Shown: positions 1-64,000 of the stretch, in pieces
How positions within the stretch are numbered: the stretch's first letter is position 1
Layout: every line of letters begins with the position of its first letter
NCBI RefSeq assembly: GCF_000934755.1
Contig: NZ_JYNP01000029.1
Span: 1 to 64,000 of the forward strand
DNA length: 64,000 nucleotides
Direction: 5' to 3'
From: Desulfonatronovibrio magnus
Lineage (GTDB): Bacteria > Desulfobacterota > Desulfovibrionia > Desulfovibrionales > Desulfonatronovibrionaceae
The notes under the pieces: model-generated
Seen by the model: only the letters and a program-made list of their open reading frames with translations
Databases searched by the model: none
What the model was told of the DNA's origin: nothing
Program-made: the position numbers and the translations under genes

Positions 1-414
1 ACTGGTTTTAACCATGAACCCTGAACAATTGGACATGCCATGGAACTGAAGATTTTCTGGGTCGTCGACATGACGAATGGGGCTTGTCTAGACATTTACT
101 GACTGGACTATGCCTAGATCCTGATGGGTGTTTGGTGCAGTCATATTAAGAGCTGCAACCAGTAAAAAGAAATAACAGGAATATGTCAAAGATCGGCTAA
201 GCGGCTCGTCGGCCAAGTGCTAACGCGTCCTCAGCAAGAAAACCAAAATTTCTTGCAACAGGAGAGTATTGTCTCTTGACAGAGGGCCTTTTAATGGGAG
301 TTAAATCCAGCGCAGCTGGAACGCAAGGCGTTATTTAACCGGGCAGGGACTATAAAGGCAGACATAAGAGAAAGTCATTCCCTCGCCAAAGGCAATGACA
401 TTTTTTTATACCGG

Positions 415-492
415 CAAGTCGCCGGGTGAACAATGTTTTAGTCTGTCTTTAACGTCTGACTTATCGTCTGTGGTTAAAATAAGATAAGAATT
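415..492 (+). repeat. Direct repeat, left copy flanking the TA module
   Basis: Bases 415-473 are identical to 2474-2532, and similarity continues with small indels for about 18 more bases. The two copies are in the same orientation and bracket the toxin-antitoxin genes and an amine-oxidase-like gene fragment. On the minus strand both copies encode the peptide TDDKSDVKDRLKHCSPGDL, so the repeat may be the duplicated tail of a lost gene. Confidence 0.85.
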
Positions 493-690
493 GATCAGAG
501 TGGCCAGACGAATATCGGAAGTTTTTCCAGCAAAGTATGCGGAGACCAAGAAAAGCTGACATACTCCCGGGCATGCTTGAAGGCTAGCATAACCAGGAGA
601 AAGGCTACCCAACATGCATCTCCATGAATGATTGGATAAGCCCTCTGCCGACTTAACTTTCCAGGCTCTAAAGCCGGAAGAGCTACAAAT

Positions 691-742
691 GTTCCCTCCA
701 TGGGAACTTTATCTTGACAGCCAATCTGGGAACAATTAGGTT
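691..742 (+). promoter_or_regulatory. Putative autoregulated promoter of higBA
   Basis: A perfect inverted repeat GTTCCC-N5-GGGAAC (691-707) lies just upstream of a consensus -35 box TTGACA (714-719). A weak -10 (TAGGTT) follows 17 bases later. A further half site (GGGAAC) sits at 728-733, inside the spacer. This layout fits autorepression by the HTH of the downstream antitoxin. The dyad and -35 are seen directly; the function is inferred. Confidence 0.45.
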
Positions 743-748
743 GAGAGT

Positions 749-1063
749 GTGAACATAGTCAGCCGAAAAACACTGAATTGCTATTGCGAGAAATATGCTG
801 ATGCGAGAGGAAGCCTTCTATCTTGGTATGATCGCGTTTCGAAGAAAAAATACTCTAATCATGCGAAGCTGAAAGAGGATTTTCCAAGTGCTGATCATGT
901 CGGCGACAATAGGTATGTATTCCATATAAAAGGAAATCATTTCAGGCTGATTGTTTGGATTCGGTTTGAGACAGGTCAGATACTTGTGAAGTGGTTTGGA
1001 CCTCATGCCGAATACGATAAAATATTAGCAGCAGAGGTGAGTTATGATGATCCGTGCCATTAA
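749..1063 (+). CDS. higB: HigB-family type II toxin (mRNA interferase-like)
   Basis: 104 residues, starting at GTG; no ATG precedes the conserved part. The sequence resembles the HigB/YafO-like toxin family of the RelE fold, with an N-terminal helix pair (RKTLNCYCEKYADAR) and a C-terminal beta-sheet ending in a block like FRLIVWIRF...ILVKWFGPHAEYDKI, typical of this family. HigB toxins cleave mRNA on the ribosome. Unusually for TA systems, but normal for HigBA, the toxin gene comes first. It overlaps the antitoxin start by 20 bases, so the two are translationally coupled. The likely operator-promoter lies at 691-742. Family assignment is firm; activity in this strain is inferred. Confidence 0.85.
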   Translation: MNIVSRKTLNCYCEKYADARGSLLSWYDRVSKKKYSNHAKLKEDFPSADHVGDNRYVFHIKGNHFRLIVWIRFETGQILVKWFGPHAEYDKILAAEVSYDDPCH

Positions 1064-2231
1064 AACAGATGCTGACTACGAAGCAGCGCTGGCTCGGGTC
1101 GAAGAAATTTTCGACTCGGAACCCGGTAGCCCTGAGTTTGACGAACTGGAGGTCTGGGGTACTCTCATTGGTGCATATGAAGATGAGAATCACCCTGTTC
1201 CGCCGCCAACTCCGCTTGAGGCTATTGAATTTGTCATGGACCAGCAGGGGCTGAAACAAAAAGACCTTGTTCCGTTTATTGGTTCAAAAAGCAAAGTATC
1301 TGAGGTGCTTGCTGGAAAAAGAAAGCTGACACTGAAAATGATACGTGCACTGCACGAAGGATTGGGTATTCCCGCAGACACTCTCCTGAAGGAGCCGGGT
1401 AAAAAATTGCCTGAGACCTTGGCTGACGTTCATTGGAGCCAATTCCCTGTAAGGGAAATGGCCAAACGTGGTTGGATTAAAGATGCCAAAGACTTGATGG
1501 ATAGAGCCGAGGAGGCTGTGCGAAATCTCATGGCGCAGGTCGGCCAGCCAGACTGCCTGCCCACAGCGTGTTATCGTTGCGGGATTTCCAGGACTGCGGC
1601 TGACATCGATATGTATGCTGTTCAGGCGTGGCTGCTTGGGGTTCAGCTCAAGGCACAACATATTGAAACAACAGGTACCTACGACGGCAATCTGGATGAG
1701 ACCTTTTTAAGTCGTTTGGCCAGGCTGAGTATGTTTAGCGATGGCCCGCAAAAAGCAGTTGAGTATCTCAGTTCAAAGGGGATTAAGCTGGTTGTTGAGC
1801 CGCACTTCCCCCATACGAAGCTGGATGGCGCTGCAATCCTGCAATCAGGCGTGCCCATCGTCGCACTGACGTTGAGATACGACAGAATTGATAATTATTG
1901 GTTTACTTTGCTTCATGAATGCGCCCATGTGATAAAGCATCTTTCGGAAGACAACAGCCTCATTCTTGACGATTTTGAATCCGAAGCTGTTGATGCAAGA
2001 GAACACGAAGCTAATATCCTTGCTCGTGATGCCGTTGTGCCTCTTGAGACATGGGAGAATCATAAAATAACGAAGGTAAAGCACCCCAAGAAGGATCATG
2101 TCATTGGCCTCGCAAGTCAGATGGAGGTTCATCCTGCGCTGATCGCTGGGCGTGTTCGATATGAAAGAAAAAAATACAATATTTTTTCAAACCTTGTTGG
2201 GAATCGGGATGTGCGTAAATTATTTGCTTAA
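1044..2231 (+). CDS. higA: HigA-type antitoxin with XRE HTH fused to an ImmA/IrrE metallopeptidase domain
   Basis: 395 residues; ATG preceded by GAGGTGAG. Residues about 58-115 form an XRE-type helix-turn-helix (GLKQKDLVPFIGSKSKVSEV) with the HigA-like acidic N-terminal extension. The C-terminal half is an ImmA/IrrE-type zinc peptidase: HECAH at 291-295 is the HExxH motif, with further acidic and His residues around 316-325 (REHEAN). Most HigA antitoxins are 90-130 residues, so this long form could neutralise HigB and also be removed by, or carry out, regulated proteolysis. The two-cysteine patch (CYRCG, about 176-180) is not part of either domain. It is coupled to the preceding toxin. DNA binding to the 691-707 dyad is inferred. 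Confidence 0.85.
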   Translation: MMIRAIKTDADYEAALARVEEIFDSEPGSPEFDELEVWGTLIGAYEDENHPVPPPTPLEAIEFVMDQQGLKQKDLVPFIGSKSKVSEVLAGKRKLTLKMIRALHEGLGIPADTLLKEPGKKLPETLADVHWSQFPVREMAKRGWIKDAKDLMDRAEEAVRNLMAQVGQPDCLPTACYRCGISRTAADIDMYAVQAWLLGVQLKAQHIETTGTYDGNLDETFLSRLARLSMFSDGPQKAVEYLSSKGIKLVVEPHFPHTKLDGAAILQSGVPIVALTLRYDRIDNYWFTLLHECAHVIKHLSEDNSLILDDFESEAVDAREHEANILARDAVVPLETWENHKITKVKHPKKDHVIGLASQMEVHPALIAGRVRYERKKYNIFSNLVGNRDVRKLFA

Positions 2232-2251
2232 ATAGTTTTTAGCCCTTGAAC

Positions 2252-2488
2252 ATATGCATGAAAGCTGGATACGTATCCTGGATCGCTGGGGTCCCCTACC
2301 CTTTTCAAAACAATATCCGCCACCTGCCGAGAGAAGCAGTTTTTGAGTGCCTTGAGGGACTGTATGAAGCCAGCCAGGCCATGAATGGCTCCCCTGCAAA
2401 TTTCAAAGACTGGATACTTTCAATTTTTGGACAGGTAATTTCAGACTGTTTCATGCTTCCATACAACAAAAGACAAGTCGCCGGGTGA
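2252..2488 (+). pseudogene. Fragment of a flavin amine-oxidase / UDP-galactopyranose-mutase-like gene
   Basis: An open frame of about 80 codons whose core (VPYPFQNNIRHLP ... NFKDWILSIFGQVISDCFM) closely resembles the mid-region of NAD(P)-binding protoporphyrinogen-oxidase-like and UDP-galactopyranose-mutase-like proteins, which are normally 400-500 residues. The FAD-binding N-terminus and the C-terminal half are missing. The reading frame runs straight into the right copy of the direct repeat at 2474: the family-like motif MLPYN is followed by repeat-encoded residues and a stop. This is therefore a gene fragment cut by the rearrangement that placed the repeat, not a functional gene. Family recognition is moderate because only about 70 residues remain. 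Confidence 0.6.
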
Positions 2489-2551
2489 ACAATGTTTTAG
2501 TCTGTCTTTAACGTCTGACTTATCGTCTGTGGCTAAAAATAAGAAAAGAAT
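2474..2551 (+). repeat. Direct repeat, right copy flanking the TA module
   Basis: Right-hand partner of 415-492, with 59 identical bases followed by a diverged tail. It abuts the truncated amine-oxidase-like fragment on its left and the 3' end of the minus-strand ATPase gene on its right. The pair spans 2.06 kb of accessory DNA. Confidence 0.85.
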
Positions 2552-2552
2552 T

Positions 2553-3827
2553 TCAAGCAAACTTATTCAACCCTTCGAGTTCAAATGGTGATAACAGGCA
2601 AACTTCTTTTGAAGGTTGATTATTGTATGGATTAATAAGGTAAAGCCCCTGGCTTTGGCTGTAATTCTCACAGAATGTGAAAAGCCCCTGAAAGTCAGAT
2701 ACCTTCAGGTGGCTCTTGTACTTGATCTCTACGGGAACTGGACCGCTGTCGTGGTTTAAAACCAAATCAACTTCCTGTCGATTTTTTGTTCGCCAGAATT
2801 TCAAGCGATCCGGCTTGAATCCATTTTTTATCAGCTCTGAAATCACAAATCCTTCAAACAAAAAAGAGGCGTCTGGCCGGATTTGCGGGCCGTTGAAGTT
2901 ATTCAAGAAATAATTTCTTACTCCATTGTCTAAAAAGTAAATCTTGGGCGTTTTGACCAGCTCCTTGTTGCGATTGGTAAAGAAAGGAGTATGGACAGTA
3001 ATGATGAAGGTTTCCCGCAGGATTTCCACATAATTCTTGGCGGTTTTTTCGTTTATCGAGGCGACTTGAGCCAGCTGACTGTAAGGAGTCTCCTGACCGT
3101 TATTTATTGCCAGGTGCTGAATGAGGGTTTTGGCATGTTTGATACGGTCCAGGGCTAAAAAGTCCACCAGATCTTTTTTCACGTAAAGATCAAAAATTGA
3201 AGCAAGAACTTCTTCTTTCTCCTGGTCCTGGACCTGGGCGACTTCAGGATAGCCGCCATAAATCATGAATTTTTCAAGTTCAGTAAATACCTCAGGAACC
3301 AGCACTTTAAGATTTTTACTTTTAACCCCTGAAATATTGTTGACTTTTTCCAGCAGTTCACTTTGATCGACAAACTCTAAGTATTCCTTGAAGGATAAAG
3401 GATACACCCTGACAGTTCGCTTACGTCCGGCCAGACTTTCCTGGACGCGCTCATTAATTGCCAGTGAGGATGAGCCTGAAGCAAATATCTTTACATCAGG
3501 ATGATGGTCCGCAAGATTTTTTAGAACCAGACTTATATCCGAATACCTTTGAAATTCATCAAGAAAAAGAAAAAAGCGCCGCTCGTGATTGGGTTTGTAC
3601 CCGTTAAGCTTCAGAATATTCAAGCAATTTTCATAAGTGCTCACTTTTTCATAGTTGGAGTACACATCAAGGTCTAAAAACAGCTTGGGGCAATCTTGAG
3701 GAAGCCTTCTATATATTTCACTGAGCAAGGTTGTCTTTCCAACCTGCCTTGCTCCAATCAGAAGCGTAATTTTATTATTTTTACTCTGTTCTTCTAATCT
3801 GGAAAATATTTGGCGGTTTTTATACAT
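2553..3827 (-). CDS. AAA-family ATPase with C-terminal DUF4143 domain
   Basis: 424 residues; ATG preceded by AAAGGTGAT. The N-terminal AAA_14-type P-loop is clear: Walker A GARQVGKTT at residues 25-33, Walker B LFLDEFQRY around 85-94, and a sensor-like SGSSSLAI about 30 residues later. The C-terminal DUF4143 region has the nuclease-like signature EVDLVLNHD ... VPVEIKYK near residue 350, resembling PD-(D/E)xK active-site spacing. Such proteins are common in mobile or variable parts of bacterial and archaeal genomes and their role is unknown. It is a single gene, adjacent to remains of a second DUF4143 gene on the opposite strand. Confidence 0.85.
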   Translation of the reverse strand: MYKNRQIFSRLEEQSKNNKITLLIGARQVGKTTLLSEIYRRLPQDCPKLFLDLDVYSNYEKVSTYENCLNILKLNGYKPNHERRFFLFLDEFQRYSDISLVLKNLADHHPDVKIFASGSSSLAINERVQESLAGRKRTVRVYPLSFKEYLEFVDQSELLEKVNNISGVKSKNLKVLVPEVFTELEKFMIYGGYPEVAQVQDQEKEEVLASIFDLYVKKDLVDFLALDRIKHAKTLIQHLAINNGQETPYSQLAQVASINEKTAKNYVEILRETFIITVHTPFFTNRNKELVKTPKIYFLDNGVRNYFLNNFNGPQIRPDASFLFEGFVISELIKNGFKPDRLKFWRTKNRQEVDLVLNHDSGPVPVEIKYKSHLKVSDFQGLFTFCENYSQSQGLYLINPYNNQPSKEVCLLSPFELEGLNKFA

Positions 3828-3904
3828 TTTTATATCACCTTTTTCGGGTTTTCTTTCCGGAAAATATTAAACTATTCCGGAATGAGGGGCAAGAAAAAGA
3901 TTAA

Positions 3905-4211
3905 TGGCCACAGACAAAAAGGGCAGACGAAATCCATTTCAGCTGGCAATTTGCCAGCTGAAATGGATTTCGTACTTAGTGATGGCCAAAGCATCATTGC
4001 CGTGGAAGTCAAGCCGGGCCGCATGGCCCGTCCTTCTGTCTCTCGTTCCGCCAGAAGCTTTTTGGAAGCCTATGCGCCTCGCATGCTTTTTGTGTTCAAC
4101 CAGACTTTGGATACAACAATTACCGTACAGGATCGACCCGTACGGTTTGTTCCGCTGGAAGCTGCCATCCCGGAAATTGTGAAGCACGCATTGGAAGATG
4201 TCCGGTTTTGA
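3905..4211 (+). pseudogene. C-terminal remnant of a second AAA/DUF4143 ATPase
   Basis: The frame from about 3973 to 4211 encodes DFVLSDGQSIIAVEVKPG followed by a typical DUF4143 C-terminus ending in PEIVKHALEDVRF. Upstream, bases 3905-3934 read WPQTKRADE in a different frame, which completes the family motif (ADE-[IM]-DFVL). The two parts are separated by a 31-base palindromic insertion that shifts the frame. An in-frame stop lies at 3902-3904, so the P-loop half is gone. A longer frame from 3810 is open through the region only because of the insertion and its N-terminus is not family-like. This is a decayed relative of the neighbouring ATPase. Confidence 0.75.
3928..3972. repeat. Perfect 45-bp palindrome (22-bp arms, 1-base centre)
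   Basis: Bases 3928-3949 are the exact reverse complement of 3951-3972, with T3950 at the centre. The palindrome interrupts the coding sequence of the DUF4143 remnant. Removing 31 bases restores a continuous family motif, and the pentamer GAAAT occurs on both sides of the inserted part. It is not placed or followed like a terminator (no T-run). Confidence 0.9.
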
Positions 4212-4536
4212 TAAGTCTGTTGGCCACTCCGAAGAAACGCAAGCCAACAGGGTCAGGCAAAATATACTTTTTCGCTGTCCATGATAGGGAATCTCGGCGG
4301 CAGGATTCATAGCATTTAGTACTTGACAATTCAAAGTGGTCCAAGTCATGTCTGACACAGAATTAACATCTCATATAAGGAATTTTTCCACGCGATCCCG
4401 AAAGTTCAGGTCGTTATCCTGTTTGGGTCTGTAGCGCATGGTCGCTTGACAGCTTCAAGCAGCCGGCACCCATAAACATGTACGTATGTTTTGATCGGCT
4501 CCGCAATGAAAAAGTTATCACCGAGGGGGAGAGTTC
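4212..4536. other. Intergenic region with a possible promoter for the tandem ATPases
   Basis: No gene is supported. TTGACA at 4446-4451 with a CATAAA at 4471-4476 (19-base spacing) could drive the ATPase gene at 4537. An AAACAT-N6-ATGTTT dyad at 4474-4491 overlaps the -10 and could be an operator. A 22-codon minus-strand frame (4378-4440 region) is too short to call. Confidence 0.35.
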
Positions 4537-5682
4537 ATGAGCGAATTACAGCCTTTTACCAACATTCCACCTTTCATTAACCGCGACGTGGAGATGCGTT
4601 TTTTGCAGTCATGGATCGAGGAGAAGCCCAAGAATATCTTGTTCTTGTACGGCCCCAAATCCAGCGGCAAGACCACGTTGATTTACCAGTTCATTGAACG
4701 TAACCTTCCCCGGACAGAGTATGACATCAAGCATTTTAACCTGCGCAAATTGTTGCTGATCAACTACGAGAGCTTTTTGCGGGCCTTTTTCGAGCGTAAG
4801 GACAGCCAACAGGTCAAGGAGACCAGGCAATACGACCTGAAGGTGTTCAAGCTCAGCGTGGAGACGCTCAAGGGGCTGGAGAGCAGGGAGCTGGATCCGT
4901 TCATTGTCATGGAAAAGGAGCTGGAAAAAATCAACAAAAAAGGCAAGCGCCCGCTGATTATCATTGACGAGCTGCAGGCCCTGGCCGAAATCTATTTCAA
5001 CGGCGGCCGAGAGTTGATCAACGAGATGTTTAACTTCTTCGTGGCCATGACCAAGGAATCCCATCTGTGTCACGTACTTATTGCCAGCTCGGACGGATAT
5101 TTTATTGAACGATTGTACAACGACAGCAAGCTCAGAAAGACCAGCGAGCTGTTCGAGGTGGACTACCTGCCCAAGGAGGATATTGTTTACTGGCTGAACA
5201 ATCTGGAAAAAGAGTCCAATATCACCGATTTTATCTTGACCAGTGAACAGATTGAATACTTCTGGGAACACTTTGGGGGCAGTATCTGGGAAATATCTAA
5301 TTTGCTGGGAAAAATGATCTCAATAGCCCAGAAAAGCACTGTGCCCCGGCCCGAAATGGAGCGGATTGTTTCCCGATACATGATGCAGGCAAAGAGTTAT
5401 TTCAAGGAATACGGAGCACTTGATCCCTCCAGAACTGCTTTGCTTCGTGAAATATATGCCGCTGTTTCCAGGAATGGTTGTTTCGATGAATTGGCTTTGG
5501 GCGGTTTACTGAACAATGAAGTTTATGCCGACAAGAAGGCTTTGCAGGAAGAGCTGCGCTACCTGGTGCAACAAAACTTCCTTTACTACAATCCAACTCT
5601 TGCGGAATACAAACTCCAGGGGCGAAGCATGGAGATTGGATTGGGGATGTTTTTGCATGAAGTCGACGCAGTGCGCGCATAG
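4537..5682 (+). CDS. P-loop ATPase of the archaeal-type ATPase family, tandem copy 1
   Basis: 381 residues; ATG with GAGGGGGAGAG upstream. Walker A is GPKSSGKTT at residues 39-47, Walker B RPLIIIDELQAL near 137-148, followed by an arginine/serine-rich sensor region (LIASSDGYFIERL). The C-terminal third is a winged-helix-like segment (EELRYLVQQNFLYYNPTLAEYKLQG). This matches the ATPase_2 (PF01637-like) family found mainly in archaea and scattered in bacteria, with no assigned function. The following copy at 5814 is a tandem duplicate. The gene is GC-richer than the following 7.3-8.1 kb segment and lies in an accessory region. Confidence 0.8.
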   Translation: MSELQPFTNIPPFINRDVEMRFLQSWIEEKPKNILFLYGPKSSGKTTLIYQFIERNLPRTEYDIKHFNLRKLLLINYESFLRAFFERKDSQQVKETRQYDLKVFKLSVETLKGLESRELDPFIVMEKELEKINKKGKRPLIIIDELQALAEIYFNGGRELINEMFNFFVAMTKESHLCHVLIASSDGYFIERLYNDSKLRKTSELFEVDYLPKEDIVYWLNNLEKESNITDFILTSEQIEYFWEHFGGSIWEISNLLGKMISIAQKSTVPRPEMERIVSRYMMQAKSYFKEYGALDPSRTALLREIYAAVSRNGCFDELALGGLLNNEVYADKKALQEELRYLVQQNFLYYNPTLAEYKLQGRSMEIGLGMFLHEVDAVRA

Positions 5683-5813
5683 CCTGTACCAAAGTCGGGC
5701 GTAAAATGATTTTTTACACCCGGCTCTGAAAAGGCTGCCCTTGTGTTTTCTTTCTTCGTGAATTTTGTGCCTTTGTGGTTCTATACAAACTTTTATTTAT
5801 GCAGGAGTTGACC

Positions 5814-6942
5814 ATGCGTTACAAAAAGGAACCCGCATTTATTAATCGGCAGGCCGAGTTGGGTTATCTCAGTTCCTGGATAGAAGAACGTCCGGAGCAT
5901 ATTCTGTTCCTTTACGGTCCCAAATCCAGCGGCAAGACCACGTTGTTATACCAGTTCATTAAACGTAACCTTCCCCGGACAGAGTATGACATCAAACATT
6001 TCAATCTGAGGGAGTTGCTGCTGATCAACTACGAGAGCTTCCTAAGGGCCTTTTTCGAGCTCAAGGACAGCCAACAGGTCAAGGAGACTCGGGCAATACG
6101 ACCTGAAGGTGTTCAAGCTCAGCGTGGAGACGCTCAAGGGGCTGGAAAGCAGGGAACTGGATCCGTTCATCGTCATGAAGCGGGAGTTGGAAAAAATCAC
6201 CAGAAAAGGCAAGCGCCCGCTGATTATCATCGACGAGTTGCAGGCCCTGGCTGAGATCTATTTTAATGGTGGCCGAGAGCTGCTCAACGAGATGTTCAAC
6301 TTTTTCGTGGCCATGACCAAGGAATCCCATCTGTGTCACGTACTTATTGCCAGTTCTGACGGGTATTTTATTGAACGATTGTACAACGACAGCAAGCTCA
6401 GAAAGACCAGCGAACTGTTCGAGGTGGACTACCTGCCCAAGGAGGATATTGTTTACTGGCTGAACAATCTGGAAAAAGAGTCCAATATCACCGACTTTAC
6501 CTTGACCAGTGAACAGATTGAATACGTCTGGGAGCATTTTGGGGGCAGCATTTGGGAAATATCAAACCTGCTCGGGCAGTTTTTGAAGGTGTGTCAAGAC
6601 GGAATGGTTCCCCAGGAGGAAATGGAGCGTGTCGTTGCCAGGTATGTCATGCAGGCCAGGAGCTACTTTGAGGAGTATGCCGGTCTGAAGAAACATCGTC
6701 ATTCTTTTTTTTCTGAAGTCAACAAGAGTCTTGCCAAAGGATTTTTCAAGGAGACTGACCTGGTGGCTCTTGTGGAAAGTGGTGTGTTTACCGAGGATGG
6801 GCTGCGAGAGGAATTGAACGGTCTGGTGCAGAAGAACTTCTTCTACTACAACCCCACCCGGGCAGAGTATAAACTCCAGGGGCGAAGCATGGAGATTGGA
6901 TTGGGGATGTTTTTGCATGAAGTCGACGCAGTGCGCGCATAG
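5814..6942 (+). pseudogene. Tandem copy 2 of the ATPase, disrupted by a single-base frameshift
   Basis: The first part (ATG at 5814, SD CAGGAG) encodes MRYKKEPAFINRQAEL ... Walker A GPKSSGKTT and matches copy 1 up to about 6088. There copy 2 reads GACTCGGGCAATACG where copy 1 has GACCAGGCAATACG, i.e. one extra G, and the remaining 277 codons continue in the next frame to 6942. Nucleotide identity with copy 1 is very high in the middle, lower in the segment corresponding to residues about 265-355, and complete again over the last 75 bases up to and past the stop. A sequencing error at the GGG run is possible; otherwise the gene is inactive or depends on frameshifting. Confidence 0.75.
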
Positions 6943-7346
6943 CCTGGTGCCAAAATGGTATCAATGTCTTGCATGGTTGGTTTAGCCCCAGGATTTGAGT
7001 GAAAACACATCAAAAAATCTGCCTGGAAAATTCAGTTTCAGATCTGTGTTCAAAAAAATATAAAGAGCGTCTATGGGCTCTGTAAATGAGCTACTTGTGA
7101 AGAATTTTCTCAAGGTAAGACTGATCTCGCATAGAGGTGTCATGATGGCACTTTGGCTGTATTCAGATGTAGAGCGAGTGATGATGGCCCCAGTCACCAG
7201 CCCAAGTGAAATCAGTTCCGCTGGCCATTAAATCAAAGATCAAACTGAGGCTTGACAAAGGGACTTGGACGTCGAATAGTCTGACAATCAAGCATTGACA
7301 GACAATTGTGACAAGAAAAATATGTGCATCTGGTCAAGATGAAAAT
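6943..7346. other. Intergenic region, no gene supported
   Basis: About 400 bases with only short frames on either strand; none has family similarity I can recognise. Base composition changes here from the GC-richer ATPase block to the strongly AT-rich block that follows, so a junction between segments of different origin is likely. Confidence 0.4.
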
Positions 7347-8703
7347 ATGAAAATAAACAGCTATCATAGTGCAGGCTCGACGTACCCTAAACTTAAGCCC
7401 CAAAAGACAATAAATATTTCTGATGTTGAATGGATTGGTTTTCGTTTTTTAGACAATATTTCCAAAACTTTTAAATATAACAACAAATATTACAAGGCCA
7501 TTTATCCTAATGCTATGGAATACACTTTGAACTTGTTTAAAAGTGGAATTATTGATGGGCTAATAGAAAAAAAAATTATCCCTGAAACAACAATTACAAA
7601 CTATACTATTGACAAATTTCCATTAGTTTTGATGCAGGAAACTGAATTTTTCAACATTGACTCAATTAACTGGAACCCATTAATGTTGAAAGATGCTGCA
7701 AAAAAAGTTATTGATTTACAAAATTTTTAATTAGGCATGACTTAATGCTTAAAGATGGCCACACTAAAAATATAATATTCCAAGAAAACTGTACACCTAA
7801 GTGGTGTGATATTGGCAGCATAGTATCACTCAATGACAAGCAGCAATTTTGTACACGTGATATAATAAGTGATTATTTGTATCCATTAATGATCAGAGAA
7901 CACTCTATCAGTTTAGCAAGAATTTCAAGATATCTTTCCAAATATCATTGCACTGAACGAGAATTCTATTATATCACAAATAAACAATTAAATGTCAATA
8001 GCGATAAGGCAATTGATAACATAAATCAAATTGAACACTTAATTAACAACATAAGCTTTAAATTTTGCAAAAATTTATACCTAAACAAATATAATGAATC
8101 CTGTTTAAGCAAGATAAGGAGTAAAAGATAGACCTGAATAATTTCAGAAGGCATCAAAACAGCACAAGAATTGACATAATCAAAAAAATATTAATTGGGC
8201 TTAAGCCCCAAACAGTCCTCGATATTGGTTCCAACCTGGGCGTTTTATCTATATTGGCAGCTCAGACCGGGGCAGAAGTATTAGCAGTAGGTGAGGATGA
8301 ATGTTTTTCTTGTATGTGTTACGAAAATCTGAAACTCTATGATGGGCTCAAAGCAAAAACAGTTTTGGCATCAGCTGAGTACCTTCCTGGAAATATGCCA
8401 GATTTAGTTTTAGCAATTGATCTGACGCACATTTTATTTTTTATAGGCTGTTACAGGCTGGAAATTATCGCAAAGTTGTTAGCAAATCGTACAAGCAATG
8501 CTTTACTTACAGAATTTAAGCCTAATGGTATGGATGAATGTATCCCAAAAACCGGATCTTTACAAAAAAACTATAACATAGATCTTTTTCTAACTGAGTT
8601 ATCGAAATTTTTCAAAACAGTGAGGCCCATACCCCCACCTGGACAAGAAAACGCAGAAGAAAGCATTATTATATTAGCAAAAAACAAAAGAATATCTGGA
8701 TAG
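7347..8703 (+). pseudogene. NoeA-like class I SAM methyltransferase gene split over three frames
   Basis: Three consecutive frames join into one protein of about 450 residues. Frame 1 (ATG 7347 to TAA 7730) carries EWIGFRFLDNISKTFKYNNKYYKAIYP and ...NWNPLMLKDAAKKVIDLQNF. Frame 2 (about 7724-8131) continues with LMLKDGHTKNIIFQ and PKWCDIGSIV. Frame 3 (8125-8703) has the SAM-binding motif I TVLDIGSNLGVLSILA and the rest of a Rossmann fold, with no start codon upstream. This order matches nodulation-type (NoeA-like) or sugar methyltransferases with a kinase-like N-terminal part. The first break lies at the sequence A-AAT-TTT followed at once by TAA; the second lies between 8125 and 8131. The first two-thirds are strongly AT-rich, suggesting transfer. 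Alternatives are programmed frameshifting or sequencing errors at homopolymers. Confidence 0.6.
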
Positions 8704-8874
8704 TAACAGTTTAGCCATTTGCATGTGGCACGGCTTCCTGCCCGGAGGCATACAGCCCGGAGGGGGACTGGCTCTCCCAGCCCTTGTTTTATTGAGTCTG
8801 TGTTTTACATCAACAAAAAACAAGGGCAGAGGTGCCTGTCCCATGCTTTCCTTAGAAAAAAACTAAACTATTAC
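8703..8874 (+). repeat. Short inverted-repeat-bounded element, family A copy 1 (with nested 30-bp insertion)
   Basis: 172 bases that reappear in the opposite orientation at 35541-35681. Ends are near-perfect inverted repeats (GTAACAGTTTAGCC at the left; the right end is diverged to CTAAACTATTAC). Compared with the other copy it contains an extra 30 bases at 8733-8762. It begins on the last base of the stop codon of the preceding broken gene. No coding capacity; MITE-like. Confidence 0.85.
8733..8762 (+). repeat. 30-bp micro-insertion inside family A copy 1
   Basis: Differs at one base from 27200-27229, which sits inside an unrelated repeat (family B). Both insertions fall in the same local motif, between GGCAC[AG] and GGGGACTG. 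Internally it contains two CCCGGAG-like blocks. Copies lacking it exist for both host repeats. Confidence 0.8.
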
Positions 8875-8923
8875 TCTGGATAAATTGCTAAACTTTCATC
8901 AATTTTGAGCCTTCAGTATGTTC

Positions 8924-9245
8924 GGGAGCATTACCCGTTTCTGAAAAGTCAACTGGGGACAGTCCCGAAGCCAGAGAAAATCTCCGAGTCAAGCTGTAAA
9001 AAATCGGGCTTATACCCCGAAACAGCTATGACATACAACTCGGATTTAAAGTATCTGCAGGGAGCATTACGCGTTTCTGACAACCAGATAGGGGACAGTC
9101 CCGAAGCCAGGGACAGTCCCCGTGCCAAGCCATGATAAACCGCTTTTAACCCCAAAAAAGCCTGTGACAAACACATCAATTTTTTCAGTTGTCAGAAACG
9201 CGTAATGCTCCCGATTTAAAGTTTTTTGAAACGGGTAATGCCCCC
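8924..9245. repeat. Nested palindromic elements upstream of the glycan genes
   Basis: Inner element 9060-9212 has perfect 25-bp terminal inverted repeats (9060-9084 and 9188-9212). It lies within an outer, related pair of inverted ends (GCATTACCCGTTTC at 8928-8941 and its complement at 9228-9241). Both contain GGGGACAGTCCC-type palindromes and a repeated segment GACAGTCCCGAAGCCAG (8958-8975 region and 9093-9110 region). The decamer GATTTAAAGT occurs just before and just after the inner element. No coding potential. This explains the 600 bases between the broken methyltransferase and the next gene. Confidence 0.8.
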
Positions 9246-9298
9246 CTTTTATAAACCTTAGCACCAGGCAGGCTGCCTGTTGTGGTGAATAGTTACAT

Positions 9299-10204
9299 AT
9301 GAAAAACACTGACTGCATTATCAACGTATGCCAGAAGCCCTTTCAGACTGCCCTCACCCTTTACAGTCTGTTGAAGCATTCTGGCAAGCACATTGACAAA
9401 ATTTACTTCATAGAAGAAAATGTTCAGCGTGCCGGGTACGTGCCTGTTGACCACAGTCTGGTCATGTCAGAGCTTGAAGACAGAATTGTTTATTTCCAGC
9501 CCAAGCATTTTTTTTACAGATCTACAATCAATACCAGCTATCTCAAGGACCAGCAATATAGACACTCCATCCGATACCAGTATGGCTGGGAAAAATCTGA
9601 CAAAAAATTCATTTTCCTGACTCATAACGACTGCTATTACAAAGGCGACGTAATAGGTCTGCTGCTTGAATCTATAGGGAATAATATTGCGGCGGGTGAA
9701 GTCGGCCAGTGCTGGAACTGCCCTGCTCGTCAATTAAGCAAGTGCCAACCTGAAAATTACCAGGATTATAGACCAAGTCTGGATGAACTGAAGCAAATCT
9801 ATGCTGCAAAAGGAATAAAAAAACGTCCCTATGATGTGCCCAGATTTGGTCATGAATTCCGTGAAAAGCCATGGCCGCTGCCTGAATGCAGGGTCAGTGA
9901 ATGGGCAGCACTTATTAACCTGAAGAAAGCCAGAAAAATAACCATCCCCTATGGCAGGGCCTTTCCTCTTGGGGCTTTCAGGTTGGCCGGAGCAAACATT
10001 CTGGATACTGGTGTAGCCTGGTTCAGAGACATTTCACATATGGGATTTAAGTGTGTCCATGTTAATCTGCGAGATCATTTCCAGCATTTTAAGGGACATA
10101 AAGCACTGGACAACGAAGATATATATACTCAGAAAGAAGAAAAGGCATTAAAGATTCTTGGCAAAGAATTCAATATTATCGTACATAACGGTCTAAATTC
10201 ATAA
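9299..10204 (+). CDS. Putative GT-A-fold glycosyltransferase-like protein
   Basis: 301 residues. The N-terminus (CIINVCQKPFQTALTLYSLL...IYFIEENV) and the central FIFLTHNDCYYKGDVIG look like a GT-A nucleotide-sugar-binding fold, with HND in the place of a DxD-like motif, but I cannot assign a CAZy family. Several conserved-looking cysteines (CWNCPARQLSKC, about 138-149) resemble a metal site. No signal peptide or membrane segment. It opens the glycan gene cluster and precedes a TagF-like gene by 25 bases in the same direction, so a shared role in building a surface or protein-linked glycan is likely. Confidence 0.5.
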   Translation: MKNTDCIINVCQKPFQTALTLYSLLKHSGKHIDKIYFIEENVQRAGYVPVDHSLVMSELEDRIVYFQPKHFFYRSTINTSYLKDQQYRHSIRYQYGWEKSDKKFIFLTHNDCYYKGDVIGLLLESIGNNIAAGEVGQCWNCPARQLSKCQPENYQDYRPSLDELKQIYAAKGIKKRPYDVPRFGHEFREKPWPLPECRVSEWAALINLKKARKITIPYGRAFPLGAFRLAGANILDTGVAWFRDISHMGFKCVHVNLRDHFQHFKGHKALDNEDIYTQKEEKALKILGKEFNIIVHNGLNS

Positions 10205-10229
10205 TTATATCTATAGCCCACCAAACAAT

Positions 10230-12035
10230 ATGAATATCCTCTTTGTAAGTCATGATTTCTTGCAGACTCCACAATCCTGCAACGCACAATTTATTGAAAA
10301 AATTGCAGAAAAAATAAATAAAAAATCTGGATTCAAAGTTGATATTCTCTGTTTGCCTCCAAGCTCAACGGCTGTCAATATTGCCGATAAAAAAAAATCG
10401 TCCGCACTGAACATCTTAACAATCAACAGCAAACCCAGATTATTCACTTTTGATGCTGTACGCTCAAAACATGTGTCACATGAAGTTGAAAAAATTTTCA
10501 TCAAAAACAGTTATGACATCCTCCATATTTTTACTGTAGGAGAATTAACCGTCGCCCCAGTAGAATCAGCCAAAGAGCATGGGTTAAAAATATTTTTTAC
10601 TCTTTGCGATTTCTGGTTTCTGTGTGAAGAAAATTATGACTTGGCTTCTGATGATTCAGAATGCACAGGTCCGGAAAGTAATGAAAAGTGCGTTCACTGC
10701 TTCTTAAATAAATACATACCTGATCACAAAAAAAATAAACTACTGTTTCCAGTCAGGGATCACAAAAAAAGTCGAACCGGCTATCTGAAAAAAATATTTA
10801 AAATAGCAGATAACATTGATTCCTTAACATCAGGAGTAAAAAAAACATATGAAAAATTTGGGGTAAAAAATCTCAACATTTCTTTAGACAACTTTGAGTA
10901 CGATATAGACAGAATTACTGATCATTATATTCACAAATACAATAATATCTCATCTGCAAAAAAACATAGAAAAACAAACCCGCAAAACAAAAAAAGGATT
11001 CTTTTTTATTGTTTTGATAAAATGCACATCCCGATTCTGAGTCCCATATATTCAAAAATGAAGAATAAATATCCGAACCATCAATTCGGGTTTGCAGCAA
11101 TGCCCAAATATAAACATTTTTCCGCAGGCTTTGAAGAAAGCGATCTGAGACTTTTAAAGACCTTTAAGGAATATGTTACTTTTCACCCCCAGAAATTTTT
11201 CCCCGACGTAACTATCCTTCCAGACTCTTATTACCCGCACGGATGCGGCAAAATGGTTCATGTAGGACACGGCGTGCTCAGCAAGGGCATATACTATACT
11301 GATTCAGCCAGGGCTAAACAGGAAGAAAACGCAGACATGGTGTGCGTACCCGGTGCATATCACCAGCAGATGCTTGAAAGCATAATCAGCAGCCCTGTAA
11401 TGGCTACAGGAATGCCTAAGCTGGACAATCTTTTTAATGGCAGAATCAACAAGAAAGCAGTATGCAGGCTTTACAATCTACCCGAAAGTTACACATATAT
11501 ATTATACGCGCCCACCTATAACCAGGAACTGACATCTCTTGATTATCTACTGGAAAACATGGACCAGGTTTTAATGACCGATCAGACGATGCTGCTTATA
11601 AAACTGCACTCCAGATGCAAGCCAGGACACAGATTAGCGGCTCAAAAACTGGTGCACAAAGATCCTCGAATAGTATTTATATCTGGACAAAATATTACAG
11701 AATTCCTGGCCTTAGCAGATGTAATGGTTTCTGATGTTTCTTCAGCAATGATGGAGTTTGCAGCCTTAGACAAGCCCTTGGTGCTCTTCAACAATCCGGC
11801 CTGGAAGGACTACGAACACTTTAACCCCAAAGATATTGATTTTGCCTGGAGGGACATAGGATTACAGATAACCCGTTCTGACCAGTTAAAAGATGCTGTT
11901 CAGGAATGCTTGCAATACCCTGAAAAACTTTCTGGAATCAGGACCAGGTATACTGACCAGCTTTTTGCCAACAAATACAATGGAGATGCCTCGGACAACA
12001 TTGCCAGACTTGTGAGCGGACTTGCTGAATCATAG
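10230..12035 (+). CDS. GT4-like N-terminus fused to a CDP-glycerol glycerophosphotransferase-like domain
   Basis: 601 residues. Residues 1 to about 235 resemble the N-terminal half of a GT4/GT-B enzyme (MNILFVSHDFLQTPQSCNAQ). Residues about 255-600 match the TagF/TagB-type CDP-glycerol:glycerophosphotransferase core: HVGHGVLSKGIYYTDSARAK, VCVPGAYHQQMLE, ILYAPTYNQE, LLIKLHS, and the donor-binding block LADVMVSDVSSAMMEFAALDKP. TagF-type enzymes transfer glycerol-phosphate (or another CDP-linked polyol or sugar phosphate) to build teichoic-acid-like chains. The HGxxxK histidine and the VSDVSS loop are present. No signal peptide; cytoplasmic and probably membrane-associated. The donor is inferred, not proven. 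Confidence 0.75.
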   Translation: MNILFVSHDFLQTPQSCNAQFIEKIAEKINKKSGFKVDILCLPPSSTAVNIADKKKSSALNILTINSKPRLFTFDAVRSKHVSHEVEKIFIKNSYDILHIFTVGELTVAPVESAKEHGLKIFFTLCDFWFLCEENYDLASDDSECTGPESNEKCVHCFLNKYIPDHKKNKLLFPVRDHKKSRTGYLKKIFKIADNIDSLTSGVKKTYEKFGVKNLNISLDNFEYDIDRITDHYIHKYNNISSAKKHRKTNPQNKKRILFYCFDKMHIPILSPIYSKMKNKYPNHQFGFAAMPKYKHFSAGFEESDLRLLKTFKEYVTFHPQKFFPDVTILPDSYYPHGCGKMVHVGHGVLSKGIYYTDSARAKQEENADMVCVPGAYHQQMLESIISSPVMATGMPKLDNLFNGRINKKAVCRLYNLPESYTYILYAPTYNQELTSLDYLLENMDQVLMTDQTMLLIKLHSRCKPGHRLAAQKLVHKDPRIVFISGQNITEFLALADVMVSDVSSAMMEFAALDKPLVLFNNPAWKDYEHFNPKDIDFAWRDIGLQITRSDQLKDAVQECLQYPEKLSGIRTRYTDQLFANKYNGDASDNIARLVSGLAES

Positions 12036-12487
12036 GGGGTGACAAAAAATTGTAATGTGAACAGGTTCCGGGAGGTTAGCCTCGTTGGAATAAATAACAT
12101 CTAAGACCATCCTTACGAAATACAGCAGGCGTCCACTTCTACAAAGAATAAGGATTCGACTGCAAAAACCTGTTTTTGCAGTCGCAGGTGTCAGGAGACA
12201 GTGGTCAGGAGTCAGTAAAAACAAAGAGTTATGAAGATACTTTTTGCCGAGTCGCCTCATTTTTTGACTTTTTGCAGGGAAATCAATAAGGCTTCTATGC
12301 AATTCTTAAAATTTAGCCTGCCTGTTGCAAACAGCCAACCGAAACCACGCAACAATTATTTTTACCACGTAAGGCATGATTGATCCCTCAAAAAATTACC
12401 TGAAGCCTGATCATAGTTTTAACCAACCCACCATGGCACTCTTATTGCTTATATTTAGGTAAAAAATCAAAAAGCAGGAGCAGACCC
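12036..12487. other. Intergenic region with one strong inverted repeat
   Basis: No gene is supported in 450 bases. A 13-bp perfect inverted repeat with a 2-base loop (CGACTGCAAAAAC at 12157-12169, complement at 12172-12184) could be a transcription barrier between the TagF-like gene and the cytidylyltransferase gene, but no T-run follows it. Confidence 0.45.
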
Positions 12488-13273
12488 ATGAAAGCAGTAA
12501 TCCTTGCCGCAGGTGTAGGCAGTCGATTAGGTCGACCATTCCCCAAATGCCTGACTCAAATGCCTGGTGGAGAGCCCATCCTGGGCAGACAGATCAGAAT
12601 TTTCAGGGAAGCGGGTATTTCAGAAATAATTGTGGTAGTAGGTTTCAAAAAAACCCTTATCATGGAGCAATACCCGGAAGCTCTCTACAAATATAACCCA
12701 TTTTATTACATTACAAACACATCAAAGAGCCTTTTATGCGCCCTTGAAAATGTTTACGAAGACGTTGTCTGGGTTAATGGAGATGTGGTCTTTGATCCCC
12801 AGGTTGTTAGAGATGTTGTTGGCTCTCCATATAATACTGTGGCTGTAGACCGCAAAAAATGCGGTCAGGAGGAAGTAAAATATACTGAAAACGAACAGGG
12901 TTTCATTGACAGCATATCCAAAGAAGTCAAAAATCCCTTAGGCGAGGCAGTCGGGGTGAACAAGATTCAAAAAAATGACATACAGAAATTCATACGGGCT
13001 TTGAAACATTGTCATGATGATGACTATTTTGAAAAGGGTATGGAGCTGGCCATGTCTGAAGGCATCAGGTTTAAGGCTCTGGATATTTCTAATTACAGAT
13101 GCATTGAAGTTGACTTTGAAGATGATCTCATACAGGCCAAAAACATGTTTAATCAATCTGAGAAAGGAACTGAACCAATATTAACCTTGCGTAAAAAAAA
13201 CATTAAAATTTCTCAAAACGGCCTTCCACTGGAACTGATAGAAGCCAAAAACATAAAAAGAGCCTGCTCCTGA
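12488..13273 (+). CDS. LicC-like nucleotidyltransferase (probable CTP:phospho-sugar/polyol/choline cytidylyltransferase)
   Basis: 261 residues; ATG with CAGGAGCAG upstream. The N-terminus has the nucleotidyltransferase signature AVILAAGVGSRLGRPFPKCL (residues 3-22), and VWVNGDVVFDP near 95-105 supplies the metal-binding Asp. The size and the SLLCALENVY and IEVDFEDDL motifs match the small NTP_transferase group that includes phosphocholine cytidylyltransferase LicC and related CDP-activating enzymes rather than the longer glucose-1-phosphate enzymes. It sits 7 bases upstream of a TagF-like gene, so it may make the CDP-activated donor used by the three neighbouring phosphotransferase-like proteins. 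The exact substrate cannot be told from sequence. Confidence 0.7.
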   Translation: MKAVILAAGVGSRLGRPFPKCLTQMPGGEPILGRQIRIFREAGISEIIVVVGFKKTLIMEQYPEALYKYNPFYYITNTSKSLLCALENVYEDVVWVNGDVVFDPQVVRDVVGSPYNTVAVDRKKCGQEEVKYTENEQGFIDSISKEVKNPLGEAVGVNKIQKNDIQKFIRALKHCHDDDYFEKGMELAMSEGIRFKALDISNYRCIEVDFEDDLIQAKNMFNQSEKGTEPILTLRKKNIKISQNGLPLELIEAKNIKRACS

Positions 13274-13280
13274 AATCTTG

Positions 13281-16127
13281 ATGAATATGAATCAGACAAA
13301 AATCCTTTTTTTTGTAGAAAGAAACCTGCACCTGCCATATCTTGAGCCTGTACATGATTATTTTCAGACAAACTATCCGGAAATCAATCTTGCATTCAGT
13401 GCTCCACCTTACAGGTCCTCAACCACGGATCTGCCCGGCTGTGGTTTAGATGAATCAACCATCCAAAGGCTGGCTGGCAAATCCAAATTTATAAAAGATC
13501 CTGCTGGATTTGGTCCTGATGCAACCTTGGTCTCGGACATCAATGCTGCCATATATTTACGGGGTTGCGGTCGGATTATAAATGTGGGCCATGGAATGAT
13601 CAGCAAAGGGTGTTTCTATACTCATCGTCCAATTATAAGACGTGAAAATCTGGCAGATCTGATTTGCGTTCCCGGTCCAATTCATAAAAAAAAATTAAGA
13701 AAAAATGTATTCATCCCCATTGAAACCACAGGATTTATAAAATCTGACAAACTTTTCGGGCTAAACGCCCTGAATAGATCCCAGTTCTGTCAGGAATATA
13801 ACATTGACCCCAAAAAAAACATCATCCTGTTTGCACCTACCTATAACCCGGAACTGTCTGCTATTCCTGTAGTCCAGGAAAAGATCTTTGAACTAACAGG
13901 AAATGATAACCATTTGATTATCAAGCTGCACGGCATGACAGATGTAAATTGGGCCAATTATTATAAAACTGAGACCAAAAACAATCCGTTTTGTACTTTT
14001 ATTGAAGACCAGGATTTGACACCTTGCCTCACAGCCTCTGACCTCCTCATAAGTGACGTTTCTTCTGCCTTTGTTGAATTTATGCTTTTAGACAAGCCTA
14101 TTGTACTGGTAGAAAATCCCCTTAGAAAAAATTTTATCCATTATGATCCAGAAGATATCGAATACGACGCAAGAAAAGCCTGCGTTGTAGTTAAGGACTT
14201 TCAATCCCTGAAAAATTCGATCCACAAAGAATTGAAAAATCCTGACAGACTTTCAGAGTTGAGAAGAAAATGCAGCCGTGAACTTTGTTATGGGCAAGAT
14301 GGATATTCTGTAAAAAGAACTACTCAGGCTGTTATTGACAACCTGAAAACAGCTTATCCGGTAAAATTTTCAGTTGTTGTTATCTGGGATCATATGCCAG
14401 AGAAAAAAGAACTTTTACTGTTCTGGGAAAACTTCAGCGCCTCGACTAAAGGATTTGACTTAGAAGTAATCATGGCCGGACCAAAGCCTGAACTTCCATC
14501 ACTTACAAGACTATCTTCCAGGTGGATTGAATGCAAGCATCCTGACGCTGAAGTGTTTAACATTGCCGTTAATAAAGCAGAACATGAGCATATAGCTCTG
14601 ATCAAGCCTAACACAGCCTTGCCACCTGGATGGCTTAAATTCTTATACAACCATTTTAAATGGAACGACAATGTCTTTATTGTACAGGCAATGCATCCAG
14701 AAAATGGATACAAGGCTGTAATGGATAAGTTTTTTGATGAAAAAAAGCACCTTCCTTATTCAGAAAAATCATTCATGCTTAATCGGTTTCTCATAGGTTC
14801 CAGTATATTAAACAAAAAAATTGACTCTCCATGCATGATGTTCAGTAAAAAAAACTATACCACAATGAATCTTGTGGCAACTAAAAACATATCTATTGAT
14901 TCATATTTACAAAAATTGTCTGAAGTACAAAGTAAATCCGGAATCAATCCTTTAATGGCCCTTGATGTGTTTGCTTATCCTTATCAAACAATAAAAGACT
15001 CCCCAAGGTATCTCCGGAGAAATTCAATTTACGCTAAACCAAAAATGTCAACAAGCTTGATTATACCTGTACATAACAACCTTAAGCTCACCAGACAATG
15101 TGTTGATTCCATTCTTAAACATACAGACCTGAAACATTCTGAAATTATTATTATTGACAATGGATCCACTGATGGATCATCTTCTTACCTGACAAGCCTT
15201 CATACTCAAGGGCAAATTAAGCTGATCAAAAATCTGACAAACAAGGGTTTTGCCAAAGCTTGTAACCAGGGTGCAAAAGCAGCCCAAAATGAACTATTGT
15301 TATTTTTAAATAATGATACCATTGTTACTGAAGACTGGTTGCATAACCTTAATACATGCCTGAAGCGACACCCAAAATGTGCTGCTGTCAGCCCAAAGCT
15401 ATTATACCCGGATAACACTGTCCAACATGCAGGAGTTGTCTTTACCCGCAAAAAAACAATATGGCATATATATAAAGGCTTACACTCAAATCATCCCGCA
15501 GTTAATAAAGAAAGGTCATTTCAGGCCATAACCGCAGCATGCATGTTGACTTACCAACACCTTTTTTTTGAGGTTGGCATGTTTGATGAACGCTTTATAA
15601 ACGGTTTTGAAGACATTGACCTTTGCCTGAAGTATGCTCAGGCAGGATATAGTTGTTTTTATTGCCCAAAATCTGTTGTTTATCATTTAGAAAGCAAAAC
15701 TCCTGGCAGGTTCGAAAGAACAAAGGATAACGAGAATTTATTGTTCAGACTATGGTCAAATAAAGTCTCGTGCGATGAACATTTATACTATAATGAAGAT
15801 CTGATCAACACTGATTATCATACTTGCAAATCAGGTGAAAAAAGCTTTATAATGTATGACCACAACGATAATCATTACTGGAATACCGCCAAAAAACTAT
15901 GCACAAATACTGAATACAATGAAGCTGAAATGATGTTTCACAAAGCATTACAGTTCAATCCATTTGATGTCAGAAATTTTCAAATTATGGATGACCTGGC
16001 TGAATTATACATCAAGATGAATAAGATTATGCTGGCAGAAAAATGTCTTTCTGACCTTGTCAAAGTTGCCCCTTCAGTGGAAAGAGAACAAAAACTGTCT
16101 GTTATTCGAAAAAATAAAGAACGGTGA
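13281..16127 (+). CDS. CDP-glycerol glycerophosphotransferase-like domain fused to GT2 and a C-terminal TPR-like tail
   Basis: 948 residues from ATG 13281. Residues 1 to about 355 are a TagF-like module (ERNLHLPYLEPVHDYF; INVGHGMISKGCFYTH; ICVPGPIHKKKL; ILFAPTYNPELS; LIIKLHGMTD; ASDLLISDVSSAFVEFMLLD). Residues about 360-590 form a degenerate GT2-like region. Residues about 590-835 are a canonical GT2 of the rhamnosyltransferase kind (SLIIPVHNNLKLTRQCVDSI; IIIDNGSTDG; ELLLFLNNDT; an acceptor loop ending in GFEDIDLCLK). The last 100 residues look like TPR helices. The polypeptide could couple phosphodiester transfer and sugar addition in one chain. It overlaps or abuts the next gene, indicating one transcript. 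Confidence 0.75.
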   Translation: MNMNQTKILFFVERNLHLPYLEPVHDYFQTNYPEINLAFSAPPYRSSTTDLPGCGLDESTIQRLAGKSKFIKDPAGFGPDATLVSDINAAIYLRGCGRIINVGHGMISKGCFYTHRPIIRRENLADLICVPGPIHKKKLRKNVFIPIETTGFIKSDKLFGLNALNRSQFCQEYNIDPKKNIILFAPTYNPELSAIPVVQEKIFELTGNDNHLIIKLHGMTDVNWANYYKTETKNNPFCTFIEDQDLTPCLTASDLLISDVSSAFVEFMLLDKPIVLVENPLRKNFIHYDPEDIEYDARKACVVVKDFQSLKNSIHKELKNPDRLSELRRKCSRELCYGQDGYSVKRTTQAVIDNLKTAYPVKFSVVVIWDHMPEKKELLLFWENFSASTKGFDLEVIMAGPKPELPSLTRLSSRWIECKHPDAEVFNIAVNKAEHEHIALIKPNTALPPGWLKFLYNHFKWNDNVFIVQAMHPENGYKAVMDKFFDEKKHLPYSEKSFMLNRFLIGSSILNKKIDSPCMMFSKKNYTTMNLVATKNISIDSYLQKLSEVQSKSGINPLMALDVFAYPYQTIKDSPRYLRRNSIYAKPKMSTSLIIPVHNNLKLTRQCVDSILKHTDLKHSEIIIIDNGSTDGSSSYLTSLHTQGQIKLIKNLTNKGFAKACNQGAKAAQNELLLFLNNDTIVTEDWLHNLNTCLKRHPKCAAVSPKLLYPDNTVQHAGVVFTRKKTIWHIYKGLHSNHPAVNKERSFQAITAACMLTYQHLFFEVGMFDERFINGFEDIDLCLKYAQAGYSCFYCPKSVVYHLESKTPGRFERTKDNENLLFRLWSNKVSCDEHLYYNEDLINTDYHTCKSGEKSFIMYDHNDNHYWNTAKKLCTNTEYNEAEMMFHKALQFNPFDVRNFQIMDDLAELYIKMNKIMLAEKCLSDLVKVAPSVEREQKLSVIRKNKER

Positions 16128-16131
16128 AATT

Positions 16132-17988
16132 GTGAGTTATATTCCAGACCTGAAGCAAGAGTACGATATATTGTTTTATGCAGAAAGAAGCCTCCACCTC
16201 CCTTACCTGGAGCCCATTCACGACTTCCTGCAAACAACTTACCCTCATCTTAAGTTGATATTCTCCTCTCCACCTTATGCTCCTACTAGTGAAGATCAAT
16301 CAGGAGTTGGATTATGCAAAAGCGATGTTCAAAAGCTTAATCACAAGGGTATGTTTTGCCACGAAACTTCACAAATACAGGCAAAAATTGCAGTCGTTGC
16401 TGATGTTTGCCACTTGAGAATACCCCACATCAATCGAGTAGTAAACGTAGGACATGGATTAATATGTAAAGGGCTGTACTATTGCAGAAGCAATGTCACA
16501 AAACGTGAAAACCTTTCAGAGCTGCTATGTGTACCCGGACCGTGGCACAAGAGAAGGCTTGAAGATAATGTATTCATTCCCATTGAAGTAACCGGGTACA
16601 TTAAATCCGACATGCTCTTTGGTCCAGATGCTGTAGATAAGAGCAAATTCTGTATGGACATGAACATAGACCCGGAAAAAAAAATTATTCTCTTTGCGCC
16701 AACTTTTAATGAAGAGCTTTCAGCCATTCCTGTGATCAAGGATAAAATATCTGAACTGACTGGACCGGACCGCATTGTGATGGTTAAGCTTCACCATATG
16801 ACAGACCCGCATTGGGTTCAGATGTACCAGAATATGGCCAGGGAGCACCCTGATATAATTTATTTAGATGGCACTGATTACAGCGGAATGATGCATGCAG
16901 CAGATGTTATGGTCAGTGATGTTTCATCCATGTTCATTGAATTCATGTTCTTAAACAAACCAGTGGTTCTGTATAAAAATCCAAAGCTCGAAGAATATCC
17001 AGCTTTTAACCCCAATAATATTGAATACAGAATTAGAGATGCAGTTCAAGAGGCAGATACATTCAGTCAACTGCAGCACGAAGTGCAAAAAGCTCTGGAT
17101 AATCCTAATATGCTCAGCAATAAACGCAAGATGTATATTGAAGAACTTGATTATGGGCAGGATGGGCAGAGCGCAAAGAGAGCAGGAGAAGCAATCTATT
17201 CAAGGATTGATCAAAAAAAATATATCCCAAGACAACAACAAAGCTATTCAATCTTTCTTCTACTTGATGAAAGTCATGATAGTAGCATTGTGCAAGCTAC
17301 TCTTGAGGAAATCTCAAATAAATCAAGTCAACATTCCATTGAAATTTTTCCAGTTAGTGAAAATGACTTAGATATTTTTTCCTTGGAAAATTCAAAATAC
17401 TCCATTATGGCTAATGGTTGTAAGACAGTAAAATTTAAGCAATCTCTTGCCATGGCAAGAGGAAGCATGGCTGTCTTTCTTTATCCAGGCTGGCACTTTC
17501 CCGACAACTGGCTCAAGTGGCTGAACAATCATTTTTTATGGAACCAGGGCACAGGACTGGTTAAGGCTGTCCAGGATATAAACCTAATCCGCTCTACATT
17601 TGAAAACACTATTTCTGACACAAAGCTCCCTGTCCTCTGCAAGTCAATGTCCGTTGCCATTCTAAATCTGTGCATTGGCAAGGCAGAAGTCAATGACGGA
17701 CTCCCCTCATCCTGCGCTATGATTCCACTGCCTGTCCTGAGGGCAAGCGTTGAGGCTGTTCCAGAAATTTACAATGGGGAAATACTTAAGAACTTAGATA
17801 TATTTGTTACTAATATGGGGCTCACAAGCCTCACTGCCTTAGACACTTTAATTTACCCAATAGACCAGCTATTTTTTATATGGGATAAACAAGCATTGAT
17901 GGAAGCTGTTACTATACTTAAAAATGAAGGATTGATGGAAGAGGCTGTAAAGTTGATGAAAGAAAATATTCTACGTTTCAGTGAATAA
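16132..17988 (+). CDS. CDP-glycerol glycerophosphotransferase-like protein with degenerate GT2-like C-terminus
   Basis: 618 residues from GTG 16132, four bases after the previous stop; an earlier in-frame start at 16057 would lie inside the upstream gene and adds non-conserved residues. The first 360 residues are a paralogue of the module in the preceding protein (ERSLHLPYLEPIHDFLQ; VNVGHGLICKGLYYCR; LCVPGPWHKRRLEDNVFIPI; ILFAPTFNEELSAIPVIKD; VMVSDVSSMFIEF). The remaining 250 residues resemble the degenerate middle region of that protein (PDNWLKWLNNHFLWN). The second gene therefore lacks the canonical GT2 and TPR parts. Close duplication with domain loss is the simplest explanation. Convergent overlap of 11 bases with the next gene. 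Confidence 0.75.
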   Translation: MSYIPDLKQEYDILFYAERSLHLPYLEPIHDFLQTTYPHLKLIFSSPPYAPTSEDQSGVGLCKSDVQKLNHKGMFCHETSQIQAKIAVVADVCHLRIPHINRVVNVGHGLICKGLYYCRSNVTKRENLSELLCVPGPWHKRRLEDNVFIPIEVTGYIKSDMLFGPDAVDKSKFCMDMNIDPEKKIILFAPTFNEELSAIPVIKDKISELTGPDRIVMVKLHHMTDPHWVQMYQNMAREHPDIIYLDGTDYSGMMHAADVMVSDVSSMFIEFMFLNKPVVLYKNPKLEEYPAFNPNNIEYRIRDAVQEADTFSQLQHEVQKALDNPNMLSNKRKMYIEELDYGQDGQSAKRAGEAIYSRIDQKKYIPRQQQSYSIFLLLDESHDSSIVQATLEEISNKSSQHSIEIFPVSENDLDIFSLENSKYSIMANGCKTVKFKQSLAMARGSMAVFLYPGWHFPDNWLKWLNNHFLWNQGTGLVKAVQDINLIRSTFENTISDTKLPVLCKSMSVAILNLCIGKAEVNDGLPSSCAMIPLPVLRASVEAVPEIYNGEILKNLDIFVTNMGLTSLTALDTLIYPIDQLFFIWDKQALMEAVTILKNEGLMEEAVKLMKENILRFSE

Positions 17989-18664
17989 CCTGCGACTTTT
18001 TACCACTGTCAAAAAGCTGCTTTTGCCTGAAATTAATACCCTTTTTGTCAAGGCCCTGTCCCGAGTCATAAATACCGACAATATCTGTAACCACTTCAAC
18101 AGTCTTTGCCCTTCTGTAGTATTTCAGCATATTCAGGTAATCTGCTTCATAGCCACCACTACTCTTCCAGCCTCCACATCTGTCCACCACCAGTTCTCTG
18201 GAAAGACACAGACATAAAGGATCAATATTTCCCTGCCTGACCAGTGACCTGCCAGGAACATCTTGAGGTAGATATTCACAAGCAAAAGCCCTGCTGACAT
18301 CAATCCTGGCAATGATCAACTCTGCCTTGAAATATTGCAGGTATATCTGAAAAGCAGAACTGGTTAACTCATTATCATCATCAAGAAAAACTACCTTTTC
18401 GCCTTTTGACCTTTTGAGAAGGATATTCCTTATTCCATTACCCCAATTTTTGTCCTCTGGAAGATCATAGTAATATACATTATTTTCTGTAACAACCCTC
18501 TCACCCTTCTGACCATCAAAACCTATAAGCACTTCGAACTGATCATGGTTTAGCCCGGCATTATCCGCAGCCTTTAAAACACTTACAATAGCCTGCTCAA
18601 GAGCAACCGGTCTGGTTCCACGACTGGGAATAATCAGTGAAAAAAGAATTTCATTGGTATTCAT
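17978..18664 (-). CDS. GT2-family glycosyltransferase
   Basis: 228 residues, minus strand, in the opposite orientation to the surrounding cluster. The N-terminus is a GT-A nucleotide-binding start (FSLIIPSRGTRPVALEQAI) and residues about 88-98 give VVFLDDDNEL, with DDD as the metal-binding DxD-type motif. It is shorter than typical GT2 enzymes (about 250-320), but the core is complete and no membrane segment is visible. The 3' ends of this gene and the preceding TagF-like gene overlap by 11 bases. Acceptor and sugar are unknown. Confidence 0.75.
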   Translation of the reverse strand: MNTNEILFSLIIPSRGTRPVALEQAIVSVLKAADNAGLNHDQFEVLIGFDGQKGERVVTENNVYYYDLPEDKNWGNGIRNILLKRSKGEKVVFLDDDNELTSSAFQIYLQYFKAELIIARIDVSRAFACEYLPQDVPGRSLVRQGNIDPLCLCLSRELVVDRCGGWKSSGGYEADYLNMLKYYRRAKTVEVVTDIVGIYDSGQGLDKKGINFRQKQLFDSGKKSQVIH

Positions 18665-18812
18665 ATCTTATAACTTAAAAACCATGCTTAAGGTGTGTCA
18701 ATAGTCTCTTGCTCATCCAGTAATTTTTATTTATCATATGATGATATGGTAACAAATCCTTAAGCCGGAAGCATTACACTGTAAACTATTTTATCCTCTG
18801 GGAGAAATACTT

Positions 18813-20537
18813 ATGAAAAATGGAAAGCTGGTTATTGTCTCGTGTATTTCTGTGTTGTTAGTTGTTCTTCTGTCCACTGCTTTTGCCCAAAAAAATTATC
18901 CTGCCCCGGAAAGCTATCTCAAACAAAATGATCCGGAAAGTTTTGCTCTGGAGGCCATGGACTTTCTTGCAGAGCATCCTGATTCACATATGTCTCCACG
19001 GGTAGCTTTTGATCTGTACATGGTAGCTGCTGTTTTTCAGCACAGCCTGTATGAAGCCAAAATGGAAGAAGTGCTTGCTCTTGATTACCCTCAAAGTCTG
19101 CAAGGCAACTATTTTAGAAGCACATTCAGTGATGCTGATGCTTACCGTGGTCTTCTCTCCAGGCTTCTTGATGATTTTGCTTCTGATCCGCAAGCTGATT
19201 TTATCCCGCGTTTTGTCCATGGACTTGGCTATGCCTTAGATGACTTTGGTGACTTGCTGCTGAGTGATCCTGATTTTGTGCTTAAATCAGCATATATGCT
19301 GAAGGCAGCAGGCGAGACTGATGCCCAAAAGAGCTTTCTGAACACACTTGAACCAATGCTCACAAGAAATGCTGAACTTGCTGAAATATCAGCAATTGCT
19401 GCAGATGATCAAAAGTCTGTGCAGGACAAAATCCTTGCCTTGCATGATAAGTCATCCCAGCACAGCGCACTTTTTCTGCGCAATCTTTTTTTATTCAGCT
19501 TGTCAGATGACGAATTAGAAACCGCTGCCATGCGCCAGGTTGTTGCTGAAGCTCTTATTGAAGCCAGGAGGTTTTCCGATGCTCTTATACTGCTTGAAAA
19601 GCAATCCCTGGACCACAACGGCGACCAAATCCTGTTCCAACGCGCATGGTGCCAGGCTGCCATGCATCAACGGGATCAGGCGCTTTCCTCAATTGCCCGG
19701 ATTGGCAAAGATTATCCAGACAGCCCCTGGTTGAATCAGGCCTTAGTGCTGCAACAGGCCGTGCAGCAGTACGATGCACGCTTAGAAACCTATACCAGCG
19801 CCCTGCTTAAACTTACTGATTCCATTTCAGATCTTGACGCTTTGGAAGTTTCTGTTTTGTACACACCAGAGGGATATAATACGGTGGCAGCACTTTATAT
19901 GGCCATGAACATGGTTGATCATTTTTTTGAATCCCAGCTGCGAGTCAATAATAACTTGGAATTTGCCTATAAATCCAGCCCGCAGGAATCACTACTGTTT
20001 GTCAGAGGTAATGATACAATCCATCACGCTCTTGAACCCGGCCCCTTACCATCCTTAAATCTGGATCTTTTTCAGGACAGAAATGACAAATTTCAATTCA
20101 ATCTTGCCTTGAACCTTGTTAACGATTTCCAGGACATGGCCCTGAGCAACCAGTCATTTCTGGAGTCACCCTTTCTAACAACCCAGGAAGGTGCACATGA
20201 GCTGCTAAATTATACCATTACATCCGGATATTTGCCAGGCCAGATTGAAACAGACGATTATGGTACAGTTTTCAACCTGCACATGCCTGATGCACGCACC
20301 CCAAAAGGCATGAGTACCAGCAAATTTATCTTAAATAAAGCCGGTAAACTTGAAGGGCTTGAAATCAGTGGTGTAAAAATACAGAAAATTAACTACGGTG
20401 ATGCGGCCAGCTTGAGTTTTTCGCCACCAGAATGGCCGGATCTTGATAAAGTGACAAGCAGGGAATTTAATGCTGGATATTTCTTCAATGTTTTCGGAAA
20501 CATTTTACAGCTGCTTGCAGACCCTGATGACAATTAG
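18813..20537 (+). CDS. Exported helical-repeat protein of unknown function
   Basis: 574 residues; ATG with GGGAGAAATACTT upstream. Residues 1-25 form a Sec signal peptide (charged MKNGK, hydrophobic core, cleavage after AFA). The mature part is mostly alpha-helical with short repeated helix pairs (PESFALEAMDFLAEHPD; EALIEARRFSDALILLEKQS; QRDQALSSIARIGKDYPDSPW) reminiscent of TPR repeats. The last 130 residues look more beta-rich. I recognise no family. It is followed after 18 bases by a GT4 gene in the same direction, so it may be a periplasmic partner of the glycan pathway, but nothing in the sequence proves this. Confidence 0.7.
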   Translation: MKNGKLVIVSCISVLLVVLLSTAFAQKNYPAPESYLKQNDPESFALEAMDFLAEHPDSHMSPRVAFDLYMVAAVFQHSLYEAKMEEVLALDYPQSLQGNYFRSTFSDADAYRGLLSRLLDDFASDPQADFIPRFVHGLGYALDDFGDLLLSDPDFVLKSAYMLKAAGETDAQKSFLNTLEPMLTRNAELAEISAIAADDQKSVQDKILALHDKSSQHSALFLRNLFLFSLSDDELETAAMRQVVAEALIEARRFSDALILLEKQSLDHNGDQILFQRAWCQAAMHQRDQALSSIARIGKDYPDSPWLNQALVLQQAVQQYDARLETYTSALLKLTDSISDLDALEVSVLYTPEGYNTVAALYMAMNMVDHFFESQLRVNNNLEFAYKSSPQESLLFVRGNDTIHHALEPGPLPSLNLDLFQDRNDKFQFNLALNLVNDFQDMALSNQSFLESPFLTTQEGAHELLNYTITSGYLPGQIETDDYGTVFNLHMPDARTPKGMSTSKFILNKAGKLEGLEISGVKIQKINYGDAASLSFSPPEWPDLDKVTSREFNAGYFFNVFGNILQLLADPDDN

Positions 20538-20555
20538 CTCGCAGGGGCAATAATT

Positions 20556-21542
20556 ATGAAAATTATCATTTTCTATCCTCCGGCCGGCACTACTACCGGA
20601 GGAATGATGGTTCTTGTCCAGCTGGGAAAAACTCTTCGCCAGCTGGCAGTCAGCGTGGAGTTTTGCGCCTGGGACAGGGATCATGTCCCCTATCTCAGCG
20701 AGATGGGCTTTAAGGTTGTCACAGGATCAGAAGTGCGGTTTAAAGCAGGAGACATTTTCATTGTACCTGAAGGATGGCCCAACGCCCTTGCTCTGGGCTT
20801 AAAATCCAAAGCGAGGTGTTTTGTCTATTGCCAGAACTGGGCATATTTATTCAGTGCGCTGCCGGATAATATTTCCTGGAATGACCTGAACGTTGACTTT
20901 ATCGCAGTCTCTGATCCGGTGCGTCAGTTTATTCATGCAGCCACAGGCAGAAATTGCAACATAATCAGACCATATATTGATCAAAATGTTTTCCTGGCTC
21001 CTGAATCAAAAAAAACTGAAAAAATCCAGGTAGCGTGCATGCCACGCAAAAATAAAGCGCTAATCAAGCAGATCAAGCGCTTTGTACTTTCCAGAAATCC
21101 AGGTCTTTCAGATGTCCAATGGGTTTACATCCACGGTCTTGAACACAACCAGGTGGCCGCTCTTCTGCAAAAAAGCCATATTTTCCTGGCCACTGGATTT
21201 CCCGAAGGCTGTCCACTGCCCCCATTGGAAGCTATGGCCAGTGGATGCCTGGTTGTAGGGTTTGCCGGATTTGGAGGCTGGGATTATATGCGCGGTCAGA
21301 ACAACCACTACCTGCCTGAAATCAGTCTGCGTGATGTACCATGGAAGGGTAACGGATTTTTCAGCGCTGATGGTGATGTATACAGTGCTGCTCTGAATCT
21401 GGAAAAATCAATCATCCAGACTCGAATGCATGAACCAGAACTTAAGGAAATCATAAACAATGCTCAGCTGACTGCACAGTTCTATTGTTCCGAAAACCAG
21501 AAAAAAGAAGTTAAAGCATGGCTTGGCCAAATGGTTAGTTAG
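20556..21542 (+). CDS. GT4-like (GT-B) glycosyltransferase
   Basis: 328 residues; ATG with GCAGGGGCAATAATT upstream. N-terminal MKIIIFYPPAGTTTGGMMVL is a GT-B start with a glycine-rich acceptor loop. The C-terminal half has FLATGFPEGCPLPPLEAMASGCLVVGF (roughly residues 213-239), the GT4 nucleotide-sugar-binding block with the E-x7-E-like pattern (PEGCPLPPLE). Length is slightly short for GT4 (350-400). It closes the cluster before a long repeat-filled gap. Donor and acceptor are unknown. Confidence 0.75.
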   Translation: MKIIIFYPPAGTTTGGMMVLVQLGKTLRQLAVSVEFCAWDRDHVPYLSEMGFKVVTGSEVRFKAGDIFIVPEGWPNALALGLKSKARCFVYCQNWAYLFSALPDNISWNDLNVDFIAVSDPVRQFIHAATGRNCNIIRPYIDQNVFLAPESKKTEKIQVACMPRKNKALIKQIKRFVLSRNPGLSDVQWVYIHGLEHNQVAALLQKSHIFLATGFPEGCPLPPLEAMASGCLVVGFAGFGGWDYMRGQNNHYLPEISLRDVPWKGNGFFSADGDVYSAALNLEKSIIQTRMHEPELKEIINNAQLTAQFYCSENQKKEVKAWLGQMVS

Positions 21543-22323
21543 TACCTCTGCAGAAGAGTATTAGTAGCTTACAAGTAACTTCAAAAAACTGGACCCCGGA
21601 TCAAGTCCGGGGTGACGGTTAAAGCAAACTATTACTCTTTATTGTCATTCCGGCGAAAGCCGGAATCCAGGTTTTGATGTTAAGAAGCTCCTCACCTGGG
21701 CGGACCGGGACCGAACTTGTGAGTAACTGTTTTTAAAGTGGAGCCTGCATCCTGCAGGCTATTTAACTCCAGGCGGCTGGAAGCCGCCTCCACCTTGAAG
21801 AACAGTCCCATATTTGGAAATTGGGACAGTCCCCGCGAGGTACTATAAAAAAGATTGATGCTGCATTGGTTCCTGGAAAAATTTGCTTAAATGAAAAAAT
21901 TTACACAGCGAGGGACAGTCCCTGTGCCAGGCGCAAAGCTCTCATCTTTGACGGAACTTTTCTGGTAATTGAGAATCAATCATATGTAAAAATCTTAAAA
22001 TTGTGAAAACTATAACCGTCTGATTTTGTTGATAATTTGATTTTAGTTACTTAGAAGCGGCTGGAGCCGCAAGAACTAAACGTCCCCAGGCTGGAGCCTG
22101 GGAACGAGGGGGATAAGTTACTCACACGTTCTGTCCCGGGCGCGCCTTGGTGAGAAGCTTACAAGTTTTATAACCTTGAAAGAGCAATGATGCCCAAGAT
22201 CCTTATTCTTCAGCCTCCAACCTTCAGCCTCCAACCTTCCACCTTCAGCCTCCAACCTCCAACCTTCAGCCTTCAGCCTTATGGCCTTAGGCCTTCAGCC
22301 TAAGGCCAAAGGCACAGCCAGCA
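21543..22323. repeat. Intergenic repeat mosaic between the GT4 gene and the MscS gene
   Basis: 780 bases without genes. It contains, in order: the palindrome CCCCGGATCAAGTCCGGGGTG (21592-21613); the element around CATTCCGGCGAAAGCCGGAAT (about 21645-21666, also at 52380-52400); family D (GGACCGGGACCGAAC, 21690-21730; second copy 22119-22166); a GCCTGCATCCTGCAGGC plus GGCGGCTGGAAGCCGCC double palindrome (21736-21796, inverted at 27364-27420); family B copy 1 (21820-21972); family F (GCGGCTGGAGCCGC, 22057-22112, also 24996-25050); and a degenerate tandem array of CTTCAGCCTCCAAC units (about 22205-22300). Confidence 0.75.
21820..21972 (+). repeat. Family B repeat, copy 1
   Basis: About 150 bases running from the palindrome TTGGGACAGTCCCC to TTGACGGAACTTTTCTGG. 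Matching copies in the opposite orientation lie at 27157-27336 and 32836-32983. All contain two GGGAC[AT]GTCCC palindromes at the same places. Similar short peptides encoded across the copies reflect repeat identity, not a gene. Confidence 0.8.
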
Positions 22324-24795
22324 TTAGACATCACCTCGTTTTTCCTTGCTAACCTCCTGGTCATGGTCCTCCTCATGTCCCTCTATTTTTTTCTTTTCTT
22401 CTTCAGATTCTTCCAACTCACGCACCACATCAGCGGACGCTTCAGACTCTGAGGCATATTTTATTTCAGGTTCATGCTCAGGTTGACTGTATGTCGTCTC
22501 AATGGCTTTTGTTTCTGAATCATGAACCTGCTCATCTTTAACAAGACGCATAGGAGGCGCTGATCCATCTTTGTCCACGCCAAACCAGATAGTCTGATGA
22601 GGGAATGGAATTTCAATGCCACGTTCATCAAATATTCGTTTCATGCGCTCAAGAAACGCCCTACGCACAGAAAACTGACGCATGGGTCTGGTTTTTATCC
22701 TTACTCTGACTTCAACTGCTGAATCAGCCAGATTATTCAGACCAAAGACTTCAAGTTCGCCGATTATATCCGGACCCCATACTTCATCTTCCTGAAGCTC
22801 GAGAGCCACATCCTGAAGAGCCTGCACCACCTGGCCATAATCCTCTCTATAAGCAACCCCTGCATCAACCAAAGCATACCCATAGTCTCTGTTGTTATTT
22901 TTGACAGCAGTCACATCACCAAAAGGAATCACCGCCACAGCACCTGTCAGATCGCGCAATGTCAAGGTACGAATCGTCAAGTGCTCCACAGTTCCGGCAT
23001 ATCCTCCAGCCTCAACCCAGTCACCCACTGCAATTGAGTCTTCCATTAGGATAAATGCGCCGGTTATAACATCCCTGACAAGTGTCTGGGCTCCAAAACC
23101 AACAGCCAGACCAATCACACCGGCACCAGCCAGCAACGGGGCAATATTTATTCCAAGATGCGAAAGAATGCTCATTCCCGCTACAAGGATGAGGGCAATG
23201 CGCACCACATTACTTAAAAGAGGCAGCAATGTAAGTGCCCGAGTATTTACCTTACCAGTTTGATCACCCTCTTTTTCCTTAGTCAGATACTCTTCAACCT
23301 TAAAGCTGAAAACTTCCCAGAACAAAAAAGCTCCGCCACCTATCAAAAAGATAACCAGCAGACTGGAAAGAATGGCACCTCCCTGCGGAGACATTACCCA
23401 GCTCATGGTACCCATGCCCCAGATCTGTAAGACAGAAAAGACGGCCACAAGATAAATAATGGTTTTGATGCTGTACTTGAGTAATGGAAGGTACTTGTTG
23501 GCTCTGGCCTCTAATTGTGGGTGTTCAAGCTTCAATTCTTCACTTATTTTAAAAAGATTTTCCAGACCGCGCTTAGTAAGCTTGATGACAAGATGGGTCA
23601 ACGCAATAACCATAAAGGTCAAAACAACTGCTTTGGCAACAAAAAACAGACCACCTTCAATTTCCAGCGCCCAGACAACATACATGGCCACTATCAACAA
23701 AATGACTCCAACATGCCAGAAATCCGCCAGACGCTTACGCAGAGCACCAACGGCTTTAGCTTTTTTCAGCAAGCTGAGTTTATCGTCAGATTCAGGTGTT
23801 TGATCTTGTCCAATTTCAGGCTGAGAACCACGGAGCCATTTGGCAACTTCCGCCCTGTTCTGCAGGATTAAAATTATAAACATTAAGGTAACAGCCAGGC
23901 CTAAGACCTTGAGCAGAAACAGGTAAAGTCCTTCTGAAAGCCCCATAATCAAGGTTGCTTCAAGAATAAAGTATCCGTAAACACCAATTCTGGAAACCCT
24001 GCGTGACCAGATATAGAGATATTGCACAGATTCATTGTCTATGGGCAAAAATCTCAAACCCGGTGCATTGGGGACCAGCATCAGTCTGACAAAAGCCAGA
24101 ATAAGCCGGACCAGCACATTGGCATTAATTAGAGTCAGTGCTACAAGCTGAGTAACAGGCTCAGGATCCAGTAAGGGTAACAGGCCATAGGCTGCACCCG
24201 CAAAAGCGGCAATGGGGACAACCTCCAGAAGCGTATTCCCAGCCATTAAAAGCAGTCTGTATAATTTGCTGTAAGCCTCCTTGTCTTCCAAGGCTTTACG
24301 CGGCTTGGAAAGGAGCCTTGAAACAACTATCTGCGCCAGCAATCCTGCAAGAAGCACCAGAATAACCTTGCCCAGCATTTCCGCCCAGGACTTGAGCACA
24401 TCCTGATCCTGAGCCTGTTCAACAATGTCCTGAACTACAGTTGGAATTTCCAGGACATTGCTTCCAGCGTCTGAAATTATTTTATTCACATCCTGAACGT
24501 AATCTGTAGCCAGACTCATCAACTGTCCCACAAGCCCTCTTGGTTCAAAATCAGGCTCTTGGGAAAGAGCCTGCTGAGCCTGCAGTAATGCCCTTAGATC
24601 TTGCTTGAATGCCTCAAGCCTTTGAGGATCTTCCAGGTCTTTTAGCAGCTTTTCAATGCTGACCATGTTTACCTGACCAGCCTGAGACGTACCGGACTCC
24701 TGAGCCGCCGCAGGACTGAAGTAAATCAAACCCATAAAAAACATCACAATCAATGAGATGGTTAACTGTTGAGACCAAGTTACAAATTGCCGCAT
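22324..24795 (-). CDS. Large MscS-family mechanosensitive channel
   Basis: 823 residues from ATG 24795, which follows AAGGAG by five bases; a GTG two codons earlier is less likely. Residues 1-32 are a signal peptide (TISLIVMFFMGLIYFSPAAA), followed by a periplasmic helical segment and about ten predicted membrane helices. The MscS core near residues 535-760 has the pore helix GVIGLAVGFGAQTLVRDVITG and the beta-domain motif GDWVEAGGYAGTVEHLTIRTLTLRD. The acidic, low-complexity cytoplasmic tail (SEASADVVRELEESEEEKK) is unusual. Size is between MscS (286) and MscK (1120). The role is probably pressure release under hypo-osmotic shock. A single gene, bounded by repeats on both sides. Confidence 0.85.
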   Translation of the reverse strand: MRQFVTWSQQLTISLIVMFFMGLIYFSPAAAQESGTSQAGQVNMVSIEKLLKDLEDPQRLEAFKQDLRALLQAQQALSQEPDFEPRGLVGQLMSLATDYVQDVNKIISDAGSNVLEIPTVVQDIVEQAQDQDVLKSWAEMLGKVILVLLAGLLAQIVVSRLLSKPRKALEDKEAYSKLYRLLLMAGNTLLEVVPIAAFAGAAYGLLPLLDPEPVTQLVALTLINANVLVRLILAFVRLMLVPNAPGLRFLPIDNESVQYLYIWSRRVSRIGVYGYFILEATLIMGLSEGLYLFLLKVLGLAVTLMFIILILQNRAEVAKWLRGSQPEIGQDQTPESDDKLSLLKKAKAVGALRKRLADFWHVGVILLIVAMYVVWALEIEGGLFFVAKAVVLTFMVIALTHLVIKLTKRGLENLFKISEELKLEHPQLEARANKYLPLLKYSIKTIIYLVAVFSVLQIWGMGTMSWVMSPQGGAILSSLLVIFLIGGGAFLFWEVFSFKVEEYLTKEKEGDQTGKVNTRALTLLPLLSNVVRIALILVAGMSILSHLGINIAPLLAGAGVIGLAVGFGAQTLVRDVITGAFILMEDSIAVGDWVEAGGYAGTVEHLTIRTLTLRDLTGAVAVIPFGDVTAVKNNNRDYGYALVDAGVAYREDYGQVVQALQDVALELQEDEVWGPDIIGELEVFGLNNLADSAVEVRVRIKTRPMRQFSVRRAFLERMKRIFDERGIEIPFPHQTIWFGVDKDGSAPPMRLVKDEQVHDSETKAIETTYSQPEHEPEIKYASESEASADVVRELEESEEEKKKIEGHEEDHDQEVSKEKRGDV

Positions 24796-25186
24796 AATCA
24801 CTCCTTAAAAAAATATGGTACCAGGACACCTGCCCCGACATCAAAATGGTTCTGTTTCAAACAGGCAGCGCTCGAGATCCAGAGTATCTGTTTTGCGCAA
24901 TTAAGGAAGGCCCATACTCATGCTTTCCTTTAAAGGGCAAAACTGATACGGTTCAACGTAATGCAATCACGGCCGGTATATCCTTGAATTAAAAAGCGGC
25001 TGAAGCCGCAAGACCAAAACGTCCCCAGGCTGGAGCCCGGGAACGAGGGGTGTAAGTTACTTATCGGCTTTGTCCCGGACCGTCCAATTGAATCGCTTAC
25101 TAACAACTATTCAGAAATAAGTCTAAGCCTTTTTGCCTGTCCTGAGAATATATGTTCTGGTATACTGTTACAATTAGGAGAAATAT
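24796..25186. other. Intergenic region with repeats and a probable pgi promoter
   Basis: Holds one family F copy (24996-25050) and one family D copy (25053-25099), which lie side by side as they do at 22057-22166. An extended -10, TGGTATACT at 25158-25166, is followed by the Shine-Dalgarno AGGAG at 25176-25180 and the pgi start. No convincing -35 is present. Confidence 0.5.
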
Positions 25187-26824
25187 ATGACTACCCCCAA
25201 TGAATGCCCATCCTGGAAAAAGCTGCAGAATCATTACCATGAAATTAAAAACTTGCATATGCGTGATATGTTTGCTTCAGACCCTGACCGGTTTGATAAG
25301 TTTTTTCTCTCAAGTCAGGATATCTTTCTTGATTACTCCAAAAACAGGATTACTCCCCGGACCATGGAACTGCTCATGGAGCTCGTTAGAGAAACCAGGT
25401 TGCAAGAAAAAATCCAGGCCATGTTCACAGGAGAAAAAATCAACTCTACAGAAAATCGCAGTGTGCTTCATGTAGCCCTGCGCAACCCCGCTGATAAGCC
25501 TGTTTATGTACAAGGTCAGGACGTTATGCCTGAAGTTCACCGGGTTTTAGACAAAATGAGAGGTTTTGTTCATCAGGTACGCCATGGCGAGTGGACCGGC
25601 TGGACAGGAAAAAAAGTACGCCATGTGGTCAATATTGGTATCGGTGGTTCAGACCTTGGGCCCAAGATGGTTACTAAGGCCTTATCCTCTTTCAACAATG
25701 ATGGTCCGGAAATGCATTTTGTTTCCAACGTTGACCCTGCTCATCTTGAAAATACCCTCAAAAAAATTGATGCGGAAACCACCCTTTTCATTATTGCCTC
25801 TAAATCATTCACTACTCAGGAAACCATGTTCAATGCCCGGCAGGCCAGGTCCTGGTTTTTAGAACATGCCAAAAATGAAAATCACATTGAGAGACATTTT
25901 GTTGCAGTGTCCACAAACACAGACAGGGTCAGACAATTTGGCATCAATCCTGACAATATGTTTGAGTTCTGGGACTGGGTTGGCGGTCGGTTCTCCCTGT
26001 GGTCTGCCATTGGCCTGCCCATTGCTCTGTCAACCGGAATGAATTCCTTTGAACAACTGCTCCAGGGCGCCCATGATATGGACAACCACTTCAGAAGCGC
26101 GCCCATAGAAAGCAATATGCCCATTATTCTGGCTCTTTTAAGCATCTGGTATACAAACTTTTTCCAGGCTCAAACCCAGGCTGTTTTGCCCTACAGCCAG
26201 TACCTCAAGGACTTTCCAGCCTATCTTCAGCAGGGAGAAATGGAGAGCAACGGCAAGTCTTCCACCCTGGACGGTAATTTTGTAAATTACGCAACAGGAC
26301 CTGTTATTTGGGGAGAACCGGGCACCAATGGTCAGCATGCCTTTTACCAGCTTCTGCACCAGGGGACCGTAATGGTGCCTTGTGACTTTATCATCTTTGC
26401 CAGACAGCCGGAACATAATGACAGACAGCACAGGCTGCTCATGGCCAACTACCTGGCTCAGACCCAGGCCCTTATGACAGGCAAAACTGAAGAGGAAGCA
26501 AGGCAGGAAATGAATGCTGCGGGTATGCCGCCGGATAAAATAAACAAACTTCTGGCCCATAAGATCTTTCCCGGCAACAGACCTTCCAACTCCATCATGA
26601 TCCCTGAACTGACCCCCAGAAATCTGGGAAAACTAATCGCTCTGTACGAACATAAAATCTTTGTTCAGGGTGCGGTCTGGAATATAAATTCTTTTGATCA
26701 GTGGGGAGTTGAGCTGGGCAAACAGCTTGCCAGAGCAATTGAGCCGGAATTGGACCATGACCGCCCTGTTACCAGCCATGATTCTTCTACCAATGGACTG
26801 ATAAATTTATGGAAAAAACTGTAA
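25187..26824 (+). CDS. pgi: Glucose-6-phosphate isomerase
   Basis: 545 residues, the usual length. Converts glucose-6-phosphate and fructose-6-phosphate in glycolysis and gluconeogenesis; cytoplasmic. Diagnostic blocks are all present: VVNIGIGGSDLGPKM (about 147-161), FIIASKSFTTQETMFNA (205-221), the PGI signature DWVGGRFSLWSAIGLP, then GESNGK-equivalent MESNGKSSTLDG with the substrate-binding Lys, and VWGEPGTNGQHAFYQLLHQG. The C-terminal catalytic Lys lies in FDQWGVELGKQLA. ATG with TTAGGAGAAATAT upstream. It stands alone between repeat clusters. Confidence 0.97.
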   Translation: MTTPNECPSWKKLQNHYHEIKNLHMRDMFASDPDRFDKFFLSSQDIFLDYSKNRITPRTMELLMELVRETRLQEKIQAMFTGEKINSTENRSVLHVALRNPADKPVYVQGQDVMPEVHRVLDKMRGFVHQVRHGEWTGWTGKKVRHVVNIGIGGSDLGPKMVTKALSSFNNDGPEMHFVSNVDPAHLENTLKKIDAETTLFIIASKSFTTQETMFNARQARSWFLEHAKNENHIERHFVAVSTNTDRVRQFGINPDNMFEFWDWVGGRFSLWSAIGLPIALSTGMNSFEQLLQGAHDMDNHFRSAPIESNMPIILALLSIWYTNFFQAQTQAVLPYSQYLKDFPAYLQQGEMESNGKSSTLDGNFVNYATGPVIWGEPGTNGQHAFYQLLHQGTVMVPCDFIIFARQPEHNDRQHRLLMANYLAQTQALMTGKTEEEARQEMNAAGMPPDKINKLLAHKIFPGNRPSNSIMIPELTPRNLGKLIALYEHKIFVQGAVWNINSFDQWGVELGKQLARAIEPELDHDRPVTSHDSSTNGLINLWKKL

Positions 26825-27156
26825 CTGTTTACTACTTACAAGTAACTACAATCGTATGTGCAATAAAATCAAGGTATTATGGTTTTACCATACAGATTGC
26901 TTCTGTCGCTTTGGCTCCATCGTGGGTGAAAGGTTTTCAGCAACTACATCCCTGACAGCTCAGGTGTCATTGCGAGCGAGTCTTCGAGCGCGGCAATCTC
27001 TTACGTGCTAAGGCTGATTTTTTAGTTACTCGCAGGTTCGGTCCCGGTCCCCCCGGATGAAGAGCTTACAAGTAACTACAATCATTTTGATAATAAAATC
27101 AGATGTTTACAGTTTTCATATTTTGACGATTTTTGCTTATGATTGATGCACATTTG

Positions 27157-27336
27157 CCTGAAAAATTCCGTCAAAGATGGGAACTTTGCGCCTGGCACAG
27201 CTTCCTGCCCGGAGGCTTACAGCCCGGAGGGGGACTGTCCCTCGCTGTGTAAATTTTATCATTAAATCAAATTTCTACCTGGAACCAATGCAGCATCAGT
27301 CTTTTTTTATAGTACCTCGCGGGGACTGTCCCAATT
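27157..27336 (-). repeat. Family B repeat, copy 2
   Basis: Opposite in orientation to copy 1 and the same as copy 3 at 32836-32983. It carries the extra 30-bp unit at 27200-27229 that also occurs in family A. Copies 2 and 3 form direct repeats on the two sides of the chaperone operon. Confidence 0.8.
27200..27229 (+). repeat. 30-bp micro-insertion inside family B copy 2
   Basis: One base different from 8733-8762; inserted at the equivalent GGCACA/GGGGACTG junction. The corresponding site in family B copy 3 (around 32880) is empty. Confidence 0.8.
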
Positions 27337-27470
27337 ACCAGAAAAGTGACAGTTCTTCAATGTAGAGGCGGCTTCCAGCCGCCTGGAATTTAATAGCCTG
27401 CAGGATGCAGGCTCCACTTTAAAGACAGTCACCCGCAGGTTCGGTCCCAGGCCGCCCGGGTGAGGCGCTA

Positions 27471-27872
27471 CTAAATATCTTCCGTCTTAAATTCAATTTC
27501 CTGGCTTGAGACTTCATCAAGGATTTCGGTTATCTTTTTCCTGTATTTAGAAACAGCAAGAACGGGTTCCAAGCTGTAAATATCCAAATCAACAGAATAT
27601 CCATCGGCTTGCGAAGATATAGACTCTGAATAATCCTGCATCAGCTTGACCTTCAGGTTATTATCCAATGTAGCTCTTGACAGCTCAGAAATCATTGGGA
27701 ATAGACTGTCCCAGTCCATTTGCAATCGGTCATAAGCTGACTTTATGCGTTTATATTTTTCAGGAAAGTGTTCTGGATGATATCGCATGGAAAGCTTAAC
27801 AAAAGCCTTTCTAACCTTTTCAGGACCATCATCTCTCGACACCCTGAGCGCACTATAGTCTTTTTCAAACAT
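27471..27872 (-). CDS. Small J-domain protein with HPE instead of HPD
   Basis: 133 residues; ATG preceded by AAGGAAAAAAAT. Residues about 5-65 form a J domain (DYSALRVSRDDGPEKVRKAF; helix II VKLSMRY then HPE at residues 32-34; helix III YKRIKSAYDRLQMD). The HPD tripeptide that stimulates Hsp70 ATPase activity is changed to HPE, a conservative D-to-E change that in studied DnaJ proteins weakens stimulation. No G/F-rich, zinc-finger or CTD regions; the C-terminal 65 residues are helical and unrecognised. It is the last gene of a four-gene minus-strand set with Hsp70 and GrpE-like genes, 32 bases after the 709-residue gene. Confidence 0.8.
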   Translation of the reverse strand: MFEKDYSALRVSRDDGPEKVRKAFVKLSMRYHPEHFPEKYKRIKSAYDRLQMDWDSLFPMISELSRATLDNNLKVKLMQDYSESISSQADGYSVDLDIYSLEPVLAVSKYRKKITEILDEVSSQEIEFKTEDI

Positions 27873-27904
27873 ATTTTTTTCCTTGTTGCAACATAATCAC
27901 TTTT

Positions 27905-30034
27905 TTAATCCATTAAAAATCGTATTTTCATTTTCCGAACTGTCTTTTTGGCTCCAGACTTCTTTTTTTGCTTTGCTCCTAAAATTTTTCGGACTTCTTC
28001 TATTGCTTTCTGCAAATCTTTGGAGATATCTTTTCGGTGCAGAAATCCTCTATTTTCCCAAATTTCCAATAGACTGGAAGACAAAGCAGTCAACCTTCTC
28101 TGTTTCAAAATAGATGTCAACAATCTCCATTTTTCATTGATTGTGATGTATTCAGCAAGATGATTAATAACTTTTTTTAGAAAAGTATTGTTGTAGGGTG
28201 ATGACTTCCATTCAAGAATATTCAAAAGCAGCATAAAAAACTGCTTATCAGGTGGAGGATGCAGCAGCAATACTTCAGGGTTTGCGGTTTTTCCGGGTAT
28301 TTTGAAATTGCCTTTTAGCACTTTGCCAAAAAACAGCAATACACCCAAAAGAGGAAAATCTGTGTCTACATCATCTGCAAGTTTTCGCAGCAAGGACGGA
28401 TCAAGCTCGTAAAAACTCAGTTCTGATGAATCATAGTCAAAAACATCATCATCTTTAAAAGTGATATCAAAAAGCTTAGTCACAAAAACATGGACCAACT
28501 CACGATAGTCAGCTGGATCGAGACATAATTTATAGGCAGAAAATACACTTTCCAACTTAATTATATAAAACAGATCATTGGATACCTCATCAATTTCATC
28601 CGATGTCAGCTTGAGAGGCCCCCTTACATCATTGATCTGTTCAATATATTTAATCTTGTCTTTCTTCAGAGAGCTACTTTCAGCCCTTTTCTCAATTATC
28701 GACAGCAGGTATCTATCAGAAAGAGAAGTGCTGCAGACTGTCTGAAGCAGAATGTCCAACTCAGTATCAACATTATTCAATGGATAATCGCTGAGGCTTG
28801 AATGCCAAAACTTAACGGCATTATTCAGGATTGACTTTTCGTTCAGGCCTGAATCAGATACAAGCTTTGCAAGTGTTGTTAGTGCAACGATTTGTTCTCC
28901 AGCATATCTTGCAATTTCTTGTATCTTTGTCTGCTGAATCATAAAACCAAAAACATCATACAAATCAAGAATACATTCACTTAGATACTTTTTTTTGACC
29001 ATTATGTCTGCAATGCAAAATACAATTTTTTCTCTTAATGTCCATACATCATGCTTTATTAATTCATGAAGAATAGAATACGATTTTACGCCCTGTTTTC
29101 TCAAGTCTGTCATTACGTCACACTGCTCGCGCAGGTAGTGAGGCATGGGTATTGAAACAGAAGGTATATAGGATTGCAACAGCATACGCATTGATATTTC
29201 CCAGTTTGAGCCAAGTTTTTGTTTGCCGGCCCAGAGCATAAGGTTTGCTGTTGCTGTTTCTACAGGATGTCCTGAATATTTAAAGTCTTTGTTAATAAGA
29301 TATTTCATAGCTTTTTCTGGCTGCAGGCTATGATAACTTTTAACAAATATATCGCTGCACAACTTGGATAGCAGTGCAACATTCTCAAGAACCTTCAGAG
29401 GAATACCTTCGTTATGAGACGCAGCTTTAGACAGTTCTGAAGCTGCTCTATCAAGTTGTTTACACTGAACTTGCAGGGGAATATCTGAATCTTTCCTTAC
29501 AATTCTTTCAAACGATTTTAAAAACCATGAGGCACGGGCATAATGCTTTTCTCCTTTTCTGGCTCGCTTAAGTTTATCCTGTAAATAGTCATCAAGAGGA
29601 GTGGACTTTCTTTCCTGAAGAAGAGATTTCAGTTTCAAAGCCAGGGCAGCAAATGGTGCAGGCAGTTTATCAGAGCATTTCTCCTCCAGCCCAGGATACC
29701 CAAGGCCATTATAAACATTTATAAGCACATAGAGCACTTCAAGACAACGGACATTTTCAGAAGATAAATTCTCAGATTTACTCAATCCCGCATATGCTCT
29801 TTGAATCCTGGCAATGTTTTTGTCAACAAAGGTAACCTGAAGCAAAAGGTTATAAACTGCAGAATCCCATAACTTAGCAGCAGAGGTTTTCTCGGCTTTT
29901 TCCTTCTGACGCTCATAAAGAGTTATGAACTCCTCCCAAGACTGTTTTTTCCAATATCCATTAAGCTTTGACTCGAGCTTCTGCAGAGGGTTACTTGTTT
30001 TATTTTTTTTGGCTCGTGAGCTTTTTTTAGCCAT
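27905..30034 (-). CDS. Unrecognised 709-residue helical protein in the Hsp70 operon
   Basis: 709 residues. The ATG at 30034 overlaps the Hsp70 stop (TGATG), so translation is coupled; a TTG one codon earlier is the alternative start. Both ends are strongly basic (MAKKSSRAKKNKTSN; KQKKKSGAKKTVRKMK). The body is almost entirely alpha-helical with no signal peptide, membrane segment, P-loop or cysteine motif, and short helix-pair repeats suggest a solenoid. I recognise no family. Its fixed place between an Hsp70 and a J protein suggests a dedicated client, adaptor or scaffold of that chaperone, perhaps binding nucleic acid or ribosomes through the basic tails. This is inference from context only. 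Confidence 0.75.
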   Translation of the reverse strand: MAKKSSRAKKNKTSNPLQKLESKLNGYWKKQSWEEFITLYERQKEKAEKTSAAKLWDSAVYNLLLQVTFVDKNIARIQRAYAGLSKSENLSSENVRCLEVLYVLINVYNGLGYPGLEEKCSDKLPAPFAALALKLKSLLQERKSTPLDDYLQDKLKRARKGEKHYARASWFLKSFERIVRKDSDIPLQVQCKQLDRAASELSKAASHNEGIPLKVLENVALLSKLCSDIFVKSYHSLQPEKAMKYLINKDFKYSGHPVETATANLMLWAGKQKLGSNWEISMRMLLQSYIPSVSIPMPHYLREQCDVMTDLRKQGVKSYSILHELIKHDVWTLREKIVFCIADIMVKKKYLSECILDLYDVFGFMIQQTKIQEIARYAGEQIVALTTLAKLVSDSGLNEKSILNNAVKFWHSSLSDYPLNNVDTELDILLQTVCSTSLSDRYLLSIIEKRAESSSLKKDKIKYIEQINDVRGPLKLTSDEIDEVSNDLFYIIKLESVFSAYKLCLDPADYRELVHVFVTKLFDITFKDDDVFDYDSSELSFYELDPSLLRKLADDVDTDFPLLGVLLFFGKVLKGNFKIPGKTANPEVLLLHPPPDKQFFMLLLNILEWKSSPYNNTFLKKVINHLAEYITINEKWRLLTSILKQRRLTALSSSLLEIWENRGFLHRKDISKDLQKAIEEVRKILGAKQKKKSGAKKTVRKMKIRFLMD

Positions 30035-31773
30035 CAATCACCCCGCTCCTTGAGCTCATCAATATAATCCACAAGGGCTTCTTCAGTCTCGTCCACTAAA
30101 TCCTCATCGTCACCCTTTAAGGCCTTTTCGTAGTCGTGTATCAAGGCCTTCAAGGTATTTTTTTCTGCCTCAGAAGTGAGTTCGTTCAGTGTATCGTAGG
30201 ATTTATGGAGGATATAATTTGTAACCTGGTTATCCTGCTCCTGGGTATCATCCATATCGTCCGGGTCAAAATCATCTTCGTCATCTATAGACAAATCAAA
30301 CTCGAGAAATGATTGACCCCGCAAGGTGCTGTCCAGGTCAACTTCCCGTTTTGCTCCATAACCTTTCTGCTCAACTTTTACACGAATTATACCATTTAAG
30401 TCATAACTGTATTCAATTTCAATAGGTGAATGAGCAGGGCTGGGATGCAATTTAAGGTCAAGGCTTCCTATAAGGGTATTTTCAGAGGGCTCTTTAGACT
30501 CGCCTTGAAACACCTCTACCTTTACCACCTGCTGTTCATCGTGGTTTGTATAAAAGATCTGCGATCTGGTAACCGGAATTTGCGTATTGCGCGGAATTAT
30601 TGGAACACAGATAACCTTGGGTACAAGCTCACTGTAAGACAATGCACTTGCAGATAATGAGTGAGGATTAACATCTATAAGCACCTGATGAATATGCTCA
30701 CCGGTAATGATTCCACCTTGAATAGCCGCCCCCTTGGCAACGCTTAGGTCTGGGTCAATGGGTGGCAGACAGGATGAACCAAAATATCCTTCCAATAAAG
30801 AAATTACCGCTGGAATACGGGTGGAACCTCCCACAAGGAGAACATTCTGAATTTGATCCGCTGTAAGCCCTGATTCTGACAACGCTTTACCTACTTCTTT
30901 TTTGGTGATTTCAAGATAATGCTCGATCATTTCCTCAAACTCACTTCGCTCCAGCTCAAAAAAAAGATCAATTTCAGCATTACCCTGATTGGGTATAAGG
31001 TTTCCTTCAATCCGCGCATAAGGATGGTGGGAAAGATGAATTTTGGCCTGTTCCGCAGCTGCTTTAAGACGGGCTTCAGCAGGTTTGTATCCTCGCAGGT
31101 CTATGCCATGTTCTCTCATTATCCTGGTCATGCATAGTTCCATTATGGTCTGATCAAAATCATCTCCGCCAAGCTTGGTATTACCAGTTGTAGCCAGCAC
31201 TTCATTCAGCTCACCTACCCTGAGAACTGAAACATCAAATGTCCCCCCACCCAGATCATAAACAAGGATATTGCTTTCAATGGTTTCGGACTTCTCATCT
31301 ATCTGCAGATATTTATAAAATAAGGCCGCTGCAGTTGGTTCATTGATGATGCGTTCCACTTTAAGTCCGGCCTCTTCTCCGGCCTTTTGTGTAGCCCTGC
31401 GCTGCGAATCTGAAAAATAAGCAGGCACGGTAATGACCACATTCTTCACTTCTTTGCCGCAAACTTTTTCTGCTTCTGACTTCAAAAAGCTGAGTATATA
31501 TGAAGATATTGTTTCAGGATTATAAAGCTTCTCGCCAATTTTGACTGTTTCGTCAGAACCTATAATCCGCTTGACAGAGCTGATAGTATTCTCAGGATGA
31601 AGAAGCTGGCGATTTTTGGCCCTTAAACCAACAATTATTTCATCCGCCTCAAAACTCACTATAGACGGTACAAGACTGGAATCCTGTATGGCAATCACTT
31701 CAGGCTTACCTTCCTTTAGCATGGAAATGCAGGAATTGGTTGTTCCCAGATCAATTCCGAAAATAGTCTTCAT
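30034..31773 (-). CDS. Specialised Hsp70 (DnaK/HscC-like) chaperone
   Basis: 579 residues, compared with about 630-640 for DnaK and 556 for HscC. All ATPase signatures are present: FGIDLGTTNSCISML (residues 5-19), VYDLGGGTFDVSVL (about 190-203), and VLLVGGSTRIPAV (about 320-332), plus NEPTAAALFY. A substrate-binding beta-domain follows, but the helical lid is short and very acidic (SIDDEDDFDPDDMDDTQEQ), and the EEVD-like end of DnaK is absent. It is therefore a second, specialised Hsp70 rather than the housekeeping DnaK. Partners are encoded around it: GrpE-like upstream, an unknown 709-residue protein and a J protein downstream. No CIRCE element (GAGTGCTAA-type) was seen upstream. Confidence 0.9.
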   Translation of the reverse strand: MKTIFGIDLGTTNSCISMLKEGKPEVIAIQDSSLVPSIVSFEADEIIVGLRAKNRQLLHPENTISSVKRIIGSDETVKIGEKLYNPETISSYILSFLKSEAEKVCGKEVKNVVITVPAYFSDSQRRATQKAGEEAGLKVERIINEPTAAALFYKYLQIDEKSETIESNILVYDLGGGTFDVSVLRVGELNEVLATTGNTKLGGDDFDQTIMELCMTRIMREHGIDLRGYKPAEARLKAAAEQAKIHLSHHPYARIEGNLIPNQGNAEIDLFFELERSEFEEMIEHYLEITKKEVGKALSESGLTADQIQNVLLVGGSTRIPAVISLLEGYFGSSCLPPIDPDLSVAKGAAIQGGIITGEHIHQVLIDVNPHSLSASALSYSELVPKVICVPIIPRNTQIPVTRSQIFYTNHDEQQVVKVEVFQGESKEPSENTLIGSLDLKLHPSPAHSPIEIEYSYDLNGIIRVKVEQKGYGAKREVDLDSTLRGQSFLEFDLSIDDEDDFDPDDMDDTQEQDNQVTNYILHKSYDTLNELTSEAEKNTLKALIHDYEKALKGDDEDLVDETEEALVDYIDELKERGD

Positions 31774-32027
31774 ACACGTTCTCCTGAACCTGAAAGTTAA
31801 AAATTTGAAAAATGAGTTAGATTTACTATGAAACCCTCACATAAAAAAAGAAAGATTGAACCGCGAAAGACACCAAAGGACACAAAAAAGAAAACTCAAA
31901 AGGCAGCATTTTTTCAAAACCGTTACCCGGTTTTCAAAAAACATCCTCGAAAAATGTCTTCAACTTAGTAACCTTCGTATCTTTATGGTTCAATTCTTAG
32001 CTACAGGAAAAAAACACTTTAGAACCA

Positions 32028-32582
32028 TTACGTATCCCTGATAACTGAAAGATACTCGTCTTGAGGGGATACTTTACTGGTCACCACAACCGCCGGCCGA
32101 ACCATTTTCTGACCCACTATAAGCCCGGGACGGACTACTTCAATTACTGTATTCTCAGGGAAAGAGATGTTAACTTGAACATCACAGGCCTGATGTCTAA
32201 CATCATCAAAAGGTTGATGAAGATCCAAGATGAGTTGAACATTCAACTCATGGAGCAGAGTTTCAAGCTTGAGCCATAGTTGACATAAAGTCTGATCTTT
32301 CTCGTGATTTCGCAGATAATAGATGGCAAAATTTTCAGCAAATGACATGAAACCCTCATACTGCGGGCCGGAAATAAGAAGTTCCTGCATCTTATCCATC
32401 TTGGAGCCAAGTTCTACAAGCATTCTTTCAAAAGCCTGAGCCTGACGTCTTTCCCGCTTTTGCAGGTTACGAATCATTTCTTCCACCATCTGAAACTCAG
32501 TTGGCTCTGTTTCTTCTATCTCTACTTCTTTTTCTTCAGCTTTGTTTTTTAACGGAGACAATATTTTTGACCAGAATGACAT
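32028..32582 (-). CDS. Divergent GrpE-like nucleotide-exchange factor
   Basis: 184 residues, ATG after AAAGGTAAGAT. An acidic N-terminal coiled coil (KNKAEEKEVEIEETEPTEF; then MVEEMIRNLQKRERRQAQAF) is followed by helices and a C-terminal beta-wing (VIEVVRPGLIVGQKMVRPA, then VVVTSK) that matches the GrpE C-terminus (VxxVxxxGYxxxxRxLRPAxVxVSK) well. Overall similarity to GrpE is low and the middle is not recognisable, so the assignment rests on topology, the final beta domain and the adjacent Hsp70 gene. It is the first gene of the operon, 254 bases upstream of Hsp70. A role as ADP-release factor dedicated to this Hsp70 is inferred. Confidence 0.7.
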   Translation of the reverse strand: MSFWSKILSPLKNKAEEKEVEIEETEPTEFQMVEEMIRNLQKRERRQAQAFERMLVELGSKMDKMQELLISGPQYEGFMSFAENFAIYYLRNHEKDQTLCQLWLKLETLLHELNVQLILDLHQPFDDVRHQACDVQVNISFPENTVIEVVRPGLIVGQKMVRPAVVVTSKVSPQDEYLSVIRDT

Positions 32583-33494
32583 ATCTTACCTTTGATTCAA
32601 ATATTTAATGAAGTTTTCTACCGTCAGTACTGCCCTTGAGCCACAAATAAGTAATATTCTGTAAGGCAACACCGGAATTTTCAGAAAAGTGACAGATTCG
32701 TAAAGTTACTCGCAGGTTCGGTCCCGGGCCGCCCGGGTGAAGAGCTTACAAGTAACTGCAATCGTTTTGCCAGTAAAATCAGACATTTACATTTTTCAGG
32801 TTTTTACTATTTTTGCTTATGATTCATGCACATTTGCCAGAAAAGTTCCGTCAAAGATGGGAACTTTGCGCTTGGCACAGGGACTGTCCCTCGCTATGTA
32901 AATTTTTTCATTAAAACCGATTTTTGCCAGAAACCAATGCAGTATCAAACTTTTTAACGTTTCCTCGCGGGGACTGTCCCAATGTCCATAGAGGAGACTC
33001 ATTTTCAGTTACTCACACGTTCGGTCCCGCTCCCCCCGGGTGAGGAGCTTACATAATCATAATTGCACGCAAGAATTTTACCTGCATAAACAAAACGCTA
33101 AGTCCAGTATTTGTAAATCAACATGTTTTTTTTTTGACGTTGCGTATCTGATTTCCATCTTAAACGCAATCTATTGAAATCTTCATTTTTTATTGTAGTG
33201 ACTTACCGCTTCAATTTGTAACAAAAAAAACAAGAAAATTCTGAACACACAAGACCACTAATGCCGGCTGTGCCCACACCCCATATTAAACAAAAATAGT
33301 TAAGTTGTGGCGATAACTTGACTTTTAAGTCTTCAGTCTTCAGCCTGACTTTTGCTGCTAACCCCCAACTTAACAATACTTGCTTAAGTTGGGTTGCGGG
33401 AAAAAGCCACTTTTGATAACAGACTTTGAAACAATTGCTGAACATATTACCCGTTTTTCTCTCGGAGGAATCCAGGAAATTAAAAGGAGGAATA
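32583..33494. repeat. Intergenic repeat cluster between the chaperone operon and the E1 genes
   Basis: About 900 bases without a supported gene. Contains family D copies at 32703-32764 and 33007-33052 enclosing family B copy 3 (32836-32983), then 430 bases of AT-rich sequence including a T9 run at 33126 and the region upstream of the E1-alpha gene. The minus-strand side must hold the chaperone-operon promoter and the plus-strand side the E1 promoter, but no clear -35/-10 pair stands out. Confidence 0.65.
32836..32983 (-). repeat. Family B repeat, copy 3
   Basis: Same orientation as copy 2 (27157-27336), lacking the 30-bp unit. It shares with the other copies the block TCCGTCAAAGATGGGAACTT and the palindrome GGGGACTGTCCC at both ends. 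Confidence 0.8.
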
Positions 33495-34460
33495 ATGGAC
33501 ATCCCTCACAACAAACAGATTAAAATGCTTGAAACCATGATCCTGTCCAGAAAGTTCTCGGACACTTTGGTGGAACTTTGCAAAATCCAGGGGAAAATAC
33601 CTGGCATGATGATTTTATCCACTGGACAGGAAGCTGTGGGCTCAGGAGTATGCGCTGCTCTGGAACCCGAAGACGTAATCATCACTAACCATCGCAGCCA
33701 CAACCACCTTCTGGCCAAAGGAGCAGACCCTAATGAGCTTATGGCAGAAATTTACTGCAAAAAAACAGGCTGCAACAAAGGCAAGAGTGGAACTCTGCAT
33801 CTCGCTGTGCCAGAGGTCAATGCACCATGCACCACAACAGTAGTGGGCGCAACTTTGCCCATAGCTGTGGGCCGGGCCTTTGCCCAGCAGTACAGAAATG
33901 AGAATGCCATAACAGTCTGTTTTTTTGGAGACGGCGCTGCTGATGAAGGTTCTTTTCATGAGGCCCTGAATCTGGCAGCCTTATGGCAGCTGCCAGTTAT
34001 TTTCCTTTGTGAAAACAACATGTATGCCGGGGCTCAGCGCTATGAAGAACATACCAGGGTCAAGGACATGGCCGAGCGGGCCCAAGCTTACAACATGCCT
34101 GGAATAATCGCTGACGGAAACGATGCATTGGCTGTTTACACGGCCACTCTGGAAGCCAGACAGAGAGCATTGGAGGGAAAAGGTCCGACTCTTCTGGAGT
34201 GTAAAACCTACCGTTGCCGCGGCCACGGTGAAACCGATCCGCAACATTACCAGCCCAAGGATGAAATCAAGGCCTGGCAGGATAAGTGTCCAATCCCAAG
34301 GCTCGCAGATGCCCTTGTTAAAGCTGGCATTATCCCTTCCTCTAAGCTTGAAGAAATGGAGTCTATTGCTGATAATATTGTGCAGGATGCAGTGCGTTTC
34401 GCTGAAGAAAGCCCTTATCCAGAGCCCCATGAAGCCTTAGAAGATGTTTATGTTGATTAG
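33495..34460 (+). CDS. Thiamine-diphosphate 2-oxoacid dehydrogenase E1 component, alpha subunit
   Basis: 321 residues from ATG 33495, which follows a perfect AAAAGGAGG; a longer in-frame start at 33426 adds a non-conserved leader. The ThDP motif is present: GDGAADEG (about 155-162), ending in ENNMYAGA. SHNHLLAKG and the GKSGTLHL loop match PDH/acetoin-dehydrogenase E1-alpha. The active-site HxH-type phosphorylation loop is represented by YRCRGHGETDP. The partner beta subunit follows after 97 bases. No E2 (lipoyl acyltransferase) or E3 gene is nearby, which is unusual: these normally form one operon. Closest relatives by eye are acetoin/pyruvate/branched-chain dehydrogenase E1; the true substrate cannot be told. 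Confidence 0.85.
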   Translation: MDIPHNKQIKMLETMILSRKFSDTLVELCKIQGKIPGMMILSTGQEAVGSGVCAALEPEDVIITNHRSHNHLLAKGADPNELMAEIYCKKTGCNKGKSGTLHLAVPEVNAPCTTTVVGATLPIAVGRAFAQQYRNENAITVCFFGDGAADEGSFHEALNLAALWQLPVIFLCENNMYAGAQRYEEHTRVKDMAERAQAYNMPGIIADGNDALAVYTATLEARQRALEGKGPTLLECKTYRCRGHGETDPQHYQPKDEIKAWQDKCPIPRLADALVKAGIIPSSKLEEMESIADNIVQDAVRFAEESPYPEPHEALEDVYVD

Positions 34461-34557
34461 TTTTGAGTTTTAAGTTTTGAGATTTAAGATCAGCATCAAA
34501 TTTTTGAATTATAAATGGTCAGAATTGTTCGGCCATACATTATTAAGGAATTATGTC

Positions 34558-35541
34558 ATGCAGAAATTAGGAATGGGACAGGCCGTTAATCAGGCCTTGA
34601 AAGAAGAAATGTACCGTGATCCCAATGTATTTATCGCCGGAGAAGGCGTCGGGGTCAGTATTCACGTCAACCCAATGTTTCCCACTCATGGTCTGTTAGA
34701 AGAGTTCGGGCCAGCAAGGGTCAAGGATACTCCTGTGTCTGAAGCAGCCATTGCCGGACTGGCTGTGGGTGCGGCTGAGGCAGGACTCAGGCCCGTGGTT
34801 GAAATCATGTTCAATCCATTTTTCACCCTGGCCTCAGATATGATTGTCAACCATGCAGCAAAGCTCAGATACTTATCCGGCGGGAAGTCATCCTTTCCAT
34901 TAGTGGTACGCATCAAAAGCGGAGCCGGATTTGGAGCAGGGTGCCAGCATTCCCATAACTTAGAAGCCTGGGCTGCACATTGTCCAGGACTGAAAGTGGT
35001 CATGCCTTCAACTTCAGCAGATGCCAAAGGACTGCTCAAATCGGCCATCAGAGATGACAATCCAGTAATTTTTATTGAACATATGGGTCTTTATTTCGCA
35101 CAAATGCCTGTACCTGAAGAGGAGTACCTGACTCCTCTGGGCCATGCCGATATCAAGCGGCCAGGCAGAGACCTGACTGTGGTTACCTGGTCCGGAACTT
35201 TGGGCGCCGCCATGAATGCAGCTGAACAACTAAGCCGGGACGGAATTGAAATGGAAGTAGTGGACCTGCGAACTCTTAATCCGCTGGACAAGGAAACCAT
35301 TCTTGGCTCAGTTGAAAAGACCGGCAGGCTCATTGTCATGCACGAAGCTACCCGTACTGCTGGTTTTGGTGCTGAAGTAGCTGCTGTGGTCATGGAGGAA
35401 GGATTTAAGTTTCTCAAGGCTCCCTTAAAGAGAGTGACAGGACCTGACATTCCGGTCCCTGCCAGCCCTCCTTTGGAAAAATTTTATATTCCTGATGAAA
35501 ATGATCTCATCAAGGCTGCCAGGGAAATCTTAGATAAATAG
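34558..35541 (+). CDS. Thiamine-diphosphate 2-oxoacid dehydrogenase E1 component, beta subunit
   Basis: 327 residues from ATG 34558 (SD AAGGAA); the earlier in-frame start at 34477 lies in poorly coding sequence. The N-terminus has QAVNQALKEEMYRDPNVFIAGEGVG, with the Glu that activates the ThDP aminopyrimidine. Then come DTPVSEAAIAGLAVGAAEAGLRP, the Tkt_Pyr domain, and a C-terminal transketolase domain (VVDLRTLNPLDKETI; HEATRTAGFGAEVAAVV). Forms an alpha2beta2 heterotetramer with the preceding product. The stop codon TAG overlaps the left end of the inverted-repeat element at 35541. Cytoplasmic. Confidence 0.87.
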   Translation: MQKLGMGQAVNQALKEEMYRDPNVFIAGEGVGVSIHVNPMFPTHGLLEEFGPARVKDTPVSEAAIAGLAVGAAEAGLRPVVEIMFNPFFTLASDMIVNHAAKLRYLSGGKSSFPLVVRIKSGAGFGAGCQHSHNLEAWAAHCPGLKVVMPSTSADAKGLLKSAIRDDNPVIFIEHMGLYFAQMPVPEEEYLTPLGHADIKRPGRDLTVVTWSGTLGAAMNAAEQLSRDGIEMEVVDLRTLNPLDKETILGSVEKTGRLIVMHEATRTAGFGAEVAAVVMEEGFKFLKAPLKRVTGPDIPVPASPPLEKFYIPDENDLIKAAREILDK

Positions 35542-35681
35542 TAATAGTTTAGCCCTTTTCTAAGGAAAGCAGGGGGCAGGCACCCCAGCCCTTGTTTTTT
35601 GTTGATGTAAAACACAGAATTAATAAAACAAGGGCTGGGAGAGCCAGTCCCCGTGCCACATGCAAATGGCTAAACTGTTAC
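35541..35681 (-). repeat. Short inverted-repeat-bounded element, family A copy 2
   Basis: 141 bases, the inverted counterpart of 8703-8874 without the 30-bp insertion. Terminal inverted repeats GTAATAGTTTAGCC (35541-35554) and its complement with one change (35668-35681). An internal CCAGCCCTTGTTTT stretch and its inverted partner AAAACAAGGGCTGG make it a long hairpin. It begins on the last base of the E1-beta stop codon, just as copy 1 begins on the last base of another gene's stop codon. Confidence 0.85.
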
Positions 35682-35753
35682 GATAAATAATTTCGAATAT
35701 CAGAGGTGAGGCTCAATAATTATTTTGAACAGTTTAATATTCCAGGAGGCAAC

Positions 35754-38042
35754 ATGACCATAACCAGAAGAAAATTTTTGCACTACTCAGCTTTGGTCAC
35801 TTCTTCCCTGGCTGTTTCAGGTATGCCCCTTTATGCCTATGACCCCAATGCCGGGCCTGAAACCCATGATGAAGTCAGAAGAAGCTATTGCGGCCTTTGT
35901 CACCCTCGATGCGGAATCCTGCTGCACATGAAAAACGGTCGGGTATTTGAGGTCAGCGGAGATCCTGATCATCCGGTAACCAGAGGGCTTATCTGTGAAC
36001 GTGGATTGCTCATGCCCGAGCATATTCATCATCCGGACAGGATCAATTATCCTTTGAAAAGGGTTGGAAAGAAAGGAGAAGGTAAGTGGGAGCGCATATC
36101 CTGGAACCAGGCTCTAAACGAAGTAGCTGAAAAAATCAGTCAGCTGCGGGATAAACACGGACCGGAAACTCTGGCCTTTACCCACGGAACCAGCCGGACC
36201 CATCACTGGGACTGCAGACGTTTTTTCAACCTTTTTGGCTCCCCCAATGTCTGCGGGGTGAACAATATCTGCATGTGTCCATCCTATGCCACAGAGTATG
36301 CTACATATGGCGGCATGGCCAGGGGCAATCCCCGCCAGGCAAAATGTGTGGTCATCTGGGGCCGGGCAGCAGCCAATTCCTCACCGGTCCAGACCTGGCC
36401 GGCCCTGCAGCAAGCCAGGGAACAGGGAGTCAAGTTTATAGTTATAGATCCCAGGCGCATTCAGGAAACAGAGTTTGCCGACATGTGGCTGCAGATCAGA
36501 CCTGGAACGGATCTGGCCCTTATGCTTGGCTGGATCAGGCTGATTATTGAAGAAGAGCTTTATGACAAAGACTTTATATCAAAATGGACTGTGGGTTTTG
36601 ATGAACTGAAAGAATCAGTCAAGGACTATACTCTGGAAAAGGTCAGCCGGATTACATGGATTCCAGCAGACGACATTAAGGCTGCTGTTAGAATGTACGC
36701 CACTTCCAAGCCGGCTCAGATCCCTTATGGCTACGGTCTGGACAAGCAGGGAGTAAATTCCACCCAATGCGCCAGGGCTCGGGCCATTTTGCGGGCCATC
36801 ACCGGAAACTTAGAAATAGCAGGCGGTGAAACCTTCAGCCAGACACCACAGGCTGCCAGCGTACGCGGAGAATTTGACCTTGTGGCTGCAGAAGCCATAA
36901 CCCCGCAGCAGAGGGCCAAGCAGCTTGGTGCTGATACCTATCCCTTTTTCGGCTTTCCCGGATGGGAGCGCAACCTGGCCAACAATCAGAAACTCCCCAA
37001 AGGCATGGTTGGCGCACCGTCCATGTACAGAACCTGCGTGGCCCATGCCAGGGATGTTTTTCAGGCAGCCATCACCAGAAAGCCTTATCCGGTTACTGCC
37101 ATGATTTCTGCAGCCAGCAACCCCATGCTTTCATTTCCTGACTCCAGGGTAGTGTTTGAGGCCCTTAAATCTCTGGAACTTTACGTAGTCATGGAGTACT
37201 ATATGACTCCTTCAGCTGCCCTGGCTGACTATATTTTTCCCTCAGCTACAACCGTTGAACAACCTCAACTCTGGACCACCGGCGGCTTTTGCATGAGCTG
37301 CCCTCCAGGCATTGAGCCCATGTATGAACGCAAGGATACCTATCAGTTTTACCGTGGGCTTGGTCTTCGCCTGGGACAGGACAATGACTGGCCCTGGGAA
37401 AACTTAGAGCAGGTATTTGACTATTGCTTAGAACCAGTAGGCAAAACTTTCCAGGAATTGACCCTGGACTATGGTTTTTTCGGCAGGCCGGAATTTAAAA
37501 GGTATGAACAGCACGGATTTGGCACCCCTTCAGGCAAAGTGGAGCTTTATTCTTCCATTTTTGAAGAGCTGGGATGTGATCCCCTGCCAAAGTACAAGGA
37601 GCCCTTATGGAGCCCTCAGGGTGATTCTCAGGTTGCTGACAGTTATCCTTACATTCTAATAACTGGCAGCCGGTTTATGCCCATGTATCATTCAGAACAG
37701 CGTCAGATTGAATCTGCCAGAAATGCGGCCCCGGACCCGCTGGTACTGGTGCACCCGGATACTGCAAACGAACTGGGACTGAAAAACAATCAATGGGTGA
37801 ATATTATTTCCCCTAAGGGCAAAGCAAAAATGAAACTTAGAACTTCATCTATTGTTCATCCCAGAATGGTTGATGCTCAGCATGGCTGGTGGTTTCCAGA
37901 ACGTGAACCTAAACTGCCGGAACTGTACGGAGTCTTTGAATCCAACGCCAACACTCTTTGCCCTATGGATAAGGAGCAGTGCAGCCCGGAAATCGGCAGC
38001 TGGCCACATTCAGCACTGATGTGCAGGATTGAGGCTGTATAA
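35754..38042 (+). CDS. Tat-exported molybdopterin oxidoreductase of the DMSO-reductase superfamily
   Basis: 762 residues from ATG 35754 (SD CCAGGAGG). A twin-arginine signal (TRRKFLH, Arg5-Arg6; hydrophobic stretch; cleavage near PLYA) indicates export of the folded enzyme. A [4Fe-4S] site is formed by Cys46, Cys49, Cys53 and Cys81. The NNICMCPSYATEYATYG stretch (about 170-186) carries Cys173/Cys175, one of which is the probable Mo/W ligand. The C-terminal molydop-binding domain includes LITGSRFMPMYHSEQR. The family includes thiosulfate/polysulfide and arsenate-type reductases, acetylene-hydratase-like proteins and others; the substrate cannot be assigned. Unusually, no FeS electron-transfer subunit or membrane anchor lies next to it. 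It converges on gltB with 15 bases between stops. Confidence 0.85.
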   Translation: MTITRRKFLHYSALVTSSLAVSGMPLYAYDPNAGPETHDEVRRSYCGLCHPRCGILLHMKNGRVFEVSGDPDHPVTRGLICERGLLMPEHIHHPDRINYPLKRVGKKGEGKWERISWNQALNEVAEKISQLRDKHGPETLAFTHGTSRTHHWDCRRFFNLFGSPNVCGVNNICMCPSYATEYATYGGMARGNPRQAKCVVIWGRAAANSSPVQTWPALQQAREQGVKFIVIDPRRIQETEFADMWLQIRPGTDLALMLGWIRLIIEEELYDKDFISKWTVGFDELKESVKDYTLEKVSRITWIPADDIKAAVRMYATSKPAQIPYGYGLDKQGVNSTQCARARAILRAITGNLEIAGGETFSQTPQAASVRGEFDLVAAEAITPQQRAKQLGADTYPFFGFPGWERNLANNQKLPKGMVGAPSMYRTCVAHARDVFQAAITRKPYPVTAMISAASNPMLSFPDSRVVFEALKSLELYVVMEYYMTPSAALADYIFPSATTVEQPQLWTTGGFCMSCPPGIEPMYERKDTYQFYRGLGLRLGQDNDWPWENLEQVFDYCLEPVGKTFQELTLDYGFFGRPEFKRYEQHGFGTPSGKVELYSSIFEELGCDPLPKYKEPLWSPQGDSQVADSYPYILITGSRFMPMYHSEQRQIESARNAAPDPLVLVHPDTANELGLKNNQWVNIISPKGKAKMKLRTSSIVHPRMVDAQHGWWFPEREPKLPELYGVFESNANTLCPMDKEQCSPEIGSWPHSALMCRIEAV

Positions 38043-38057
38043 CACAAATTGTCTTTC

Positions 38058-41000
38058 CTACTCAGCTTTTGGTGGATTTTTATGAGCAGGAACAATGGTG
38101 ATAAACCTTTTTTTTGAACTATCAAGAATCATCTGGACTTCTCTGGCCTCTTCCTCCTGAAATGTGGCTTTAAGTTCTGATATATATATCTTTAGAAGGT
38201 AAGAGATGTCTTCAAGTCCTTGATCACTGACCTGCTCCAAGGAAACATCAGCTCCAGTTGCCAGACGAAACCTTACAGAATCGAGGGTAAAACCCAGTTC
38301 AGGATACAGGCACTGGTAAATCACTCCACCAGTCATGCCGGAACATATCCATGGCCCTGGATCACTTAGAACAACTACCCTGCCGCCGGTCATATACTCA
38401 AAGGCAAAGCCCTTGAGATGTGACCTTGCGGCCAGGTTGCCCAGCTCATCTCTGACTTGTTCAGTAATTCTGGCCCCAAACACAGCGTCTGCCCCGGACA
38501 TGCGAATGCAGGCCCTGGAATCAGCATAGTTCTGGACCATAAGCGTGCCTGCAATGGCACCGTAAGCAAAGCTTTTGCCTGTGGAGCCGTCAATTCTGCG
38601 GCCCATGAGGTTGGCTCCCTTGAATACTCCGCAAGCTCCCCCAAAACTGCTCTTGGCGGTTCCATCCTGGGCTCCGCCATCCACAACAATTTCAATCCCT
38701 GGAATATTAAAAGCGCACAAACCATTGCCAGGCACTGAAGAATCCAGCCTGACTCTGAAACTGCGCTCTCCAGTGTCCCCGAACTGCCTGACCACAGCCC
38801 CTGCCAGATATGTACCCATGGCTCTGTCCACACTTCTTACATACCTGTCAGTATACCTGACTTCTTTTGTTTCCTCATCTTTAAATTCAGCCATGGAAAT
38901 ATCTGCTGCCAGCTTGGTCAGATAGTTAAGAGGCTTTCTCACCATGCGCACAGCGCCCAGAGGACCACTGGTTGAGCACATGCAAGGCGGGGACAGGACT
39001 TCTTCAAGATAAACATCCTGTTGATGCGAAATTTGCTGAAGCAGATCAGTCCTGCCCACTATATCCTTAATCCTGGCAACCCCCATTTTAGCCAGAATAA
39101 AACGCATTTCTTCACCAATGCAAGTCAGCAGGCGTACCAGGTTATCGGTCTCGGTTGCCACTTCCACTGGAGAAAAGCCTTTAACTCCCCTTTTGTCTGC
39201 ATCTTTCCTGGTTCTGATCTGGGTTGAAATTCCCCTGGGGCAGGTATCCAGGTGACAGCGCTGACAACTGATACAGCCCACGCCCATCAGAGCCACTGTA
39301 CCCATGCCGACCCTGTCTGCTCCCAGGAGGATCATCTTCAGGGCATCAGCCCCGCTTCTGAGTCCTCCATCGCACCATATTTCCACATCAAAACGAAGAC
39401 CGGATTCTACTAAGGCCTTATGAGCCTGACTTACTCCTATCTCAGCTGGCAGACCTACATATTTCTTGCTGTGTTCCCTGGCGGCCCCGGTACCACCGTC
39501 AAACCCTGATATATTAACAATATCAGCCCCGGCCTTGGCCACGCCCACAGCAATGGTCCCGACACCGCTGGTCACTGGAATCTTTACAGATACTTTTGCA
39601 GCAGGATTGGCAGTCTTAAGCTCAGTAATAATTTGAGCCAGATCCTCAATGGAATAGATATCGTGATGGTTGGAAGGAGAAATCAGGGCTATTCCTGGTT
39701 TGCAATGCCTGGCCAGAGCCACCATTTCAGTAACTTTCTGGCCGGGAAGATGTCCGCCCTCGCCTGGCTTGGCGCCCTGACCTATCTTGATTTCCAGAAA
39801 ATCAACTGAATTGAGAAAGGCCATATGCACGCCAAAACGGCCCGAGGCAATCTGCTGTCCGCGATTATGGCGGTATTTGCCAAGCATGTCCGGGATTTCA
39901 CCGCCTTCACCGTTTATGCACACAATATTCAGAATCCTGGCAGCATCAGCATAGGTCCTGAAGGAATTCTCTCCCTGAGAACCAAAGCTCATGGCCGGAA
40001 TAATCAGGGGCATGGAATGACTGCCCACTGAAATATCCACATCACCCATGGCCAGAACTTTTGGGTCTTCAGCTGGAATAAAGTCCAGGGCATGCCTTAA
40101 AGCCACAGGATTTTCCAGCTCCATGGACTTGAGCTCCTGGGCCATCTCTCTGAACCCTGCCTCTCCAGTGGCCGCCTTGCGCAAAACTCGCCCTACCCTG
40201 GTGTTGCGTGCCGGTGTTTTCCATAGACCTGCATCCTGGGAGTAAGCCTTTTTCAAACGTTTTGCCCCGATCTCTTCAAGCTTGGCAAAGGTCAGCCCCA
40301 CCCCGGAAGAACCACAGAAATTGGGGCATTTAAAAATCCCGCTCAGCTCATCAGCCAGCCCTATGGAGGCAAAGATGCGCCCATACCCGCAAAGTTCATG
40401 AATTCCCATGGTGGACATGACCTTTTCCATACCCTTCTGCAGCACATCCATGGTCGTCCGGATTACTGTCTCTGCAGGGCGGTTCTCTGTGGCATGTTCC
40501 CTGGCCATGCGCCAGATCATATAAGGGTTGATGGCATCTGCACCCAGCCCCAGAAGGCACATTATGTCATGCAGGTTACGGATTGCACCGGACCTGACCA
40601 CTATTGAACAGCGCCGTCTTAAATTCTTCTCTTCCAGGTAATTTCCAATATATGCCAGGCACAGAGCTGGATCAATATAGACCATATCCTGAGAAAAAGT
40701 GCTGGAATCATCAAGCACCAGCACAGAAGCACCACTTTCAACAGCCTGACCAGCCTCGATGGCCAGCTCTTCAAGCCTGGAAGCCAGCCCCTTGTCTGGA
40801 TTGAAAACAGCATTAACAAAGGCAATTCTGCGCAGGTCACGGCCCTGGCCAGTGAAAAAACTCAAGACCTCATCCATGGTCTGTGTGCCGAATTCTCCGG
40901 CCAGACCATTCAAAGACCGGGCACATACCTCGCTATCAAGACATCCTCCCAAAATAAGTGGTGTCTTAAGTTCCAGCCCAACTGGAGCAGGGGCCTGATC

Positions 41001-42623
41001 AAAACCGACCTTTGGCCTGCTGCCGATGATTGTTCTGGTGGTGAAGTGATCAGCCTCTCTTTCCCGGTCAATGGCCGGATTGGTAACCACAGCCACATTT
41101 TCCTTGAAATATTCTGTAATATTAGGCAACCCACCTGAATTAAAACAGGCTAATGGCCCCTGGTAACCCATGGAACCAATTACTGCGCTGCCAGTGGTGG
41201 CTGTTTTCCTGCGAATATCCACATCATACTTAAGCCATCCCATGGCAGCCAGATAATTATCCGCCACCATATCTCCAGGGCTTAGCACAGTCTTGTCTGC
41301 AAGACAGTTTTTCAGTCCAAAGGGCTCCCCTTTCTGCTCCGGAATATCCTGGTATAGTGAATCCACCTGCCCCATAATTCCCTTCCTGACTCTGGCCAGC
41401 TTGACCAGCTGGTTCTGATAAGACTGATAGTCCAGAACTTCTGCCCTCCTGCCCGGATTGGAAACAATGGCAATCTTCTCTCCAGGTGCCAGAGGCCTTG
41501 GGTCAGTAGCTGTATCCTCAAGATCAACCACACCCTTTTCAGAGGACAGGTAGTAGTTGTAATCACTTTCGCCGAACCACAAAGGCCGCAGCCCCAGGGC
41601 ATCGACACTGCCCACGCAGATATCTTCATGTCTGGCAATGATGGCTGCCGGTCCCTGGGCTGAAGGGGGAAAAAACCAGCGGTAAAAACTGTACACCTTG
41701 CGCAGTTCTTCCGGGTAAAACTCAACCTCGCTGTATACTGCCGGAAAAACCATGGCAAAGGCTTCCAGGGGGTCAAACCCGTATTTGTGCATAAGCCCGT
41801 CAACTGCCCGGTTCAGGTCCTGAGAGTCGCTTCCTCCAGGCACTGGCACTATGCCCAGATTTTTTGACGCCCCCCGCAAACGCTCAATGGTATTGATCTC
41901 GCCGTTATGCGCCAGAATGGAAAAAGGCTGGGTTCTTTCAACTGTAGGCAGGGTATTGGTTGAATAGCGGCTGTGCCCGAGGCAGATCCTGGAGCTGGTC
42001 AGCTGATTCTGTAAGTCAGGATAAACCCTCTGCAAAAGCTCCGGCCCTCCTCTGACTTTATATACCACACTTTCAGAAGACAGCGATGCAATGTGCAGGT
42101 CAGGCAACCTGGACTCTATCTCCATCTGAACCTGAAAAAACAGCTCTCCCGGCCTGGCTTTAACATCCTGACGAACAAGACCTGCCAACTGCCAGAATAA
42201 AGGGGCTTCAGACCTGGCCATGGGGCCTAACTCATGGTCATTGGTGTTCCCTTTGAATTCCAGAATGATATCCAGTCCACGCTCATCAAATATTTGCGAA
42301 ACATCCTTAAAAATATTATCAGCTTGTTTGCGGATGGCATGAGGCAAAATCAGATGCCCCACAAAAAAACCGCTGGACTCGGCCAGGTGCGGTGATAACC
42401 CTGCATCATAGAGCCTTTTGCTCCAGAGCTTTCTTGGAATATCTGTCATGATGCCGCACCCGTCACCCTCATCATTGATATCCCCGGACCTGTGGGCCAT
42501 TTTTTTCAGGGCCTCAATGGTTCTGATTATGTTGGCGTGAGTATCCTTGCCTCTCTTGTCAATAAAGGCTATAATGGCGCATGCATCCTGTTCCTGACAG
42601 ATGGGTTTAGCTTGAGTATTCAA
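38058..42623 (-). CDS. gltB: Glutamate synthase, large (alpha) subunit
   Basis: About 1521 residues, full length for GltB. The best start is TTG 42623, five bases after GGAGG; an upstream TTG at 42635 would overlap that Shine-Dalgarno. The short propeptide (MNTQAKPICQEQDA) ends before Cys15 of ACAIIAFIDKRG, the predicted N-terminal glutaminase nucleophile after processing. Then follow the class II amidotransferase domain, the FMN-binding synthase domain (VSVKIPVTSGVGTIAVGVAK; DGGTGAA), the [3Fe-4S] loop (CISCQRCHLDTCP) and the C-terminal GXGXG beta-helix domain. Makes glutamate from glutamine and 2-oxoglutarate. No gltD (small subunit) is adjacent. Confidence 0.95.
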   Translation of the reverse strand: MNTQAKPICQEQDACAIIAFIDKRGKDTHANIIRTIEALKKMAHRSGDINDEGDGCGIMTDIPRKLWSKRLYDAGLSPHLAESSGFFVGHLILPHAIRKQADNIFKDVSQIFDERGLDIILEFKGNTNDHELGPMARSEAPLFWQLAGLVRQDVKARPGELFFQVQMEIESRLPDLHIASLSSESVVYKVRGGPELLQRVYPDLQNQLTSSRICLGHSRYSTNTLPTVERTQPFSILAHNGEINTIERLRGASKNLGIVPVPGGSDSQDLNRAVDGLMHKYGFDPLEAFAMVFPAVYSEVEFYPEELRKVYSFYRWFFPPSAQGPAAIIARHEDICVGSVDALGLRPLWFGESDYNYYLSSEKGVVDLEDTATDPRPLAPGEKIAIVSNPGRRAEVLDYQSYQNQLVKLARVRKGIMGQVDSLYQDIPEQKGEPFGLKNCLADKTVLSPGDMVADNYLAAMGWLKYDVDIRRKTATTGSAVIGSMGYQGPLACFNSGGLPNITEYFKENVAVVTNPAIDREREADHFTTRTIIGSRPKVGFDQAPAPVGLELKTPLILGGCLDSEVCARSLNGLAGEFGTQTMDEVLSFFTGQGRDLRRIAFVNAVFNPDKGLASRLEELAIEAGQAVESGASVLVLDDSSTFSQDMVYIDPALCLAYIGNYLEEKNLRRRCSIVVRSGAIRNLHDIMCLLGLGADAINPYMIWRMAREHATENRPAETVIRTTMDVLQKGMEKVMSTMGIHELCGYGRIFASIGLADELSGIFKCPNFCGSSGVGLTFAKLEEIGAKRLKKAYSQDAGLWKTPARNTRVGRVLRKAATGEAGFREMAQELKSMELENPVALRHALDFIPAEDPKVLAMGDVDISVGSHSMPLIIPAMSFGSQGENSFRTYADAARILNIVCINGEGGEIPDMLGKYRHNRGQQIASGRFGVHMAFLNSVDFLEIKIGQGAKPGEGGHLPGQKVTEMVALARHCKPGIALISPSNHHDIYSIEDLAQIITELKTANPAAKVSVKIPVTSGVGTIAVGVAKAGADIVNISGFDGGTGAAREHSKKYVGLPAEIGVSQAHKALVESGLRFDVEIWCDGGLRSGADALKMILLGADRVGMGTVALMGVGCISCQRCHLDTCPRGISTQIRTRKDADKRGVKGFSPVEVATETDNLVRLLTCIGEEMRFILAKMGVARIKDIVGRTDLLQQISHQQDVYLEEVLSPPCMCSTSGPLGAVRMVRKPLNYLTKLAADISMAEFKDEETKEVRYTDRYVRSVDRAMGTYLAGAVVRQFGDTGERSFRVRLDSSVPGNGLCAFNIPGIEIVVDGGAQDGTAKSSFGGACGVFKGANLMGRRIDGSTGKSFAYGAIAGTLMVQNYADSRACIRMSGADAVFGARITEQVRDELGNLAARSHLKGFAFEYMTGGRVVVLSDPGPWICSGMTGGVIYQCLYPELGFTLDSVRFRLATGADVSLEQVSDQGLEDISYLLKIYISELKATFQEEEAREVQMILDSSKKRFITIVPAHKNPPKAE

Positions 42624-43047
42624 AAAAACCTCCAAAAAAGATTGTTGCTCTAAACCATGAGGTATTAGTCAAAATTTCGTAACTGTTCACCACATTTTTT
42701 CACTTTTGCGTAAAGCCTGCATCCTGATTGGTTTTCGCCATTGCTGCCTGTTTGACCAGCCCTGAGCCCGTTAGTCAAAATCAAGGACATAAAGACGGAC
42801 TCTCAGCTACTTGAATAAATTACTGGTTTTGACTTGCGGGCTCATGCTGGGAGTTTGCAGCAACAAAAAAGCAATCAGGATGCAGGCTGTCCTCACAGCA
42901 TGATGAATAGATACCAAATTTCTTAATTTTTTTACGATAATGTCCAAGAAAGCTCAATATATTAAAAAAAAGCATTCCATTAATCAAAGTTTTTCTGCAT
43001 GATATTCAAATTTATTTCCCATCCTTATCAGGATGAAAGAGGTTACC
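42624..43047. other. Divergent intergenic region between gltB and the TA module
   Basis: 424 bases without a gene. Contains a long hairpin repeat (family C copy 1, 42714-42888) and, next to the antitoxin start, a CATCCT-N4-AGGATG dyad (43020-43035) that could be the TA operator. Promoters for gltB (minus) and the antitoxin (plus) must lie here but no consensus pair is clear. Confidence 0.5.
42714..42888. repeat. Family C long hairpin repeat, copy 1
   Basis: A 175-base unit that can fold almost end to end. The outer arms 42714-42730 and 42872-42888 are perfectly complementary over 17 bases. Inside are TTGCTGC/GCAGCAA, CCAGC/GCTGG and GAGCCCG/CGGGCTC pairs, and a stem AGTCAAAA / TTTTGACT toward the loop. 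The inner part is shared with copy 2 (46920-47091), but the outer arms have a different sequence there. Confidence 0.8.
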
Positions 43048-43269
43048 ATGCCAACATCTGTTCGCCTGCCAGAAGAATACGAACAAAGACTAAATTTTTT
43101 AGCCAAGCACACTGGAATGTCTAAGTCTTTTTTTATCAAAAAAGTAATAATGGATCATATTGAAGACCTTGAGGACATTTACTTAGCTGAACACAGGCTG
43201 AAAGAATTGCATCAGGGACGTGATAAAGTATTAAATAGCGAGGAGTTCTGGAGTGGGCTGGACGATTAG
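43048..43269 (+). CDS. Ribbon-helix-helix (RelB/DUF6290-type) antitoxin
   Basis: 73 residues from ATG 43048 (SD AAAGAGG); an ATG five codons upstream is possible. The N-terminus MPTSVRLPEEYEQRLNFLAK is the RHH beta-strand and first helix that bind DNA as a dimer, followed by SKSFFIKKVIMDHIEDLED, then a helical tail (YLAEHRLKELHQG) that would wrap the toxin. The gene overlaps the toxin start by 17 bases. It is a clear paralogue of the antitoxin at 45806-46039 on the other strand. Confidence 0.85.
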   Translation: MPTSVRLPEEYEQRLNFLAKHTGMSKSFFIKKVIMDHIEDLEDIYLAEHRLKELHQGRDKVLNSEEFWSGLDD

Positions 43270-43522
43270 ATATTTAAAGTCAGCTCGTAAAGATGCCCTT
43301 AAACTTGATCCACAGTCGAGACTCCGCATTCGAAATTACCTTGAAAAACGAGTAGCAAAACTTGATGACCCTAAAACCGCTGGAGAACCTTTAAAAGGTA
43401 ATCTGGCTGAGTTTTGGCGATACAGAGTTGGCCCTTATAGAGTTATCTGCGAAATTCGCAACCAGGAGCTGGTAATTCTTGTAATTCGAGTGAGACATCG
43501 AAAAGAGGCGTACAAGCCCTGA
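43253..43522 (+). CDS. RelE/ParE-family toxin
   Basis: 89 residues, GTG start inside the antitoxin gene. Typical RelE fold: WTIRYLKSARKDALKLDPQ at the N-terminus, then LRIRNYLEKRVAKLDDPKTAGEPLKGNL and the C-terminal strands FWRYRVGPYRVICEIRNQ and LVILVIRVRHRKEAY, including the conserved Arg and Tyr/His residues used for ribosome-dependent mRNA cleavage in RelE. Together with the preceding RHH antitoxin it is a complete type II TA pair. Overlapping genes imply coupled translation. Confidence 0.88.
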   Translation: MGWTIRYLKSARKDALKLDPQSRLRIRNYLEKRVAKLDDPKTAGEPLKGNLAEFWRYRVGPYRVICEIRNQELVILVIRVRHRKEAYKP

Positions 43523-43570
43523 ACTTAACGTTTCGTTCAAAAACCGAAATAACAACTTAGCAAATCTCAT

Positions 43571-44959
43571 ATGGTCAAAAACAAATCCAGAGTACTAATC
43601 ATTGATGATGAAGAGGACATCCGCCTTTCCCTAAGGGGAATACTTGAGGACGAGGGATATGAAGTAATGGATGCTGAAAGCGGCGAACAGGCCCTGGCAG
43701 TGATCAACAGATCCATAGACCTTGTCCTGCTGGACATATGGCTTCCAGGAATGGACGGACTTAAAGTACTGACCAGACTTCAGGATAAATATCCGGATCT
43801 TCCTGTGCTTATGATTTCCGGCCATGGAAACATCCAGACCGCAGTCCAGGCCATAAAAAACGGTGCTTTTGATTTTATTGAAAAACCATTGTCCTTAGAA
43901 AAGGTACTGATAACCGCCCAAAAAGCCTTAGAATTCTCAAACCTTAGAAGAGAAAACCGAAACCTGCGCCTGAGCACCAAGTCGCCGCAGATTCAGAAAA
44001 TTTCTGGAAAGTCCAGGGCCATTAATGAGTTAAGGCAGATAATTGATCAGGTATCTCCCACTGAAGCCTGGGTACTTATTACCGGTGAAAACGGAACAGG
44101 CAAGGAAATTGTTGCTCGCTCCATTCACATGGGCAGCAAAAGGGCTGATCAGGCCTTAGTAGCGGTCAACTGCGCAGCCATCCCAGAAGAGCTTATTGAA
44201 TCTGAGCTTTTCGGACACGAAAAAGGCTCTTTTACTGGCGCTTCAGGTTCAAAACAGGGCAAATTTGAGCTGGCTGATGGCGGAACCCTGTTTTTGGACG
44301 AAATTGGAGATATGAGCCTCAAAACCCAGGCCAAGATCCTGCGCATCCTGCAGGAGCAGAGTTTTGAAAGGGTTGGCGGCTATAAAACCATCAATGTCAA
44401 TGTCAGGGTTATAGCAGCTACCAATAAAGATCTGCACAAGGAAATTAAAAATGGAAATTTCAGAGAAGACCTTTACTATCGGCTGAACGTATTTCCCCTG
44501 ACACTGCCTCCTTTAAGAGAACGTAGTGATGACATATCCCTTCTGTTATCTGAATTTGTAGACCAGCTCAGCCAGGAGCATAACTTCAAGCCTTTGAGCT
44601 TTTCTGCTGACACAACCAAAATCCTGAAAAACTATCCCTGGCCAGGCAATGTACGCGAACTGAAAAATTTTGTGGAGCGTCTGTACATTCTTTACCAGGG
44701 AATGGAAGTAACTCCGGATATGCTTCCAGGAGAATTTGGTAATAAGGATTTACAAACGGAAATGAGTGATAATCTTTTTAAGCAGGGTCAAGACTTGCCC
44801 CAAGACTTCAAACAGGCCAGGTCTAAATTTGAAGCCTGGTTTCTGGATTATAAGCTCAAAGAGTATGAAGGAAATATTTCCAAACTCGCAGAAGCCATAG
44901 GGCTTGAAAGAAGCTATTTATACAGAAAGCTTAAAAGCTATGAAATCAGCTCTGAATAG
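43571..44959 (+). CDS. NtrX/NtrC-family sigma-54-dependent response regulator
   Basis: 462 residues. Receiver domain residues 5-120 with acidic pocket Asp12/Asp13 and phospho-acceptor Asp55 (LVLLDIWLPG), and Lys105-type end FDFIEKPL. The AAA+ domain about 145-380 has Walker A GENGTGKE and the sigma-54-contacting loop GSFTGA (the first A of GAFTGA is S). A C-terminal FIS-type HTH (NISKLAEAIGLERSYLYRKL) ends the protein. It activates sigma-54 promoters when phosphorylated. No histidine kinase is adjacent, so the signal is unknown; relation to the nearby gltB (nitrogen assimilation) is only suggestive. It lies between two RHH/RelE modules. Confidence 0.9.
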   Translation: MVKNKSRVLIIDDEEDIRLSLRGILEDEGYEVMDAESGEQALAVINRSIDLVLLDIWLPGMDGLKVLTRLQDKYPDLPVLMISGHGNIQTAVQAIKNGAFDFIEKPLSLEKVLITAQKALEFSNLRRENRNLRLSTKSPQIQKISGKSRAINELRQIIDQVSPTEAWVLITGENGTGKEIVARSIHMGSKRADQALVAVNCAAIPEELIESELFGHEKGSFTGASGSKQGKFELADGGTLFLDEIGDMSLKTQAKILRILQEQSFERVGGYKTINVNVRVIAATNKDLHKEIKNGNFREDLYYRLNVFPLTLPPLRERSDDISLLLSEFVDQLSQEHNFKPLSFSADTTKILKNYPWPGNVRELKNFVERLYILYQGMEVTPDMLPGEFGNKDLQTEMSDNLFKQGQDLPQDFKQARSKFEAWFLDYKLKEYEGNISKLAEAIGLERSYLYRKLKSYEISSE

Positions 44960-44991
44960 CTTAACTGCTCTGCTTATCAATACCAGGCAAT

Positions 44992-45828
44992 TCAGTTTTC
45001 AATAACCACAAAATTTCCCTGGCGCCCACATTGCTTTGACCCGCGGTATGAAAAAAACAAATCCTCATTACATTTAGTACAAATATCTACAGAAAAAATG
45101 TTTTTCATCCTGACACCACCATTAACAAGCTGATCCCTGCTCAAGCTCCACAGGTCCATGGTTTTGCCTGCCATATCATAATAACTTTCAAACCGATGAT
45201 CCCAGTGCTCATGAAAATCATTAAACTCCGAGCAACAAGGCCCAAGACTTGGCCCCCGCACCACAGAAACCTCGGCAGGGTTTATTCCGTAATGCCTGCA
45301 AAACATTTCCAGCCCTGTGCCGGGAAAATTCATCCTGTTGCCCCGCCAGCCCACATGTAGAGCACAAATGTATCTGCCTGACTCATGAACCAGAAAAATG
45401 GGCTGGCAGTCTGCAGTTTTGATCATCAATGCAGCCCTGGCTTCTGAAGTACAGATACCATCCCCTTCATACCTGCTTCCTTCAAGAAAATCCCCATCAA
45501 GATCAAAATGGAGTACATCTCCATGTACCTGCTTAAGCTCAATCAGACGTTTAAAATGCAGTTTATGCTTTGCAAGTTTACGGTTTTCAAGGACGTTTGC
45601 GCGCAAATCACCTACTTCAAAGGAAATATTATTTCCCTGGAAATAATCCCTGCTCTGTCCCCCAAGCCTTGTGCCAAAGGCGCATGTTATGTCAGGAATT
45701 TTCGGAAATTTAAACTTGATATATTTGGGTTGAGATATCATTTTAGTGTTAATGTATAATTGAATCTTATGATCATGTTTAGAAAGCTCCTTTTTTGCTG
45801 AAGCTTCAAACTTTACTTGCCAGACCAA
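44992..45828 (-). CDS. pgeF: Peptidoglycan-editing factor PgeF (YfiH, DUF152) with an N-terminal RelE-toxin remnant fused in frame
   Basis: 278 residues as an open frame. Residues 30-278 are PgeF: the catalytic/metal residues lie in LKQVHGD, KTADCQPIFL and ALHVGWRGN, with the C-terminal CTKCNEDLFFSYR and GRQGNFVVIEN. PgeF removes wrongly incorporated amino acids from peptidoglycan precursors (zinc-dependent, laccase-like fold). Residues 1-29 (MVWQVKFEASAKKELSKHD...) look exactly like the start of a RelE toxin. The open frame starts inside the 3' end of the upstream RHH antitoxin by 23 bases, as a toxin gene would. The native PgeF start is probably ATG 45741, which has no good Shine-Dalgarno, so it may now depend on the antitoxin-coupled start. 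Confidence 0.85.
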   Translation of the reverse strand: MVWQVKFEASAKKELSKHDHKIQLYINTKMISQPKYIKFKFPKIPDITCAFGTRLGGQSRDYFQGNNISFEVGDLRANVLENRKLAKHKLHFKRLIELKQVHGDVLHFDLDGDFLEGSRYEGDGICTSEARAALMIKTADCQPIFLVHESGRYICALHVGWRGNRMNFPGTGLEMFCRHYGINPAEVSVVRGPSLGPCCSEFNDFHEHWDHRFESYYDMAGKTMDLWSLSRDQLVNGGVRMKNIFSVDICTKCNEDLFFSYRGSKQCGRQGNFVVIEN

Positions 45829-46039
45829 GATCTTTCTCTACTTCTTCCAGAGTAAATATTTTGCTCAGACCAGACTTTACCTGATCTAATCTCTTCTCTG
45901 CCAGATAAATGTCTTCCATTAAATCAAGATGCTCCACAATGGCCTCTTTTATGTAATAAGCCTTGGACCGTCCTGTTGTTTTTGCTAAAAATGTCAACCT
46001 TCTGTCTACATCATCAGGCAATCTTACTGATGCGGGCAT
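45806..46039 (-). CDS. Ribbon-helix-helix antitoxin without an intact toxin
   Basis: 77 residues; ATG after a perfect AAAGGAGG. MPASVRLPDDVDRRLTFLAKTT is the RHH strand and helix; SKAYYIKEAIVEHLDLMEDIYLAEKRL parallels the antitoxin at 43048, so the two are paralogues. The expected RelE partner is reduced to its first about 29 codons, fused to pgeF. The antitoxin therefore may now be an orphan that controls pgeF expression through the palindromic operator at 46054-46069. Confidence 0.82.
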   Translation of the reverse strand: MPASVRLPDDVDRRLTFLAKTTGRSKAYYIKEAIVEHLDLMEDIYLAEKRLDQVKSGLSKIFTLEEVEKDLGLASKV

Positions 46040-46053
46040 GCCAACCTCCTTTA

Positions 46054-46087
46054 TGAATACATGTATTCAGACGTAACTTCATGTCAA
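46054..46087 (-). promoter_or_regulatory. Promoter and palindromic operator of the orphan antitoxin-pgeF unit
   Basis: A perfect 16-bp palindrome, TGAATACATGTATTCA (46054-46069), overlaps the expected -10 position downstream of a consensus -35 TTGACA (complement at 46082-46087). RHH proteins commonly bind such short palindromes. The palindrome and -35 are directly visible; binding by the adjacent antitoxin is inferred. Confidence 0.6.
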
Positions 46088-46102
46088 GTCATGGCTGTTA
46101 GC

Positions 46103-46684
46103 TCAACTATCTGCTGGGATCAATATCTGACTTTCTGTAACCACTGCATCCACTGGAATATCCCACTTGTCTCCAGGCAAAGCATCAACTACTTGAAAAT
46201 CGTATACAAAACCAATAAGCTGAGGTCTTGGACCTGGTAGCTCACACAGGTAACGGTCAAAAAATCCCTGGCCATATCCCAGGCGCTGCCCATTGCGGTC
46301 AAAGGCCAGACCAGGCAGTATGCAGACTGATGATCCAGTGTTAACATAAAGTTTAGAAGAACTTGAGCAGGGCTCGGCAATGCCACAATAACCAGGACTC
46401 AACTCAGTTAAGTCTGACACCTCATAAAAATCCATGCACCCCCTGCGCTTCTGACTGCACCTGGGCGCATATATTTTTTTGCCGGCTTTAAGCAGACTGT
46501 CTATAAGGGATCTGGTATCAACCTCATTGTTAATGGGCAGATACACAAGAAAAGACTGATACTTGTCCATATCAATCCAGTTCAAAAACTTCTTGGATAT
46601 CTTTGAACTTTTTTCAGATACCAGATCCTTATTCATGGACATTCTGATACTCTTCATCTTGTGGCGATATTCTTTTTTGGTCAT
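46103..46684 (-). CDS. 5-formyltetrahydrofolate cyclo-ligase
   Basis: 193 residues, standard length. Converts 5-formyl-THF to 5,10-methenyl-THF using ATP. The start TKKEYRHKMKSIRMSMN is the family's basic helix. VYLPINNEVDTRSLIDSLLKAGKKIYAP matches the substrate-binding section, and the ATP/Mg-binding signature LGYGQGFFDRYL is present near residue 135, followed by GFVYDFQVVDALPGDKWDIPVDAVVT. The gene faces away from the small membrane protein gene, with start regions only 57 bases apart. Confidence 0.92.
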   Translation of the reverse strand: MTKKEYRHKMKSIRMSMNKDLVSEKSSKISKKFLNWIDMDKYQSFLVYLPINNEVDTRSLIDSLLKAGKKIYAPRCSQKRRGCMDFYEVSDLTELSPGYCGIAEPCSSSSKLYVNTGSSVCILPGLAFDRNGQRLGYGQGFFDRYLCELPGPRPQLIGFVYDFQVVDALPGDKWDIPVDAVVTESQILIPADS

Positions 46685-46741
46685 GGCAGGCGGGCTTCAC
46701 ATCATGCAATTGACAGGTTGAAACAAAAACGGAGAAAAGTA

Positions 46742-46897
46742 ATGAACAATCCATATGTAAGAGGAATTATCTTAGGCGGTTCAGTGGGACTCATAGCCAC
46801 CTGGTTTGGCATGGATCCCATAAGGGCATTATTCCTGGGCATCCTGTGCGGGCTTCTCGCTGTTTTGACCCGTATGGCAGCGCAAAGACGTAAATAA
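46742..46897 (+). CDS. Small membrane protein, unknown function
   Basis: 51 residues from ATG 46742, which follows ACGGAGAAAAGTA; upstream in-frame codons overlap the divergent folate gene and are not coding-like. Two hydrophobic segments (RGIILGGSVGLIATWFG and IRALFLGILCGLLAVLT) separated by MDP suggest a helical hairpin in the membrane, with a basic C-terminus (RMAAQRRK). It resembles the short conserved membrane proteins sometimes found next to folate or uvr genes; no function known. Confidence 0.65.
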   Translation: MNNPYVRGIILGGSVGLIATWFGMDPIRALFLGILCGLLAVLTRMAAQRRK

Positions 46898-46919
46898 GTC
46901 CTTGAAACGCCCATAGCAG

Positions 46920-47091
46920 AGCCTTCATTTTGTTTGTTTTTCGCCATTGCTGCTTGTTTGACCGGCCATGAGCCCGTTAGTCAAAATCATGAAACAGGCA
47001 CGTTCTCACAACTACTTGAAAAATAAATGATTTTGACTTACGGGCTCACGCCGGGAGTTTGCAGTAACAGAAAAAAAATAAAATGAAGGCT
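46920..47091. repeat. Family C long hairpin repeat, copy 2
   Basis: 172-base unit between two convergent genes. Outer arms AGCCTTCATTTT (46920-46931) and the exact complement at 47080-47091. The inner stem GAGCCCGTTAGTCAAAATCA (46970-46989) pairs with TGATTTTGACTTACGGGCTC (47028-47047), with one mismatch. Shares its interior, including TTTCGCCATTGCTGC and GGGAGTTTGCAG, with copy 1. At this position it could stop transcription from both sides. Confidence 0.8.
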
Positions 47092-47128
47092 GATCATAAA
47101 ACCAATCGATACATCCAAAAACAAAAAA

Positions 47129-49876
47129 CTATAGATCAAGATACCTGCCAGTAACTGATCCGGGATTCCGGCTGATCTCCTCTGGTGTGCCCTGAGCAAC
47201 TATGATTCCGCCACTGTCTCCACCGCCAGGGCCGAGATCAACCACATAATCAGCGCAGGCTACAACATCAAGATTGTGCTCTATGACCACAATACTTGCT
47301 CCCCGGTCTACAAGCTTGTTCAAAACCTGAATAAGCTTGCCCACCTCATGGGTATGCAGACCCGTGGTCGGCTCATCTAAAATATAAAGAGTTCCGGGCA
47401 GACTCTTTTTGCTCAGCTCCCTGGAAATTTTGATCCTCTGGGCCTCACCTCCGGACAGGGTGGTGGCTGGCTGGCCAAGCTTTATGTACTCCAGACCAAC
47501 TTCTTCCAGAATTCCGAGTTTTCTCTCCAAAATGGAATAGCTGGAAAAAAAATCCCTGGCCTGACGCACAGACATATCAAGAATCTGAGAGATATTTAGA
47601 CCCTTGTACTGAACATCAAGGGTTTCGCGGTTATATCTTTTGCCGTCACAGACCTCGCATTTGACATACACATCAGGCAAAAAGTGCATCTCCACCTGAA
47701 TCTGCCCGTCACCTCTGCACGACTCACACCGGCCCCCGCGCACATTAAAGCTGAACCGTCCCGGTTTGTATCCCCTCTTTTTTGATTCAACGGTCTGAGC
47801 AAAAATCTTTCTGATCTCATCAAATATCTTGGTATATGTAGCCGGGTTGGATCTTGGAGTCCTCCCAATGGGTGACTGATCAATGGAAATGATCTTTTCC
47901 ACAAGCTCTGACCCGTCAATGCCTTTAATGCTTCCTGGATTATCGACCTTAAGTCCTCTGGCCAGGGCCAGGTGTTTGTAAAGGGAGTCCACAACAAGAG
48001 AACTCTTGCCGGAACCGGATACTCCTGTAACTACCACAAATTCCTTCAGGGGAAGTTCAAGATCAACATTTTTCAGATTATTTGTCCTGACACCTCTGAC
48101 AACAATGGAGCCATCACCTTTGCGCCTTTCTGCGGGCCTGGGGATACTCAGCTCCTTTCTTAAATACTTTCCTGTCAAGGAATCTGAACTGTCCACCAGA
48201 TCCTGCACTTTACCCTGATAAACAATCTCACCGCCCAGAGCTCCAGACCCTGGCCCCAACTCCACAACATGATCAGCTGACTTAATGGTGGCTTCATCAT
48301 GCTCCACCACAAGCACAGTATTTCCCCTGGTCTGAAGCTGTCGCAGCGTATCTATGAGCCGGTCGTTGTCTCTCGGATGCAGTCCAATGCTTGGCTCATC
48401 CAGAACATAAGTAACCCCCACCAGGCCAGAGCCCAATTGTCCGGCCAGCCTGATCCTCTGAGCCTCACCCCCGGACAGGGTGGACATATTTCTGCCCAAA
48501 CTTATATAATCCAGGCCTACATTGACCAGAAACTTGAGCCTGTGGGTAAGTTCCTGGATCAATGGCCCGGCAATTTTCTGTTTCATCTCGCTGAACTTAA
48601 GATTTTCCAGCCAGGACAGGGATCTGACAATGGGCAGCTGAGTAAAATCTTTTATATTCAGGTTGTCCACATATACAGATAATGCCTCAGGCCTGAGCCT
48701 GGCTCCCTGACAGCCAGGACAGGGACGCGACTGTCTGAATCTTGACAATTCATCCCTCCAGATATGTCCAAATCCATACCCCTGCTCAAGCAAAGAAAGC
48801 ACCCCTTCAAACCCTAACTCCAAATCTCCCGTAAACAATGCTTCCATGGCTTGTGGAGAAAAATCCGACAAGCTGGTATTAAGATTAAACCCGTACTTTT
48901 TGCCCATCAGTTTGAGATCGTCTTTATATCTTTCCAGAACTCTTGGATTTTTCCAGGGAATGACTGCTCCTTTGTTCAGGCTCAAGCCCTTGTTGGGGGC
49001 AATTAGATCCGGCTCAAAATATTCTACACTGCCGATACCAGAACATGACCCACAGGCTCCTTGAGGACTATTGAATGAAAACAGCTGTGGCGTAGGAGCT
49101 GGCAGAGATATCCTGCATGCAGGACAAACCGCTTCAGTACCAAAAAAAATATCCTGACCATTAATTACAGACAGGGTCAAGGTTCCATCCCCATAACTCA
49201 GGGCAAGTTCCACCGAGTCTGCCAGGCGCTTGCGCACCTCAGGCTTGAGAACAAGACGGTCCACCACCAGTTCCAGAGTATGCTTTTTATTCTTTTCCAG
49301 AACAGGTAAAGGCTCAAGAGGCTGGACTTCCTTGTTGATTCTGACTCTGGCAAAGCCCTGTCCTTTAAGCTTTTTTAAAAGATCAGCATGGGTTCCTTTC
49401 TTGTTTTGAACCAGAGGACTCAAAATCATGCATTTCAGCCCCGGCTCCATGGACATGATGCTTTCAATAATCTGTGAGGCAGACTGAGCACTGACCGGTT
49501 TGGAGCAACTTGTGCATATTGGCTGGCCTAATCTGGCAAAAAATACTCTCAGGAAATCATAGATTTCTGTAACAGTACCCACAGTTGAACGCGGATTTCT
49601 GGAAAGTGAATGCTGCTCAATGGAGATTGAAGGAGAAAGGCCTTCAATCTTTTCCACCTGAGGCTTGTCCATCTGAGGCAAAAACTGCCGGGCATAGGCT
49701 GACAAGGACTCCACATACCTTCTCTGACCTTCAGCGTAGATTATATCAAAGGCCAGGGTTGATTTGCCTGACCCGGAAGGCCCGCAGATAACAACGAGAT
49801 TATGCCTCGGGATATCAATGGATACGGATTTGAGATTATGATGCGTAGCATTGGTAATGGATATATTTTCTTTCAT
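47129..49876 (-). CDS. uvrA: Excinuclease ABC subunit A
   Basis: 915 residues (typical 920-950). DNA-damage recognition ATPase of nucleotide excision repair. Two ABC ATPase modules: Walker A GPSGSGKSTLAF near residue 33 and GVSGSGKSSLVV near 615; signatures LSGGEAQRIRLAGQLGSGL and LSGGEAQRIKISRELS; Walker B YVLDEPSIGLHP and YILDEPTTGLH. Zinc modules CTSC...CPAC-type in the first half and CESCRGDGQIQVEMHF...CEVC in the second. No insertion or loss. A weak Shine-Dalgarno precedes the ATG. Divergent from hypF with 70 bases between starts. Confidence 0.97.
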   Translation of the reverse strand: MKENISITNATHHNLKSVSIDIPRHNLVVICGPSGSGKSTLAFDIIYAEGQRRYVESLSAYARQFLPQMDKPQVEKIEGLSPSISIEQHSLSRNPRSTVGTVTEIYDFLRVFFARLGQPICTSCSKPVSAQSASQIIESIMSMEPGLKCMILSPLVQNKKGTHADLLKKLKGQGFARVRINKEVQPLEPLPVLEKNKKHTLELVVDRLVLKPEVRKRLADSVELALSYGDGTLTLSVINGQDIFFGTEAVCPACRISLPAPTPQLFSFNSPQGACGSCSGIGSVEYFEPDLIAPNKGLSLNKGAVIPWKNPRVLERYKDDLKLMGKKYGFNLNTSLSDFSPQAMEALFTGDLELGFEGVLSLLEQGYGFGHIWRDELSRFRQSRPCPGCQGARLRPEALSVYVDNLNIKDFTQLPIVRSLSWLENLKFSEMKQKIAGPLIQELTHRLKFLVNVGLDYISLGRNMSTLSGGEAQRIRLAGQLGSGLVGVTYVLDEPSIGLHPRDNDRLIDTLRQLQTRGNTVLVVEHDEATIKSADHVVELGPGSGALGGEIVYQGKVQDLVDSSDSLTGKYLRKELSIPRPAERRKGDGSIVVRGVRTNNLKNVDLELPLKEFVVVTGVSGSGKSSLVVDSLYKHLALARGLKVDNPGSIKGIDGSELVEKIISIDQSPIGRTPRSNPATYTKIFDEIRKIFAQTVESKKRGYKPGRFSFNVRGGRCESCRGDGQIQVEMHFLPDVYVKCEVCDGKRYNRETLDVQYKGLNISQILDMSVRQARDFFSSYSILERKLGILEEVGLEYIKLGQPATTLSGGEAQRIKISRELSKKSLPGTLYILDEPTTGLHTHEVGKLIQVLNKLVDRGASIVVIEHNLDVVACADYVVDLGPGGGDSGGIIVAQGTPEEISRNPGSVTGRYLDL

Positions 49877-49946
49877 TTTTGTTTACTATTATTTAGGTTT
49901 ATTCTAACAAAATCAAAGCAAGTTGAATAATTGGAATCACATAAAG

Positions 49947-52244
49947 ATGAAGCGAAAACAAATTACTGTCAATGGCCGAGTTCAGGGCGTAGGTTTCAGG
50001 CCTTTTGTTTACCGTCTGGCAAGCGAACATTCCCTGACCGGGTCTGTATCCAATAACGAGCAAGGCGTGATCATAGATGTCCAGGGCAGATCTCCGGATA
50101 TTGATATGTTTGAATCAGCTCTCGCTACCAGGCACCCTCCCCTGGCTCAAATCACTGAACTGTCTTCTACTGACTTGGATAGGCTGAACCATCAGGAAGA
50201 CTTTGTAATCACTCCCAGCACTTCAGGTCAGCAACACTCTGTTCTTATCAGCCCTGATGCATGCATTTGCTCTGATTGTGCCGGAGAAATAATTGATCCC
50301 CAAAACAGAAGATATCTCTACCCATTCACCAATTGCACCAATTGCGGACCACGCCTGACCATTACCCGCTCCATCCCGTACGATCGCCCCATGACTTCCA
50401 TGGCCTGTTTTGAAATGTGCCCGGAATGCCTGAATGAATATAATGATCCCATGGATCGAAGATTCCATGCCCAGCCCAATGCCTGTCCGGTTTGTGGGCC
50501 GCAGGTCTGGCTTACCAGCAATACAGGCCAGAAACTGGCAGAAAACAATGAGGCCATGCTCCATGCTGCCAAGATGCTTGTACAGGGAAAAATCATTGCA
50601 GCCAAAGGCTTGGGTGGCTTTCACCTGGTATGTCACGCCCGGATCAACCGGGCAGTAGACAACTTACGCCGGCGAAAACACCGCCCTGGCAAGTCCCTGG
50701 CAGTCATGGTTCAAGACCTGCAAACAGCTGACAATATTGCATACCTGAATAATGTCCAGAAAAAGATCCTTTCAGGAATGGAACATCCCATCGTTATTCT
50801 GCCTGTCAAAAAACCTTTTCCCTTGAGCCCGCTGTTGTCTCCAGATACTGATAATATTGGGCTGATGCTTCCATATACTCCTTTCCACATGGTGCTCTTT
50901 CATCACCTAAGGACCATAAGCCCCCAAGACATGCTGCCGGCACTGGTAATGACCTCAGGCAATTTTAGTTCTGAACCCATCAGCCTGGGCAACCGGGAAG
51001 CTCTGAAGCGTTTAAGTTCCATTACAGACTTATTTCTCTTTCACAACAGAGACATATTGGTGCGCTGTGACGATTCTGTAGTCTTTGCTGAAGAACATTG
51101 CCCTGTGTTCCTGCGCCGGGCCAGGGGCTATACACCGACTCCGGTTTTTCTGGCCCGCAAAGGGCCTTGTGTGCTTGGAACAGGACCTGAACTTAAAAAC
51201 ACCATCTGTCTGACCAAAGATGATCAGGCTTATGTTTCCCAGCATATAGGTGACTTGAAAAACCTGGAAACTTATGAATTTTTCCAGGAAATTATTAATC
51301 ATTTCTCTGACGTGCTCAGGGTCAGACCCAAGGCAGTTATCCGGGATTTTCATCCTGACTACATGAGTTCAGGATATGCAGAAAAAACAGGCCTGCCAGT
51401 ATATCAATTACAGCATCATTTTGCCCATATCTTTTCTGTCATGGCTGAAAACAAGTTTCAGGGACCCTGTCTTGGCGTTGCCATTGACGGTACAGGCCTG
51501 GGCCTGGATAAAACTCTGTGGGGCGGTGAACTTCTCCTGGTAGATAATACTGATTTGAACATGAAGCGGCTGGGATCTTTCAGTCCCATTCCCTTGCCAG
51601 GAGGAGAAAAGGCCATTGAAGAACCCTGGAGAATTGCTGTTTCTTTTCTGCGAAAACTTGATGTCAACAGGGATAAATATCCTCAAGGCTTAAAGATGAT
51701 GGGTCAGAAACTGGAAATTGTCCACCAGATGCTGGATAAAAACATTAATTCTCCTTTTTCCAGTGGATGCGGAAGGCTTTTTGATGCTGTATCTGCCTTG
51801 CTTGGTCTCACGCAAAAAATTGATTATGAAGGTCAGGCAGCCATTTTATTAGAAAAGATCCAGGATAGATCCATTACAGAATTCTATGATGTTCAGTCGC
51901 TTGAAAGTGACATTTTTTTGACTCTGGATACCATTTCCCTTTTTGAACAAATTAATACAGACTTAATGAGACAAATTCTTCCTGAAATCATCAGCAGAAA
52001 ATTTCACCTGGGATTATCGCATGGGATTTGCAAATGGGTAATGCAGGCTTCAGAAAAAACAGGCATTAAAACAGTAGGCCTGAGCGGCGGGGTTATGCAG
52101 AACATGACCATTTTCCAAACGCTTGCTAAGCTCTTGGCTGATAATGGCTTAAATGTTCTGGTGCATAAACAGCTGCCTCCCAATGATGCCTGCGTATCCC
52201 TGGGGCAGGCCGTTTATGGACAAAGACTTCTGGAATCAGCTTAG
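49947..52244 (+). CDS. hypF: Carbamoyltransferase HypF (NiFe-hydrogenase maturation)
   Basis: 765 residues from ATG 49947; an upstream in-frame start at 49923 adds eight weak residues. N-terminal acylphosphatase domain (VNGRVQGVGFRPFVYRLA), then two zinc-finger pairs (CICSDC ... CTNCGPR and CPECLNEY ... CPVCGP), a YrdC-like domain (KIIAAKGLGGFHLVCHA; KHRPGKSLAVMV), and a Kae1-like carbamoyltransferase domain (LQHHFAHIFSVMAEN; GVAIDGTGLG; GLSGGVMQN). It makes thiocarbamate-type CN precursors on HypE from carbamoyl phosphate. No other hyp gene is in the window, so it is separated from its usual partners. Confidence 0.96.
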   Translation: MKRKQITVNGRVQGVGFRPFVYRLASEHSLTGSVSNNEQGVIIDVQGRSPDIDMFESALATRHPPLAQITELSSTDLDRLNHQEDFVITPSTSGQQHSVLISPDACICSDCAGEIIDPQNRRYLYPFTNCTNCGPRLTITRSIPYDRPMTSMACFEMCPECLNEYNDPMDRRFHAQPNACPVCGPQVWLTSNTGQKLAENNEAMLHAAKMLVQGKIIAAKGLGGFHLVCHARINRAVDNLRRRKHRPGKSLAVMVQDLQTADNIAYLNNVQKKILSGMEHPIVILPVKKPFPLSPLLSPDTDNIGLMLPYTPFHMVLFHHLRTISPQDMLPALVMTSGNFSSEPISLGNREALKRLSSITDLFLFHNRDILVRCDDSVVFAEEHCPVFLRRARGYTPTPVFLARKGPCVLGTGPELKNTICLTKDDQAYVSQHIGDLKNLETYEFFQEIINHFSDVLRVRPKAVIRDFHPDYMSSGYAEKTGLPVYQLQHHFAHIFSVMAENKFQGPCLGVAIDGTGLGLDKTLWGGELLLVDNTDLNMKRLGSFSPIPLPGGEKAIEEPWRIAVSFLRKLDVNRDKYPQGLKMMGQKLEIVHQMLDKNINSPFSSGCGRLFDAVSALLGLTQKIDYEGQAAILLEKIQDRSITEFYDVQSLESDIFLTLDTISLFEQINTDLMRQILPEIISRKFHLGLSHGICKWVMQASEKTGIKTVGLSGGVMQNMTIFQTLAKLLADNGLNVLVHKQLPPNDACVSLGQAVYGQRLLESA

Positions 52245-52483
52245 CCCGCTTCAATGCTGACAACAATGTAGCTGTTCAGCAAGTTCGTATAAAAAGACAT
52301 GGCCCCCGGATCAAAGCCTGTCCCGGACACTGATCCGGGATCCGGGGTGACGACTAAAGCAAGCGGTTGCCCTATTTTGTCATTCCGGCGAAAGCCGGAA
52401 TCCAGGGTTTTTAATGGTCTTATTGCAAATGTGGTGAACAGTTACACAACAATTAACTGATAGCTTTTAACTCTCAATATCCA
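52245..52483. repeat. Intergenic palindromic repeats after hypF
   Basis: Contains ATCCGGGATCCGGGGTGACG (about 52334-52353) and the unit around CATTCCGGCGAAAGCCGGAAT (52380-52400), both also present in the cluster at 21592-21672 in the same order, separated by a similar AAAGCAA-rich spacer. Likely a composite palindromic element present in several copies in the genome. Confidence 0.7.
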
Positions 52484-54058
52484 ATGAATACAGCCCGAAA
52501 TCAAAGACACGCCCTGCTAATTAACCTGACCAGATTTGGTGACCTGATTCAAAGCCAGCCGGTCCTGTCCAAACTGAAAGACCAGGGTTTAGTCACCCAT
52601 CTGGTCTGCTTAGAAAATTTTGCCCGGGCAGCTGAACTTCTTCATGATGCTGACTTTATCCATGCCATGCCAGGTGCCAGATTTCTGGCTCTGTTAGACA
52701 GTACCTGGCCCATGGCCATTGTTGAACTGCAAAACTGGATCAATTCCACTGCCTCTGTTGAACATTTTGACCAGACAATAAACCTTACCCCATCCCTGAG
52801 CTCCAGACTGCTTACCAGTCAATTTCAATCAGAACATAAACTGGGCTTTTTTCTGGATGAACTGGGCTTTGGATGCTACTCTAACAATTGGGCGGCATTC
52901 CTGCAGGCCTCATCAGCGCACAGGGGAAGCAGTCCCTTTAATATTGTTGACATGTTTGTCAGGTCTGCCCACCTTCCAACCCAAAAAACAAAACTGAAAA
53001 TCAAAGCCCCGGATAAAGAGCTCATCAGCCAGATGAGGAATGAACTTTCCACAAAAACCCAGAGAAATAACTTTGCCGGGTATGTGGCTTTCCAGCTTGG
53101 TGCCAGTGATGACAAAAGACGTTGGCCTGTTGAGTACTTTGCCCTGCTTGGAGAAATGCTTTGTAAAGAATTAAACCTTTGCCCAGTTCTTCTGGGAACG
53201 AAATCCGAGCAGCACCTTGCTCAAAAATATGAAAATCTTTCCCAGGCACCCCATATCAGTCTCACAGGACAGACCTCTTTGCAGGAATTGTCCGCCACTC
53301 TTTCCCTGTGCAAACTTTTAGTGACCAATGATACCGGCACAATGCACCTGGCCGCCGGCCTCGGAGTAAGAAGCGCAGCTTTTTTTCTGGCCACAGCCCA
53401 GCCCTGGGATACAGGCCCTTATCTTGACAACTGTCTTTGCCTTGAACCGGACATGAACTGTCATCCATGCTCATTTTCTCATACATGTGATACTGGGTTT
53501 TCATGTCGAAAGGCCATATCTCCTGAAACTGTTTTCAAAGCCATTACCCATTACATATCTACAGGCGAGTGGAGAAAAATGGAGGGTCAAGGAGCAAAAG
53601 TCAGGGCTACCTGCCTTGAAAATGATCTGTATACCTTACGCCCGTTAAACCCTGGGGCGCAGAACAACTATTCCCTGTGGATGTCCACCCAGAAACACTT
53701 TTACAACCTCTTTCTGAATGATGAAGCTCTGACGGTTCCCAAAGATACTACCCGACCGGAAAAAGATTACTGTCAGAATATTGTTGAGCATATCAATAGC
53801 ATCCTGCCTCTGCTCAACCTGGCAGCCCAGCAGGCCAATGTTCTGAAAAAAGTTGCCGCACCTGCTGTCAAAAAAAAGTTTCTTTCCACCTGGCAGAGAC
53901 TGAGCCATATCCTTTCCCAAAGCTCTTACTTTCCAGTATTGGGACTATTATGGACCCATCAGTCCCAGGCTGCCTCATCCAATCTTGAAGAGATCATTGC
54001 TCTTTGCCAGAGGTATGAAAAACTTTTGCAAAAGCTGAACAATTTTCTCAGAATGTAG
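52484..54058 (+). CDS. Glycosyltransferase family 9 (heptosyltransferase-like) with extended C-terminus
   Basis: 524 residues; typical GT9 enzymes are 330-360. Residues 1 to about 350 match GT9: ALLINLTRFGDLIQSQPVLSKLK at the start and the donor-binding segment LCKLLVTNDTGTMHLAAGLGVRSAAFF (about 280-306). The following CHPCSFSHTCDTGFSCRK (four Cys) could bind metal. The last 170 residues are helical and outside the family. GT9 proteins usually add heptose or related sugars to LPS core; next to two small flagellum-like proteins, modification of flagellin is an alternative. The start has no good Shine-Dalgarno, so the true start could lie slightly downstream. Confidence 0.8.
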   Translation: MNTARNQRHALLINLTRFGDLIQSQPVLSKLKDQGLVTHLVCLENFARAAELLHDADFIHAMPGARFLALLDSTWPMAIVELQNWINSTASVEHFDQTINLTPSLSSRLLTSQFQSEHKLGFFLDELGFGCYSNNWAAFLQASSAHRGSSPFNIVDMFVRSAHLPTQKTKLKIKAPDKELISQMRNELSTKTQRNNFAGYVAFQLGASDDKRRWPVEYFALLGEMLCKELNLCPVLLGTKSEQHLAQKYENLSQAPHISLTGQTSLQELSATLSLCKLLVTNDTGTMHLAAGLGVRSAAFFLATAQPWDTGPYLDNCLCLEPDMNCHPCSFSHTCDTGFSCRKAISPETVFKAITHYISTGEWRKMEGQGAKVRATCLENDLYTLRPLNPGAQNNYSLWMSTQKHFYNLFLNDEALTVPKDTTRPEKDYCQNIVEHINSILPLLNLAAQQANVLKKVAAPAVKKKFLSTWQRLSHILSQSSYFPVLGLLWTHQSQAASSNLEEIIALCQRYEKLLQKLNNFLRM

Positions 54059-54094
54059 TTATGCCTCTTGTTTTGCTCCCTCTGCCCGCTGACC

Positions 54095-54110
54095 TGGCAC
54101 ATTAATTGAA
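54095..54110 (+). promoter_or_regulatory. Possible sigma-54 promoter
   Basis: TGGCACATTAATTGAA matches the -24/-12 pattern TGGCAC-N5-TTGC with one mismatch (TTGA). It lies 72-87 bases upstream of the ORF at 54182. Flagellar genes in related bacteria often use sigma-54, and a sigma-54 activator is encoded at 43571. Confidence 0.35.
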
Positions 54111-54181
54111 TAGAGTATATCAAATCTTATTTTGCAGAAAAAAATTCCCATATTTAAGTTCAAAGATCACAGGAGGTCATA

Positions 54182-54781
54182 ATGATCGTAATCGACGGAA
54201 AAACTACAGAGCTGAATGTTAAAAATTACAACAACCTTGAGGATCTTCTTGTAAACGTAATGGGAAACGACATGTTCAATCAGCGTGTTGTTACCGATGT
54301 TCTTGTTGACGAAGAAGCATTTTCAGAAATCTATCCCCACCAGGCAGAAGATATTGAGACAGATGAATTCAGCAAAGTGGAAATCAAGACCATGGATACT
54401 ACAAACATGGCCATTAACATCACTCGTGAGCTTTACAAGGTTGTTACCTTGATGTCCAAGGGAGGCAGCCAGGTAGCTGAATATTTCCGTCAGGCTGATG
54501 ATGCTGAAGCCCTTGATATGTATCAGGATCTGCTTGAAGTAACCAGAGACTTCATAGGCATGGTAGGCGCTTTGAAGGAAGGCTTTCAACTTAAAGACAG
54601 CTCCAGAATGGATAAAGCAGTAGAAAGGTTATCAGAACTTTTCAGCGAAATGATTGAGGTTCAGGAAAATGAAGACTGGGTTCTTTTGTCTGATCTTCTG
54701 GAGTATGAGTATCTGCCTCTTGTGGAAAGCTGGAAAAAAATAATTGCAGACTTTCGTGAAGAACTAAAAGAGTTATCCTGA
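54182..54781 (+). CDS. Hypothetical helical protein, possibly flagellum-associated
   Basis: 199 residues; SD AGGAGG. N-terminal 65 residues resemble a small alpha/beta domain (MIVIDGKTTELNVKNYNNLEDLLVNVM), followed by long amphipathic helices (AINITRELYKVVTLMSKGG ... RMDKAVERLSELFSEMIEVQE). No signal peptide or membrane segment. I do not recognise a family. Position between a GT9 gene and a FlgN/FliT-like gene suggests a flagellum- or glycosylation-linked role, but this is context only. Confidence 0.6.
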   Translation: MIVIDGKTTELNVKNYNNLEDLLVNVMGNDMFNQRVVTDVLVDEEAFSEIYPHQAEDIETDEFSKVEIKTMDTTNMAINITRELYKVVTLMSKGGSQVAEYFRQADDAEALDMYQDLLEVTRDFIGMVGALKEGFQLKDSSRMDKAVERLSELFSEMIEVQENEDWVLLSDLLEYEYLPLVESWKKIIADFREELKELS

Positions 54782-54981
54782 CAGATCTGAACCTTTTTCA
54801 CAATCATTGGGGCTCCCTTTTGATTTTGCGGTTCTGAATGTGCCTGTCCCTATAACTGAGGCAATCGTAGCCATTAAGTTTAATTGTAGGGCTTACTCCA
54901 ATGCGCTCTCAATTTTCAAATCAAGGCTGACAAGGCACGAAATAATTTTTTCGCTACTTCATAAATAAGGATGATGTAACC

Positions 54982-55332
54982 ATGAACAACGCGTTTTCTC
55001 AATTAGATGAAGCTTATGACATCAGTCTCATGGAGCTGAACTCTCTTGAGGACCAGGATGTTGAAAAGGCTCAGGAACTTGCCAGACAAAGAGAACAAAT
55101 ATTTAATAATGTTTTTTCATCTAATCATAATCTGGATAAAGATATGTTTCTCGAAAAATTACTTAAATTGCAGAAAATGCAAGCCAGAATAACTGATTCG
55201 GCAAAAAAGCTGCACACAGTGCTGCGCGACGAATTGCAGAAAGTCAGATGCGAAAACAAGCGATTTAGCGGATATAAAAAAGCATCTACCGTGACACCCC
55301 TGTTCAATCCTTATCTCAATAAAAGAGGATAA
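54982..55332 (+). CDS. Small coiled-coil protein, FlgN/FliT-like
   Basis: 116 residues; SD AAGGATGATG. Almost wholly helical, heptad-like (LMELNSLEDQDVEKAQELARQREQIF; KMQARITDSAKKLHTVLRDEL), ending in a short basic tail (SGYKKASTVTPLFNPYLNKRG) whose TPLFNPYL pattern is seen in small flagellar export chaperones. Size and composition fit FlgN/FliT-type chaperones for hook-associated proteins, but similarity is too weak to be certain. Confidence 0.5.
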   Translation: MNNAFSQLDEAYDISLMELNSLEDQDVEKAQELARQREQIFNNVFSSNHNLDKDMFLEKLLKLQKMQARITDSAKKLHTVLRDELQKVRCENKRFSGYKKASTVTPLFNPYLNKRG

Positions 55333-55368
55333 TAACTGCCTCCTCCTTGCTTGACCTCCGGACCGGAA

Positions 55369-55396
55369 GCGCCTGCAGGCTGACGCTTGCAGGCGC
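55369..55396. terminator. GC-rich hairpin after the small coiled-coil gene
   Basis: GCGCCTGCA (55369-55377) pairs with TGCAGGCGC (55388-55396), a 9-bp stem with a 10-base loop. No T-run follows directly, only GTTTCTGTGCTTTTC, so it may be a weak or Rho-assisted terminator, or simply another palindromic repeat. Confidence 0.45.
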
Positions 55397-55504
55397 CGAG
55401 GTTTCTGTGCTTTTCTTGATCATAATCTGCCATATTAAATGCAAGCTATCCCTCCAGCATACTGAATAGTTCCACCTTTTTTTCAATTTCCCTATACACA
55501 AGTC

Positions 55505-55533
55505 TTGATTTTTATCCAGTTTTGTTTTATGCT
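55505..55533 (+). promoter_or_regulatory. Probable sigma-70-type promoter of the liv operon
   Basis: TTGATT at 55505-55510 and TATGCT at 55528-55533 are separated by 17 bases. Transcription would start near 55540, about 60 bases before the livK start codon. Confidence 0.5.
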
Positions 55534-55601
55534 CTAATCTTTATGATGAGTGGATTATTTTATTTTTGTTGCCAAAAAACAGTCTTTTCAGGAGGTCAAA
55601 A

Positions 55602-56756
55602 ATGTTTGGTAAAACTTGGTTAAAGGTGGCTGTTATCAGTTGCCTGATGCTGCTTCTAAGTTCTCCAGCCCTTGCAGAAACTATTAGAATTGCTGTAGCT
55701 TCTCCTTTCACAGGAGCCCTAGCCGGCTATGGAGATAATGTTAAAGCAGGTGTTACTCTCAAGGTTGAAGAAATCAACGCCGCTGGGGGCATAAACGGCA
55801 AGCAGATTCGAGTGGACTGGATGGATGAACAGTGTGAACCACGTGAAGCAGCAACTGTTTCTTCACGCATTGCCCAGAACAGAAACATAGTGGGTGTTGT
55901 TGGACACCTCTGCTCTTCTGCTCACCTCGCAGCACTGCCAACATACCTCAGACACGGTGTACCGGTAATTTCACCTACAGCTACCAGTGTAGCCATATCT
56001 GATCAAAGCAAAGACCGCCAGGGCAATACCTGGGCTTTCAGAGTTGTTTATCGGGACGACTATCAGGGTGAGTTTCTTGCTCAATATGTTAATGAGGTTT
56101 TGGAGCTTGATAATGTAGCTGTTTTTTTTGAAAATAATGATTATGGCATTGGTTTGAAAAATGCTTTTGTTAACAAGGCCCAGTCAATCGGGCTCAACAT
56201 TGTTGGAGAGGAAGCTTACGTATCAGGAGCTTCCGATTTCAACCCGCAGCTCACAAGGCTCAGAGGTAGAAATCCTGACGGACTTTTCATTTCCGGTTAT
56301 TATCCTGAAGGAGCACTCATTGCAAATCAGGCAAGAGATTTGGGTATGAATGTTGCCAAGTTCGGCGCAGACGGTTTTGATAATGCCGATTACATCAGCC
56401 TTGCTGGTGCCGCTGCTGAGAATACTTATCTCACAGTTCCATTTTTGGCAGATGTCGCAGAAGGCGAGGCCAAAGAGTTTCTGGAAAACTTCAGGGAGCG
56501 TTTTGACCGTGAAGTAGACTGGATGAGCGCCAATTCATATGATGCAGCAGGCATTCTTTTGCAGGCCATTGCTGAAGTGGGTGCGGACAGAGCAAAGATC
56601 AGGGAATACCTCACTACCATCAATTCCCCTGAAAATGCCTACCATGGCATTGCAGGCATGACCTATTTCAACGAATATGGTGATACTCTGAAGCCTGCCT
56701 TTGTTAAGAAAGTTCAGGACGGGCAGTTTGTTGCTGCTCCAGTTCAGATGGATTAG
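55602..56756 (+). CDS. livK: Branched-chain amino-acid ABC transporter, periplasmic binding protein
   Basis: 384 residues from ATG 55602 (SD CAGGAGG); the earlier in-frame start is not followed by signal-peptide-like sequence. Residues 1-25 are a Sec signal peptide ending ALA-E. The mature protein begins TIRIAVASPFTGALAGYGDN, the type I periplasmic-binding (Peripla_BP_6) fold, with GAxLKVEEINAAGGINGKQ, DEQCEPREAATVSSRI and VVGHLCSSAHLAALPTY. Binds leucine/isoleucine/valine or a related amino acid and delivers it to LivHM. First gene of the livKHMGF operon, followed by a strong hairpin before livH. Confidence 0.9.
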   Translation: MFGKTWLKVAVISCLMLLLSSPALAETIRIAVASPFTGALAGYGDNVKAGVTLKVEEINAAGGINGKQIRVDWMDEQCEPREAATVSSRIAQNRNIVGVVGHLCSSAHLAALPTYLRHGVPVISPTATSVAISDQSKDRQGNTWAFRVVYRDDYQGEFLAQYVNEVLELDNVAVFFENNDYGIGLKNAFVNKAQSIGLNIVGEEAYVSGASDFNPQLTRLRGRNPDGLFISGYYPEGALIANQARDLGMNVAKFGADGFDNADYISLAGAAAENTYLTVPFLADVAEGEAKEFLENFRERFDREVDWMSANSYDAAGILLQAIAEVGADRAKIREYLTTINSPENAYHGIAGMTYFNEYGDTLKPAFVKKVQDGQFVAAPVQMD

Positions 56757-56792
56757 TCCTTCATGCGTTGATTTATCTCATAACCTTACAAT

Positions 56793-56836
56793 AAGGCAGA
56801 CCGGGCATCAGTCCGGCCTGCCTTAATTTATTTTTT
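56793..56836 (+). terminator. Rho-independent terminator or attenuator after livK
   Basis: AAGGCAG (56793-56799) pairs with CTGCCTT (56818-56824), extended by CCGG/CCGG pairs and followed by AATTTATTTTTT. It would reduce readthrough so that livK is made in excess over the membrane components, as is common for ABC transporters. Confidence 0.75.
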
Positions 56837-57064
56837 CCCTTTCAGTTCAAAGTTATCGGTTCAGCGATCTCGGATAAAATCATAACTTTTAAACTTTGCA
56901 CGCCAAAACAGGCTCTGATCGCCGCTAACCTGAGATAATGGATTTTGCATCTATCTCTCGTACCTGATCAAGGCCGGAGCATAATTGCCTGTTGCCCTGC
57001 TTAGAAATCAAACAGTTATGACCAGCCAGGCACTGCTGTTCTGATATATCCAAAGGAAAAGACC

Positions 57065-57952
57065 TTGTTTGAACAACAGCTTATAAATGGACTCACCCTG
57101 GGTATGATATATGCCCTCATTGCTGTAGGTTATACTATGGTTTATGGTGTGATCCAGCTCATCAATTTCGCACACGGCGAAATATTCATGCTTTCAGCCT
57201 TCCTTGCTGTCACATTCATCACAGTATTCGGACTACCCTTATACGTTGTCATTCTCATGACCATGGGATGCTGCGCTCTTATTGGAGTGATGCTGGATAT
57301 TTTTGCTTACCGCCCCTTAAGGCAGTCTCCAAGACTTGCAGCCTTGATAACAGCCATAGGCATGTCCATATTTCTTCAGAACCTGGCCATGATTATATGG
57401 GGCAGCAGGCCCAAACCATTTGTCCAGGAAGCTTTACCATCATTTTTGAGAACTACCGCCGTCACCATTGGGGAAGCCAATGTAAGCTGGCTTCAGATGT
57501 CAATATTTATTACAGCTTCCACCCTGATGATTATTTTGTTTCTTATCATCAATAAAACCAGGGTAGGCACTGCCATGCGTGCCCTGTCCCAGAACCGTAC
57601 CAGCGCAGCCCTCATGGGCATAAATGTCAACAGAGTCATATCCTTCACCTTTGCTCTTGGTTCAAGCATGGGAGCAGTAGCTGGCATTATGGTGGCCATT
57701 TACTACAACACCTTGTATCCTACCATGGGTTATGTGGCAGGAGTAAAGGCCTTTGCCGCAGCGGTTCTCGGCGGAATAGGCTCAGTACCCGGAGCAATGA
57801 TCGGGGGTATTGTTCTTGGCATTGCTGAAGCCCTGGGCGCAGGTTATATATCATCACTATACCGTGATGGGATTGCCTACGGGGTTATGATAGCAGTAAT
57901 TATTTTCCGCCCTTCTGGAATTCTTGGAAAATCTACCGTGGAAAAAGTTTGA
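57065..57952 (+). CDS. livH: Branched-chain amino-acid ABC transporter, permease LivH
   Basis: 295 residues. The start is TTG 57065 (SD AAAGGAAAAG); the protein then runs LFEQQLINGLTLGMIYALIAVGYTMVYGV, the exact start expected for LivH. About eight membrane helices. The family loop GINVNRVISFTFALGSSMGAVAG and the C-terminal TVGYVAG-like GYVAGVKAFAAAVLGGIGSVPGAM are present. The 308-base gap from livK contains only a terminator and spacer. Pairs with LivM to form the channel. Confidence 0.93.
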   Translation: MFEQQLINGLTLGMIYALIAVGYTMVYGVIQLINFAHGEIFMLSAFLAVTFITVFGLPLYVVILMTMGCCALIGVMLDIFAYRPLRQSPRLAALITAIGMSIFLQNLAMIIWGSRPKPFVQEALPSFLRTTAVTIGEANVSWLQMSIFITASTLMIILFLIINKTRVGTAMRALSQNRTSAALMGINVNRVISFTFALGSSMGAVAGIMVAIYYNTLYPTMGYVAGVKAFAAAVLGGIGSVPGAMIGGIVLGIAEALGAGYISSLYRDGIAYGVMIAVIIFRPSGILGKSTVEKV

Positions 57953-57956
57953 TCCC

Positions 57957-59000
57957 ATGAATATCAGCCTTAAAGATGCCATTAAGTACCTGTTCCTGGC
58001 AGCGGTTTTAATATATCCGTTATTTGCTTTTGCCAATGAGTATGTTCTGCACGTCATGGTCCTGATCATGGTTTATATGATCCTGGCCATGGGGTTAAAT
58101 ATTATTCCCGGATTTTGCGGACTGCTGGACCTGGGGTATGTAGGCTTTTATGGAATTGGAGCCTATACTGCCGGCCTTTTGACTATTCATTTTGGCCTGT
58201 CCTTCTGGGTTATTGTACCCCTGGCAGCCTTAAACGGAGCAATTTGGGGAGTTTTACTCGGTGCCCCTACTCTGCGTCTTACAGGGGATTACTTTGCCAT
58301 TGTCACCTTTGGCTTCTCTGAACTGGTTGTCCTGTTTCTGACCAATGAAATATGGCTTACCCGGGGGCCACTTGGCCTGCCGGGAATTGATCCGGTCATC
58401 ATTAATTTTTCATGGCTTTCAACCATGATTAATCCTGAATGGGACTGGTACTGGGAATTCCTGGGCTTAAGGCCGTATTTTTATCTTGCGGTTTTTCTGG
58501 TTGCTCTGGTCTATATCATAATGGGGCGTATGGAAGATTCCCGCTTGGGCAGGGCCTGGTTCGCCATCCGAGAAGATCCCATAGCGGCATCAAGCTGCGG
58601 CGTTAACCTGCTGACCTACAAGGTAATCGGTTTTGCCATTTCAGCTGCCATTGGTGCTGTTGCAGGTGCATTTCTGGCCAGATGGACCATGTTTCTTTCA
58701 CCTGATATGTTCAAATTCTGGGAATCATTTCTGGTATTGTGCATGGTGGTTCTGGGAGGTCTTGGAAATTTCAAGGGAAGCCTGGTAGGAGCAGCTGTCC
58801 TCATTGCCCTTGGTGAAATTCTAAGAATGGTTTTGCCCGGACTTGGTTTGCCTGCCGAAACAAGGTTTCTTGCTTATGGACTGATTATGGTGCTCATGAT
58901 GCGCTTCAAGCCCATGGGCTTTTTCCCGAATATAGCAACTCAGTCCCAGAATAATCCAATACTTATAAAACTGAAAAAAGAACTCGGTTCTTCGTCATAA
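57957..59000 (+). CDS. livM: Branched-chain amino-acid ABC transporter, permease LivM
   Basis: 347 residues from ATG 57957, four bases after the livH stop; an alternative ATG at 57924 would overlap livH by 29 bases. Multiple membrane helices; conserved GLLDLGYVGFYGIGAYTAGLL near residue 50, LRLTGDYFAIVTFGFSELV, and GRAWFAIREDPIAASSCGVN, the EAA-like loop that contacts the ATPases. Second channel subunit. Confidence 0.93.
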   Translation: MNISLKDAIKYLFLAAVLIYPLFAFANEYVLHVMVLIMVYMILAMGLNIIPGFCGLLDLGYVGFYGIGAYTAGLLTIHFGLSFWVIVPLAALNGAIWGVLLGAPTLRLTGDYFAIVTFGFSELVVLFLTNEIWLTRGPLGLPGIDPVIINFSWLSTMINPEWDWYWEFLGLRPYFYLAVFLVALVYIIMGRMEDSRLGRAWFAIREDPIAASSCGVNLLTYKVIGFAISAAIGAVAGAFLARWTMFLSPDMFKFWESFLVLCMVVLGGLGNFKGSLVGAAVLIALGEILRMVLPGLGLPAETRFLAYGLIMVLMMRFKPMGFFPNIATQSQNNPILIKLKKELGSSS

Positions 59001-59001
59001 T

Positions 59002-59784
59002 ATGAATATCCTGGAAATAGACAGTCTGACCATGCGCTTTGGAGGCCTGCTGGCTCTGGCAGATGTCAGTTATAATGTTAAAAAGGGGGAAATCCTCGGT
59101 CTGATAGGACCCAATGGGGCTGGAAAAAGTACCATGTTCAACTGCATTTCCGGGGTTCTCAAGCCCACCAGTGGCAACATGATGTTTGAATCAGACAGCA
59201 GGATGCTTCGCATAAACGGATATAAGGCGGAAAAAATGACCTACCTCGGTGTAGCAAGAACTTTTCAGAATATTCGTCTTTTTTCCGCTTTGACAGTTCT
59301 TGATAATGTCCGCATAGGCAGACATTGCCGGACCAAGGCAAACTTTTTTGGAGCAGTGCTGCGAACAAAGTCCCAGCGCAATGAAGAACAAAGAATTGTT
59401 GATGAATCCATGGACTGGCTTAAGTTTGTAGGTCTTGATAAATTTGCCTTTTATACAGCATCGGCTCTCTCCTACGGCTTTCAGCGCAAGCTGGAAATCG
59501 CCCGATCACTGTCCACAGAACCAAGCCTGCTTTTGTTGGATGAGCCTGCTGCCGGCATGAACCCCAAAGAAACAAAATCCCTCATAGACCTGATCCATAG
59601 AATTTCTGATCAAGGCATCACTGTGATTTTAATCGAACATGATATGAAGCTGGTCATGACCATCTGTAAAAGACTGGTCGTTCTGGATCACGGCACTAAA
59701 ATAGCTGAAGGCGGTCCTAAGCAAATACGGGAAAACCCCAAGGTTATCGAGGCATACTTAGGAAGAGGAGCTGCTGATGCTTAA
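59002..59784 (+). CDS. livG: Branched-chain amino-acid ABC transporter, ATP-binding protein LivG
   Basis: 260 residues. Walker [10 protein letters not shown] (about 35-43), family insert [20 protein letters not shown] (the LivG Q-loop), ABC signature [16 protein letters not shown] (usual LSYGQQRRLEIAR; F replaces the second Q), Walker [14 protein letters not shown], and the LivG-specific ending [11 protein letters not shown]. Overlaps livF by 8 bases, so translation is coupled. Confidence 0.95.
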
Positions 59785-60484
59785 AGTGAACAATATCCAC
59801 ACCTATTACGGAAATATTCACGCCATCAAAGGGCTCAGCCTCCAGGTTGATAAAGGTGAAATTGTCACCCTTATTGGCTCCAATGGAGCTGGAAAGTCCA
59901 CTACGCTTATGAGCATAAGCGGCATTACTCGCCCCAAAAAAGGAACGATATCTTTTGAAGGACAGGATATCACCAGCACTTTAACAGACAAAATTGTAGC
60001 CATGGGCGTTACCCAGGTTCCTGAAGGGCGCATGATCTTTCCACGTCTTAATGTTTATGAAAACTTGCTTATGGGAGCCTATCTAAGAAAAGACAGAAAA
60101 GGCATAAAAAAAGATGAGGAACGGTCTTTTGAGCTTTTTCCCATTCTAAAGGAAAGAAGAAAACAGGCTGGTGGGACGCTTTCCGGGGGTGAACAGCAGA
60201 TGCTGGCTATTGCCAGAGCCCTCATGGCCAGACCCAAGCTGCTGCTTCTTGATGAACCGTCTCTCGGTCTTGCACCCATTGTTGTGGAAAATATATTTGA
60301 AGTAATTACCCAAATCAATCAGGAAGGAGTAACTATTCTTTTAGTTGAACAAAATGCCCAGATGGCTCTTCAGATCGCCAACCGCGGATATGTGCTGGAA
60401 ACAGGAAAGATCATAATGGAAGGAGAAGCGCAGGATCTCATGAATGACAAAAGCATCCAGGCAGCTTATTTAGGCATAGATTAA
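59777..60484 (+). CDS. livF: Branched-chain amino-acid ABC transporter, ATP-binding protein LivF
   Basis: 235 residues. Walker A GSNGAGKST, LivF marker VTQVPEGRMIFPRLNVYENLLMG, signature LSGGEQQMLAIARALM, Walker B LLLLDEPSLGLAP, H-loop LVEQNAQMAL and the ending AYLGID. Last gene of the operon. A short GC-rich end (CCCGGGTTTTTTT at 60640-60652) may act as a terminator, though the stem is weak. Confidence 0.95.
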   Translation: MLKVNNIHTYYGNIHAIKGLSLQVDKGEIVTLIGSNGAGKSTTLMSISGITRPKKGTISFEGQDITSTLTDKIVAMGVTQVPEGRMIFPRLNVYENLLMGAYLRKDRKGIKKDEERSFELFPILKERRKQAGGTLSGGEQQMLAIARALMARPKLLLLDEPSLGLAPIVVENIFEVITQINQEGVTILLVEQNAQMALQIANRGYVLETGKIIMEGEAQDLMNDKSIQAAYLGID

Positions 60485-60702
60485 AAGGCTAACTTCTGGC
60501 ACATATAATGCATTAAAATCTATAAAGCCTGGGTCATTGATGCAGGTGGATTTATCTGAAGAACTAACACAAAAATAATTGCAGGATTAAAATCCATTAA
60601 AGACAAAAGAGTTCCAGATAAATTCGCCCATGGTGAACCCGGGTTTTTTTATGAGCTCTGATGGCTTTCATTCAGCCATTTTACATGCTTATTTTTTTTA
60701 AC

Positions 60703-62127
60703 TTAGCTTTTCTTGTCATTTTTTTGAAAATGCATTTCTTCAACAGACTCGTCAAGATCAAGTATCTGAGTATCCAGATATTTCTGCATCCTTACCTGAG
60801 TGATATTTTGCAGCTTCCTGTAAATATCGAACAGCCTGTCACCCTGTTCACTAATTATTTTCTGATGCCTTTGTGACCTTTCTACATCTTCTGCTTTGGT
60901 TCTGGCCAGAAGCTGGGAGGAATTTATTATGGCTGTCAATGGTTGAGACAATTCATGACATATAGTCCCCACCATTGCTATAGCAGTATTTAGCTGAGAT
61001 TCTTTTTCCTTGTCTGAAACATTGCGTACAATCCATATCAATTCTAAATTCTGACCTGGAGGGCTTAAACAGGTCACCTCCCAGTGGACATTATCCCAAA
61101 ACAGAATTTTGGAATGCTGCCTTTCATGGATATAGCTATCATTATCAGCAAGCGAAAGGTTACGAATAAAATCAGAAAATTCTTCAATTATCTCAGGCCG
61201 CATCTGAAAGAGGTTACGCGAAGCGTTCTGAGCCTCCTGCTGACTGTGACCAAGCATTTCAGATCCAGCTCTGTTGATAAAGATCACTTCCCCAGTAGAT
61301 GATGACTGAATCATAGGAAACGGCAGGTGGCTGACAATGCTGTGCAGAGCAGCCTGCTTTTTGGATGCATCTTCCTGGAGCATTGTCATGGCGTTCAAGT
61401 CTTGAATCAGTTGGATAACGCCAATCACCTCACCGTCAAGAAATATCTTTTGACAGTTTACCTGATAAAACCCTTGCATCTGCCTTCTGAAGTGCATGAA
61501 TCCTCTAATAGTCACAGCCCCATCCTCCATTAGGATTTCGAGGTCTGGATCAGGAAAGAATTGCCTGTAATCAACAAGAGTAAAGTTCTGCATGAGCATC
61601 TGACCGATCAGTAAGCGGTCTTCATTGTAAAATATGCGGCCAATATCTTTTTTTGAGATAACAGACTCAGCACTCACCTTGGTCAAACGCTCACAACTGC
61701 TGTTCCAATGCGATACAAACCCATGTTTATTAAAGGTTATGGTTGGAAAAGGCAGGGCCTCAACCAGTTTTTCAAGAATCTTGATTTTCTTTTCGTATTT
61801 TTTTTTATAAACTGACCGAGCTATGATATTAATTATCACTGCTTTACCAGGAACTTCTTCAGTCAAATCAATATTCAGAGGTAAATTGGTCCGCAAATCT
61901 TTTTTCAGCTCCAAATCATTAACAAGCAATGCAATAAAATCCAAAGAACAGTGCTGCACCATCTCTCTCCAGGTCGTAAAGACAGGAATTTCAGCTTGGA
62001 AATCTCCCTGGTCCGTCAGGCACACTCCTGAAACCACTGTGGAGTAGTCTACACCTGCATTAGTCAATTTATTGACTACCTGATTCAAAAATCTCCCAGG
62101 ACCTAACAGACCGATTTTATGATACAC
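60703..62127 (-). CDS. PAS-domain sensor protein with HisKA box but no ATPase domain
   Basis: 474 residues, GTG start. The first 110 residues resemble a NAD-binding-like segment (KIGLLGPGRFLNQVVNKLTNAG; FIALLVNDLELKKDL). Two PAS domains follow (about 125-230, LPFPTITFNKHGFVSHWNSS; and about 285-375, LPFPMIQSSSTGEVIFINRAG). The C-terminus has a HisKA box with His391 (MVGTICHELSQPLTAI, then NSSQLLART), but only 83 residues follow it, with no N, G1 or G2 box of HATPase_c. The kinase is therefore truncated or relies on another ATPase. No response regulator is adjacent. It converges on the liv operon. Confidence 0.75.
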   Translation of the reverse strand: MYHKIGLLGPGRFLNQVVNKLTNAGVDYSTVVSGVCLTDQGDFQAEIPVFTTWREMVQHCSLDFIALLVNDLELKKDLRTNLPLNIDLTEEVPGKAVIINIIARSVYKKKYEKKIKILEKLVEALPFPTITFNKHGFVSHWNSSCERLTKVSAESVISKKDIGRIFYNEDRLLIGQMLMQNFTLVDYRQFFPDPDLEILMEDGAVTIRGFMHFRRQMQGFYQVNCQKIFLDGEVIGVIQLIQDLNAMTMLQEDASKKQAALHSIVSHLPFPMIQSSSTGEVIFINRAGSEMLGHSQQEAQNASRNLFQMRPEIIEEFSDFIRNLSLADNDSYIHERQHSKILFWDNVHWEVTCLSPPGQNLELIWIVRNVSDKEKESQLNTAIAMVGTICHELSQPLTAIINSSQLLARTKAEDVERSQRHQKIISEQGDRLFDIYRKLQNITQVRMQKYLDTQILDLDESVEEMHFQKNDKKS

Positions 62128-62464
62128 TGAACTTGCCTTAGTGTTAACTGATTAGCTATTTCAATAAAAAATTTGCAGTACCGAACCGTTTGATTCAAAT
62201 TCTCTTGTAACTTCGTCCTTTGGTTACGGAAACCAGATTTTGAAAACCAAAGCTCAAATTAAACTCTGCTTCCAGGTGCCTTAAGCCTTACCCTCGACGA
62301 TTAATAACAAGGGTTATTTTTAAATGATCTTTCGCAAACATGTCAATTCAATAATTATCCTGTATGTTGATTCTTTTACTCCTTATTTCCATATTGAAAA
62401 TAAAAATAATCAAATTAGTTGTTGACAACGATTCCCTAAAGAATTATTCATTTTGATTACGCGA
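62128..62464. other. Region upstream of the initiator tRNA
   Basis: 337 bases without a gene; AT-rich. Its right end holds the tRNA promoter (62422-62450). No repeats of the intergenic families were seen here. Confidence 0.5.
62422..62450 (+). promoter_or_regulatory. Promoter of the initiator tRNA
   Basis: A perfect -35 TTGACA (62422-62427) and a weaker -10 TATTCA (62445-62450), separated by 17 bases, lie just before the mature tRNA 5' end at 62465, as expected for a tRNA promoter. Confidence 0.55.
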
Positions 62465-62541
<77 letters not shown>

Positions 62542-62549
62542 ATAAAATC

Positions 62550-62583
62550 AAAGGCTTAGAGGCAACAGCTTCTAAGCCTTTTT
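62550..62583 (+). terminator. Rho-independent terminator of tRNA-fMet
   Basis: AGGCTTAGA pairs with TCTAAGCCT around the loop GGCAACAGCT, followed by TTTTAATTTTTT. It lies 9 bases after the tRNA. Confidence 0.85.
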
Positions 62584-62631
62584 AATTTTTTCTAACCTAT
62601 TTCTAACCAGAATAAAAAAGCTGCCCCCACA

Positions 62632-62665
62632 ACAAAAAAAGCCCTGGCCATTTCTGACCAGGGCT
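62632..62665 (-). terminator. Rho-independent terminator of the minus-strand small-gene operon
   Basis: On the minus strand AGCCCTGG pairs with CCAGGGCT (plus-strand arms 62640-62647 and 62658-62665), followed by TTTTTTTG. It terminates the run of tiny genes that ends at 62690. Confidence 0.85.
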
Positions 62666-62689
62666 CCAACTCTGACCACCATCTTGATG

Positions 62690-62917
62690 TTATCGCAGTC
62701 CACCCGGCAATTTGCAGATCAGGCTCTCAAGATTATTTACTCTTTCGGTCATAGCCTTATAGATGCCACTCAGGACCGTATATCCTCCATAATCCTCTGA
62801 GTTGAGATAACTTTTGGATAGAGATTCAAGTCCGTGAGCCATGATCCCCAGCTCTGTCATTTCATGGAACAGCTCTTGCTTGATATCCAGTTCTCCTGTG
62901 GATGTATTCTCTGACAT
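62690..62917 (-). CDS. Small ORFan protein, last gene of the small-gene operon
   Basis: 75 residues from ATG 62917 (SD AGCAGGAGGG); a start nine codons earlier would overlap the preceding gene. Helical (DIKQELFHEMTELGIMAHGLESLSKSY; YKAMTERVNNLESLICKLPG). It resembles the 81-residue protein two genes upstream in length and helix pattern (SLxKSYLxSEDYGGY versus FLSDTLVQQEEYGL), so they may be diverged duplicates. Function unknown; such strings of tiny genes are typical of prophage or plasmid-derived DNA. Confidence 0.6.
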   Translation of the reverse strand: MSENTSTGELDIKQELFHEMTELGIMAHGLESLSKSYLNSEDYGGYTVLSGIYKAMTERVNNLESLICKLPGGLR

Positions 62918-62918
62918 T

Positions 62919-63074
62919 TTATTTGCCCTCCTGCTTATTTTCATTCTTCACTAAATTTTTAAGCCCCTGGCTCAGTTCTTCCCCTGATACGCCCTTGACC
63001 ACAAGTGCATCATATACCTTGTCGATAAGATCCCGGTGCTGGTCAATAAATTTTGCATATTCCAAATCTGTCAT
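62919..63074 (-). CDS. Very small ORFan protein
   Basis: 51 residues (MTDLEYAKFIDQHRDLIDK at the start, ending KNENKQEGK). ATG 63074 follows TAGGAGGTAAATGTC, an excellent Shine-Dalgarno; the nearer ATG at 63079 meets a stop after one codon. The stop is one base before the start of the next gene, so translation is coupled. Mostly helical, acidic/basic mixed. No family recognised. Confidence 0.6.
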   Translation of the reverse strand: MTDLEYAKFIDQHRDLIDKVYDALVVKGVSGEELSQGLKNLVKNENKQEGK

Positions 63075-63106
63075 GACATTTACCTCCTAATGAAAGCAGT
63101 GCGATA

Positions 63107-63352
63107 TTAGCTTTTTGTTCCATCAAGTGCCCCATGTAAGATTCCGAGTTCATCCGGCAAGAGGTCAAGTCTGTGGATCTGTTTCTGGAGCCGGTCTCGG
63201 ATAGCGTCAATGATTTCTTCCAGACCATATTCCTCTTGCTGAACAAGGGTATCTGAAAGAAAATTCAGACTTGCGCTAATCCTGTAAAGACCGTCCTTAA
63301 CATCATCAATCTGGACTTTAGTCTGTGTTTGGCTTAATTGTTCATCTGCCAT
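63107..63352 (-). CDS. Small ORFan helical protein
   Basis: 81 residues from ATG 63352 (SD AAGGGAGGTTTTGCC); a longer open frame to 63421 lacks a ribosome site. Helical (KVQIDDVKDGLYRISASLNFLSDTL; EIIDAIRDRLQKQIHRLDLLPDEL). Part of the four-gene minus-strand run that ends at the terminator 62632-62665. No family recognised. Confidence 0.65.
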   Translation of the reverse strand: MADEQLSQTQTKVQIDDVKDGLYRISASLNFLSDTLVQQEEYGLEEIIDAIRDRLQKQIHRLDLLPDELGILHGALDGTKS

Positions 63353-63429
63353 GGCAAAACCTCCCTTGGGTTTGTTGTGGTTCCGTCCGGGGTAGGCAGT
63401 GCCATTGCCCGCCCTGGACAATAAATTAT

Positions 63430-63579
63430 TTACTTACCTTTATCCTCTTTCAGTTTTTCCACACACATCAGCAGAAGAGCTTTGATGGTCAGGCCCAGTT
63501 CAGCCGCCAGAATTTTCAACTCCCGGTGCTCTTCTTCAGCCAGTCGGATGGAAACATTTTTGTACTTTGGTTCAGACAT
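63430..63579 (-). CDS. Very small ribbon-helix-helix-like protein
   Basis: 49 residues from ATG 63579 (SD AAGGAGATC). The start KYKNVSIRLAEEEHRELKIL is an RHH-type beta-strand and helix (Arc/MetJ/ParG superfamily), followed by GLTIKALLLMCVEKLKED as the second helix. It is the first gene of the small-gene operon and may repress it. It is shorter than most RHH regulators but contains the whole fold. Confidence 0.7.
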   Translation of the reverse strand: MSEPKYKNVSIRLAEEEHRELKILAAELGLTIKALLLMCVEKLKEDKGK

Positions 63580-63870
63580 TTTTTGATCTCCTTGTTTATG
63601 TGCGTTAATTAGCTTTTTAATTGCTTAACTAATTGATGTCAATATATTTAATTAAAAAACATTTCCGTAAATAGTTCAATTAAAACAATATCTTAAATCA
63701 AGCTCATATTTGCCCTGTATCGATTCAGCCCATACTAAACCCCTCGGAACCCCTGCGGATGCCCTTAGAGCGGCTCCTGCGGCCTCGTTTTTTTTGAGTA
63801 CCAAAAAACAAAAAGCCGAACCATCAATTTTGACAGTCCGGCTTAATGAGGTGGAGGGTGAAGGAGATTT
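63580..63870. other. Intergenic region with terminator of the right-edge gene
   Basis: Includes a minus-strand terminator hairpin AAGCCGGAC / GTTCGGCTT-type (plus-strand 63811-63846), followed on the minus strand by TTTTTG. The rest is a promoter region for the small-gene operon: AT-rich with TTAATTA/TTAATTG repeats between 63607 and 63660 (ATTAGC-TTTTTAATTGC-TTAACTAATT), possible operator half-sites for the RHH protein. Confidence 0.5.
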
Positions 63871-64000
63871 TTATTTTACCTGGATGCGCTCATTGAGAAA
63901 ACCTATGGCCTCGCGTGTTTCGTCAAGGAACCTGTAAACGGTATCTTGAAAAAACTGTGGAATGATCTCTTTGCTTCCAGGTAACTTTTCGGTGTCGTGC
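63871..64000 (-). CDS. C-terminal end of an unidentified gene, cut by the window edge
   Basis: The last 42 codons (ending FLDETREAIGFLNERIQVK) of a minus-strand gene whose start is outside the window. Followed by a good terminator hairpin. Too little is visible to identify it; helical and acidic. Same strand as the small-gene operon. Confidence 0.5.
   Translation of the reverse strand, partial: HDTEKLPGSKEIIPQFFQDTVYRFLDETREAIGFLNERIQVK

Follow-up and report, generated by a model that had tools for sequence, protein, structure and literature searches.

A four-gene Hsp70, GrpE and J-protein set with a large predicted alpha-solenoid partner, found across bacterial phyla

We analysed a 64,000-nucleotide stretch of Desulfonatronovibrio magnus DNA (RefSeq assembly GCF_000934755.1, contig NZ_JYNP01000029.1, positions 1 to 64,000; hereafter the window), in which an earlier note made from the sequence had reported four minus-strand genes at 27471-32582. 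All four open reading frames were found where they had been placed (Table 1), and they encode a GrpE-like protein (GrpE'), an Hsp70 (Hsp70'), a 709-residue protein and a J-domain protein (J'). The reported overlap between the Hsp70' stop codon and the start codon of the 709-residue protein is also present, the two sharing one base (TGATG). A single transcript of all four genes is likely, with the caveat of a 254-base gap between the GrpE' and Hsp70' genes; a promoter scan found 15 candidates against 14.3 expected, and a terminator scan 2 against 5.8 expected. The set is flanked by copies of a repeat with at least 97 matching pieces genome-wide (40 of 435 candidate places scored), so these copies are not specific evidence for the ends of a mobile element.

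Table 1. Features of the Hsp70' gene set and its flanks (positions in the window)
Feature	Position	Strand	Evidence
GrpE', GrpE-like putative nucleotide exchange factor, 184 aa	32028..32582	-	Pfam GrpE, E 5.7e-10
Hsp70', 579 aa	30034..31773	-	Pfam HSP70, E 1.1e-134; type A clade in two trees
709-aa predicted all-helical solenoid partner	27905..30034	-	AlphaFold2 model; occurs in 37 genomes
J', small J-domain protein, 133 aa	27471..27872	-	Pfam DnaJ, E 3.4e-07; profile match to solved J domains
Hsp70' acidic tether, disordered, residues 492-518	30220..30300	-	pLDDT <50 in model; DnaK alignment
Hsp70' small three-helix bundle, residues 520-576, rest of lid	30046..30216	-	Model helices
709-aa protein, N-terminal Lys/Arg-rich tail, residues 1-13	29996..30034	-	Charge count; low pLDDT
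J' HPE replacing HPD, residues 32-34	27771..27779	-	Sequence
Interspersed repeat, downstream copy	27024..27359	.	Blocks of 177, 76 and 57 nt with second copies at a distance of 5.65-5.68 kb
Interspersed repeat, upstream copy	32704..33053	.	Matching blocks; genome-wide pieces

GrpE' is divergent, as had been noted. It exceeds the Pfam GrpE gathering score (39.5 bits; cut-off 25.8) but falls under the NCBIfam GrpE equivalog cut-offs. Its loop FDD.RH..CD was kept in all five aligned rows, window included, and was altered in the f5 relatives. The only PADLOC match in the set, PDC-M40A at E 0.013, fell on GrpE', and we rejected a defence-system identity.

Hsp70' scored 450.3 bits with Pfam HSP70 (gathering score 20.6) and stayed below the curated cut-offs for the NCBIfam DnaK equivalog (TIGR02350; 474.8 bits vs 822.55) and for HscA (TIGR01991; 374.4 bits vs 708.55). 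The catalytic residues checked were retained. Among 43 aligned Hsp70' rows (excluding L040, which scored under the limit and has runs of N in its frame), residues R167, N170, E217, V218 and D393 of DnaK were retained in every row, leaving the J-docking residues intact, and T173 was retained in 41, with serine in the other two. The linker position corresponding to DnaK V389 was instead polar or small (Q, H, R, S or A) in all 43 rows, where V or I would be usual. The window protein belongs to type A, whose members form a clade in both trees and whose GrpE-signature loop had the DnaK length, with different residues, in all nine rows, window included; the loop was four residues shorter in five of six type C rows. 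Alignment and model together indicate that in type A helix A and half of helix B of the DnaK lid are replaced by a disordered acidic tether, with modelled bundle helices at residues 520-531, 535-553 and 557-576. An acidic stretch therefore exists, as had been reported, but it is mainly an internal tether preceding a small helical bundle and is not confined to the C-terminus.

The same note had described Hsp70' as HscC-sized. According to the portion of PMC8215388 available to us, HscC proteins have 550-580 residues, a deletion of NBD residues 76-101, no GrpE signature (DnaK 290-295), a 4-8-residue L1,2 insertion in SBD-beta and a nine-residue deletion in helix B. The size comparison holds, as the 579 residues of Hsp70' lie inside this range. 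Hsp70' also shares the deletion of 76-101, which is a weak HscC criterion because many non-proteobacterial DnaKs have it too (PMC8215388, same portion), and an L1,2 insertion relative to DnaK (seven residues in the window protein, four in HscC_Ec). However, the GrpE-signature loop, from which six residues are deleted in HscC_Ec, keeps its length in Hsp70', and in place of the nine-residue deletion in helix B the tether substitutes for helix A and half of helix B. An unrooted tree parted HscC and DnaK from types A-D (94/91), with the four HscC rows as a group of their own (100/99). Judged by sequence score or by tree, Hsp70' is neither DnaK nor HscC, and a shared size is not enough to class it with HscC.

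J' scored 30.7 bits with Pfam DnaJ (cut-off 27.8), and a profile search of the PDB matched solved J domains (best E 5.2e-10). The protein is barely more than a J domain with a short tail after it, and its HPD loop is both altered and shortened. We confirmed the HPE that had been noticed in place of HPD; across the 34 J' counted, window included, HPD occurred in none (28 PPE, 3 HPE, 3 PPQ). Because HPN and QPD abolish Hsp70 stimulation and HPE alone appears tolerated, as far as the accessible part of PMC13254874 describes, the PPE and PPQ proteins (31 of 34) may lack any Hsp70 stimulation. The J' profile matched at least 117 of 297 genomes in the phylum at E 1e-8, of which 15 neighbourhoods were inspected; most of the remaining matches were frames of 300-400 aa, the size of an ordinary DnaJ. 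In viral contigs, 14 pattern matches gave no confirmed relative.

The E. coli HscC system resembles the window set in that a specialised short Hsp70 adjoins its own J proteins, and it differs in that no GrpE gene was found in the 10 kb fetched around hscC. The earlier note had drawn a sharper contrast, in which HscC had no large helical partner, and this does not stand: HPE (PMC13254874, same part) and the same short loop are found in E. coli DjlB and DjlC too, and their J domain, unlike J', is fused to about 420 further residues. Most relatives of J', however, have PPE. Profile comparison by hhalign of the 709-residue family with the non-J part of DjlB/DjlC scored 15.5, under the shuffle maximum of 22.5, and for each of the type A to D partners every such score lay below its own shuffle maximum. 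At two HscC plasmid loci the J motif was RPD.

The 709-residue protein had been assigned to no family, and we could not place it either: the window copy gave only UME at E 0.6 with Pfam and nothing with NCBIfam or PADLOC, and across its relatives neither Pfam (19 members scanned) nor NCBIfam (3 scanned) returned a family, PADLOC having been run on the window copy only. In the Pfam scan, member 1 matched nothing at E 0.1 and eight families were matched by one member each (best 0.017). The structure prediction that had been suggested produced a helical AlphaFold2 model (mean pLDDT 80.4, 35 helices), which predicts an alpha-solenoid whose N-terminus is basic. None of the 591 Foldseek matches listed against the PDB reached E 0.001 or below, so the fold yields no function; the missing PDB relative is no evidence of a new fold. 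The weak top matches (E >0.001) include spliceosome proteins and are typical of long solenoids. A PDB sequence search gave PDCD10 as its best match (E 0.081). VIA-align reached Z scores up to 10.7 over 144 residues, to designed repeats and CRM1, values that the tool itself warns are common for helical repeats; its rows cover mainly residues 16-506. With these middling Z scores and the Foldseek result, we did not assign a TPR, HEAT or HAT repeat family. The N-terminal tail (net +6 in 15 residues; residues 1-11 at pLDDT <50) is retained in most relatives, and a strong basic tail was called absent in L064 (+4) and L066 (0). By charge count alone this tail is not unusual, as many partners contain, at another place, a stretch that is about as basic (15-residue net charge of +4 to +7).

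We found 37 genomes with the 709-residue protein, of which 12 belong to Desulfovibrionales, 20 to Synergistota and 5 to other groups. The gene for this protein adjoins the Hsp70' gene in 35 of these, and the remaining two have a contig end on that side; all four genes lie on one contig in 29, the remaining 8 being cut by contig ends. Comparison of genomes thus shows GrpE', Hsp70', J' and the 709-residue protein to be one conserved gene set, present in distantly related bacteria across phyla. The earlier note had considered that the large protein might occur mostly apart from the Hsp70 and J genes, or the order in this genome only. Neither was observed, and since other genomes show the order GrpE'-Hsp70'-709-J' as well, the arrangement is not due to chance. 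The counts take as one the duplicates L018/L050, L021/L065, L037/L067, L038/L068, L058/L123 and L051/L099 and the pairs of contigs from a single genome L022/L062 and L060/L132; no other 709-aa genes were shared, apart from the similar pair L017/L050 in different genomes. We dropped G007 (13 matches to 12), whose match covered 58 residues of a 144-residue frame at E 8.6e-4 without other set genes nearby, and found no set in G417 (E 6.1e-4). The set was probably spread by horizontal transfer. A tblastn search of phage and plasmid collections with the 709-residue protein (limit E 1e-5, at which remote relatives could be missed) found nothing to suggest a phage or plasmid origin. The window's own genome encodes a separate canonical DnaK, and of 19 further genomes searched, 18 had an Hsp70 match of at least 690 bits; the exception, G348, showed just Hsp70' and fragments. 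This part of the earlier interpretation is supported, namely a dedicated set in which Hsp70' has a GrpE, a J protein and a large partner of its own; it recurs in several phyla and, in the window's genome, coexists with canonical DnaK.

Hsp70/J/GrpE sets related to this one occur elsewhere, each type with a different large partner. In types B, C and D, a comparable Hsp70 and an altered J accompany a large partner with a basic N-terminus, a feature of most type A partners and of the complete partners of types B, C and D. By hhalign, partners A and B scored 37.2 over 423 columns, whereas none of 60 block-shuffles exceeded 26.1 or 123 columns, and this profile similarity supports homology of the two, although the program itself put the probability at only 13.9%. 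Partner A against C scored 40.1 vs a shuffle maximum of 39.0; B against C gave nothing (28.7), and neither did A, B or C against D (scores 21-27, no shuffle control). TPR matches were found in all three type C partners tested.

Several known systems share parts of this design. The canonical DnaK-DnaJ-GrpE system matches the window set in its three component families, in the J-docking residues and in the length of the GrpE loop; it differs in having helix A and all of helix B in its lid and an HPD J protein with more than a short tail, and in lacking a solenoid. Myxococcus xanthus MxDnaK2, an Hsp70 paralogue, shares a two-gene operon with a GrpE; compared by description and not by sequence, it differs in that the accessible part of PMC11019930 mentions neither a solenoid partner nor an altered J gene at that locus. 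In Nostoc, type IV pili and polysaccharide have been connected with DnaK1-DnaJ3 and GrpE, and dnaK1 is flanked by grpE and dnaJ11; this second DnaK is likewise matched to a particular J protein and devoted to one task, but the matched DnaJ3 is not the neighbouring J, and no adjacent solenoid is described in the part of PMC9239167 available.

From these data we propose, with moderate confidence, that the set is a client-dedicated Hsp70 machine in which the solenoid serves as adaptor or scaffold; the conservation is observed, and the mechanism is our reading of alignments and models. The solenoid would be the client-binding or scaffold subunit, recruiting a particular client or surface and delivering it to Hsp70', where a short lid on a tether could handle a target that is bulky or folded. 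J' would stimulate or position Hsp70' through a linker contact re-tuned at position 389, and GrpE' would reset it. Identity to the window copy across relatives is 13-28% for the partner and 37-59% for Hsp70', which fits the expectation for a variable recognition part. The acidic tether may be a docking site for the solenoid's basic tail, a pairing that comparison of the types indicates is not universal, as the type B tether is short and not markedly acidic and its partners nevertheless have basic tails.

A conserved neighbour could be a client instead of an adaptor. The 709-residue protein might be the obligate client, an aggregation-prone solenoid with another job in the cell that the Hsp70/J/GrpE set folds or assembles; its one-base overlap with the Hsp70' gene, its adjacency wherever the contig allows and its fast divergence would all fit. 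Against this, the chaperone genes of the related types stand with partners that differ in length or repeat type and yet are basic at the N-terminus too, a sign that the role beside the chaperone stays the same, and we consider the client reading unlikely. We give similarly little credence to J' being a pseudo-J (type IV) protein that holds Hsp70' inactive or assembled and leaves stimulation to a canonical HPD J protein, by analogy with Pam16 and Pam18. The replaced HPD is a trait that J' shares with Pam16 and its kind (PMC13254874, same part), from which it is set apart by its place in one bacterial gene set with a divergent Hsp70. The J-docking residues of Hsp70' are intact, and HPD J genes lie close to the set in L020, L021 and L057. 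However, the window J' carries the one change reported as tolerated, and an HPD J gene was not found in most of the short flanks fetched.

Charged regions anchor eukaryotic ribosome-associated chaperones. That the basic tail likewise tethers Hsp70' to ribosomes, RNA or DNA seems to us distinctly unlikely: the recurrent basic N-termini and the spliceosome proteins among the fold matches point that way, but those matches are weak and the tail is short, with comparable stretches elsewhere in the proteins. Most improbable is a disguised HscC system, in which a DjlB/DjlC-like J is split into J' and solenoid for the same job, since the HPE, short loop, length, 76-101 deletion and L1,2 insertion are outweighed by the tree (four HscC rows only), the GrpE-loop length of type A and a profile similarity to the DjlB/DjlC non-J part not above shuffles.

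The client-dedicated machine might, more speculatively, belong to a further bacterial Hsp70 class beside DnaK, HscA and HscC, a suggestion we consider unlikely. Such a class would hold its client in trans through a solenoid partner, the lid being mostly given up and perhaps closed by the solenoid with its basic tail on the acidic tether. It would use a non-HPD J through a co-evolved contact between the PPE/HPE loop and the polar or small residue 389, and types A to D would be one design with interchangeable large partners. On the usual view, Hsp70 needs both the HPD of its J partner and a lid that closes. With HPD in none of 34 J', a cut-down lid and a solenoid gene adjacent wherever the contig allows, the set is a natural test of both rules. 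It would give a role to a patchily spread family that, for the members scanned, has no Pfam, NCBIfam or PADLOC model, and it may show how an Hsp70 gets tied to one task.

The four genes of the set were found where the earlier note had placed them when coordinates and open reading frames were re-read, and GrpE' (184 aa), Hsp70' (579 aa) and J' (133 aa), its divergent GrpE-like, Hsp70 and J proteins, passed the gathering thresholds of the Pfam models GrpE, HSP70 and DnaJ. The 709-aa partner was, as claimed, without a family match in domain and family database scans, and its start codon does overlap the Hsp70' stop, with one base common to both. It lies 32 bases from J', and GrpE' lies 254 bases from Hsp70'. 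The set is AT-rich (GC 36-43% vs 44-52% in its surroundings) and is flanked by copies of a genome-wide interspersed repeat, of which at least 97 matching pieces occur across many contigs, some near one another. A separate canonical DnaK is encoded elsewhere in the D. magnus genome.

Coordinates of the set and of features at comparison loci
Feature	Locus	Positions	Remarks
Chaperone set	window	27471-32582	minus strand
Interspersed repeat, ~340 bases	window	27024-27359 and 32704-33053; also 21707-21728, 22116-22137	GGGACTGTCCC palindromes, GGGACCGAACCTGCGAGTAACT core
Intact-HPD J gene	L020	12921-13748	directly upstream of set
Intact-HPD J gene	L021/L065	1375-2193	directly upstream of set
Short partner	L064	4228-5865	546 aa as called
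HscC locus, Rahnella plasmid	L120	5001-8635	two adjacent J-domain proteins
HscC locus, Duffyella plasmid	L121	4980-8056

A profile of the 709-aa protein matched 13 of 348 Desulfovibrionales genomes, 12 after removal of one spurious match, with loci in Desulfonatronospira, Desulfonatronum, Desulfoplanes and Desulfovibrio; in a sample of the class, all 8 matching genomes (of 297) came from this same order. A J' profile scan of GTDB species genomes gave 22 loci (Desulfovibrionales genera, Candidatus Adiutrix, Synergistaceae/Synergistales, 'Deltaproteobacteria' and one 'Proteobacteria'): 17 carry the complete set of four, a contig end truncates another 4, and L071 is of a different type. Within Synergistota, the phylum of the searched genome G356, 19 of 185 genomes encode the 709-aa protein. 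Joining the searches and taking out duplicates, we counted 37 genomes with this protein (12 Desulfovibrionales, 20 Synergistota, 1 Adiutrix, 4 'Deltaproteobacteria'). Hsp70' adjoins its gene in 35, and the contigs of the other two (L126, L131) end there; all four genes share a contig in 29, the other 8 being cut by contig ends, including L069, where just 367 bases upstream of J' are too short for a GrpE' gene. There are two gene orders, GrpE'-J'-Hsp70'-709 and the window's GrpE'-Hsp70'-709-J', which close relatives share and which is thus not private to this genome. Because the spread over phyla is patchy, it suggests horizontal transfer of the set.

Other chaperone genes lie within the fetched flank of four sets (grpE-dnaK at L017, ClpB at L037, GroEL at L051, dnaJ-dnaJ-dnaK at L057). 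Two further sets, at L020 and L021/L065, have just upstream of them the gene of an intact-HPD J protein (272-275 aa), so that a canonical J may serve Hsp70' there. These neighbours give no more than a hint.

We inspected the surroundings of 15 J' relatives from the phylum and found related sets with another large partner, X. Type B (L102, L103, L104, L105, L107) has the window's order, GrpE-Hsp70-X-J. Its unassigned partner, where complete (four cases), measures 672-692 aa and has both ends basic; Pfam gave no family for the two scanned. Type C (L100, L101, L106, L108-L111) reads X-J-GrpE-Hsp70 where complete, with an X of 823-894 aa and TPR matches in all three tested; GrpE was recognised in four of seven (L100, L101, L110, L111), and the other three have a frame of 248-299 aa without a match at its position. 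A protein of ~100 aa with CPAC and CxxCGC motifs often follows type C sets (4/7). Some type C partners carry C-terminal QLNLF or QQNLF, then D, an ending similar to the beta-clamp motif. J motifs of type C are PPE, PPD, SPE or SPD. Type D (L071 and the near-identical L113) reads GrpE-Hsp70-X(628)-J, its GrpE falling under the Pfam cut-off (18.8 vs 25.8 bits). L099 is the Adiutrix type A (window-type) set; at L112 and L115 the J protein has HPD and there is no set around it.

The literature searched, which left out most subscription papers, yielded no description of this set. The earlier note had called Hsp70' HscC-sized. Of the HscC features listed in PMC8215388, it does share the length, a deletion in the NBD and the insertion in L1,2, but HscC membership fails on GrpE-loop length, lid and tree position. 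In two unrooted trees, the second omitting HscA, types A, B and C each formed one group, A, B and D grouped together (support 100/100 and 100/99), type C joined them (86/74 and 94/91), and HscC and DnaK lay on the opposite side. Among 43 aligned Hsp70', DnaK R167, N170, E217, V218 and D393 are kept in all, and T173 is T in 41 and S in 2; we take these six residues to be J-domain contacts. At the linker position of DnaK V389, each of the 43 has Q, H, R, S or A, against V or I in the four HscC compared. Lid helix A of DnaK and the N-terminal half of its helix B have no counterpart in Hsp70', and in the AlphaFold2 model residues 492-518 (pLDDT < 50) precede a three-helix bundle (520-576). In type A (32 rows) this tether carries 7-24 D+E in 35-72 aligned residues; in type B it is short (25-28 residues) and shows no marked acidity; in type C the region spans 51-62 residues and may still be helical.

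J' consists of a J domain and little besides. The window protein does have HPE for HPD, as do L017 and L050, and the 34 J' counted (33 type A plus L071) comprise 28 PPE, these 3 HPE, 3 PPQ and no HPD. Compared with DnaJ, the loop lacks six residues, and no gap is needed to align it with DjlB and DjlC, both of which carry HPE. J-domain proteins of the Rahnella and Duffyella HscC loci read RPD and have a similarly short loop. According to the accessible sections of a 2026 review (PMC13254874), HPN or QPD-type changes abolish stimulation and HPE, in DjlB/DjlC, is seemingly the sole tolerated change; by analogy, the window J' may be functional. PPE and PPQ are without such precedent in those sections.

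The AlphaFold2 model of the 709-aa protein (19 sequences; mean pLDDT 80.4, pTM 0.58) has 35 helices, and no family stood out in the fold comparisons by Foldseek and VIA-align; on this model, the best description of the protein is an alpha-solenoid with no repeat type assigned. Most complete partners are basic at the N-terminus (+5 to +11 in 15 residues), the exceptions among the called frames being L064 (+4) and L066 (0); in many of the proteins another stretch comes close to this charge (+4 to +7). The L064 partner is unlike the rest in its length and in its last 40 residues (net -34), possibly an assembly or frame problem. Profile comparison supports a common ancestry of A and B partners and gave no support for other pairs.

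Together, these analyses establish a co-conserved set with intact J-docking residues, a changed linker, a cut lid, a changed J loop and a helical partner. As the partner is the most variable component (its identity to the window protein is 13-28%, as against 37-59% for Hsp70') and other types have other large partners at the same place, we infer that it would act as an adaptor or scaffold that chooses the client.
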